A DNA stretch of 38,245 nucleotides from Methanosarcinaceae archaeon (GTDB lineage Archaea > Halobacteriota > Methanosarcinia > Methanosarcinales > Methanosarcinaceae): the NCBI GenBank assembly GCA_013329415.1, contig DUKH01000156.1:14984-53228 (forward strand), in the 5' to 3' direction. The notes under the pieces were generated by a model, which saw only the letters and a list, made by a program, of their open reading frames with translations, ran no database searches and was not told the origin of the DNA. This document shows positions 1 through 38,245 of the stretch, in pieces. How positions within the stretch are numbered: the stretch's first letter is position 1; the number at the start of each line of letters is the position of its first letter. Made by a program: the position numbers and the translations under genes.

Positions 1-1
1 C

Positions 2-601
2 CTTGACCTGAAAAGGAGTGAAGGAGGGCTCGGGAAAATCATCTTCTCCTTCCTGCTCCCGGCAACCCTGGTGTGGGTGCTGCTTTCTGCCCTTGGAAAC
101 GTTATTCCGGCTCTCGACTCCCTGCTCCTCTTCTCCCTGGTTCTTGGAGTACTATCTTCTTCCATGTACAACTGGCTTACGGAATTCGATCTCTTCGCAT
201 CCTACGCTTTCCTTCCCTTGAAAGTCTCGGACGTAATAAAAAGCAAGCTCGACAGCTACGCTTTCCTCAATGTAGTCCCTTTTGTTTTCCTCTTCGGCCT
301 GGGCCTGAAAACGGAACCTTACACCCTTGTCCCCTCTTTGCTCGTCTTCCTCTCCATATCCTTCTATATGGTCACGGTGCTTGTTTACCTGACAGGGCTT
401 TACCCTTCGGTGAACCTCTATAATGGAAAAACCTTTGCCCTCTATGCCCTTTCAATAATCCCGGTCCTGATCTTCAACATCGTTTTGTCAATACTGGGCC
501 CCTACTATTTGCTTGCGGACCTGGCGCTGCTGCCTGTAGCCGTTTACCTGCTCGGAAGAAGCTTCAGAAAATGGGATGGGGTGGAAAACCCGCAGTTTTG
601 A
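2..601 (+). CDS. Membrane protein, 3' part (ABC-2 permease-like)
   Basis: The frame is open from the left edge of the window, so the gene begins upstream and only the last 199 codons are seen. It ends at TGA. The visible part has about five hydrophobic segments joined by short loops, with a charged cytoplasmic-type tail (RSFRKWDG). The loop with YNWLTEFDLFASYAFLPLK followed by a conserved-looking DVIKSK stretch resembles the membrane-spanning subunit of ABC-2 type exporters, where such a loop precedes a coupling helix. That assignment is an inference from general pattern; no ATPase partner is in view. A GTG at 71 could be mistaken for a start, but the hydrophobic sequence before it (FSFLLPATLVWVLL) shows it is internal. 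Confidence 0.6.
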   Translation, partial: LDLKRSEGGLGKIIFSFLLPATLVWVLLSALGNVIPALDSLLLFSLVLGVLSSSMYNWLTEFDLFASYAFLPLKVSDVIKSKLDSYAFLNVVPFVFLFGLGLKTEPYTLVPSLLVFLSISFYMVTVLVYLTGLYPSVNLYNGKTFALYALSIIPVLIFNIVLSILGPYYLLADLALLPVAVYLLGRSFRKWDGVENPQF

Positions 602-643
602 GGAGTTCTGTGCTCTTGTTTGAGGTACATTGTCAGCGGTTGT

Positions 644-708
644 GATAATTCGGAGTTGATGATAATTCGGAGTTGATGAGAACTCGATAAAGATTCGGAG
701 TTGATGAG
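644..708. repeat. Short direct repeats between two membrane genes
   Basis: GATAATTCGGAGTTGAT occurs twice back to back (644-660 and 661-677). A third, partly diverged copy (AGATTCGGAGTTGATGAG) follows after a 14-base spacer. The array lies just upstream of the first potassium-channel gene. Slippage or a leader or operator role are both possible; nothing more can be said. Confidence 0.7.
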
Positions 709-746
709 GATTTGTACCTGATTTCAAAGCTAAGGAGAAAGAAACC

Positions 747-1109
747 ATGCTTCCTTACTTAATTGCCCTGGCAATGTTTCTGAGATCTTTCTACAACCTG
801 CTTAAAAAACCGGAAACCCGTGCCCTCTTATCTGCCGTGGTTTTTGTCCTTATTCTCGGGACTTATGTCTACCACAGTCTCGAGGGCTGGGGCTGGCTTG
901 ATTCATTTTATTTTTCAGTCATCACACTGACGACTGTAGGGTATGGAGATTTTTCTCCACAAACGGATATGGGAAAAATTTTCACTATAATTTACATCTT
1001 TGTAGGGCTGGGAATTCTGTTCGGGTTTGCTGATGTTATCGGGAACTTTATCGTAGAGAGAAGAATGGAACGCCTGGAGAAACGGAGACAGAGAAGAGAC
1101 CTGAAATAA
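747..1109 (+). CDS. Two-helix potassium channel subunit
   Basis: A 120-residue protein of the Ion_trans_2 (KcsA/MthK pore) type. It has a first membrane helix at about residues 27-46, a pore helix, the potassium selectivity filter TVGYGD at residues 63-68, and a second membrane helix at about 78-103, ending in a strongly basic tail (ERRMERLEKRRQRRDLK). A short hydrophobic N-terminus precedes TM1. Four subunits would form one pore in the cell membrane. There is no RCK/TrkA_N gating domain, unlike MthK, so gating must come from the pore or tail or a separate partner. The start ATG has AAGGAG about ten bases upstream. A paralogue follows at 1445. Confidence 0.93.
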   Translation: MLPYLIALAMFLRSFYNLLKKPETRALLSAVVFVLILGTYVYHSLEGWGWLDSFYFSVITLTTVGYGDFSPQTDMGKIFTIIYIFVGLGILFGFADVIGNFIVERRMERLEKRRQRRDLK

Positions 1110-1131
1110 TTCCGGTTTCACTGGCCGGAAT
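1109..1131 (+). terminator. Hairpin after potassium channel gene
   Basis: ATTCCGG and CCGGAAT form a 7-bp inverted repeat with a nine-base loop immediately after the stop codon. No strong T-run follows, so it may be a processing or stability hairpin rather than a true terminator. Confidence 0.4.
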
Positions 1132-1444
1132 GATAAGACAAAGTGCATGGATAAGAAAAATGGGGATCTCTGAAAGTTTTAATGTGTACCCTTAGTGTTA
1201 CGTTTCCTTTATGTATTTTCCTTAATTGTTTTCCGACTGCAGTAGAGTCTGCCAGCTTTCCTTCTGCTGTTGCGATGAAATTGCTACATTTAACTGCCTT
1301 TTTGCCTGAGTTAAGAGACTAAAGTAGAGTAAATTTGATTAATCATCTTCAACCCTTTTTTCTGACCAACTTTTTCAAATTTACTGCCATTGCAGACACA
1401 TTTTTAACCTTTTATTAATATATATCAAAAGGGGGGTAAGGGTA
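1132..1444. other. Gene-free spacer with promoter of second channel
   Basis: No convincing coding frame. The right part is AT-rich, with a TATA-like ATTAATATATATCAA at about 1414-1428, followed directly by the G-rich ribosome binding site of the next gene. This suggests the second channel has its own promoter and a very short leader. Confidence 0.5.
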
Positions 1445-1813
1445 TTGCTATATGTTTTTATAACCTTGATATTATTTCTCAGGGCTTTGAAAAAGCAGCT
1501 TGAAAATGAGGAATTCCAGACCCTTTTACTTCTGGTAATATTTATTCTTACATTGGGCACTTTCTTTTACCACAACGTCGAGGGCTGGACCTGGCTTGAC
1601 TCATTGTATTTTACGGTAGTAACCCTGACAACCGTAGGATACGGGGATTTTTCCCCGGAAACAGACCTGGGAAAAGCTTTTACAATGGTTTACATCTTTG
1701 TCGGGCTGGGAATCCTCTATGGGTTTGCAACCATACTCGGAAAAGAGATCGTCAGTCACAGGCTGGAAAAGGTGGGAAAAGCAGTACAGAAAGCTGACGA
1801 ATCAGAAGAGTAA
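1445..1813 (+). CDS. Two-helix potassium channel subunit (paralogue)
   Basis: 122 residues, closely similar to the preceding channel (shared LEGW/VEGW motif, WLDS.YF, LTTVGYGDFSP.TD.GK, and YIFVGLGIL). The filter TVGYGD again falls at residues 63-68, with membrane helices at about 25-45 and 78-100. The tail is mixed-charge (KVGKAVQKADESEE) rather than basic, so the two copies may differ in regulation. The start is TTG, chosen because it gives an N-terminus (MLYVFITLILFLRALKK) that aligns residue for residue with the first copy, and because a GGGGGGTAAGG ribosome binding site lies just upstream. No gating domain is attached. Confidence 0.9.
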   Translation: MLYVFITLILFLRALKKQLENEEFQTLLLLVIFILTLGTFFYHNVEGWTWLDSLYFTVVTLTTVGYGDFSPETDLGKAFTMVYIFVGLGILYGFATILGKEIVSHRLEKVGKAVQKADESEE

Positions 1814-1967
1814 ATCTTTTTACTCCGGCCTGTCCTGAGGGGGGATTTTGGGAATTCAATCATGGATGAAACAGATGCTGACAACAGTAAACCAAAATTT
1901 TGCCCAATCAAAAGAATAATTAAGATTCCGAGTTTCATAATATTATCCAAATGGGGGGGGTATTGTT

Positions 1968-2654
1968 ATGAAACTCAAAAATACATCCGTAGGTCTTGTT
2001 TTACTCCTTACTATCGGGCTTATGGCTGCGGCTGTTTTTTCGCTGGGCTGTGCCGAGCAGGAAGCCCCTGCCGAACCTGAAGAAACTACCGGGGAAGAGC
2101 CTGCCGAAACTATTCCTGAAGATGCCGGTCAGGCAGCGGTTGAGGAAGAAGAGGTTGAGCAGGTAGAGGTCGAGCAAGAAGAAGCCGGAATGGAAGAGCC
2201 TGAAATGAATGAGGCAGAACAGGAGGGCAGTGAACAGGAAGAGTCTGATCAGGAAGAATCTAATCAGGAAGGGGCTGAAGCCACTCTGGCTGAGGAAATT
2301 AGTAACATTGAGTGGCAGTGGATCGAGCTTCAGGAGCCCGGCCTTGCGGGCAAAACAGAAGTCTCGAATCCTGAGGACTACACCATTGTCTTTTCCAGGC
2401 ATGGTACGTATTCCATCAAAGCCGACTGCAACCGCGGCGGAGGAAGCTACATGCTTGAAGGAAACTCTCTTACACTGGGGGCAGGCCCGATGACGCTTGC
2501 CGAATGCGGACCCGGGTCATTATATGATCAGTATGTTACGCTGCTCTCCGAAGTAATTTCAGTGGAAATGGAAAACGGCCAGCTTGTCCTTTATTCCGGG
2601 GGCGAAGACAGCATGATGATCTTTACCAACGGAGGAGTGGTTGAAGGGATCTGA
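1968..2654 (+). CDS. Lipoprotein with C-terminal META domain
   Basis: 228 residues. Residues 1-27 are a lipoprotein signal peptide with lipobox SLGC (Cys28 is the expected lipid anchor). Residues 29-115 are a low-complexity Glu-rich tether made of EQEE/EEPE-type repeats. Residues from about 116 to the end resemble the META/HslJ domain: a WQW start, a DCNRGGGSY segment like the family DCN-GxY motif, then LTLGAGPMTLAECGPG and a final YSGG..MIFT strand. The domain's biochemical role is not settled; in bacteria it is linked to stress and drug resistance. Placement outside the cell on an acidic stalk is inferred. The G-run before ATTGTT ATG serves as ribosome binding site. The next gene has the same lipoprotein-plus-acidic-stalk layout. 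Confidence 0.8.
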   Translation: MKLKNTSVGLVLLLTIGLMAAAVFSLGCAEQEAPAEPEETTGEEPAETIPEDAGQAAVEEEEVEQVEVEQEEAGMEEPEMNEAEQEGSEQEESDQEESNQEGAEATLAEEISNIEWQWIELQEPGLAGKTEVSNPEDYTIVFSRHGTYSIKADCNRGGGSYMLEGNSLTLGAGPMTLAECGPGSLYDQYVTLLSEVISVEMENGQLVLYSGGEDSMMIFTNGGVVEGI

Positions 2655-2973
2655 AACTTAAGAATCCGAAGTCCGGGTGAATTTCAATCTCACCTTCTCT
2701 TTTTTATTTTACTTTCTATTTTTCATTTTTTTGTGATCTCGAAAGGTCTCAGATAGCTTTGGGCAGCCGTCGCCGTGAACCTTGCCAAAGCAGCCTGAAC
2801 CCTTTTGAGGATCGAAGAGCTTAAAAAAGCCTTCTAACTCCCATTCTGACTCCCGTTATCAGTTTTAAAAAATGTATCTGGGATTAATATCCTTATATAC
2901 AATAATTTATAACACATAATTGGGGAGTGTATTTATCGGGGAAGTAAGTTTACCGTTGTATATTACCCCATAT
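2655..2973. other. Gene-free spacer with T-rich terminator and promoter
   Basis: After the stop, 2692-2733 is very T-rich (TTTTTTATTTTACTTTC and similar), a typical archaeal terminator. Around 2760-2825 is a GC-richer patch (CCTTGCCAAAGCAGCCT) that loosely resembles a patch at 6155-6175. The right part is AT-rich with TATA-like stretches near 2893 and 2958. No gene seen. Confidence 0.5.
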
Positions 2974-2991
2974 GTGTACATATATGTACAC
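2974..2991. promoter_or_regulatory. Perfect 18-bp palindrome, candidate operator
   Basis: GTGTACATATATGTACAC is identical to its own reverse complement. It ends 32 bases before the ATG of the lipoprotein gene at 3024 and lies just downstream of a TATA-like stretch, where a dimeric repressor would block initiation. The role is inferred from position and symmetry. Confidence 0.6.
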
Positions 2992-3023
2992 CCATTCTTA
3001 TCTTAAACAATTGGGGGAAAGTT

Positions 3024-3926
3024 ATGAAGAAATTGGGTATTCTTGTGGCTGCAGTACTCATTGCAGCAATGTTATTTGCTTCCGGTTGTGCTGAAGAACC
3101 TCCGGAAGAAGGTGTTGAGGAAGGAGCTGAGGAGGAAGTTCCTGAAGAAGAAGTAGTGGTAGAAGAAGAGGAAGTAGTGGTAGAAGAAGAGGAAGTAGTA
3201 GAAGAGGAAGTCCCTGAAGAAGGGGGAGAAGAAATAGTTGTGGAAGAAGAAGTTGAAGAGGTAATCCCTGAAGAAGCGGTGGGAGTGGAAGGGGAATACA
3301 GCCCTGACATAAACCCCGAGGACTTCGTCGAAGGAGTTGACAATTCCTATTTCCCGCTGGTCCCGGGTACAACTTTCTTTTATGAAGGAGAAAGCGATGA
3401 AGGTGATCCCTTAAGAACCGAGATTTACGTCACCGATGAAACCAGAGTGGTAATGGGAGTAACCACCATCGTTGTCAGGGAATCGGAATATGAAGACGAC
3501 GAGCTGGAAGAAGAGACCTTTGACTGGTACGCCCAGGACATTGAAGGAAACGTCTGGTACTTCGGTGAGGACTCCAACGAATATGAGGACGGAGAAGTCG
3601 TAAGCACCGCCGGTTCCTGGGAAGCCGGAGTAGACGGGGCCTTCCCAGGGATAATAATGCCGGGAGACCCCCAGGTAGGGGATGCTTACTACCAGGAGTT
3701 CTACCCGGGAGAAGCCGAAGACCAGGCTGAAGTGGTCTCTTTGAATGAGTCGGTTACAGTTGCTTACGGCTCTTTCGAAGACTGCTTGAAGACAAGGGAA
3801 TGGAACCTGCTTGAACCTGGCCAGGAAGAAAACAAGTACTACGCCGCGGGCGTCGGTCTGCTCCTTGAAGAGGAAGTGAAAGGCGGAGATGAAAGACTGG
3901 AACTTGTGGAAATTACCACTGAGTAA
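3024..3926 (+). CDS. Lipoprotein with acidic stalk, uncharacterised domain
   Basis: 300 residues. A lipoprotein signal peptide ends at lipobox ASGC (Cys22). Residues 23-95 are a Glu/Val/Pro stalk of EEEVVVEEEE-type repeats. Residues 96-300 form a folded domain beginning with DINPEDFVEGVDNSYFPLVP, followed by PGTTFFYEGE, FDWYAQD..GNVWYFGE, GSWEAGVDG and GDPQVGDAYYQEF motifs. The domain is not one I can name; the PL.PGT..Y start and WYFGE motif suggest a beta-rich extracellular domain. A paralogue lacking the stalk lies inverted at 4874-5734. The ribosome binding site GGGGGAAAG precedes ATG. Expression is probably controlled through the palindrome at 2974. Confidence 0.8.
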   Translation: MKKLGILVAAVLIAAMLFASGCAEEPPEEGVEEGAEEEVPEEEVVVEEEEVVVEEEEVVEEEVPEEGGEEIVVEEEVEEVIPEEAVGVEGEYSPDINPEDFVEGVDNSYFPLVPGTTFFYEGESDEGDPLRTEIYVTDETRVVMGVTTIVVRESEYEDDELEEETFDWYAQDIEGNVWYFGEDSNEYEDGEVVSTAGSWEAGVDGAFPGIIMPGDPQVGDAYYQEFYPGEAEDQAEVVSLNESVTVAYGSFEDCLKTREWNLLEPGQEENKYYAAGVGLLLEEEVKGGDERLELVEITTE

Positions 3927-3962
3927 CAGGATTTAACTTCAAAGAAATTCAGTCCGAACAGG

Positions 3963-4005
3963 CCTCTGGAAACTGAGATCCGAACTCAGTTCCGGAGGAA
4001 TTTTA
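3963..4005 (+). terminator. Stem-loop terminator after lipoprotein gene
   Basis: CCTCTGGAAACTGAG (3963-3977) pairs with CTCAGTTCCGGAGG (3985-3998) with one bulge or mismatch, followed by AATTTTATT. It lies 37 bases after the stop codon. Confidence 0.6.
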
Positions 4006-4119
4006 TTCGCCCCCGGGTTTCCAATTCTTATTTTTTATATTTCATAGGTTGTATCAAATGATCAAGTTATCAAATGATCAAGTGATCGAACTATCAAGCT
4101 GTATAATAATCAAATAAGC

Positions 4120-4653
4120 TCACTTTTTCCTTTTTCCAAACTTCCACATTTCAATGGAATTGTCAAGAAGACTATCGAGAAAGCTCTCTTTGTAGGCTAT
4201 AAGCAGCCTGGCAGTAAGGTCCGGATCTACAATTTTAAGATTACTTATTCGCCCTATTCTGTCTTTTTCAATGATTCCGGACTTTACCAGCTTATTGAGG
4301 TGCCATGAAACAGTAGAGGGAGCGAGCCCGACTGCGGTTGACAGTTCTTTATTGTTCGTACCGGGGTTCTATAGCAGGTTTATCAGGATATGCCTGCTGC
4401 CTTTTCTCCTTAAAAAATAGATTATTTCCCTCTCATGCTTTTCGGGGATCTTTTTGCTTACGAAATACCGAACGTATTCTTCATCTTTAAAACGCGAGAT
4501 CAGATTGTTCTTTTCGAGATAGTGAAGGTGGTACTGCAAGCTGCCCACGACCAGATCCAGCCGCCTTTCGAGTTCCCTTAAATGAATTCCCGGGGAATCT
4601 CTTATCAGTTCATAAAGCTCTTTTCTTGTTTCAAGTTCAAGTTCCATCTTCAC
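4120..4653 (-). CDS. Winged-helix regulator interrupted by in-frame UAG
   Basis: Read from ATG at 4653, the frame runs 94 codons to a UAG at 4371-4369 and then, without any shift, 83 more sense codons to TGA at 4122-4120. The first half holds a winged helix (IHLRELERRLDLVVGSLQYH). The second half begins NPGTNNKELSTAVGLAPSTV and continues SWHLNKL, a textbook MarR/ArsR-like helix-turn-helix, and ends with a basic GKRKK tail. Two winged helices in tandem is a common layout for Methanosarcina regulators, so the whole frame looks like one protein of 178 positions with UAG at position 95. UAG can be decoded as pyrrolysine in this genus. The alternative is a recent nonsense mutation; the lack of any other damage fits either. 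No clear ribosome binding site is seen. Confidence 0.75.
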
Positions 4654-4873
4654 CCTAATTTTTCTTTAACATGGTAAGTGAAAATAATATCAACGCAAGA
4701 CTCTTGAGGAACCTTTCCTGAATTTTAAAGTAAATCTCCTGTCCGGAAAAGATTTCTGTATAATTTATTGTCCGGTTTTGTATATCAAAGCTGCCTTCGG
4801 GTTGTAAGAAGTAAATTGCAAAAAGTAGATTGTAAACGGAAACTTGCAAAAAATAAATGAGGGGGAACCGGTT
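4654..4873. other. Spacer between regulator and secreted-protein pseudogene
   Basis: AT-rich, about 220 bases. A 64-codon frame on the minus strand has no family-like features and is taken as chance. It probably carries the promoter of the regulator. Confidence 0.4.
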
Positions 4874-5734
4874 TTATCCTCCCCCTTTACTCAGTGGTAA
4901 TTTCCACGAGTTCCAGTCTCTCATCCCCTCCTTCCACTTCTTCCTCAAGGAGCAGGCCGACACACCTGGAGCATAGTATTTGTTTTCCTCTTCGCCGGGT
5001 TCGAGCGTGGTAAATTCCCTCGTCTTCAGGCAGTTTTCAAAGGACCCGTAGCTGATATCGGCCGTTTCGCTCAGCGAGAGCACTTCGGCCTGGTCTTCAG
5101 CTTCGCCCGGTGCGAATTCCTGGTAGTAAATGTCTCCTACCTGGGGATCTCCCAGCATTATGATTCCGGGCTTTGCGCCGTTTACTCCGGCTTCCCAGGA
5201 ACCTTCGGTACTGACAGGCTCTCCGTCCTCATATTCGGTGGAGTTTTCCCCGAAGTACCAGACGTTTCCGGCTTCGTCCTGGGCGTACCAGTCAAAGGTC
5301 TCCTCAACCAGCTCCCCGTCTTCGTATTCAGTATCCTGGACAACTGTGGTGGTAACTCCCATTACCTCCCTGGTTTCGTTGGTAACAAAAACCTCATTCA
5401 GGATGGTCGTGCCTTCCTCCTCGCTTTCGCCTTCATAAATGAAAGTTGTTCCGGGGACAAGCGGGAAGTAAGGATTGTCAACTCCTTCGACGAAGTTCTC
5501 AGGATTTATTTCAGGATCATATTCTTCGGTTACGTTATCAGATCCTGTATCTATTGGCTAGGAATCCTATCCTCCGTCAGTTACATTTTCAGATCCTGTT
5601 TCCGTTACGTTTTCAAATCCTGTCTCTGTTACATTTTCAAATCCTGTTTCCGATCCCGGAGCAAGCGCAACCACCGACCCAATAAGGATAAGTATTACAC
5701 AAGTTGTCATACTTATTGTCAGTGCTTTTTTCAA
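4874..5734 (-). pseudogene. Secreted paralogue of the 3024 lipoprotein, with two UAGs and a frameshift
   Basis: The start is TTG at 5734 with GGAGGT six bases upstream. It encodes a signal peptide (MTTCVILILIGSVVALA) with no lipobox Cys, then 8-residue repeats ETGFENVT, ETGFENVT, ETGSENVT. Two UAG codons follow in frame (5569-5567 and 5560-5558), then DTGSDNVT and a domain closely similar to residues 96-300 of the 3024 protein (EYDPEINPENFVEGVDNPYF, VWYFGE, GSWEAGVNG). Near the end a duplicated GT (CACAC at 4961-4965 on the plus strand) shifts the frame, replacing LLLEEEV...LVEITTE with an unrelated tail that stops at 4874. The undamaged frame would stop at 4887. Two UAGs plus a frameshift favour a decaying gene, although pyrrolysine read-through could rescue the first lesion. 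Confidence 0.75.
5567..5695 (-). repeat. 24-bp coding repeats (ETGxENVT)
   Basis: About three tandem 24-base units on the minus strand encode ETG(F/S)ENVT; a fourth, DTGSDNVT, follows the UAG pair. Each unit carries an N-V-T sequon for N-glycosylation. The repeats form the linker between the signal peptide and the folded domain. Confidence 0.65.
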
Positions 5735-6499
5735 CCTTCAACCTCCATAATTTCATTTCACTGATGTGTACCTATCTCTGGTGGTGGAAAAGTCGGGATT
5801 TTGGAGCCCCTGGTCCGTTTTCCCCCTTAAAACTCAGTTTCGCATTTCATCTAAAATTATCAGGCTAAAATCAGAAATTTCCCCAATTATCTTTCTGATT
5901 ATTATGCTGTTGATGCATTGGATTCCCATGAGGTCTCGCAGCTTATAAGGCTAGATTTAATACTTCATCCTGATTCCCATGAAAGTTCAGTCCCACTTTT
6001 CCCCTATCATAATAGGGGGAATGAGTTTTAATAATGGTTCTGGTACATTACTCGAATATTATATTTTTTTAAATATCCTGCTGCCCTGTAATGTCTGATC
6101 CGGCTATAATTTTAAATCTTCTTTTCTATTTTTTGGCTGTCCCGGGGCGCTTGCGTGCACTTTGCCGAAGCAACCTTCATCTTTCTGTAAAAATGGAATT
6201 TTTCCCACTTCCTCCCTTCGATCCAGAACCTCCGGAAAATCCCAGGAGCCGGAATAATTGAATTTGATCGTATAATTTCGTTGTTGGGAGGCAGGAAAAC
6301 CGAGAATAGATGAATATACCGGCGGTGGTTTTGTCAATTACTTTTGAGCTTTTCCGGTATGACCGGGATGGTATCTCCCGTCTTTATTTTCCGAGCGAAG
6401 CGAGGCTTGCCAGCTTCTTAACTTTGTTGTAAAAACTGAAAGTATCCTCATTTCCTCTAAGAATCCGTAAAATAGTAATAACGGTCTTAGCGCCGCTAC
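5735..6499. other. Long gene-free stretch
   Basis: 765 bases without a credible gene. The left part is the promoter region of the minus-strand gene at 5734. A 60-codon plus-strand frame (5766-5948) and a 77-codon minus-strand frame (6104-6337) have no family features. A GC-richer patch near 6155-6175 (TGCACTTTGCCGAAGCAACC) loosely matches the patch at 2777-2797 and may be a degenerate repeat. Confidence 0.5.
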
Positions 6500-7351
6500 T
6501 TAAACCAGTCCCTTCGGCTGCTTCTCCCCCGGCACTACCGGCAGCTCCATCGTATTGATCAAAATCGGACTCTCAATATCCTTTGCCCTCTCGATTACAA
6601 GTTCCTTCCCCTTCTGTGTTAGAGCGAAAAGCGGAATTGCAACCGCCATCTGGACAAGCGGCTTTGCAAGCTCCCTGATATGCCTGGAAGCGCAGCTTAT
6701 TACGATATCCGAGTTTTCCAGAAGCTCCCTGGCTTCTTCCCGGCTGACCCCTGTTACATGGACTGCAATCACGATCAGGTCAAGCCCGAGTTCGGCTTCT
6801 ATTTCCCTGCATTTTCTGGCGGTTTTTGCGTCTGCTATAGTTACTGCGATCCTTTTGTAGCCGAGTTCAGCGGCTTTCCTGACCCCGCCTGCCGGGTTGA
6901 TAGCTGCACTTGAAGGGTCGAGCACGGTCCCGCCGTTTTCCTGAACCCCTTTGATGGTTCCTGGGATGGGTTCGGTTTCGATCAGGCCAGACATCCTGCC
7001 TCCGATTCCCTGAACAAGGGCAGGGTTACCGGAGATCACGGTCCCTGCGCCGTCGCAGGCGGTTACGGTTGTTTCAAGAAAACCGCAGCGGAGCCCGCTC
7101 ATCATTATTTCGGAGGCTCCGAAAGCCACATAGGTATCATTTTCCAGGAGCTGGCGTTTGTCGGTGAACATCCCGAAGTCGCTAATGCGGAACTCGATGT
7201 TTTTCCTGACTTCTTCGGCAGTAATCTTTCGGATTCCCCTCAGCTTGTCAAAGAGGGGGCACCATTCCACTTCCGGAGGCCCGACTTCCACGACCTTTCC
7301 GTCTTTTACGACGACCCTGGCTTTCCCCAGTAATTCCATTATATGAGGCAT
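6500..7351 (-). CDS. DUF2099 family protein (methanogenesis marker 8 type), copy 1
   Basis: 283 residues from ATG at 7351. I recognise the DUF2099 family by RVVVKDGKVVEVG, the CPLF.K.RGI segment, NIEFRI.DFGMFT, FGASEIMMSGL, the TACDGAGTVI and GGRMSGLIETEP stretches, and a late ALTQKGKELVIERAK. The family is restricted largely to methanogens and its reaction is unknown. Cys and Gly-rich motifs in the first half suggest cofactor or metal binding, which is inference. An upstream GTG at 7360 overlaps the AGGTG ribosome binding site, so the ATG at 7351, matching the start of the second copy (MPHIMELLGK), is preferred. A paralogue of about 70 percent identity by eye lies at 8685. The stop is TAA. 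Confidence 0.8.
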   Translation of the reverse strand: MPHIMELLGKARVVVKDGKVVEVGPPEVEWCPLFDKLRGIRKITAEEVRKNIEFRISDFGMFTDKRQLLENDTYVAFGASEIMMSGLRCGFLETTVTACDGAGTVISGNPALVQGIGGRMSGLIETEPIPGTIKGVQENGGTVLDPSSAAINPAGGVRKAAELGYKRIAVTIADAKTARKCREIEAELGLDLIVIAVHVTGVSREEARELLENSDIVISCASRHIRELAKPLVQMAVAIPLFALTQKGKELVIERAKDIESPILINTMELPVVPGEKQPKGLV

Positions 7352-7377
7352 AATAGACACACCTGTAGGTACTGAAT

Positions 7378-7520
7378 AAAGTTGTATTTGTTCAAACTAT
7401 ATATATCTGTGACTATATATTGATATTTTTATCTAATATGTAGGCCCCTGCAATACATGTATATATATAGTATGAAGCCCATATATATAACAAGCAAAGA
7501 GTATAAGGTTTTTAGTGCTT
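7378..7520. promoter_or_regulatory. Divergent promoter region
   Basis: A strongly AT-rich spacer between divergent genes. CTATATATAT at about 7399-7408 is a TATA box candidate for the minus-strand DUF2099 gene. TACATGTATATATATAG near 7456-7472 and CATATATATAAC near 7489 are candidates for the plus-strand gene at 7581. TACATGTA is a small palindrome that could be an operator. Confidence 0.5.
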
Positions 7521-7580
7521 TCTGTTTTTTGATCGACTGCAGACTACTGAAAAATGAATATATTATTCAAGGAGTGTTTT

Positions 7581-7766
7581 ATGGAACTGATGGATTCTTC
7601 GATGACTGTTAGGCAAAAAAATTTATTCATAAAGTCTCTCAGGTATATGGACAGACATAAAAAAATCAGTCAGTATTGCGCTGAATGCGGGAAGAGCTGG
7701 CCTGAATTATCCTTTGACGAGGCAAGTAACTTAACCAAGATGCTTGATAAGATGTCCTGGCAGTAA
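7581..7766 (+). CDS. Small CxxC protein, unknown
   Basis: 61 residues from ATG at 7581. This start is chosen because AAGGAGTG lies at 7568-7575, five bases before it; an in-frame ATG at 7554 has no such site. The protein has a basic N-terminal half (RQKNLFIKSLRYMDRHKK), a YCAECGKSW motif with a CxxC pair that could bind zinc or a metal or act as a redox pair, and a C-terminal helix EASNLTKMLDKMSW. I do not recognise a family. It sits between two DUF2099 copies and is divergently transcribed from the first. Confidence 0.7.
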   Translation: MELMDSSMTVRQKNLFIKSLRYMDRHKKISQYCAECGKSWPELSFDEASNLTKMLDKMSWQ

Positions 7767-7962
7767 CTATTTTTAGCTTCTTCCCTTTAATTGTTAACTT
7801 ATTTTTCTGATCTATTTTCAAATTTGTTTTCCCAACCATTTTTCAACTTTTTCACCAGGTTTTTAATTCCCCCCTGGTTTCAAATTTGGTTTTGCTCCAT
7901 ACTGTTGTTTTAGACAGTTTGAGACCGGTGGTATGCCAATAGGCTCCGGGTGATGAGTCGTG

Positions 7963-8004
7963 AACAATAAAGAGTAGACAATAAAGAGTAAACAATAAAG
8001 AGTA
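7963..8004. repeat. Three tandem 14-bp repeats
   Basis: Three perfect-length units of RACAATAAAGAGTA (first base A, G, A) lie between the ends of the convergent genes at 7766 and 8038. Confidence 0.8.
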
Positions 8005-8037
8005 AACAGTTAAAAATTGAGACGAAGAAGGCAGGAC

Positions 8038-8277
8038 TTAAAGCCCTGCCCTTCCGACTATTGTGTCTGCAACCTGTTTTGCGTCCTTGAACGGGAAATC
8101 CGCTTCAGTGAGTAATTTACCTGCTTCTCCCGCAGTAACTTCAATATCCCCGGCTTTACATGTGGTATCTGCTCCCGCAGGGAAAGCAGCGAGCAATTCT
8201 CCGGGTGTGTTTATGGGAAACTTTGCATCCTTAAGACCTGCAACGATCTGTCCGTGAATTTCATCTTTTACAGCCAT
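8038..8277 (-). CDS. MTH865-like family protein
   Basis: 79 residues, matching the MTH865-like family in length and motifs: [20 protein letters not shown], then [24 protein letters not shown], and DFPFK.A..VADTIV.RAGL at the end. The family is a small EF-hand-like helical fold known from methanogen structural genomics, with no assigned function. One Cys is present in the conserved DTTCKAGD segment. A TATA-like AAGTATATATTAA on the minus strand near 8390-8400 would give a leader of roughly 90-100 bases. The stop is TAA. Confidence 0.88.
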
Positions 8278-8684
8278 TTCTTTTTCCTCTGGTTTTGCCT
8301 TTTTTTCACTTTCCGGTCTGTTTGATTCTTTGCAGCTTGATTTTCTCCGGAGAAATCATACCACAATCTCCTATTGATTGGTCATTAATATATACTTAAT
8401 CGGCATTGGAATGTAGTTAATCTATTTCAGTGCACTACAAAGACTGTAAAAGTCATCTCAATACCTTTTCAGGGTTTTTTCCAGATTTGCCGCTTGATAT
8501 CGAAAATAGTTTTTTGTTGACAAAATGAAGTGAGAATCTGAAGAAATGGGTAAAGGTGGCTGGAAATAGAAAAGGGGAAAAAAGAAGGGAGAAAGAGGGA
8601 AAAAGAAGGGAGAAAGGAAAAAGAAGGATGAAAAAGTAAATAAGAAACGAAAAGAAAAAAAATAACGACGGCCTTATCGCCGCC
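8278..8684. other. Gene-free spacer with purine-rich tract
   Basis: The left part is the promoter region of the MTH865-like gene. From 8563 to 8664 the plus strand is almost wholly purine (GAAAAGGGG, GAAGGGAGAAAG repeats, AAAAAAAATAA). Read on the minus strand this is a long T-rich, C/T tract directly after the stop of the DUF2099 gene at 8685, so it probably terminates that transcript. Confidence 0.6.
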
Positions 8685-9533
8685 TTAAATCAAGTCCTTC
8701 GGCTGCTTATGCTCCGGCAGTACAGGCAGGGCCATGGTGTTGATCAGAAGTGGGCTTTTGATATCTTTTGCCCTTTCGATCACAAGTTCCTTTCCTTTCT
8801 GGGTCAGTGCAAAGAGTGGCACGGCGGTCCCGACCTGGGCCAGGGGCTTTACGAGGTCCCGGATGGGTTTTGAGGCGCAGCTGGTTACGATATCTGAATT
8901 ATCTACCAGAGTCAGGGCTCCTTCCCTGGTTAAACCTGTAACATGGACTCCAATTACTATCAAATCAAGCCCCAGTTCGGCTTCGAGTTCCCTGCATTTT
9001 TTGGCGGTTTCACCGAAAGCCGCGGTTACTGCGATCTTCTTGTAGCCGAGTTCTGAGGCTTTTTTCACTCCTGCAACCGGGTCCATTACGGCAGTCGAGG
9101 GGTCAAGCACGATTCCTCCACGTTCCTGGATACCGTTAATGATGCCATCGATTGGCTCGGTCTCAACAAGGCCTGACATCCTGCCGCCCATGCCCTGGAC
9201 AAGGGTGGGGTTGTTGGAAATGACGGTCCCTGCGCCTTCACAGGCTGTTACGGTTGTGTCAAGTAAACCTCTGCTCAGGCCTGTCATCATAACTTCGGAG
9301 GCTCCGAACCCTACAAAGTCCTCGAGTTCCAGCTTCCGCTTGTCGGTGAACATCCCGAAGTCCTTAATCCTGAACTCCATGTTCTTCTTAGCTTCCTCGC
9401 CGGTAATCTTCTGGATCCCGCGCATTTTGGCAAAAAGGGGGCACCAATCGACTTCAGGCTCTCCGACTTCCACGACTTTCCCGTCTTTTACGACGACTCT
9501 GGTTTTTCCAAGTAATTCCATTATGTGAGGCAT
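8685..9533 (-). CDS. DUF2099 family protein (methanogenesis marker 8 type), copy 2
   Basis: 282 residues, colinear with the copy at 6500-7351 from MPHIMELLGKTRVVVKDGK to the ending VLPEHKQPKDLI. Conserved blocks include DWCPLFAKMRGI, FGASEVMMTGL, TACEGAGTVI, GGRMSGLVETEP and LTQKGKELVIERAKD. Differences cluster in the middle (IINGIQERGGIVLD, KIAVTAAFGE) and in charged surface positions, which suggests both copies are under selection. The start ATG has AGGTG five bases upstream. Functions are unknown; the presence of two copies so close together suggests a local duplication, later split by the small genes between them. Confidence 0.8.
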   Translation of the reverse strand: MPHIMELLGKTRVVVKDGKVVEVGEPEVDWCPLFAKMRGIQKITGEEAKKNMEFRIKDFGMFTDKRKLELEDFVGFGASEVMMTGLSRGLLDTTVTACEGAGTVISNNPTLVQGMGGRMSGLVETEPIDGIINGIQERGGIVLDPSTAVMDPVAGVKKASELGYKKIAVTAAFGETAKKCRELEAELGLDLIVIGVHVTGLTREGALTLVDNSDIVTSCASKPIRDLVKPLAQVGTAVPLFALTQKGKELVIERAKDIKSPLLINTMALPVLPEHKQPKDLI

Positions 9534-9894
9534 GGTTACACCTTTAAAAGCTGAGCAAAAATATGATTGTTAAGAATTTAAAATCTGGTAAAAATTGCAG
9601 GTAAAGTTTGGGGGTGTTTATATAATAGGTTATTGGTTTCAGGTTTTTTATTCTACTTCTGGCTTTTTATAGAAATGTCCATTGATCTGGCTTATGGTTT
9701 GAAGTTTGAGTCCTGGGGGAACATTAAAATGATCTAAAGCCGGAACCCCCTTTTTCCCTGAAAACCCTGATTTTGTTAAGCCATTTTTGTTCACCTGGAT
9801 AATGGCCAGGTTCCCCACCTGCTTTTTCCCAGTCAGCAGCCCACGTTTGCGAAGCAAACGGCTTTTTCCTTGAAATTAAAAAAGAAGATAAAAA
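9534..9894. other. Gene-free spacer
   Basis: It contains the promoter of the DUF2099 gene at its left. A 69-codon minus-strand frame (9648-9857) has no recognisable motif. At about 9841-9861 a CGTTTGC/GCAAACG inverted repeat followed by GGCTTTTTCC resembles the opening hairpin of the multi-hairpin repeat found at 12115, 14423 and 16639, and may be a degenerate end of it. Confidence 0.45.
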
Positions 9895-11973
9895 TCAGCT
9901 TTCAGACCCTTCAAGTTCCTTCAATTTCTGTTCGCAAAAGCTAATTATCCTCGGATCTTCAATTGCCTTTCCTATCGCCAGGGACTGCTTCAAAAACTCA
10001 ATCGCTTTTCTGGGCTCGCCCAGATGACTGTATGCGTTGCCCAGATTTCCGAGGTCTGCACCTTCTCCGCGCCTGTCGCCGATTTCTTTAGAAATTTTCA
10101 GTGCCTGTTCGTAATATTCAATTGCTTTTCTCACATTTCCTAGATTACTATATTCGAGACCGAGGTTCCCAAAAACAAAACTTTGAAATTCTTTCTTTAG
10201 TAGAATTTCTTCATTAAACGGATCAACCGGAAGCAACCGATTGTATAATTCAACAAGTGTAGTGTAATTTCCCCATATGTCCAGAAGTTGGTGCAGACCG
10301 GAGCGATAAATTATGATTGCAGCCAGGTCATATCCTCCCGCTTCGCAGGCATGGTGGTGGGCTTCGATTGCTGACTGGAGTTCTTCTTTCTTTCTGGGGT
10401 TCTCAGGGAGGGGAATGGAGAGGTAATACTTGCAGGCGATCGCATGGGCTTCATTCTTATTTTTCAGGTCATTGTAAGAAAATTCCTGCACAAGGGGGTG
10501 GAGCCAGTATTTTCCATTGTGGTCGGTTTCGAGGAGGGATTTATCGAGTAGAGTGTCAACGGAATCAATGGGGGTACTGTCTGTGAACATTATTTTGATG
10601 GCTTCAGGAGGCTCGGGTTGACGGTGGACGGCGATGCGTTCCAGCAGCCCCTTTTCTTCATCCACCAGTTTGTCAAAGAGGAATCTTGCTTTTTTGATGC
10701 GGTCTTCCTGGTGTTTTCTGTAGAGACTGAGGTCTTTTAGTATATTCTCTACTGTATGTTTCTTTGCGAGACCCACGAGCAGTTTCAATGAGAAGGGGTG
10801 TCCGTCCACGCTTTCGACCAGAGATTCCAGTGTTTCGAGTTCAATTTTGTCAAGCCCGTTTTCTTTCAGGTAGTTGACGGCAAAATCTGTTTTCAGACCC
10901 TTTATCTCCTGCCGATTTTCGTCATCGAGTTCATCGATAAGGTATTCTCCGTTGTCCAGCAGGGGCATAATCCGGCTGGTCAGGATTACCTTTGCCCTGT
11001 GGGTGTTGTCCCTGAGAGATGTGAAGAGCATACCCAGCCCTGGATCTATGAAATTTCGTTTTTCATTAATCATGTAGCTCAGGTCATCGAAGACCAGCCA
11101 GAGGGAGTTTCTTTTTCTCAGTTCCTCTGTAAGCCTGTTTATATCGGTTTTTCCTGCCTGTCTTTTTCCTTTGAAGCTAAGAATCTCGGGGGCTTCCAGA
11201 TAGGCTGCAAGAGCTTCAAGTACATCTTCAAGATTTGCATCTCTATTATGATGGAAGTCGAACCAGAACGGTTCTGGGACGCCTGTCGGCCTGAAGTCGA
11301 TCAAGACTCGTGCAAGGGTAGTTTTCCCGACACCTGCGATACCGCTGAAAAGTAGAACTTTGTTTTCCTGAAGCCGATTTAGGGCATGAGATAGTTCTTC
11401 AGCCCTATTTTCGGTTACAAATTTCATTAGATTCTTGGAATAATCTGGCAAAGCAGAAGGGCTATAATTTCTTTGAACTTCTTGAATTAGTTCCTCTTGC
11501 CTCTTCCATTCCATATATTTCAGAACTTTGATCAGCTCTTCGCCTTGAACGCCTTCCAGATTAAGTATCAGGTTATTGTCTCCGAAAACAAGTTGCTTGA
11601 CCAGGTCGATTTTGAGATTTATGTTTACGATGATTTCTATTTCCCTTGCAAGGTCCGGGTTTTCCACCAGCAGTTTGAGGATTTCCTGCTGCAATTCTTC
11701 TTTTGCTTTCGGATCTTCGGAGTTTCTGGAAGCCTTCGTAAGTGCTTTTTCCAGGGATTCAGTCATTTTAGGGCTTATCTTTTTCAGCAGAGCTTTTGCC
11801 CTTTTCCCGCTTTCGGAACCAAACTTTTCAATAACTTTTTCGTAGGCCATGTCTTCAAGAACTTCTTTGCCTTTATCTGCTGCGGATTTTCCTGCAAGAG
11901 TCAGGAAAGGCAGGGCTGGCAGAAGAATATTAGTTGCCTGCTGGGCAATGGTTTCGAGGGTTAGCGGATCCAT
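9895..11973 (-). CDS. STAND-type NTPase with C-terminal TPRs
   Basis: 692 residues from ATG at 11973, chosen because GGAGGAG lies just upstream; an in-frame TTG at 11985 would put that site inside the gene. Residues 1-175 are helical, with charged coiled-coil-like stretches, probably an effector or adaptor region. A P-loop GIAGVGKTTLAR is at about 211-222, Walker B-like LWLVFDD at about 291-297, then VILTSR (sensor-type) at about 329-334, and a winged-helix region ending WLHPLVQEF. The last 100 residues contain two TPRs (NLGLEYSNLGNVRKAIEYYE and NLGNAYSHLGEPRKAIEFLK). This is the NB-ARC/STAND layout used by signalling and anti-phage switches. The trigger and the output are unknown. Confidence 0.85.
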   Translation of the reverse strand: MDPLTLETIAQQATNILLPALPFLTLAGKSAADKGKEVLEDMAYEKVIEKFGSESGKRAKALLKKISPKMTESLEKALTKASRNSEDPKAKEELQQEILKLLVENPDLAREIEIIVNINLKIDLVKQLVFGDNNLILNLEGVQGEELIKVLKYMEWKRQEELIQEVQRNYSPSALPDYSKNLMKFVTENRAEELSHALNRLQENKVLLFSGIAGVGKTTLARVLIDFRPTGVPEPFWFDFHHNRDANLEDVLEALAAYLEAPEILSFKGKRQAGKTDINRLTEELRKRNSLWLVFDDLSYMINEKRNFIDPGLGMLFTSLRDNTHRAKVILTSRIMPLLDNGEYLIDELDDENRQEIKGLKTDFAVNYLKENGLDKIELETLESLVESVDGHPFSLKLLVGLAKKHTVENILKDLSLYRKHQEDRIKKARFLFDKLVDEEKGLLERIAVHRQPEPPEAIKIMFTDSTPIDSVDTLLDKSLLETDHNGKYWLHPLVQEFSYNDLKNKNEAHAIACKYYLSIPLPENPRKKEELQSAIEAHHHACEAGGYDLAAIIIYRSGLHQLLDIWGNYTTLVELYNRLLPVDPFNEEILLKKEFQSFVFGNLGLEYSNLGNVRKAIEYYEQALKISKEIGDRRGEGADLGNLGNAYSHLGEPRKAIEFLKQSLAIGKAIEDPRIISFCEQKLKELEGSES

Positions 11974-12114
11974 AAACTCCTCCAATTTCTTTTTTGATAT
12001 TGGTGGCAGGTAAAATAAGTTTTGCCATTTAGTGTGTTAAAAAGTGGGTGATTCAGATTTTTTCGCGATAAAACTTAAAGGCTGGTGGAAATTCCAAGAC
12101 CACTGCTTCTTTCC

Positions 12115-12473
12115 AGTCTTCAGGGAAAAGCCGTTCGCCTTCGGCGAACGTGAGTGGGCATGGGTGCTGGAACTCGGTGGCTGCTTTGGGTTTTAAAATA
12201 CTAGTGTATCGATTCCAATATTTGTGAATAAACCACTGATGGACACAGATGAACACAGATGGCCCAAATCCGTGTCTATCTGTGTTTATCTGTGGTTCTT
12301 TATATTGGCCTTCATGTCAATTTCAATGTTTAGATTTATAGCGATATTTTGGAATCGCAGTACTAGTCCGCTTGAGTAAGCGTAGCGAGCGAAACGGACC
12401 GCGTACTGTTGCGATTTCATCGCAACTAAAAGAAAAATCAAATATTTTTCTGATGCCGAGGCGCAATTCGGCT
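12115..12473. repeat. Multi-hairpin repeat, copy A (interrupted)
   Basis: It runs from AGTCTTCAGGGAAAAGCCG to CAATTCGGCT and contains four hairpins: CGTTCGCC/GGCGAACG, GTCCG/CGGAC, GTTGCGAT/ATCGCAAC and GCCGA/TCGGC. It is the same element as copies B and C but split by 162 extra bases at TACTAGT. Without the insertion it is about 197 bases. Confidence 0.85.
12206..12367. mobile_element. MITE-like insertion in repeat copy A
   Basis: The insert is bounded by TACTAGT at 12199-12205 and 12361-12367; copies B and C have a single uninterrupted site (TACTAGT, TACTGGT), so a precise insertion with a target duplication of up to 7 bases is visible. The ends are inverted: the left has CGATTCCAATAT, and the right, read backwards, has CGATTCCAAAATAT. 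The middle (about 12231-12296) is a long imperfect hairpin of ACACAGATGAACACAGATGG pairing with CCGTGTCTATCTGTGTTTAT. It has no coding capacity and must be moved, if at all, by a transposase elsewhere. Confidence 0.75.
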
Positions 12474-12601
12474 ATTCAAGAAAAAGTAAGGCAAGGAAAA
12501 AGTTTCCTGAAATTTTTTAAGGACTATTAATAACTAAGAACTTAGTATTCTTTTTGTTTTATATAATTAATTGATATATTATATTTTACACTTACTGGTT
12601 G

Positions 12602-12654
12602 GCTAATTTAGGTACGTTACTTTCAAAAACTGATAGATTTGATGCTAAATTAGC
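12602..12654 (+). promoter_or_regulatory. Leader stem before secreted gene 1
   Basis: GCTAATTTAG (12602-12611) and CTAAATTAGC (12645-12654) are perfect 10-bp complements. The second arm ends three bases before the GGGAGG ribosome binding site (12658-12663). The same arrangement is kept upstream of the second gene. It could be an mRNA stem affecting translation or a pair of protein-binding sites. Confidence 0.6.
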
Positions 12655-12672
12655 TACGGGAGGATATGGTTT

Positions 12673-14166
12673 ATGAAAAAGTATGTACAGGTAATATTGC
12701 TTGGCGTTTTGTTCACGGTATTAACGGGAACTGGCCTTGCACAGAATGAAACAGAGGACACAGAGGCTTTTCAACAGGCTCTGGAGCAGGAAGGATTCAC
12801 CGTACAGGAAGGTGAACTGGCTTACTTTGATCTAATCAGGTTATTGGAGGAAGGAGCATTACCTTCTGCGTATGGAAACAATCCCACCACAAAGTATCTG
12901 ATATATTTTGTTCCACCGGTGCCTGGTTATGAAGTAGAGGAACGAATTAAGCAAATAACCAGTACACTGGGCGTAAACGAGAATGTAACTCCATTCTGGA
13001 ACCTGGGTCCTGATGAAGCTGTTGTTTTTGTGGGAAGGACACCGCCGGAATGCAGGTACTTCAGCTACGACCATTACATAATACACAGGACAATTGATGA
13101 TGAGAGGAGATGGATCTTTGCCAACGTAGAAGATATGGTGAACAACCTGGTTATCAATACCGAAGGGACTCCGAACGGGTCTACCGGAGATCCTTTCAAC
13201 CAGACCACGGTAATAATCATTACAGCCGACAAAGGCATTGACCAGCGCATCCGGGCTGCTGCCCAATCAGCAGGGTATTCGGATAATATAACCAACACCC
13301 AGGTTCTTCCTCCGGCCATTTTGAACATGGGCCTGGAGAATGACTCCGATACATTTGCCGCATTTATCCGCCCGGCCCTATTCAATGACACTGAGGCTGG
13401 GGATGATTACATAAATAATACACCTGCAACTGTTTTCCGGATTACTCCCAACAACACTACGGAGCTTGACCCGTATGATTATCCGGAACTGAGGGTCCGC
13501 GGAACCGGGCAAACAGAATTCGACCTTGTGGATGATCTTGAAGAGCTAAGGGTTGCGATTCTTGACAGATATAACCAGTCCAATGCCACAGAGCTTCCGA
13601 CCAGTCAGGGAGTCCCTATAGGGAGTGATGCTATCCAGAGAGGCATTAACGCCGTAGGCCCCGATAACGACGCTGCCTATCTCTGGTCAGCAAACCAGAC
13701 TATCTCTTCGCCGACGCCTCCTTTCTTTGACACCTCGCAGTACTATCCTTTCCTGCGAGACCCGGCAATTACCCTGAGCAACAATACCGAAGAGTTCATA
13801 ATTGTCTATGGGGTCAACCATGTAGCCACAGGAAAGGCGACGTACTCGAACTTCTGCATATACGGGGCTGATATGTGGAATGGTGTTAGAGCAATTACAG
13901 ATGCGGATTTCAGTGGATCTGCCGAGGAGTACCTCCCTGACAATCCGAATGCGAAATACCTGTACGTCTACAAGCTCGCCAGGAACTGCACTGAAGAAGA
14001 CCCATACTGCTATGAGGTACCCTACGGTGTGGGAGCTCGCGGCATAGAGCTTGACCAGCCGCTCTTTGTTGCCTGGAGGGCCTATTTGGAGGAAACAACA
14101 AAAACCGGACCATCCTATTCAGAGATCGTGTACGACCGGGCTATAAAGTTCGACCCGAAAAGTTAA
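12673..14166 (+). CDS. Secreted glycoprotein-like protein, copy 1 (unknown)
   Basis: 497 residues. Residues 1-23 are a Sec signal peptide (VILLGVLFTVLTGTGLAQ). The mature part carries about fifteen N-x-S/T sequons (for example NET, NVT, NGS, NQT, NDS, NCT), as expected for a glycosylated surface or exported protein. Recognisable but unassigned blocks are VVFVGRTPPECRYFSYD, ITADKGIDQRIRAAAQSAGY, DPYDYPELRVRGTGQTEFDL, VYGVNHVATGKATYSNFCIY and YLYVYKLARNCTEEDPYC. Cysteines are few and mostly in the C-terminal third, suggesting disulfides. No membrane anchor or sorting signal is seen. I do not recognise a named domain. It is followed by its own terminator and a close paralogue. Confidence 0.85.
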   Translation: MKKYVQVILLGVLFTVLTGTGLAQNETEDTEAFQQALEQEGFTVQEGELAYFDLIRLLEEGALPSAYGNNPTTKYLIYFVPPVPGYEVEERIKQITSTLGVNENVTPFWNLGPDEAVVFVGRTPPECRYFSYDHYIIHRTIDDERRWIFANVEDMVNNLVINTEGTPNGSTGDPFNQTTVIIITADKGIDQRIRAAAQSAGYSDNITNTQVLPPAILNMGLENDSDTFAAFIRPALFNDTEAGDDYINNTPATVFRITPNNTTELDPYDYPELRVRGTGQTEFDLVDDLEELRVAILDRYNQSNATELPTSQGVPIGSDAIQRGINAVGPDNDAAYLWSANQTISSPTPPFFDTSQYYPFLRDPAITLSNNTEEFIIVYGVNHVATGKATYSNFCIYGADMWNGVRAITDADFSGSAEEYLPDNPNAKYLYVYKLARNCTEEDPYCYEVPYGVGARGIELDQPLFVAWRAYLEETTKTGPSYSEIVYDRAIKFDPKS

Positions 14167-14223
14167 GGTAAAAGGTAACAAGTAAAAGGAATCTGGGTAT
14201 TAAGACCAATTCGAGCTATGGTT

Positions 14224-14260
14224 GATATGTGTTGTCTACAAACACATATCTTCATTTTTT
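14224..14260 (+). terminator. Terminator after secreted gene 1
   Basis: GATATGTGTT pairs with AACACATATC across a short loop and is followed by TTCATTTTTT. The counterpart after gene 2 has the same form. Confidence 0.75.
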
Positions 14261-14422
14261 GTATCTACAACGCCAGAGCCGTACTTTAGAAATCTATTAG
14301 ACCTTGTGATCAACCTCTACATGATAAACTCTATTTTCCAAGACGGCTTCTAATGATGTCGAAGAATGTTGCTTTAAATTCCAAGGCTTCTTCTCTATCG
14401 TTTTTTCTTCTATAGTTTTTTA

Positions 14423-14615
14423 AGTCTTCAGGGAAAAGCCGTTCGCCTTCGGCGAACGTGGGTGGGCATGGGTGCTGGAACTCAGCGGTTGCTTTGGGTT
14501 TTAAAATACTAGTCCGCTTGAGCGTAGCGAGCTAAACGGACCGCGTACTGTTGCGATTTCATCGCAACTAAAAGAAAAATCATAGATTTTTCTGATGCCG
14601 GGGCGCAATTCGGCT
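14423..14615. repeat. Multi-hairpin repeat, copy B
   Basis: An uninterrupted copy of the element, from AGTCTTCAGGG to CAATTCGGCT, with the four hairpins intact (the second has lost four bases, GCTTGAGCGTAG). It lies between the two secreted genes. Confidence 0.85.
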
Positions 14616-14742
14616 ATTCAAAAAAGTCCAGGCAAGGAAAAAGTTTCCTGAAATTTTTTAAGGACTATTAATTACTAAGAAAAAATAATTCTTTCTGTTT
14701 TATATAACTGATAATTATATTATTATGTATACTTACTGGTTG

Positions 14743-14794
14743 GCTAATTTAGATACGTTACGTTCAAAACTGATGGACTTGATGCTAAATTAGC
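14743..14794 (+). promoter_or_regulatory. Leader stem before secreted gene 2
   Basis: The same GCTAATTTAG and CTAAATTAGC arms as upstream of gene 1, with a 32-base loop that differs in several positions, and the ribosome binding site GGGAGG at 14798-14803. Arms kept and loop changed is what one expects if pairing matters, though divergence is small. Confidence 0.6.
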
Positions 14795-14812
14795 TATGGG
14801 AGGATATGGTAT

Positions 14813-16330
14813 ATGAAAAAGTATGTACAGGTTATACTGCTTGGCGTCTTGTTCACTGTATTAACGGGAACTGGCCTTGCACAGAATGAAACAGAGGACG
14901 CGAAGGCTTTTCAACAGGCTTTAGAACAGGATGGATTCACCGTACAGGAAGGTGAACTGGGGTACTTTGATTTTCTCGGGCTATATGAGGAAGGAGTACT
15001 GCCTTCTGCATACGGAAACAATCCCACCACAAAATATCTGATATATTTTGTTCCACCGGCGCCTGGTTATGAAGTAGATGAAGGGATTTCACAAATAACC
15101 AGTACGCTTGGAGTAAAAGAGAATACAACTCCTTTCTGGAACCTTGGTCCTGATGAAGCTGTTGTTTTTGTGGGAAGGACACCGCCGGAATGCAGGTACT
15201 TAAGTTACGATAATTTCATTATGCACAGGACGTTTGGGGACGAGAAGAGATGGCTCTTCGCTAACATAGCAGATACGATTAATAACCTTGTTATCAAAAC
15301 CGAAGGGACTCCAAACGGGTCATCTGGAAATCCTTTCAATCAGACTACGATAATAGTCATTACTGCTGACAAAGGCATCGATCAGCGCATCCGGGCTGCT
15401 GCCCAGTCTGCAGGATATTCGGACGATATAATTAACACCCAGGTGCTGCCCTCGGTCATGCTGAACATGGGCGTGGAGAATGATTCCGATACATTTGCTT
15501 CATTTGTCCGCCCGGCCTTATTCAATGACACACAGGCTGGTGATGATTACCTTAATAATACATCTGCAGCTGTTTTCCGGATTACTCCCAACGAAACTGT
15601 GGAACTTGACCCGTATGATTATCCGGAGTTAAGGGTCCGTGGAACCGGGCAAACAGAATTCAACCTTCTCGATGATCTCGAAGAGCTAAGGATTGCGATT
15701 CTTGATAGATATAATGAATCGAATGCCACAGAGCTTCCGACCAGTCAGGGAGTTCCTACAGGGAGTGATGCTATTCAGAGAGGAATAAATGGCGTAGGTC
15801 CTACCAACGATGCAGTTTATCTATGGTCAGCAAACCAGACAGCCTCTTCGCCTACACCTCCTTTCTTTGACACCTCGCAGTACTATCCATTCCTGCAAGA
15901 TCCAGAAATTACACTGGGCAACGACTCCAATGAATTCATAATTGTCTATGGGGTTAATCATGCAGCCACAGGAAAGGCGACGTACTCGAACTTCTGCATA
16001 TACGGAGTAGATGCATGGAACGGAGTTAGAGCAATCACAGATGCAGATTTCAGTGGATCTGCTGAGGAATACCTCCCTGACAATCCGAATGCGAAATACC
16101 TGTATGTTTACAAGCTTGCCAGGAACTGCACTGAAGAAGACCCATACTGCTACGAAGTTCCTTATGGTCAGGGAGCTTATGGTATAGAACTGGATCAGCC
16201 TCTTTTCATTGCCTGGAGGGCCTACCTGGAGAATGAAACAAAAACCGGGCCATCCTATTCAGAGATAGTGTACGACCGGGCTATAAAGTTCGACCCGAAG
16301 GATTCCGGCAACGTGAGCTCTGAATCTTAA
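14813..16330 (+). CDS. Secreted glycoprotein-like protein, copy 2 (unknown)
   Basis: 505 residues, roughly 85 percent identical by eye to copy 1, with the same signal peptide. The blocks VVFVGRTPPECRYLSYD, ITADKGIDQRIRAAAQSAGY, VYGVNHAATGKATYSNFCIY and YLYVYKLARNCTEEDPYC are kept. Many sequons are shared; some are gained or lost (NNTT in copy 1 is NETV here; NDSN replaces NNTE). It ends with an extra DSGNVSSES tail. TATA box TTTATATAA at 14698, leader stem and GGGAGG site match copy 1. Promoter, gene and terminator were duplicated together. Function unknown. Confidence 0.85.
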   Translation: MKKYVQVILLGVLFTVLTGTGLAQNETEDAKAFQQALEQDGFTVQEGELGYFDFLGLYEEGVLPSAYGNNPTTKYLIYFVPPAPGYEVDEGISQITSTLGVKENTTPFWNLGPDEAVVFVGRTPPECRYLSYDNFIMHRTFGDEKRWLFANIADTINNLVIKTEGTPNGSSGNPFNQTTIIVITADKGIDQRIRAAAQSAGYSDDIINTQVLPSVMLNMGVENDSDTFASFVRPALFNDTQAGDDYLNNTSAAVFRITPNETVELDPYDYPELRVRGTGQTEFNLLDDLEELRIAILDRYNESNATELPTSQGVPTGSDAIQRGINGVGPTNDAVYLWSANQTASSPTPPFFDTSQYYPFLQDPEITLGNDSNEFIIVYGVNHAATGKATYSNFCIYGVDAWNGVRAITDADFSGSAEEYLPDNPNAKYLYVYKLARNCTEEDPYCYEVPYGQGAYGIELDQPLFIAWRAYLENETKTGPSYSEIVYDRAIKFDPKDSGNVSSES

Positions 16331-16355
16331 GCAAGTTAAAAATCCAGCTGAACGT

Positions 16356-16393
16356 GAATGTGTTTCCTGTAAACACATTCCTTCACTTTTTTT
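16356..16393 (+). terminator. Terminator after secreted gene 2
   Basis: GAATGTGTTT pairs with AAACACATTC, loop of five bases, followed by CTTCACTTTTTTT. Confidence 0.8.
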
Positions 16394-16638
16394 AGCTACA
16401 ACGCCAGAGCCATGTTTAATAGAAGCCATATTCAATATGAGCCATATTTGGCTCTGTAGAAATCCCCTGATTTTGCTCGAAACGGCACTTTTTTCTTCCA
16501 GGATTGATAATGTGATCATGACTAGGGGAATTTCCTCCCTTAAATAGATAACCAGGGCCCTCACCGCCTGCAAGGAGGGCGGCTTTTCCGAAATTACTGC
16601 TTCTACTTCTGCCGTTTTCACTTCTTCTTCTTCTTCTT
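16394..16638. other. Spacer with IS-end-like motif
   Basis: GGCTCTGTAGAAATCCCCTG at 16450-16469 resembles sites at 31469 and, reversed, at 33840-33849, and could be the end of a lost insertion sequence. An AGAGCC/GGCTCT inverted pair brackets 16408-16456. The minus-strand frame across this stretch has no family features. Confidence 0.4.
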
Positions 16639-16837
16639 TCCAGTCTCAGGGAAAAGCCGTTCGCCTTTGGCGAACGTGGGTGGGCACGGGTGCTGGAACT
16701 CGGCGGTTGCTTTGGGTTTTAAAATACTGGTCCGCTTGAGTGAGCGTAGAGAGCGAAACGGACCGCGTACTGTTGTGATTTCGGCGCAACTAAAAGAAAA
16801 ATCATAGATTTTTCTGATGCCGAGACGCAATTCGGCT
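16639..16837. repeat. Multi-hairpin repeat, copy C
   Basis: The third copy of the element, from AGTCTCAGGG to CAATTCGGCT. It has TACTGGT at the position where copy A carries the insertion, and two stems are slightly worn (CCTTTGG loop; GTTGTGATTTCGGCGCAAC). It follows the second secreted gene, so the duplicated genes are bracketed by A-B-C. Confidence 0.85.
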
Positions 16838-16941
16838 GGCACGAGTGTTAAAACTGGATGGCTGCCCTATTTCTTGAAAATAAGCAAATTTAACAGGAGC
16901 CCTGTTTCAAGGAAATAAAAATTCGATCTGCATTTTTTAAC

Positions 16942-17235
16942 ATCTATTCTCAGGTAGGCCTGGACCGGGGAGTTGCAAAAAAAGTGATGACCACTTTCCT
17001 ATCAGGCAAGACCCTGAGCGCGAACCAGATAGAATTAATAAACCTGATTGTGAACCACCTTACAGAACATGGCGTGATGGATGCTGCACTACTTTACGAA
17101 TCCCCATTCACCGACCTTACCCCACAGGGGCCGGACGGGCTCTTCGCATCGAGCCTTGTGGATGAGCTTATAGGGCACTGGAAGATCACGGCAACAGCAA
17201 TGTCACCCTCATATCAGCAACAAAGCCTGGCATGA
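16942..17235 (+). pseudogene. hsdR: Remnant of type I restriction subunit HsdR (C-terminus)
   Basis: The frame reads IYSQVGLDRGVAKKVMTTFL, then SGKTLSANQIELINLIVNHL and TEHGVMDAALLYESPFTDLT, then PQGPDGLF. This is the C-terminal EcoEI-type domain of HsdR, the motor and nuclease subunit of type I restriction enzymes. Only about 75 residues remain of a protein normally near 1000 residues; the last 25 residues (GHWKITATAMSPS...) look unrelated. GTG at 16984 is the first start-like codon, but homology begins before it. No hsdM or hsdS is nearby, so it is a dead fragment of a lost locus. Confidence 0.8.
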
Positions 17236-17390
17236 GGACTGTTTGATTTCCAACTGATTAACATCGTAGTGGCACACCCTGGCCGTCGTTCTTATTCCCA
17301 TGCCTGGGTTTTTGCAGGAGCTGTCCATTGCTCCTGCCGATTCCAATTGATCAATGGTTAATTATAATGTAATGCACAGGCGAACGGTGT

Positions 17391-18602
17391 TCACTTGTTT
17401 CTGTGCCTGGTATATTGCTGACCTTTTCTGGAGGGGTTTTTCATTTTATTTACCGGCTTTGGCAATCTTCTTCCCGGTTTTTCAATTACAATTTTCTTTA
17501 GAGCAGGTAGTGCCTGTCCCTTAATATCTACATCATTGTCTTTCAGCACACTCATGAAATTAGCATGGTCATTTTTGGAAAGGATATTTATCGCTTTTCC
17601 TTCTGTTCCTGCTCGTGCAGTTCTTCCAATCCTGTGAATATACTGTTTACTCTCCCTGGGAATATCATAATTGTAAACATGGGAAACACCCTGTATATCA
17701 AGTCCTCTTCCGGCTACATCTGTGCATACAAGGACACATATGTTCCCGGAATGGAATTCTTCCATTATGCGAGTTCGTTTGTTCTGTGTCAATCCGCCAT
17801 GAATTGCCAGGGCATCGATACCTACTTTTCTCAGGTTTTTTGCTACTTTGTCAGTGTTTCTTTTTGTGTTGCAGAAAACCATCCCGAGGTTTGACTTCTC
17901 ATTTTGTAGAAGGTGCACGAGCAGAGATAATTTCATATCATCCTGCACTTTATAAACGACCTGATTCAATTTTTGCGGGTCGATATAAGACTCTGCTGAT
18001 ACTCGAACCGGGTTTTCCATGTGCTTGCGGGAAAGCTGGACAATATCTTTTGTAATGGTCGCAGAGAACAAAAGGGTCTGCCTGTTTTGAGGACATTCCT
18101 TGATAATTTTTTCTACATCCACTTTGAATCCCATATCAAACATATGGTCTGCCTCATCAAGGACAAGGGTTTTCACATTATTGAATTTGATAGTATTTCT
18201 GCTGATATGATCGAGCAACCTACCGGGTGTTCCCACAACAACCTCGGCATTCTTTAATTCTTTAATTTGTGGATTGATCCCTACACCGCCATAGATAGAT
18301 GCGATATTTAACGGGTCGTATTTTGAGAATTTCCTGAAAGAATTTGCCACCTGCTCCGCCAGTTCTCTTGTAGGGGTCAGGATCAAAGCCTGAATTCCTT
18401 TTCCTTTTTCGGAATTTTGTAATATGCCAGAAGCAAATGAGAGTGTTTTTCCGGAACCTGTTGCGGATCCGGCTATAACATCTTCCCCAGCAAGTATTAG
18501 GGGAATTGATTTTTCCTGTATTGCTGTAGGGCTTTCAAAGCCATGTTCATTTATTGATTTCAAAACAGCATTACTGAGGCCTAGTTTTTTAAAATTATTC
18601 AT
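17391..18602 (-). CDS. DEAD-box RNA helicase
   Basis: 403 residues from ATG at 18602. All helicase motifs are visible in order: Q motif FKKLGLSNAVLKSINEHGFE..TAIQ, motif I ATGSGKT, Ia PTRELA, GG, Ib TPGRLLDH, II DEAD, III SAT, then IV-VI with VFCNTKRNTDK, CTDVAGRGLDI and HRIGRTARAG. It unwinds short RNA duplexes with ATP; in methanogens such proteins help ribosome assembly and cold growth. A basic tail (GRRLPKPVNKMKNPSRKGQQ) probably holds RNA. The start is uncertain: ATG at 18602 has GGAAAG upstream and fits the family's N-terminus; ATGs at 18617 and 18653 and TTG at 18683 are also in frame. Confidence 0.9.
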   Translation of the reverse strand: MNNFKKLGLSNAVLKSINEHGFESPTAIQEKSIPLILAGEDVIAGSATGSGKTLSFASGILQNSEKGKGIQALILTPTRELAEQVANSFRKFSKYDPLNIASIYGGVGINPQIKELKNAEVVVGTPGRLLDHISRNTIKFNNVKTLVLDEADHMFDMGFKVDVEKIIKECPQNRQTLLFSATITKDIVQLSRKHMENPVRVSAESYIDPQKLNQVVYKVQDDMKLSLLVHLLQNEKSNLGMVFCNTKRNTDKVAKNLRKVGIDALAIHGGLTQNKRTRIMEEFHSGNICVLVCTDVAGRGLDIQGVSHVYNYDIPRESKQYIHRIGRTARAGTEGKAINILSKNDHANFMSVLKDNDVDIKGQALPALKKIVIEKPGRRLPKPVNKMKNPSRKGQQYTRHRNK

Positions 18603-18683
18603 AGTTAAACTTTCCATGATTTGTCTGAAAAAGCTAGTTAATTGCTTTTTCATATTCGTATATTTAATAGATATTAAAAACAA

Positions 18684-18957
18684 TTAAGAGCTATAAGCAC
18701 AACTTCAGAAAAGTTAAGATTAATTTACTGCTTAAAAGTTAATAATCGCTTGTAACGGTGAGCTCTCTCTTATACCTTTGCCTATCTTGATGATGTCAAC
18801 TACCCAGCATTCATAAGAACGTAGCAGGAAACCCCTGAGTCTTTAGAAACTATCCGACAATTCAATTTCAGGAAAAAAACAAGTAAAAAAAGGCATATAA
18901 AGCCTTTAAATCGAAAAAAAGGTAGGTGCAGGGAAAAAGTTCCCTGAAATAGAAGCT
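18684..18957. other. Spacer upstream of helicase, downstream of CoA ligase promoter-distal end
   Basis: No gene seen. It contains TTGATGATGTC near 18788 and CCCCTGAGTC near 18832, suggesting either a box C/D guide RNA or an old IS200/IS605 right end; neither is convincing. A hairpin GGCATATAAAGCC near 18892 precedes the CoA ligase stop region. Confidence 0.3.
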
Positions 18958-20259
18958 TTACAGCTTTTCCCTTCTGTCAATAATCCTCTTAGACTTTCCT
19001 GCGGTCCTCTCGATACTGCCCTTCTCAAGCAGCTCAACATTCGTCCGGATGTTCAGGATGGCTTTGAGTTCTTTCTGGACGTGGTTCTGGACGGCGGCGA
19101 GATCTTTGAGATCGCCGGTGAAGGCGTTTTCTTCGAGTTCGACTTCAACGGTCAGCTCGTCGAGCATGTGTTTGTTGCGGTCGAGGACGAGCTGGAACTG
19201 TTCGCCTACTTCGGGGATCCGGGATATGACGTCCTGGATCTGGGAGGGGAAGACGTTGATGCCTCTGACTATGAGCATGTCGTCGACGCGGCCCAGGAGA
19301 CGGGAGATTTTTGTTGTTGTGCGGCCGCAGGCGCAGTCGGATTCAAGGAGGCGGGTCATGTCCCCGGTCCTGTATCTTATGTTGCAGAAGCCTTCTTTGT
19401 TGAGGGAGGTCAGGACGAGTTCACCTTTTTCGCCTTCTGCAACCTGTTCTCCGTTTTCGTCAAGGACTTCTACAAGGAAGTTGTCGTTCCAGATGTGCAG
19501 GCCGTCCTGTTCCTGGCATTCGAAACCGACGCCCGGACCGATCATTTCGGAGAGGCCGTAGCAGTCGTAGGCTTTGAGGTTGAGCCGCTTTTCAAGCTGC
19601 TTGCGGGTGTTTTCGGACCAGGGTTCGCCCCCGAAGATGGCTGCTTTTAAGGAGAGCTTGTCGATGAGGTCGAGTTCTTCGGCGGTCTCGGCAAGGTAGA
19701 AGGCGTAGGAAGGGGTGCAATGGACCGCGGTTACACCGAAGTCGATCATCATCTCGAGCTGGCGGGCAGTGTTTCCGGTTGCTGCGGGGACGGTCATGGC
19801 TCCGAGTTTTTCTACGCCGTAGTGGAAGCCCATGCCTCCGGTGAAAAGGCCGTAGTTCATGGAGTTCTGGATTACGTCCTTGTTCGAAAGCCCGATCATT
19901 GTGAGGCTTCTTGCGATCAGGTCCGACCAGGCATCGATGTCATGTGCGGTGTAGCCGACAACCGTGGGCTTCCCGCTGGTCCCGGAAGAGGCGTGGATCC
20001 GCACGATGTCGTCCTGGCTGGCAGCAAAGAGCCCGAAAGGATAGTTGTCCCGAAGGTCCGTTTTGCGGGTATGAGGCAATTTCCGGACATCCTCGAGGGT
20101 CTTGATGTCGTCCGGAGTGACACCTGCCTCCTTGAATTTCTGCCTGTAGAAGGGGACGTTGTCATAGACCAGTTTGACGCTGTTTTTCAGGCGTTTTAAC
20201 TGCAGTTCTTTCATCTCGGCGTGACCCATTGTTTCGTATTTCGGCTGCCAGTATTTCAT
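18958..20259 (-). CDS. paaK: Phenylacetate-CoA ligase family protein
   Basis: 433 residues, the usual PaaK length. The family start YWQPKYETMG leads into LVYDNVPFYRQKFKEAG. The AMP-binding loop is HASSGTSGKPTVVGYT at about residues 90-105. The adenylate-forming motif YGLSEMIGPGVGFECQEQDG is near 230-255, and the hinge YRTGDMTRLL and GRVDDMLIVRG.NVFPSQIQ segments follow. It should activate an aryl or related acid with ATP and CoA. In methanogens the natural substrate is not settled; uptake of exogenous aryl acids for aromatic amino acids is a common suggestion. No ACT-domain partner gene is adjacent. Start ATG at 20259. Confidence 0.9.
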   Translation of the reverse strand: MKYWQPKYETMGHAEMKELQLKRLKNSVKLVYDNVPFYRQKFKEAGVTPDDIKTLEDVRKLPHTRKTDLRDNYPFGLFAASQDDIVRIHASSGTSGKPTVVGYTAHDIDAWSDLIARSLTMIGLSNKDVIQNSMNYGLFTGGMGFHYGVEKLGAMTVPAATGNTARQLEMMIDFGVTAVHCTPSYAFYLAETAEELDLIDKLSLKAAIFGGEPWSENTRKQLEKRLNLKAYDCYGLSEMIGPGVGFECQEQDGLHIWNDNFLVEVLDENGEQVAEGEKGELVLTSLNKEGFCNIRYRTGDMTRLLESDCACGRTTTKISRLLGRVDDMLIVRGINVFPSQIQDVISRIPEVGEQFQLVLDRNKHMLDELTVEVELEENAFTGDLKDLAAVQNHVQKELKAILNIRTNVELLEKGSIERTAGKSKRIIDRREKL

Positions 20260-20549
20260 TAAAAGGACCTTCTTTTGAATTGGTGATTTTTAGTGAGTAT
20301 TTTAGTGAGTACTGTAGGTTAGTGGGTACTGTAGGCATTATTTTAGTCAATAGTTATGTATCTGGAGAGTATTTCTATGCCATGACTCTACATATCATGC
20401 AGGCACTCAATAATTCCTTTTTCGAATATAACGATCAGGGAAAAATCAATCTGTAGTGTAATTCCTTCCAACATATAAATATTATTGAATGGGGACGCGA
20501 ACCGATCAAGAAGCGAAGATAAAATTAGAAGGTTAAAACAACCTGAGTT
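20260..20549. promoter_or_regulatory. Promoter region of the CoA ligase gene
   Basis: AT-rich spacer with near-repeats of TTAGTGAGTACTGTAGG between 20291 and 20336, directly upstream of the ligase start. No gene is seen on either strand. Confidence 0.4.
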
Positions 20550-21587
20550 TCATTTCCTCTGTAGATAAGCCGCCAGCGGGAACCCTATAAAGGTCGGGAT
20601 CCAGAACGAAAATATCCGGTAGCTAAGGATGACAACAACCGCTATCGGACCTGGCACTCCCAGGCCTGTGTACAGGGCTGCCATGGTGCTCTCCACAATC
20701 CCCACCCCGCCGGGGAGGAGGAAAGCCAATCTCCCGAAGAGCAGGGGCAGGCCGTATCCTACAAGCAAGACGCTCGGACTGACCTGGTTTCCGGCAGCTA
20801 TGAAGAAGAAGTAAAGGGTCAGCATATCAAAACCGGTGGTAAGGACTGCTCCCAGGGCAGGGCGCTTCCAGCCCCCGCTTTCCAGCACATCGAGGGCTGC
20901 GAACATTTGGCGTACTGCGATTTCAGTGGTATGCGGGGTATAGGGCCTGCGCAGGGTCCTGGAAAAAAAGGCAGCTTCCCGGACAACTGCGGCTGTGAAG
21001 CCTTCCCTGTGGTGTTTTCCCCAGCTCACGGCTGCAAGCCCCAGAAAGAGCCCGGCAAGGATCAGGAGAAAGGCGAAGCACTGTGCGGAGGAAAGCTCCT
21101 GGGCTGCCAGCAGCTGGACTATTCCTGCCACTCCCAGTACCACTAATATTGTGTTGTTAAAAAGAGTGGGCAGGGTACCTGCAAGCCCCGAAGCCTCGGC
21201 ATTGACACCCAGTTTCCGTACCCATCGGTAGGTGGCTGCCCCGTTTCCAAGCGGCCCTCCCGCAAGCAGCCCGATGCTCGCTGCAGCAAGAGTTATCAGG
21301 GCTCCCCTAAAAACTGAAAGTTTCTGGTTTACGTTTGCCACAATCGAATGCAGGAGATAGCCGCTTCCCATATACCTTATAATCTGGGCAAGGGCAGCCA
21401 GCAGCACGGCCCACAGGACCATTGTTTTGATGACCTGCAGAGACTCTTCAACCGAGGCGAGCTGGGGGAGAATAAGATTAACCGCAAGCCCCAGAAAGAT
21501 GAGCGTGGGAATGTAGCGTCCTGTCCGCAGTATAAGCGGCGGAGGAAAAGCCAGGCTACGGGAATTTTGTTTTTCAGCTCCCATCAT
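20550..21587 (-). CDS. Flippase-like membrane protein (UPF0104/LPG synthase TM type)
   Basis: 345 residues with about eight membrane helices. The family is recognised by the opening IFLGLAVNLILPQLASVEE, then GGPLGNGAATYRWVRKLGV and the late FLLPGGVGIVESTMAALYTG motif with IL.YRI.SFW. This is the membrane half of lysylphosphatidylglycerol synthase, also called UPF0104. Relatives in archaea are proposed to move lipid-linked or sugar-linked molecules across the membrane. The soluble transferase half is absent. Two adjacent ATGs (21587, 21584) are possible starts. A repeat CCCATTGGTCAAAC pair lies upstream at about 21644-21672. Confidence 0.82.
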   Translation of the reverse strand: MMGAEKQNSRSLAFPPPLILRTGRYIPTLIFLGLAVNLILPQLASVEESLQVIKTMVLWAVLLAALAQIIRYMGSGYLLHSIVANVNQKLSVFRGALITLAAASIGLLAGGPLGNGAATYRWVRKLGVNAEASGLAGTLPTLFNNTILVVLGVAGIVQLLAAQELSSAQCFAFLLILAGLFLGLAAVSWGKHHREGFTAAVVREAAFFSRTLRRPYTPHTTEIAVRQMFAALDVLESGGWKRPALGAVLTTGFDMLTLYFFFIAAGNQVSPSVLLVGYGLPLLFGRLAFLLPGGVGIVESTMAALYTGLGVPGPIAVVVILSYRIFSFWIPTFIGFPLAAYLQRK

Positions 21588-21897
21588 TAACTCCTGTTAA
21601 TCGTCTACTTCCATTGACCATGGATTCCCGTTATTCGTTAATTCCCATTGGTCAAACCCCATTGGTCAAACCCCATTGATAAGATCGTTTGCTCCCCTTT
21701 ATTTTTCAGCCCCCTTCATTTTCCAACCCACTTTTTTGCCTGCATATATTGGTTTTCGGGTTACTTTTCCTTTTCCTTCAAAATCCCTTTCCGGAGATCC
21801 CCACAAAATGCGAGATTAAAACGCAAACAGTTTCAGAAGCCCGGAATCTCCGGTGAATATCACAGCCTTTAATTATTATTATGGATAATCCCTTTCC

Positions 21898-22170
21898 ATG
21901 GAAAACGGCATTTATCTTTTTATTCCCATCCTGTATGCTGCACTTAACTCAGTTTCTTTTGCCCTCTACGGGCTGGACAAGTTCAAGGCAAAACGGCAAA
22001 AATGGCGCATTTCGGAGCAGACCCTCCTGATAGCAGCCTTCTTCGGACCCATCGGAGCCTGGATGGGGATGCAGCGCTTCAGGCACAAGACCCAGAAACC
22101 CCTGTTTAAGTTTCTTGTACCTTTGTTCATAGGAATTCATGTAATGTACGTGCTCTGGATAAATCTTTGA
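21898..22170 (+). CDS. DUF1294 membrane protein
   Basis: 90 residues with three membrane segments (about 5-23, 45-60 and 70-88). The family signature is clear: a YGLDKFKAKRQKWRISE loop after the first helix, then LLIAAFFGPIGAWMGMQRFRHKTQK and a final hydrophobic segment. The function of DUF1294 is unknown; it is widespread in bacteria and archaea. ATG at 21898 follows a CTTTCC patch with no ribosome binding site, while a TATA-like AATTATTATTATGG lies about 25 bases upstream, so the transcript may be leaderless. T-runs at 22244-22273 follow and probably end it. Confidence 0.85.
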   Translation: MENGIYLFIPILYAALNSVSFALYGLDKFKAKRQKWRISEQTLLIAAFFGPIGAWMGMQRFRHKTQKPLFKFLVPLFIGIHVMYVLWINL

Positions 22171-22229
22171 TACCTGTCCACCCAGCTTCCATGAACTGAA
22201 TAATGAGGATTGGAAGACTTCGTTCCGGA

Positions 22230-22275
22230 CGCACAGTGCCACAGTTTTTTTATTTTTTGTAAAATGTTTTTTATA
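22230..22275 (+). terminator. T-rich terminator after DUF1294 gene
   Basis: Runs of T (TTTTTTTATTTTTTG and ATGTTTTTTATAG) about 70-100 bases after the stop, typical of archaeal termination. Confidence 0.5.
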
Positions 22276-22570
22276 GTACTTTCTGCATAGAATATTGGGG
22301 GTTACAGTTTCCGCTATTTATCATTACTTTTAGTTAGTTCTCGTTACTTATCATTGGTTATTATCATTACTTATTACTGGTTATCCCTGGTGCAATCGGC
22401 AGCAGCAGGTCTTAATGAACCTGTCGTAAGCAGCTGGATCGGGGAGCATCGGGATCGGATAGATAGGATAGATAGGATAAAAAGCACCGTAATTTAAAAG
22501 AAATTCCATACATTATTTCCGGGCTATATTTATTGGGGATAGAAAGCTCAGGAAATCGCATTCAGGGGGA
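22276..22570. other. Spacer upstream of inositol phosphate synthase
   Basis: Contains near-repeats of ATCATTACTTATTA (22318-22380) and a short tandem ATAGATAGG array near 22456-22475. GCTATATTTATTGGGG at 22523-22536 is a candidate promoter. No gene. Confidence 0.4.
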
Positions 22571-23728
22571 ATGCAGACGGCTGGGGAGAACAGGATTAGA
22601 ATAGCTATTGCAGGGCTGGGGAACTGTGCAAGTTCCCTTGTACAGGGAATTGAATACTACAGGATAAAGGAAAGCTGCGATGAGGAAAGCAGTGAAAGGT
22701 ATAGTGGGGCCAGGGGAAGCAGTGATATAATCGGCCTGATGCACCGGGACCTGGGAGGCTACCATCCCTCCGATATTGAAGTGGTGGCAGCTTTTGACAT
22801 TGATAAACGAAAAGTGGGAAAGGACGTCTCGGATGCTATTTTCGCTCCTCCCAACTGCACCACCGTTTTCTGTTCCGGAGTCCCGGCTACGGGCGTGGAA
22901 GTAAAAATGGGAAGGGTCCTGGACGGCTGTTCCGAACATCTCGTAGATTATCCTGAAGAATGCAGGTTTTTGCTCTCGGACGCGGAGGAGGCTACAAAAG
23001 AAGACGTTATCCGGACTCTCCGGAACTCCGGGGCCGAAGTCCTCCTGAACTACATGCCTGTAGGCTCGGAGCAGGCTGCCCGCTTTTATGCCGACTGCGC
23101 CCTTGAAGCAGGCTGCGCGTTTATAAACAACATGCCCGTGTTCATAGCAAGCGACCCTGCCTGGGCCAGGCGTTTTGAGGAAAAAGCCCTCCCCATAATA
23201 GGCGACGACATCAAGTCCCAGCTGGGGGCTACAATCGTCCACAGGACCCTTGCCGACCTTTTCAAGAAGCGGGGGGTCAAAGTGGAACGCACCTACCAGC
23301 TCAACACCGGCGGGAACACCGATTTCCTGAACATGCTCAACCGCAGCCGCCTGAAGTCCAAGAAAACCTCCAAGACCGAAGCCGTGCAGTCCGTGCTGGC
23401 CGAGCGCCTGGAAGTAGAAAACATCCACGTGGGACCCAGCGACTACGTCCCCTGGCAGAAAGACAACAAAGTATGTTTCCTCAGGCTGGAAGGCAAGCTC
23501 TTCGGGGACGTGCCCATGAACCTGGAGCTCCGGCTCTCGGTTGAAGATTCCCCGAATTCCGCAGGCGTGGTCATCGATGCCATCCGCTGCTGCAAACTTG
23601 CCCTGGACCGCGGGGTAGGGGGAGTGCTTTATTCTCCGTCGGCCTATTTCATGAAGCACCCGCCAAAACAGTTCCCTGACGATGAAGCATACCGCATGAC
23701 CGAGTTCTTCATTGCGGGAGAAAAATAA
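22571..23728 (+). CDS. ino1: Inositol-3-phosphate synthase
   Basis: 385 residues, typical of the short prokaryotic form. The N-terminal Rossmann motif [20 protein letters not shown] binds [52 protein letters not shown] and [20 protein letters not shown] are family blocks. The Lys of KSQLGAT and the [11 protein letters not shown] loop form the catalytic lysine-rich region. It converts glucose 6-phosphate to inositol 3-phosphate by oxidation, ring closure and reduction, feeding archaetidylinositol lipids and possibly solutes. The ribosome binding site GGGGGA is unusually close to the ATG (one or two bases), so the start could be slightly different. Confidence 0.93.
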
Positions 23729-23863
23729 GAGCCGGACAAGGCAAAAAAAGGAAGAGGGTTCGAATAAAGGACTCCCCTCAAAATATAATTTTTTGAAGGT
23801 TCAGGATTCGGGTATTCAGACCCGGAATCAGGATTTTTGTCAGAACTCAGGCCTCATGAAGCT

Positions 23864-24148
23864 TTATTTGGAGAGTTCTTCTTCCACTTCTTCGGCTCCT
23901 GCTTCCAGTTCCAGCCCCTGCTGCGGGTCAAACCTGAGTAAGAGGGTCTGGAACTCCCCCATATGAGTCTTTTCTTCCTTTGCAATGTCCAGAAGGATGG
24001 TCCTGATATCCTCGTTTTTGGTCAGGTCAGCCATCTGTTCATAAAGGCTTACAGCATCGAGTTCGGCAATTATGCCGGCTCTGAGAATCTGCTTGTCAAT
24101 GTCTTCGTCTGGTACTTTTTCAAGATCGATTGGAATCTTGGATAACAT
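23864..24148 (-). CDS. Small ferritin-like (encapsulated-ferritin-type) protein
   Basis: 94 residues from ATG at 24148, chosen because AAGGGGTG lies six bases upstream; GTG at 24157 overlaps that site. Two helices carry the half-site IIAELDAVSLYEQMA and DIAKEEKTHMGEF, the E...Y and E..H pattern of ferritin-like proteins. The size, the single two-helix bundle, and the FDPQQGLELEAG tail match the encapsulated ferritin group, which dimerises to complete the iron site, better than full rubrerythrin. No encapsulin shell gene is in view. It likely oxidises or stores iron. Convergent with ino1. Confidence 0.75.
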   Translation of the reverse strand: MLSKIPIDLEKVPDEDIDKQILRAGIIAELDAVSLYEQMADLTKNEDIRTILLDIAKEEKTHMGEFQTLLLRFDPQQGLELEAGAEEVEEELSK

Positions 24149-24310
24149 AATATTCACCCCTTACGTTATTATATGGGAGACTTAAATCATAAAGATTTTT
24201 GTTCCGGTTCTTAAATTGCCCAACATTGGAAATTCCTTTAACGTTAGAATATGCCCCACATTATAATTTATTTTCTCCTTATAATTTATTTTTTGCACAT
24301 TGATAATTAT

Positions 24311-25486
24311 TTAAATAACTCCCTGATCGGTCCCCATGTAGCTGATCCTGTAGATTGCATCGTTTTTATCGTCCGAGACCAGCAGCGCTCCGTCCGGCAT
24401 GACAAGGACGTCCACGGGTCTGCCCCAGGATGAAAAGCCCTGGAGCCAGCCTTCCGCAAAGGCCTCGTAACTAACGGGTGTCCCGTTTTCCAGCCTGACA
24501 AGGGTCACCCGATACCCGATGGGAATCTTCCGGTTCCAGGAGCCGTGTTCGGCAATGAAAGTCTGGTTCCTGTACTCCTCAGGAAACATCGTGCCCGTGT
24601 AAAAGGTCATTCCAAGAGCCGCCACGTGGGGGCCAAGCTTAACTTCAGGAGGCGTGAACTCTTCGCAGGCCCGCAGTTCTCCTAATTCCGGGTCAGGGAT
24701 ATCGCCTCCGTGGCAGAAAGGAAAACCGAAATGCAGGCCCGGTTCCGGTGCCCTGTTCAACTCGTCCGGGGGCAGGTCGTCCCCGAGCCAGTCTCGCCCG
24801 TTGTCCGTGAACCAGAGTTCTTCGGTCTCCGGGTGCCAGGCAAAACCCACGCTGTTCCTTATCCCCCTGGCAAAGATCTCAAGCCCGGTCCCGTTTGCGT
24901 CCATCCGCATGATCGTTGCGTAGCGCTCGTCTTCTTCCTCTTTGTCACAGGCGTCGCAGGGCGCTCCTACAGGCACGTAGAGTTTCCCGTCAGGCCCGAA
25001 CTTGATGTACTTCCAGCCGTGGGACTTGTCAGAAGGAAAACTGTCATTTACCACCACAGGCTCAGGCGGGGCTTCCAGCCTGTTTTCAATATCGTCATAG
25101 CGGATCACCCGGGAAACCTCTGCCACATAGAGCGAACCGTTCCTGAAGGCCACCCCGTTTGGCATGTTCAGTCCTTCGGCTATCACGATCAACTCATCGG
25201 CCCGGTTGTCCTGGTCCCGGTCCGGGAGCGCGTAGACATTTCCGGCATTTCGGGTCCCTACAAAGAGTGTGCCGTTTGGGCTGAGCGTCATTGACCTGGC
25301 ATTTTCTACGTTTTCAGCATAGTAGTCAATAGAAAACCCCGGCGGAAGCTCAATACAGTCAAGCCCTGACTCCCCTTCAGCGCATTCCTGTGCCTGCATA
25401 TTTTGAACAATGGTGTACACTGCGATAATAAGGACGAAGAAGCCAATGACCCTCAGGATCCCCAGAAATACCTGCCTTCTAGCCAC
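24311..25486 (-). CDS. Membrane-anchored sugar/sorbosone dehydrogenase-like propeller
   Basis: 391 residues. Residues 8-28 are one hydrophobic segment (LGILRVIGFFVLIIAVYTIV), an uncleaved anchor or signal. The remainder is a six-bladed propeller of the glucose/sorbosone dehydrogenase family: LPPGFSIDYYAENVENARSM, LFVGTRNAGNVYAL, SHGWKYIKFGPDGKLYVPVG, FARGIRNSVGFAWHP, WFTDNGRDWLGDD and FIAEHGSWNRKIPIGYRV. Relatives bind PQQ and oxidise sugars or aldoses; PQQ synthesis is not usual in methanogens, so substrate and cofactor are open. Four to five cysteines (CDACD, CIE, CHGG, CEE) suggest disulfides outside the cell. Confidence 0.88.
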   Translation of the reverse strand: MARRQVFLGILRVIGFFVLIIAVYTIVQNMQAQECAEGESGLDCIELPPGFSIDYYAENVENARSMTLSPNGTLFVGTRNAGNVYALPDRDQDNRADELIVIAEGLNMPNGVAFRNGSLYVAEVSRVIRYDDIENRLEAPPEPVVVNDSFPSDKSHGWKYIKFGPDGKLYVPVGAPCDACDKEEEDERYATIMRMDANGTGLEIFARGIRNSVGFAWHPETEELWFTDNGRDWLGDDLPPDELNRAPEPGLHFGFPFCHGGDIPDPELGELRACEEFTPPEVKLGPHVAALGMTFYTGTMFPEEYRNQTFIAEHGSWNRKIPIGYRVTLVRLENGTPVSYEAFAEGWLQGFSSWGRPVDVLVMPDGALLVSDDKNDAIYRISYMGTDQGVI

Positions 25487-25562
25487 GAATCCCCCTTTCC
25501 AGCCATAAATCCCTCACTTTACCTCAGCTTTCTCATCTCAGTCTGTTTTATCTGAAGCTGCT

Positions 25563-26129
25563 TCAGCCCAGGAGAGCCCTTGCGGTCTCTATAAGCTCTT
25601 TTTCGGCTTCAGGCGTGGCGTACCCCTGCCTTCTCCAGCGGATAATACTTTTCCTATCAAGCAAAAAGACGTAAGCTGACTGGGTATCTTCCATCTCAAG
25701 GGCTTCCTGGTAGTCCGAATAATCCCCGTAGAATGTGATCACGTTGTCGTGCTTTTCCGTGGGGATCCCACCCCTCATTCCGGAATCAATCATCCAGGAA
25801 AGCACTTTCCAGCCCTGGCTGATCATCGGGAGCTCGTAGATTGCAAAATGTTCGTCTCCTCCAAACTCCCTCTCGAAAGGCCGGACCCAGGAGTCGATTT
25901 GTTCCTGGGCATTGCGCACAAAAGCTATGCTGATGAGCGTAATTTTCCCCTCCGCATGGTCAGGCAGCGTAAGAAGATTGCCTGCAAGGGATTTTGAAGT
26001 GACTTCAGGAAACCTTGAGCCTGCGGCTTTTTTTGCGGCTTGCTTCATATTTGCAGCCAGCTTTTTTACAGAGCCGTCAACCGCATAGCTTGCTTCCCTG
26101 AAGACTTTGCGTTCCTGATTTTCCTGCAT
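25563..26129 (-). CDS. ATP10-like / thioredoxin-fold protein
   Basis: 188 residues. An N-terminal charged helix region (residues 1-40) leads to a redoxin-like fold without the CxxC pair: FPEVTSKSLAGNLLTLPDHA, ITLISIAFVRNAQEQIDSWV and YELPMISQGWKVLSWMIDSG, then YVFLLDRKSIIRWRRQGYAT at about 152-171. The L.D..SIIRW..QG.AT ending and central W...F pattern resemble the ATP10 family, which in mitochondria helps assemble ATP synthase. Whether the archaeal protein does anything similar is unknown. No signal peptide is seen. It is separated from the dehydrogenase downstream by about 75 bases and may be co-transcribed. Confidence 0.65.
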   Translation of the reverse strand: MQENQERKVFREASYAVDGSVKKLAANMKQAAKKAAGSRFPEVTSKSLAGNLLTLPDHAEGKITLISIAFVRNAQEQIDSWVRPFEREFGGDEHFAIYELPMISQGWKVLSWMIDSGMRGGIPTEKHDNVITFYGDYSDYQEALEMEDTQSAYVFLLDRKSIIRWRRQGYATPEAEKELIETARALLG

Positions 26130-26462
26130 AGGTATAATGAAGTTCCCCCCACTTCATGAATAAAGGCTTCGAAATTTTCTTCCGGTTTAGTTTAATTATC
26201 TTGATTTCCCCAATTATTGTTTTTTCAATTATTGTTTTCTAATATTGCAATTAACTAATTTCTCCGGTTATCCCAATTATATATTGTCTCTATATATTAT
26301 CCTGAATTGTCAAACTGTTTTTTCGGAAAAAGGATATCCTGGTCTTTTCGGTCCTTTCGGACTTTTCATCCCTCCTTTTTCATCCCTTAAATTTAGAGAA
26401 GGTTAATACTTTCACCCCGCGTGCTCAAGCTTTTTTAAGAGGTAGCTTTTATCTATCGCATA
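26130..26462. promoter_or_regulatory. Divergent promoter region (ATP10-like / dinB)
   Basis: AT-rich, with CAATTATTGTTTT repeated at 26211-26241 and AATTATATATTGTC and CTCTATATATTATCC near 26274-26303, which are plausible TATA boxes. No gene. GAGGTAG near 26440 is too far from the dinB ATG to be a usual ribosome binding site. Confidence 0.45.
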
Positions 26463-27569
26463 ATGCCTGCCCCCGATCCGAAAAAAAGCGATCCTAAAAA
26501 GCGGATTACTTTCCATGTGGACATGGACAGCTTTTTTGCTTCCGTGGAGGTCAGGGAGAGGCCCGAGTTGAAAGGGCTGCCCGTTGTTGTGGGTTCCGAC
26601 CCGAAAGGAGGAGCAGGGAGAGGGGTTGTAAGCACCTGTTCCTACGAGGCGCGGGAGTACGGGATACATTCGGCAATGCCAATTTCAAAGGCATATAAGC
26701 TCTGTCCTGAAGCGGTCTTTTTGCCCGTCAATATGAAGCTCTATACGGGAGTCTCGGCGGGGGTAATGGAGGTCCTGAGGGGGTTTGCGGAAAAGTTCCA
26801 GCAGGTCAGCGTGGATGAGGCATACCTTGTGCCCGGGCCCGAAGTAAGGGATTTTGAGGAAGCTGCGCTTTATGCCCTCCGGATCAAGGATGAGGTCCGG
26901 AAACAGGCTGGGATTACCTGTTCTGTGGGGGTGGGCCCCAACAAGCTCCTTGCAAAGATTGCCTCGGGCTTCCAGAAACCGGACGGGATGACCGTGGTCC
27001 GTCCCGAAGACGTCAGGGATTTTCTTTTTCCAATGCAGGTCTCGAAAATCCCTGGCATAGGGGAAAAAACCACGGAAGCCCTGAAAGAGATGGGAATCTC
27101 CACGGTGGAAGAGCTTTCAAACTGCGATGTCCAGCTCCTGAAGGAAAAATTCGGGAAAATGGGCCTGCGGATGAAGCAGATGGCAAACGGACTCGATTTC
27201 GGGGAGGTACGGGAAAAAGAGGGCATGAAGTCCATAAGCAGGCACGGGACCTTTGAGGAAGACACCGGCGACCCGGTAAAGCTCTTAGGCTCCCTGGACT
27301 CTCTTGCCGATGCCGTACACGGTTCCCTGCTCAGCAATAATTTCCTCTACAGGACCGTGACTCTGACCGTCCGCTTCGAGGACTTTTCAACGTATACCCG
27401 TTCGAAAACCGTCCCGATCTGGACTTCGGATATCTTCGTGATAAAAAAGCTGGTCCGCCAGCTCCTTTCCGAATTCCTGGGCGGCAGAAGGTTCCGGCTG
27501 GTGGGAGTCGGGGTCTCGAAGCTCCGGGAAAGAGACGAAAGGCAAACCCTGATAACGGATTTCCTGTAA
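26463..27569 (+). CDS. dinB: DNA polymerase IV (Y family)
   Basis: 368 residues, normal length. The catalytic palm motifs are FHVDMDSFFASVEVRE (residues 17-32, first Asp pair) and QVSVDEAYL (about 116-124, Asp-Glu). YEAREYGIHSAMPISKAYKLCP is the family fingers region. CSVGVGPNKLLAKIASGFQKP and VSKIPGIGEKTTEALKEMGI are the helix-hairpin-helix region, and a little-finger domain follows, with TVTLTVRFEDFSTYTRSKTV. It makes short error-prone stretches past DNA lesions. The C-terminus (RERDERQTLITDFL) lacks the short QxxLxxFF-like PCNA motif, though LITDFL may serve. Confidence 0.95.
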   Translation: MPAPDPKKSDPKKRITFHVDMDSFFASVEVRERPELKGLPVVVGSDPKGGAGRGVVSTCSYEAREYGIHSAMPISKAYKLCPEAVFLPVNMKLYTGVSAGVMEVLRGFAEKFQQVSVDEAYLVPGPEVRDFEEAALYALRIKDEVRKQAGITCSVGVGPNKLLAKIASGFQKPDGMTVVRPEDVRDFLFPMQVSKIPGIGEKTTEALKEMGISTVEELSNCDVQLLKEKFGKMGLRMKQMANGLDFGEVREKEGMKSISRHGTFEEDTGDPVKLLGSLDSLADAVHGSLLSNNFLYRTVTLTVRFEDFSTYTRSKTVPIWTSDIFVIKKLVRQLLSEFLGGRRFRLVGVGVSKLRERDERQTLITDFL

Positions 27570-27583
27570 AGTCCGTGAGAAGA

Positions 27584-27883
27584 CCCGCAAAAACCTGCCG
27601 GAATCTCAGGGTTTTTCGGGCTTTTTGGCTTTCCGGCTTTCAGGTCTTTAGATTTTTGGCTCTTCAGTTCCTCAGCTTTTCAGATCACTATTCAGGCTTT
27701 CAGGCTTTCAGACTTTCAAAATTTCAAAATTTCAATCACAGGTTATTTTGGCTTTCCGGGGTCACTCAGGCCTTCAAAATCACAGGTTATTTTGGTCCCC
27801 TGACTCACTATTCGAGCTTTCGAGCTCACGGGGCATTCAGACTTAATAATTTTTCACAAAAAGAAAAACAGAGGATTTGTATC
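27584..27883. repeat. Low-complexity TTTCAG-rich repeats before NERD gene
   Basis: The spacer is full of short repeats: CAGGCTTTCAGGCTTTCAGA, TTTCAAAATTTCAAAATTTC, and AATCACAGGTTATTTTGG occurring twice (27733-27751 and 27778-27795). The frame of the next gene is open across it by chance and would encode an odd Phe/Ser/Gln-rich segment, so it is treated as non-coding. Confidence 0.6.
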
Positions 27884-28960
27884 GTGATAGAATATGGTGT
27901 TTCAGGTGCGGAAAAAGAACTTTTGAGGGACGTCAGGTCTAACGGGATTCCGGCGGAGTGTTTCCGGGACATTTCAGAGGAGAGGCAGAGGCTTGAGTCC
28001 GAATATTCCGAAAAGGCAGGGCTGGCCGAAGAAGAAATCCTGAGGGAAATCGAGGAGCTGGACGCAGAAATAGGAGAATTGAGGCAGGTTATCGAAAAGG
28101 AATCCTGCCGCGTCTCGGAAGAAACCAGGCTGGAACTTGTAAAACTGGAAGCCGAATTAAAAGAAGCTAGTAAAGTGCGCCCGGTCCCGGGAAAGCTGAT
28201 ATCCTATCTCCTGGCCCGGGTGAAAAGGTACCTGAAAGGCAGGCGCCATGCCCGGTTGAAGGCGGAGTCCCAAAAAGAGGCGGGCAGGCTGCTCAGGAAC
28301 GAGTACGCCGCCCTGAAGGAAGTGAAAGACCGCTGCGAGTACCTGAAAAACAACACCGTTTCGGAAATCGAAAGAAAGCTCTTTCCCCTTGTAAGGCAGC
28401 TTGAGGCCCTTAAACAAATAATGGTCTCAAACAATTACTGGGGAGCCGAAGGAGAACTGCATGTTATTGAAAAGCTTCGTACCCTTCCTGACGAATACTA
28501 TCTCTTCAACGACCTGAACCTGGAGCTTGAGGAGTACATAACTTTCGAAAGCAAAAAACTGAAATCTGCCCAGGTCGACCACCTGCTTGTGGGGCCTTCC
28601 GGGATCTACGTAATCGAAACGAAAAACTGGAGCCCTGCCTATGTGAAAAAAGTCTTCAAGGAACACTCCTTCACCCCGTACGACCAGGTAAGGAGAAGCA
28701 GCTACCTGGTCTACAGGTATCTGAACGGCTTGAAATCCGGAGGTCTCCTCCGGAGAGGCTATTTCAAACTTGCCAGCAGGGAAATAAAGGTACAGCCGGT
28801 AATCGCCATAGCAGGTTCGAAAATCCCCCTGGAAAAAAGCCCTGTCCAGGTGCTATTTGCGGATAGCCTGAGTTCCCACGTCCTGGACCGGGAAGTAACC
28901 CTCTCAAAAGGAGATATCAAAAAAATTGTAAAGCAACTGGAACACCTGCTCCCAAAGTGA
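27884..28960 (+). CDS. NERD-domain protein with coiled coil
   Basis: 358 residues from GTG at 27884. This start is preferred because GAGGA lies eight bases upstream and the earlier open frame is low-complexity. Residues 1-140 are charged and helical (coiled coil, EEEILREIEELDAEIGELRQ). The NERD domain follows, at about 185-310: NYWGAEGELHVIEKLRTLPD, YYLFNDLNLELEE, then QVDHLLVGPSGIYVIETKNW, with the D..LVG..G..V.ETKN pattern of the restriction-endonuclease-like core (Asp, Glu, Lys). NERD proteins are linked to DNA processing or stress but have no settled role. It is downstream of dinB and could be part of a repair unit. Confidence 0.82.
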   Translation: MIEYGVSGAEKELLRDVRSNGIPAECFRDISEERQRLESEYSEKAGLAEEEILREIEELDAEIGELRQVIEKESCRVSEETRLELVKLEAELKEASKVRPVPGKLISYLLARVKRYLKGRRHARLKAESQKEAGRLLRNEYAALKEVKDRCEYLKNNTVSEIERKLFPLVRQLEALKQIMVSNNYWGAEGELHVIEKLRTLPDEYYLFNDLNLELEEYITFESKKLKSAQVDHLLVGPSGIYVIETKNWSPAYVKKVFKEHSFTPYDQVRRSSYLVYRYLNGLKSGGLLRRGYFKLASREIKVQPVIAIAGSKIPLEKSPVQVLFADSLSSHVLDREVTLSKGDIKKIVKQLEHLLPK

Positions 28961-29086
28961 ATTTCCAACTGAATTTCTCCACTGAATTTCTCCACTGAAT
29001 TTCTCTATATAATTCGGTCAACCTTTTTCGGTCAACCTTTTTCGGTCCGGCTATTCGGGAGCCGGCCCCGGATCCGAAATACAGCT

Positions 29087-29116
29087 TTTATAACATTAAA
29101 TCTAAATTACGAATAG
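29087..29116 (+). promoter_or_regulatory. Promoter of AI-2E family gene, probably leaderless
   Basis: TTTTATAAC at 29087-29095 is a TATA box about 22-30 bases before the ATG at 29117. With the usual archaeal spacing, transcription would begin at or next to the ATG. No ribosome binding site is present, which agrees. Confidence 0.5.
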
Positions 29117-30229
29117 ATGGAAAGCCCTTTCAAAATGAGCCTGGCTCTTTTCCTGATCATTATTCTGGCAGCAGTGCTTTCCTACGCTCTCTTTCCCTAT
29201 ATAAACTACTTCTTCGGGGCTTTCATCCTGTTCGCGATTTTCAGGCCTCTTTACGTGTTCCTGAGGGAGAAGCAAAAATTCAGGAAAGGGACAGCAGCCC
29301 TGACATCGATCGTTGTTTCCATCATTATCGTGCTTATCCCCCTTTATTTTCTCCTGAGCATTATCGTGGGAGAGACCCAGACGCTTCTTGAGGACTCGTA
29401 TTCAATGCGCCTGTTTGCCCAGATGGTTGACGATTTCTTCAGCCAGTACCTGTCTCGTTTTGACCTTCCTTACGCGACGATTCAGGCAGAAGTCGAAGGG
29501 AGAGTCCTTGAATTTGCCTCCGAAGCCGTTAATTTCGTAAGCAAGTTTATCCTTGATTCCATCCAGGGGCTGGGCAGGCAGGTGGTGGGCTTTACGGTCA
29601 TGTATTTTTTGCTCTACTACCTGTTTACGAGTGAAGAAGGGTTAATGAAGACTCTCCATGCGGTTATTCCCTTTAATGACGAAAACACCGGGATCCTCCT
29701 CGGGGAGTTCGGGAAAATTGTCCACAGCGTCCTGATTTCCAGTGGCATTATAGCCATCTTCCAGGGTGGGATCCTGACTCTCGCCTTCCTGGTTTTCGGG
29801 GTAGGGGGAGCTTTTCTCTGGGGTTTCATTGCTGCACTCCTATCCTTTTTGCCGATTGTGGGGGCGACCTTCGTCTGGGTCCCTGCCGCTATCGTTCAGC
29901 TCTTCCAGCATGACTACCTGGCAGGAATCGGGATCATCGGGGCAGGCATAATCATAAGCTCGGTTGACAATTTACTCAGGCCTTTCATCCAGGAGAAAGT
30001 CGGAGCCCTGCATCCTTTCCATTCCCTGCTCGGGATAATTATAGGGGTATCCCTCTTCGGGTTGATTGGGATCGTAATCGGGACCCTCCTTTTGTCCTAT
30101 TTCATCCTGACTGTTAAGATGTTTTCCGAAGAGTACCTCTCAGGAAAGGCCCGGAGGGAAGAAGGTTCTGATACTGCGGGAATAGAGAGTAAGAGTTCGG
30201 ATGAAGAGAAAAGAGCAAATGAAGAGTAA
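29117..30229 (+). CDS. AI-2E family transporter
   Basis: 370 residues with about seven to eight membrane helices. The family is recognised from the early FGAFILFAIFRPLYVFLREK, a central amphipathic stretch (SMRLFAQMVDDFFSQYLSRF), and the diagnostic GGAFLWGFIAALLSFLPIVGATFVW and SVDNLLRPFIQEKVGALHPF blocks near the end. Members include autoinducer-2 exporters and Na+/H+ antiporters; the substrate here is unknown. The last 20 residues (ESKSSDEEKRANEE) lie in the first unit of a 37-bp tandem repeat that includes the stop codon. Confidence 0.9.
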   Translation: MESPFKMSLALFLIIILAAVLSYALFPYINYFFGAFILFAIFRPLYVFLREKQKFRKGTAALTSIVVSIIIVLIPLYFLLSIIVGETQTLLEDSYSMRLFAQMVDDFFSQYLSRFDLPYATIQAEVEGRVLEFASEAVNFVSKFILDSIQGLGRQVVGFTVMYFLLYYLFTSEEGLMKTLHAVIPFNDENTGILLGEFGKIVHSVLISSGIIAIFQGGILTLAFLVFGVGGAFLWGFIAALLSFLPIVGATFVWVPAAIVQLFQHDYLAGIGIIGAGIIISSVDNLLRPFIQEKVGALHPFHSLLGIIIGVSLFGLIGIVIGTLLLSYFILTVKMFSEEYLSGKARREEGSDTAGIESKSSDEEKRANEE

Positions 30230-30320
30230 GGGTTCGGATGAAGATAAGATTTCAAATGAAGAGTGAAAGTTCGGATAAAGATTAAGATTTCAAATAAAGA
30301 TTAGGGGTTCAGATAAAGAG
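30187..30320 (+). repeat. 37-bp tandem repeat across the stop codon
   Basis: Units begin at 30187, 30224, 30261 and 30299 (GAGTAAGAGTTCGGATGAAG, GAGTAAGGGTTCGGATGAAG, GAGTGAAAGTTCGGATAAAG, GATTAGGGGTTCAGATAAAG). The period of 37 is not a multiple of three. The first unit codes for the tail of the AI-2E protein; the TAA stop is at the beginning of the second. Confidence 0.8.
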
Positions 30321-30487
30321 CATGATTCCCTTCATTATAATCCAGCCTTATCATTAACTTCCTCTCTTCGGTTACAAGCATTTGATTCATCCCATTCCGC
30401 ACGTCCATAGGGCAAAAATCCGGATAAAATTCCCATTTTTCCGTTTTCTCCGAAAAAGGGTTCTGGATGCACGTGTTAGTATCTTAT

Positions 30488-31411
30488 ATGCAAATTGAGG
30501 TCCTTGGAAGCGAATCTTTCGGAGCGAGATCTCTTGCCTGCGTGGTCAGGACGGAAAATCGGGTGATAGTCATTGATCCCGGAGTTGCCCTGGCTCGCCT
30601 CCGCTTTTCTTTGTTTCCCCATCCCCTGGAGGTTGCTGCGGCTGCCAGGATCAGGGATAGGGTCCTTTCCGCACTTGCCGGGGCAACGGACGTTGTGATT
30701 AGCCATTATCACGGGGACCACATGCCCATGAGAGCCGAAGACCCCTATCAGCTTCCGGTTGAAGCCCTTCCTCCCCTTGAAGGGGTCAGGTTCTGGTGCA
30801 AGGGGCCGGGAAACATTTCCCGGCTCTCAGCCCGGAGAAGAAAAGAACTTTCCGCTTTTTTCGGTTTTTCCCTTCCGAATTCCGAAGGGGAAAGCTGCGG
30901 CTGCGTTTCTTTTTCCCGACCTGTCCCCCACGGTGCGCGGGGCAAAGGTTTTGGAGAGGTGCTGATGACCCGTATCCGGGAAGGGGATGAGGTCTTTGTC
31001 CACTGTTCGGACATCCAGCTCCTGGACAGGGAAGCAGTCCTCGCCGTGCTTGCCTGGAAACCCACAACAGTCCTGGCTTCGGGCCCTCCCGTCTACCTTT
31101 CCCACCGCGTCCCGGAAGCTAAAAAAGAAGCTTTTGAAAATGGCCTCCTCCTTGCCGGCAATGTTGAGACGCTTATCCTTGACCACCACCTGCTCAGATC
31201 CTTTTCCGGATACCGCTGGTTAAAGGAACTGGGAGAAGCTGCAGGAAACAAAACCGGGGTACTCTGCGCTGCGGAATTCATGGGGGAAAAGCCGAATTTG
31301 CTGGAAGCCCGGAGAAAAGCCCTTTATGAAGAACTGCCCGTGCCCGCTGGCTGGCATGAAGCCTATGCAAGAGGGGAGGCAGGGTTTGAAGAGTACTTAG
31401 AAAGGCTTTGA
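30488..31411 (+). CDS. UPF0282 metallo-beta-lactamase-fold protein
   Basis: 307 residues from ATG at 30488 (MQIEVLGSESFGARSLACVV), which matches how UPF0282 proteins begin; an ATG at 30467 is also in frame. The metal-binding motif is SHYHGDHMPM (HxHxDH) at about residues 81-90. FVHCSDIQLLD and the late LILDHHLLRS supply the further ligands. The family is archaeal and uncharacterised; the fold is that of zinc hydrolases and nucleases. GC content is higher than its right-hand neighbour's, so the boundary between core and accessory regions may lie just after it. Confidence 0.88.
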   Translation: MQIEVLGSESFGARSLACVVRTENRVIVIDPGVALARLRFSLFPHPLEVAAAARIRDRVLSALAGATDVVISHYHGDHMPMRAEDPYQLPVEALPPLEGVRFWCKGPGNISRLSARRRKELSAFFGFSLPNSEGESCGCVSFSRPVPHGARGKGFGEVLMTRIREGDEVFVHCSDIQLLDREAVLAVLAWKPTTVLASGPPVYLSHRVPEAKKEAFENGLLLAGNVETLILDHHLLRSFSGYRWLKELGEAAGNKTGVLCAAEFMGEKPNLLEARRKALYEELPVPAGWHEAYARGEAGFEEYLERL

Positions 31412-31705
31412 AATCGAGATAGGGGATGGGAAAAATAAGGGTATGAGAATCTTAATTAAAAAAAAAGACTCTGTAGAACTCCCCTAAAATCTCTTTTAAA
31501 GATATATTTCTAAAACCTAGGTAGTATGAAATGCTCCTCATTTTTTTCCCTTCTCTACGAAGGCATTTTCTTGAAAGGAGGAATTATCACTAAAAATACA
31601 GGGTGTGCAGCCAGACAGATAACCTTTTTTAAGTTCAAAACCATACTACTATTATTCTTTTTTGGGTTCTTAAACGGGTCCTGAAAAGGGGTGGGGAATA
31701 ATTTT
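31412..31705. other. Spacer with IS-end-like motif and promoter
   Basis: CTCTGTAGAACTCCCCT at 31469-31485 resembles GGCTCTGTAGAAATCCCCTG at 16450 and the reversed site at 33840. Further right are T-rich stretches and GAAAAGGGG, the ribosome binding site of the beta-helix gene. No gene. Confidence 0.4.
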
Positions 31706-33484
31706 ATGGGCATTAATGGGGATTCTAAAAGAAAAGAATGCATTTTGATTTTTATTTTTTTGGTAGCAATCTTTGTCAAAATTACCTTACATGTTCCATC
31801 TGTAATGGGTTCTCCTGTATACGTTACCGAAGACGGGAGCAGAGGCTTTAACAGTTACGGCAGCGATAATAACGTCCAGGTAGCTCAAGCCCTTAAGTTT
31901 GGGACAGAGACCTTTGACTTAGAATACATGCAGCTTAAGAGCCCTTCCGGATACCTTACAGGGTACACCCCTCTTAGCGGGGCTGGTGTTGCAGTTGAGG
32001 ATGATTCGGATGCAGGACTCAGGTTCATTGATGAGGCAGGTAAGGGTCTGTTTCTTCCGTTGATTACGAATAGATTTTGTAACCTGATGTTTGTTAATAA
32101 ATCTACTAGCATCATTCCCTCTCTGGTCGTACATTTTCTGTTTTTCATGTTCTGCGTCGGTATAGTGGTGGCCTATGCTAATGCTGGAACCCACCTTCTT
32201 AAGAACCTTTCATTCAGGGAAGCCATGAAATTCCTGCTACCTCTGCTATTTGCAGGTTTTTTGTGCTTGCTGTTCCCATACCTCACGGAAATTTATAATC
32301 CCCAGGGCGGTTTAGCATACGTTCAAATCTCAAAAGATAATGGAATTGTCACCGTAGAAAATGAAAAAGGTTTTGTGATCCATAGTGGTTCCGATGATGC
32401 GGATGCAATTGAAGCGGCTCTGGCTGAGAGTGGGGGCGTTGTCATCTCCTTTGAAAAAGGTCACTATGATATAGACCGTACAATCCGTTTAAAATCCGAT
32501 GTTTCCTTCGTTGGAAATGATGAAGTGGTATTTGATTGCATTAGCTCCCCGGCATTTAATACCGGAACGGGAGGGTATTCTTCTTCGACAATATCCCTGT
32601 CAGGTGATGCAAACTCCGGGGATACCCGGATTAAGTTGTCGAGCGTCTCAGGCTTAAGTGTAGGGGATTATGTAAAAATTTCAGACGATTTCTCAGTTCC
32701 TTTTCAAAAGAATGATTACAAAAACGGAGAACTGGCAGAAATAGTCGCTATTTCCGGTTCAAGAATTACTATTGACCGCCCATTGTATGATGACTATACT
32801 GTAGCAAGAAATGCCCAGGTCCGAAAAATCTCAATGTTTAATGACATCTCATTTGAAAATATTGATTTTGTAGGGTACGGCATGGATACCAGTTCAACTG
32901 CTATCTATTTCTATGGTGTGACGAACATCATGATCTCAAATTGTGAATTTTCGGATTTTGGGAACCGTGCGGTCAGTTTCTGGGATTGTCTGGAATGTAC
33001 TGTAGAAGGCTGCACTTTTAAGAGAGTATTTAAAGACGGGACCGGATATGGAATTGCCATCACAAATGCCTGTGACAATATCATAATAAGGGATAATTCT
33101 TTCCTGGAAAAGGGCCGGCACTACATTGCTGTTGTTGCAGGCCAGGGAGGGGTTACAACAGATGGCTTTACCAGACATGTTGATGTGACAAACAATCTTT
33201 TTAGAGATTGTGCTGACGAAGCCATAAACTCACACCCGACTTCAGCTGCAGTTTTTACAGTTGCTGACAACGAATTTTATGATTGTAGAAAGGGTGTTGA
33301 ATTTTCCAATAGCGATAGTGTTATAACAAACAATACTTTTGTGCGTTGTGCCAATGGGGTTGCATTATTTGATCCGGGCAATCATATAATCGAAGGAAAT
33401 TCCTTCAGAGGAAATAGAATCTCTATCATACCCCATAATACTAACTCAGTAACCAGAGACAATTCATTTGAAGACAGTGGGTAA
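31706..33484 (+). CDS. Membrane-anchored right-handed beta-helix protein
   Basis: 592 residues from ATG at 31706; GTG at 31691 directly abuts the AAAAGGG site and is less likely. Order: signal or anchor helix (about 12-28), a short block PVYVTEDGSRGFNSYGSDNN resembling the opening of Methanosarcina surface beta-helix proteins (VYVT.DGSGDFN..G), two membrane helices (about 130-150 and 175-195), then DADAIEAALAESGGVVISFE starting a second, complete beta-helix of about 380 residues with repeats such as NIIIRDNSFLEKG, HVDVTNNLFRDCADEA and DSVITNNTFVRCANGV. It probably displays the helix outside the cell, as polysaccharide-binding or lyase-type proteins do. The layout looks like an internal recombination. 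Confidence 0.75.
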   Translation: MGINGDSKRKECILIFIFLVAIFVKITLHVPSVMGSPVYVTEDGSRGFNSYGSDNNVQVAQALKFGTETFDLEYMQLKSPSGYLTGYTPLSGAGVAVEDDSDAGLRFIDEAGKGLFLPLITNRFCNLMFVNKSTSIIPSLVVHFLFFMFCVGIVVAYANAGTHLLKNLSFREAMKFLLPLLFAGFLCLLFPYLTEIYNPQGGLAYVQISKDNGIVTVENEKGFVIHSGSDDADAIEAALAESGGVVISFEKGHYDIDRTIRLKSDVSFVGNDEVVFDCISSPAFNTGTGGYSSSTISLSGDANSGDTRIKLSSVSGLSVGDYVKISDDFSVPFQKNDYKNGELAEIVAISGSRITIDRPLYDDYTVARNAQVRKISMFNDISFENIDFVGYGMDTSSTAIYFYGVTNIMISNCEFSDFGNRAVSFWDCLECTVEGCTFKRVFKDGTGYGIAITNACDNIIIRDNSFLEKGRHYIAVVAGQGGVTTDGFTRHVDVTNNLFRDCADEAINSHPTSAAVFTVADNEFYDCRKGVEFSNSDSVITNNTFVRCANGVALFDPGNHIIEGNSFRGNRISIIPHNTNSVTRDNSFEDSG

Positions 33485-33631
33485 AATGAAACAAAATCAA
33501 AGTTGTGCTGGTACACCCTGCTGCAAGCAATGGAGTATGTTCGCGCCAACGCTGCAAATTCCGTAAAAGAAGACAATAGACCTGATGCGGTTTGGTTTGA
33601 GCAGAAGTTAACAAACAAAAAATGGATTTGA
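33485..33631 (+). pseudogene. Protein-like fragment in frame after the beta-helix stop
   Basis: Directly after the TAA the same frame stays open for 48 codons and reads WYTLLQAMEYVRANAANSVK then EDNRPDAVWFEQKLTNKKWI before TGA. The composition is protein-like and differs from the beta-helix. It may be the worn C-terminus of another gene or of the ancestral protein. TAA is not recoded, so it is not expected to be translated with the gene before it. Confidence 0.4.
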
Positions 33632-33876
33632 TAAATAGTATATTGTCAGCGGTTCTAAGGGAAGTGTCCATCCCCGAGGCAAGCTGTGGGGTATTCGGCT
33701 GAAATCAATGTGAAAAAATGCTTGCAAAATAAACTGCAATCAGGGGTCTACACTCTTATTCGATTACTACTTTATGGAAAAAATCCCGATCTGAGAATAA
33801 ATTTCTACAATACCAAAACGATTTGCATTCAGTGAGAATTTCTACAGAGCCAGAAAAAAGCAATTCTTATTCCGGC
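33632..33876. other. Spacer between beta-helix remnant and regulator
   Basis: No gene seen. TTCTACAGAG at 33840-33849 is the reverse of the motif at 31469 and 16452, so the beta-helix region is bracketed by an inverted pair. Confidence 0.4.
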
Positions 33877-34698
33877 TCAAACAGCTTTCTTCTCCGTCGG
33901 TTCTTCAGAATTTTCGAGCTTTTCTATTCGGGTTGCCAGTTTCTGGAAGTGGTCAATATATTCCTCTCCCCATACGCGGGCCCCGGGCTCGAAACTCACC
34001 ACGTATTTCCGGTCAAAGACCGCTGATTTGGGGAAGAGAGCCATTGCCATGAAATTGTCCGCTACCATGAGTGAAGGGACCTTATCATTTTCCTTAAAGG
34101 TAAAGAGTTCGGCATTTTCAAGGCTAAGTAATTCTTCCGTTTCCACCCTGTAATCTTCAACCCACCTTCTCAAGATCGGTTCGGGCATGAGGAGGGAGAC
34201 TCTGATTCCTTTCTGTGCCAGGTCAAGGTAATGAGAAGGAAAAAGGGGATGGAAATAACAAAGCAGTGCTCTTAACCTTTTAGCCTTTTTCATGTTTTCT
34301 ACTAATAAGGGGATCAACTCAAACATGCGGTCAATATCGGGCTCAGTCGTGGTGCATTGCCCAAGTTCATTGATCCTGCGCAGGAGTTCCGGGGGAATTG
34401 CGGTCATATCCCGGTTAGCCCAGTAGTCCGCGTTTTCTTCAAGCAGGTCAAGGGTGTCCAGCAAAGGTTTCATTTTTTCCACAACGATTCTTCCGATATC
34501 GGTAAGTACGTAGAGGTCCTCTTCCTGGGCAATCAGGTGCTGTTCCTTGAGTTTTTTTAGCTGGGGCTGGACCGAAGTGGCATTGGCTTTGAGGATTTCC
34601 CTTATCGTTTCGATGTTTTTTGGGCCTTCCATTAGAAGAAGGAGTATATTCTTTCGTTTCTCGGAAAGGAAGAGCAGATCGACCAGTGGGTTTACCAT
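33877..34698 (-). CDS. FilR1-type HTH transcriptional regulator
   Basis: 273 residues from ATG at 34698 (MVNPLVDLLFLSEKRKNILL), the usual opening of this family; ATG at 34704 and a start near 34773 are also in frame. A winged helix at about 8-80 has the recognition region ATSVQPQLKKLKEQHLI and wing YVLTDIGRIVVEKM. The rest is the FilR1/DUF1724 domain (ELIPLLVENMKKAKRLRALL, FPSHYLDLAQKGIRVSLLMP, and AVFDRKYVVSFEPGARVWGE). Methanosarcina has many such regulators, some controlling methyltransferase genes. No methyltransferase is adjacent here. It is divergent from the gene at 35102, and an operator-like array lies between. Confidence 0.88.
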   Translation of the reverse strand: MVNPLVDLLFLSEKRKNILLLLMEGPKNIETIREILKANATSVQPQLKKLKEQHLIAQEEDLYVLTDIGRIVVEKMKPLLDTLDLLEENADYWANRDMTAIPPELLRRINELGQCTTTEPDIDRMFELIPLLVENMKKAKRLRALLCYFHPLFPSHYLDLAQKGIRVSLLMPEPILRRWVEDYRVETEELLSLENAELFTFKENDKVPSLMVADNFMAMALFPKSAVFDRKYVVSFEPGARVWGEEYIDHFQKLATRIEKLENSEEPTEKKAV

Positions 34699-34769
34699 AA
34701 GCATGCACCGTGGGAGCGGGTTACGGGATATTTTTGTGAGCGGCAGTTGTAGTGCGTGACAGTATATAT

Positions 34770-34790
34770 CCATTAATCGGGTGTTAATGG
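34770..34790. promoter_or_regulatory. Inverted repeat near regulator promoter
   Basis: CCATTAA and TTAATGG around a seven-base centre. The half-site CATTAAtCGG resembles the CATTAACCGA core of the 14-bp repeats that follow, so it may be the same binding site. Confidence 0.5.
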
Positions 34791-34813
34791 TTAAAGGCGT
34801 GTTGCTTACCAGT

Positions 34814-34897
34814 GCACATTAACCGACGCACATTGAGAGATGCATATTAACCGATGCACATTAACCGACATACATTGATAGATGCACATTAACTGAG
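34814..34897. repeat. Six tandem 14-bp repeats (operator-like array)
   Basis: The units are GCACATTAACCGAC, GCACATTGAGAGAT, GCATATTAACCGAT, GCACATTAACCGAC, ATACATTGATAGAT and GCACATTAACTGAG, exactly 84 bases. The pattern repeats at 42 bases (units 1-3 and 4-6). It lies between the divergent regulator and the HExxH gene. A further CACATATTAACGCT occurs near 34935. Confidence 0.85.
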
Positions 34898-35101
34898 TGC
34901 ATAACACTTAATAGTTGAATATATATAAAACGACACATATTAACGCTCAATATATTTATTTTCATATTATATATGTTATGTGTTTCTGACTTTCGGGTAG
35001 CCTTACGCAGTTTTTCCCTCCCGGAAAATCTTTATTCAGAAACTCTATTTCAAAATGCACATATTTAGACCACCTGTTATATATTATACAGAATAAATAT
35101 T

Positions 35102-35716
35102 GTGCATATTTGGGGAGGGTCTACCTTAGTTTCCACTCGTTTACCCGTTTCTCTGGTCTCAGGGGAAATTGAAAATCCGCAGAGACCCACCGAGGAAGAG
35201 AAAAAACTTTTTCTTGCGATTGCCGAGCGCCTGATAAGAGCCTCGGAAAAAGAGATGCTTCCTCATTCCATACACGATGTAGTTAAAAGTCTCTCAACGG
35301 AACCTTTCAGGAAAGAAATCAACTGCACTGTTTTTCAGGAAAGTCAGGTGGAAAAAGTCAGGGTCCGGATCAGGACCCTGTTGATCAGCTGGGATGAGAG
35401 CCAGTCAGGGAAATTGGAAGAGGGAAGCCTTGGGGCCTATTCGTGGAACGACTGTGAGATTGGGATAAAGAAAGGAATTAAAACGCTGAAATTTACAAAC
35501 TACCTCATGCTCAACCCCGAGGAACTGAGGGAAAAAGAAAGAGACTCTTTCGGGAAAATAGAAAACGAAGGTCTGCTCCACCATGAACTGCTGCACGGGC
35601 AGCTCCTGATTGATGCCATGCGGGAAAGCCTCTCCTGGCAGGAAAAAGTTTGCAGGCACGATTTTGATTTTACCCCTGTGGACCTTGAGCACAGGGTCAT
35701 CTATGACTTACAATAG
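35102..35716 (+). CDS. HExxH protein of unknown family, ends at UAG
   Basis: 204 residues from GTG at 35102, with no ribosome binding site upstream; GGGGAGGG at 35111-35118 lies inside the frame and could serve a later start not preceded by a standard codon. Near residue 160 the sequence NEGLLHHELLHGQLLIDAMR contains HELLH, the HExxH zinc-protease motif, and a later Asp/Glu-rich segment (TPVDLEHRVIYD) could supply the third ligand. No signal peptide is seen. The stop is UAG, and the same frame continues GAT TTC and then the ATG of the next gene. Reading UAG as pyrrolysine would give one fusion protein. I cannot assign a family beyond a possible metallopeptidase. Confidence 0.7.
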   Translation: MHIWGGSTLVSTRLPVSLVSGEIENPQRPTEEEKKLFLAIAERLIRASEKEMLPHSIHDVVKSLSTEPFRKEINCTVFQESQVEKVRVRIRTLLISWDESQSGKLEEGSLGAYSWNDCEIGIKKGIKTLKFTNYLMLNPEELREKERDSFGKIENEGLLHHELLHGQLLIDAMRESLSWQEKVCRHDFDFTPVDLEHRVIYDLQ

Positions 35717-35722
35717 GATTTC

Positions 35723-36052
35723 ATGAAAAAATCAATTGTTGAAAAGGGATACAGGCTTACGGTAAAAAGGATAAAACCGAGATTCGAAAACGTAAGTGAA
35801 TTCGAATTTGTTCTGGGAGATGTCTCGGAATTTATTGACAAAGGGGATATTACCCTGATGTACTACGTCCCCCCGGGCTGTGGTATAAGCAACATGGAGT
35901 TTGAGGTCCCCAGGGACGCCACGGGAAACATAAAGACCAGCGGCCCTATAAAAGTAAAAGGAAAAATCACCGATAAAACCAGGCAGGGAAAATGTTACTA
36001 CTGGTTCCTCCATTCAGGGGGACATAAAAAGAGCAGTCCTTCCGGGCTCTGA
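35723..36052 (+). CDS. Unknown protein, in frame with the HExxH gene
   Basis: 109 residues. It reads like a beta-rich domain (GYRLTVKRIKPRFENVSEFE, ITLMYYVPPGCGISNMEFEV, and IKVKGKITDKTRQGKCYYWF). Two Cys residues are present (PGCG and GKCYYW). ATG at 35723 is preceded by a weak AGGA four bases upstream. The gene lies in the same frame as the HExxH gene, separated by UAG GAT TTC, so it is either a separately translated, coupled partner or the C-terminal domain of a read-through product. I do not recognise the family. Confidence 0.65.
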   Translation: MKKSIVEKGYRLTVKRIKPRFENVSEFEFVLGDVSEFIDKGDITLMYYVPPGCGISNMEFEVPRDATGNIKTSGPIKVKGKITDKTRQGKCYYWFLHSGGHKKSSPSGL

Positions 36053-36600
36053 ACACTTCCGGAACCCTGTCCTAATAAACTTTATTCACTCTTCCTTTTT
36101 CCCAAATACAGGTTCTGCAGGGCACGGTTTTAGAATACAGGATTCGGAACCGTGCCCTACAAAACCCCGGGTCTGCAGCTATTTCCGGATTAGATCATGC
36201 CGGTTTTCCTTTCAGTCCCCCAGCACTTCCTGTTTCCGGTTTACACGTTCGTCAGCTATTCGGAGTACGAGATTTCCCATACCCATACCTACTCCTCCCC
36301 CCAAAGGGAAATATGGAGCAAAGGCAAACACAATTGAAATTATGTCTGCAAGTTTCTTATGTATATTCTCACGCATAAATAGTTAATTGTTAAGGAAGTG
36401 CCAAACCTTATTAGCAGTATCAACAATTATCATTATTTCACACTGACTTCATACTTTCCAGGATGGCATCAAATTCCTGTGCTGAGGTTGTTGGGATGGC
36501 AAAAAGGTAATGTTAGACGTTAAAAGTCAGGTGCCTGCCAGGTCATTTCAGGCTCGTTCAGGCTCCTCTGGACTTTCGGCTCCTCTGGACTTTCGGCACC
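36053..36600. other. Gene-free stretch with hairpin and short repeat
   Basis: About 550 bases without a credible gene, lying between the convergent ends of the 35723 gene and the PAS gene. It holds the hairpin at 36119-36158 and, at the right edge, TCCTCTGGACTTTCGGC occurring twice in tandem (36564-36580, 36581-36597). Confidence 0.6.
36119..36158. repeat. Eleven-bp perfect inverted repeat
   Basis: AGGGCACGGTT and AACCGTGCCCT form a perfect 11-bp stem with an 18-base loop. It lies about 70 bases after the stop of the 35723 gene. No long T-run follows, so a terminator is not certain; an RNA stem or a mobile remnant is also possible. Confidence 0.65.
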
Positions 36601-37488
36601 TCAAGATTTTTTTAAGGTTTTTTCGTATTTTTCCGTAACGTCTTCGATTATTCCCTGGAAATGGGTTGCAGCTCCTTCTTCATTCCTCTGGATAAAGGTC
36701 GTTTCTTCCACCCAGCGCACTTCCCCGGATTTTGTAAGGATGCGGTATTCACGGTTAAACATTTTTCCGCCTTCCTTGCAGTTCTCGTCAAGTTCGAGTT
36801 CCACCTGGAGCAGGTCATCGGGGTGGACGATCTTTCCGTAGAGGACCCTGCCGGAGATGAAGTCTTCGGGGGAATACCCGAACTGCCTGATGTTTTCGGA
36901 CACATAGAGCGTTGGCCAGTACTTATCGGCTTTCCACAGGAATACGACCATGGGGCTGTTGTTAATCACGGTCTCCAGGGCTTTTTCCCGGTCTAACAGG
37001 GCTTTTTGCTTTTCCATGAGGGCTTTCTGGCTTTCCAGAGCGTCCCTCAGGGCCCTTTCTTTTTCAATTTCTTCGGTAATGTCCCGGACTATTCCCTGGA
37101 AGTGGGTTACTTCTCCCAGGTCATCACGCTGTATAAAGGTTTTTTCTTCTACCCAGCGCACTTTTCCCCCACCGGTGAGCACTCTGTAGCGCTGGACAAA
37201 AATATCTTTTCCCAGGGCACAGCACCTGTTGAGTCCCGATCGGACCTTTTCCAGGTCCTCGGAATGCACAATGTTGCCATATACGATCCTGCCAGTAAGG
37301 AAATCTTCTGCGCTGTACCCCAGCAGGCTGACGTTTTCAGAGACATATTCCGCAGGCCAATTTTCTTCCGCGGTCCACAGGAAAACCATCACATGGCTGT
37401 TGTTGATCACGGTTTCCAGGACTTTTTGCCTTTCCATTGCCTCATCCAGAGCCTCTTCATCACTTTCAGCTAAATGATTGAATCCCAT
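36601..37488 (-). CDS. Double-PAS sensor protein without kinase
   Basis: 295 residues from ATG at 37488, with GAGGAG five bases upstream. It consists of two PAS/PAC units: LETVINNSHVMVFLWTAEEN ... GKVRWVEEKTFIQRD..GEVTHFQGIVRDITEE (about 28-140) and LETVINNSPMVVFLWKADKY ... GEVRWVEETTFIQRNEEGAATHFQGI (about 170-287). They are so alike that they arose by internal duplication. A coiled linker (ALRDALESQKALMEKQKALL) joins them. There is no histidine kinase, cyclase or HTH output domain, so it must pass its signal to a partner protein. No such gene is adjacent. Soluble; no membrane segment. Confidence 0.9.
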   Translation of the reverse strand: MGFNHLAESDEEALDEAMERQKVLETVINNSHVMVFLWTAEENWPAEYVSENVSLLGYSAEDFLTGRIVYGNIVHSEDLEKVRSGLNRCCALGKDIFVQRYRVLTGGGKVRWVEEKTFIQRDDLGEVTHFQGIVRDITEEIEKERALRDALESQKALMEKQKALLDREKALETVINNSPMVVFLWKADKYWPTLYVSENIRQFGYSPEDFISGRVLYGKIVHPDDLLQVELELDENCKEGGKMFNREYRILTKSGEVRWVEETTFIQRNEEGAATHFQGIIEDVTEKYEKTLKKS

Positions 37489-37653
37489 TGTAACTCCTCA
37501 CTCTCAAGAACCCTTTTCGGTAGTTCCGGGCAATTTGCCCATGAAACTTCCAGGTAAATATAATATATTCTGAATATAAGATATGTTTTGATATCTTATA
37601 AATTGCTGTCCTTATTTACGGAGCCAGGAGAATGAAAGTTTCTGAGATCGAAT

Positions 37654-38040
37654 TTGAATCGGAAAAAAGAGTCCGGTGATGCTCAAAGGGAAGAGCAGAA
37701 GGGAAGAGCAGAAGGGAAGAGCAGAAGGGAAGAGCAGAAGGGAAGTAAAGGGAAAGAAGGAAGTGAAAGGAAAACCCGGGTCCTGGAGAATGGCCCCGGA
37801 AAAGGTCCTGAAAAATACGGCAAGTATTTCGGGGTTTGTTTTTCCTATCACAACTCAAAAGCCTGCATCTGCGGGAGCTGCCCTTCGTACCCGGGAAACG
37901 GAAATATGTTCTGTGCAAGGGGAAAAAGCAGGCTAACAGGTGATATGCTCCCTGAAAAGAAATCCGGTTGCCTGTGCCGGGACTGCGAGCTTTACAGGAA
38001 ATTCCGCTTTGAAGAGCAATATTTCTGCAGGGGGGAATGA
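37654..38040 (+). CDS. DUF2769-type cysteine-rich protein
   Basis: Up to 128 residues. The C-terminal half carries eight Cys: ACICGSCPSYPGNGNMFCAR then GCLCRDCELYRKFRF and YFCRG, the DUF2769 pattern, likely binding metal or iron-sulfur. The N-terminal half is low-complexity (REEQKGRAEGKSRREEQKG), encoded by a 13-bp tandem repeat, so it is not a folded domain. The start is uncertain: TTG at 37654 lacks a clear ribosome binding site, and the true start might lie inside the frame after the repeat. Because 13 is not a multiple of three, any change in repeat number would put the Cys region out of frame with an upstream start. Confidence 0.7.
   Translation: MNRKKESGDAQREEQKGRAEGKSRREEQKGSKGKEGSERKTRVLENGPGKGPEKYGKYFGVCFSYHNSKACICGSCPSYPGNGNMFCARGKSRLTGDMLPEKKSGCLCRDCELYRKFRFEEQYFCRGE
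37688..37745 (+). repeat. 13-bp tandem repeat in the DUF2769 gene
   Basis: GGGAAGAGCAGAA occurs four times in perfect tandem, followed by GGGAAG. The three frames are used in turn, giving a 13-residue peptide period. Confidence 0.85.
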
Positions 38041-38245
38041 GCAGCTGTGCCCCCCTCCCACTTTTCTCTCTTTTTACCAGGGTTTCGGATTCAAATCCAT
38101 AAAAGTTCCACGAATAACCATAATGGTTGTGCGGATACACAAAAAGTCATGTGAGTAACTAAAAAAGTTTCTCTAATAACTATAAAAGTCACCTATAGTC
38201 CCGAATGTAAATATTTACATTTATTTTATAACCACGGAAGACACG

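Follow-up and report, generated by a model that had tools for sequence, protein, structure and literature searches.

A private in-frame UAG in a tandem winged-helix regulator of a Methanosarcinaceae archaeon: probably a recent, near-neutral change, next to a gene with two conserved UAGs

A tandem winged-helix regulator gene of a Methanosarcinaceae archaeon (4120..4647, minus strand) is interrupted by a single in-frame TAG (4369..4371, minus strand; codon 95 from GTG 4653, codon 93 from ATG 4647), which is absent from the orthologues of its relatives. We put the probability at about 0.55 that this TAG arose by a recent, near-neutral change from CAG and is read at least in part as pyrrolysine, as in the case of Thg1, in an operon under weakened selection. 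The window, the 38,245-nucleotide stretch of DNA analysed here, is part of contig C200 of a draft genome of 3.86 Mb in 226 contigs (G000, 95% complete).

The regulator gene comprises 175 codons from ATG 4647, the preferred start, which lies directly behind AGGGTGA, or 177 codons from GTG 4653, and ends at TGA 4122-4120. Read from end to end, the frame contains no second stop and no shift besides the TAG at 4371-4369. The first-pass annotation had described 94 codons, the UAG and a further 83 codons without a shift; the frame is real, but there are 82 sense codons past the TAG, and 83 is reached by counting the stop. Orthologues align across all 177 codons, with homology on both sides of the TAG, and thus the frame is not a product of chance. 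The protein consists of an HTH_HVO_0163_N domain (PF24266; residues 8-67, 4453..4632, minus strand; 68.8 bits, cut-off 31) followed by a second winged helix, HTH_24 (residues 87-129, 4267..4395, minus strand; 67.7 bits, cut-off 21.9), and both exceed the curated Pfam cut-offs. The second match agrees with the second helix-turn-helix proposed earlier. The UAG itself had been placed just ahead of this DNA-binding domain and is instead found within it. In the predicted structure, a model built on five sequences and of moderate quality (mean pLDDT 67.6), residue 95 is the last of a helix spanning residues 84-95 and the next helix spans residues 101-108, so that the codon falls at the end of the first helix of the second winged helix, between its helices 1 and 2. 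A Foldseek search with the model returned only general MarR/ArsR winged-helix matches. Other archaeal tandem winged-helix regulators with HTH_HVO_0163_N share the order of an N-terminal PF24266 domain and a second winged helix, but the orthologues examined carry no in-frame TAG, unlike the regulator of the window.

Among 101 sampled genomes of the family, three of the window's genus (the window genome included) and members of other genera yielded full-length orthologues, with identities to the window protein of 90% and 84% within the genus and 57-66% outside it; the matches include one of 90% in Euryarchaeota archaeon BM5_bin.6 and one of 61% in Methanosarcina sp. UBA289. Column 95 of the alignment reads CAG in the two congeners that possess the regulator and in three genomes from a different genus, and CAA, AAT, GAG, GAA or GGA in the remaining orthologues. 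The position is therefore variable (Q, N, E and G), and among the full-length orthologues examined TAG occurs only in the window genome, where CTC CAG has become CTA TAG through two substitutions side by side. Conservation of the UAG in homologues had been named at first pass as a check on a pyrrolysine role, and it fails, every other orthologue having a sense codon; with this, the orthologue half of what had been named as refuting evidence is what we observe. A UAG conserved among orthologues is the mark of the methyltransferases and not of Thg1, and the regulator lacks it. It does show the neutral pattern of Thg1, a private UAG at a tolerant position that is a sense codon in relatives. The Thg1 protein of Methanosarcina acetivorans acquired its UAG by neutral evolution, and its pyrrolysine was physically observed and shown to be non-essential (Heinemann et al. 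2009, as recounted in PMC2933860). Both genomes have a pyl system; Thg1 as recounted there differs in that its pyrrolysine has been observed, and the operon of the regulator seems to be decaying. A tolerated recent UAG is thus favored by the private TAG, by the variability of the position and by the lack of a second lesion behind the TAG.

The main rival is a plain nonsense mutation, in which the UAG terminates translation and the gene is a recent pseudogene, too young for the frame behind the TAG to have been broken. We regard this account as possible but rather doubtful. Two changes in the window regulator, C86S and F166S, lie at sites that are invariant in all other aligned orthologues and would fit a pseudogene; however, the TAG-free copy of the regulator in the congener G001 has three changes at invariant sites, so two are not telling. 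Nor does the full frame hold further lesions of the kind expected of a pseudogene. Against the 90% relative the pairwise omega is 0.10 for the N-terminal half and 0.16 for the C-terminal half, values that say little on the time since the TAG arose because most of the divergence may predate it. Changes private to the window genome number 11 synonymous and 5 nonsynonymous in the N-terminal half and only 2 and 2 in the C-terminal half, and counts this small cannot demonstrate continuing selection behind the TAG. The private changes are compatible alike with decay of the regulator and with continued constraint.

The nonsense account also draws on the rest of the genome. A uniform hexamer screen over 1.43 Mb of the window genome, combined with domain checks and an orthologue check and with true interruptions sorted partly by eye from adjacent in-frame genes, gave about 9 TAG, 5 TGA and 1-3 TAA interruptions. 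It supersedes initial codon-usage and BLAST screens, in which shadow frames on the antisense strand and neighbouring genes in the same frame drowned out the true interruptions. From codon usage, 37-45% of random nonsense changes are expected to give TAG; the observed share of TAG does not depart significantly from this, so a genome-wide excess of TAG interruptions was rejected as proof of suppression. The lack of a TAG surplus among the interrupted genes speaks against a tolerated UAG. Lesions to each of the three stops, whether ordinary nonsense changes or errors, thus occur in this genome, and the TAG of the regulator could be one of them; on the other side, UAG is decoded in several genes of this organism, which makes complete termination unlikely, and the regulator gene carries a single lesion. 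Further single-TAG genes encode a histidine kinase (L049:13904-16834), a PAS protein (L065:17094-20000), an ABC ATPase with the motif LDEPF*GLDP (L061:5073-6122, minus strand), a cation efflux transporter (L128:13002-13994), a Fic protein (L139:11877-12758), an S-layer protein (L124:2636-5950, minus strand) and a TPR protein (L123:5792-9313). TGA interrupts genes for a P-type ATPase, a phage sheath protein, a chorismate lyase, a fasciclin-like protein and a beta-lactamase-like protein, and the loci listed for TGA and TAA interruptions are L059:10922-13786, L060:12170-12982, L114:6274-6798, L067:11853-14573 (minus strand) and L058, the last with TAA. Within the window, a 316-codon gene (35102-36052, plus strand) likewise has a private TAG (35714-35716) where G001 has TCG, and its orthologue in a further congener, G003, was matched with one TAA inside; this gene too sits well with nonsense mutation.

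An error of sequencing or assembly ranks next among the rivals and seems to us quite unlikely. The draft state of the assembly, with its 226 contigs and 95% completeness, would suit it, as would the adjacent double substitution at the TAG and the presence of several genes interrupted by all three stops, compared with no convincing TAA or TGA interruption in 0.8 Mb of G001, a one-contig genome in which an MtbB has its expected TAG. But the window genome shows no marked excess of frameshifts, which faulty assembly commonly produces, and consensus sequences seldom contain substitution errors.

The regulator belongs to a small operon of a secreted protein (gene B), a small membrane protein and the tandem winged-helix regulator that occurs in several genera of the family, and in several other genomes gene B is followed by the gene for the membrane protein, of about 90 codons, and then by the regulator. 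This conserved membrane gene stands directly upstream of the regulator in other genera at L019, L026, L012, L010 and L020. In the four genomes of the window's genus that were searched, the membrane gene was not found in any and the regulator was not found in G003; moreover, gene B of the window carries, near 4965-4962 (minus strand), a private insertion of 2 nt that alters its last residues and is lacking in two congeners. Judged by these losses, the operon looks degenerate and appears to be shedding parts, which favors a low cost of a nonsense change in the regulator. Decay of this kind would also suit the nonsense account. A stretch upstream of the regulator, TACCATGTTAA, was considered as an operator and rejected, as in other genera the equivalent bases belong to the small membrane gene, at its 3' end. 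Across the regulator from gene B lies gene A (3024..3926, plus strand), an inverted, TAG-free paralogue of gene B. The window also holds two copies of the methanogenesis marker 8 protein (DUF2099) close together, at 6500-7360 and 8685-9533 (both minus strand).

The genome has the means to decode UAG as pyrrolysine. Contig C57 encodes tRNA-Pyl (CUA anticodon), PylS, PylB, PylC and PylD consecutively, and this complete pylTSBCD set provides what the first-pass annotation had listed as a check. Two MttB and three MtbB genes of the genome contain one in-frame TAG each. MtmB was not found in the draft, possibly owing to an assembly gap, and three congeners have two copies each; one MttB match each in G001 and G002 (L187, L188) contains a TGA besides the TAG, and this TGA may be outside the gene. 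UAG is also used as a stop: TAG ends 3-5% of open reading frames in the window genome (24/798; 38/711), and congeners differ between TAG and TAA at the end of one conserved gene. Thus UAG seems to be ambiguous here and not purely a sense codon. Archaea that read all TAG codons as pyrrolysine were reportedly described in 2025; the TAG gene ends argue that the window genome is not of this type.

A stronger signal of UAG read-through comes from gene B (4887..5734, minus strand), which starts at TTG 5734 and whose homologous stop is TAA 4889-4887, although the private insertion puts the frame out near the 3' end in the window genome. Two in-frame TAGs, at 5567..5569 (residue 56) and 5558..5560 (residue 59; both minus strand), are identical in three species (seen in the window, L149 and L036) and form the motif GG*DS*P within a stretch rich in repeats that follows a likely signal peptide. 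Past both TAGs, the three comparisons give omega values of 0.16, 0.22 and 0.24, and the deficit of nonsynonymous changes is strong (Fisher p = 3e-8 for G000-G001 and 4e-7 for G001-G002). Provided that the three species inherited the TAGs from a common ancestor, selection has acted on the frame behind them while they were in place. The first in-frame start behind them lies about 60 codons further, and a product begun there would have no signal peptide. The simplest account is that both UAGs are probably read through, presumably as pyrrolysine. The homologues of gene B in other genera and the paralogue A are matched without TAG. With two TAGs conserved in three species and strong purifying selection downstream, gene B makes a stronger candidate for pyrrolysine than the regulator does. 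The congener G001 encodes a NosD-like protein of 1,921 codons (L153:8802-14564, plus strand), two diverged repeats of which hold one TAG each (VNNGAG*GADFTSIQAAVDA). Pyrrolysine may have spread in this genus beyond methyltransferases to selected surface or secreted proteins such as those of gene B and the NosD-like gene, with the regulator joining them so that product and regulator would both depend on pyrrolysine, but we think this broader scenario unlikely.

We return to the preferred reading, a near-neutral UAG that is decoded in part. Given the pyl set, the TAG-bearing MttB and MtbB genes and an upstream gene that is probably read through two TAGs, a full-length, pyrrolysine-containing regulator is plausible. 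The Gln codon 95 (CAG) became TAG in the window genome alone, and with UAG ambiguous in this organism, release factor and Pyl-tRNA would compete at this codon with no dedicated signal. Some ribosomes would place pyrrolysine at the tolerant helix-end position and complete the regulator, and others would halt after 92 residues and release one winged helix with an orphan helix. No unusually stable RNA structure, such as a PYLIS stem-loop, was found behind the UAG (z = 0.30), and a PYLIS stem-loop is unnecessary for pyrrolysine insertion (PMC9499178).

The first-pass annotation had proposed more, namely an evolved switch in which reading through the UAG couples the regulator to the pyrrolysine supply and so to growth on methylamines. 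The pyl genes, the possible short form with one domain and the TAGs of upstream gene B are all compatible with such a switch. Yet the UAG occurs in a single genome and at a variable site, no RNA element follows it, the operon is degenerate, and a search of the window's contig found no methylamine methyltransferase gene. We find no support for this coupling and consider it very improbable.

An in-frame UAG in a regulator is not in itself new. MA2902 of M. acetivorans, a TetR-family transcriptional regulator from another methanogen with pyl genes, also carries an in-frame UAG (PMC1914089, PMC3639795), but it belongs to another family and its UAG is shared with M. barkeri, whereas the present UAG is private. 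The methyltransferases MtmB, MtbB and MttB share with the regulator an in-frame UAG and the same kind of genome; in these enzymes the UAG is conserved and pyrrolysine is catalytic, whereas in the regulator the UAG is private and the residue variable. The regulator thus adds another recent UAG, whether tolerated or not, to an organism in which UAG is ambiguous, and citing it as a pyrrolysine switch would be unwarranted. Gene B, if confirmed, would be an example of a secreted protein, not a methyltransferase, in which two pyrrolysines have persisted through speciation, and a defined peptide would then make the frequency of pyrrolysine use outside methylamine metabolism directly testable.
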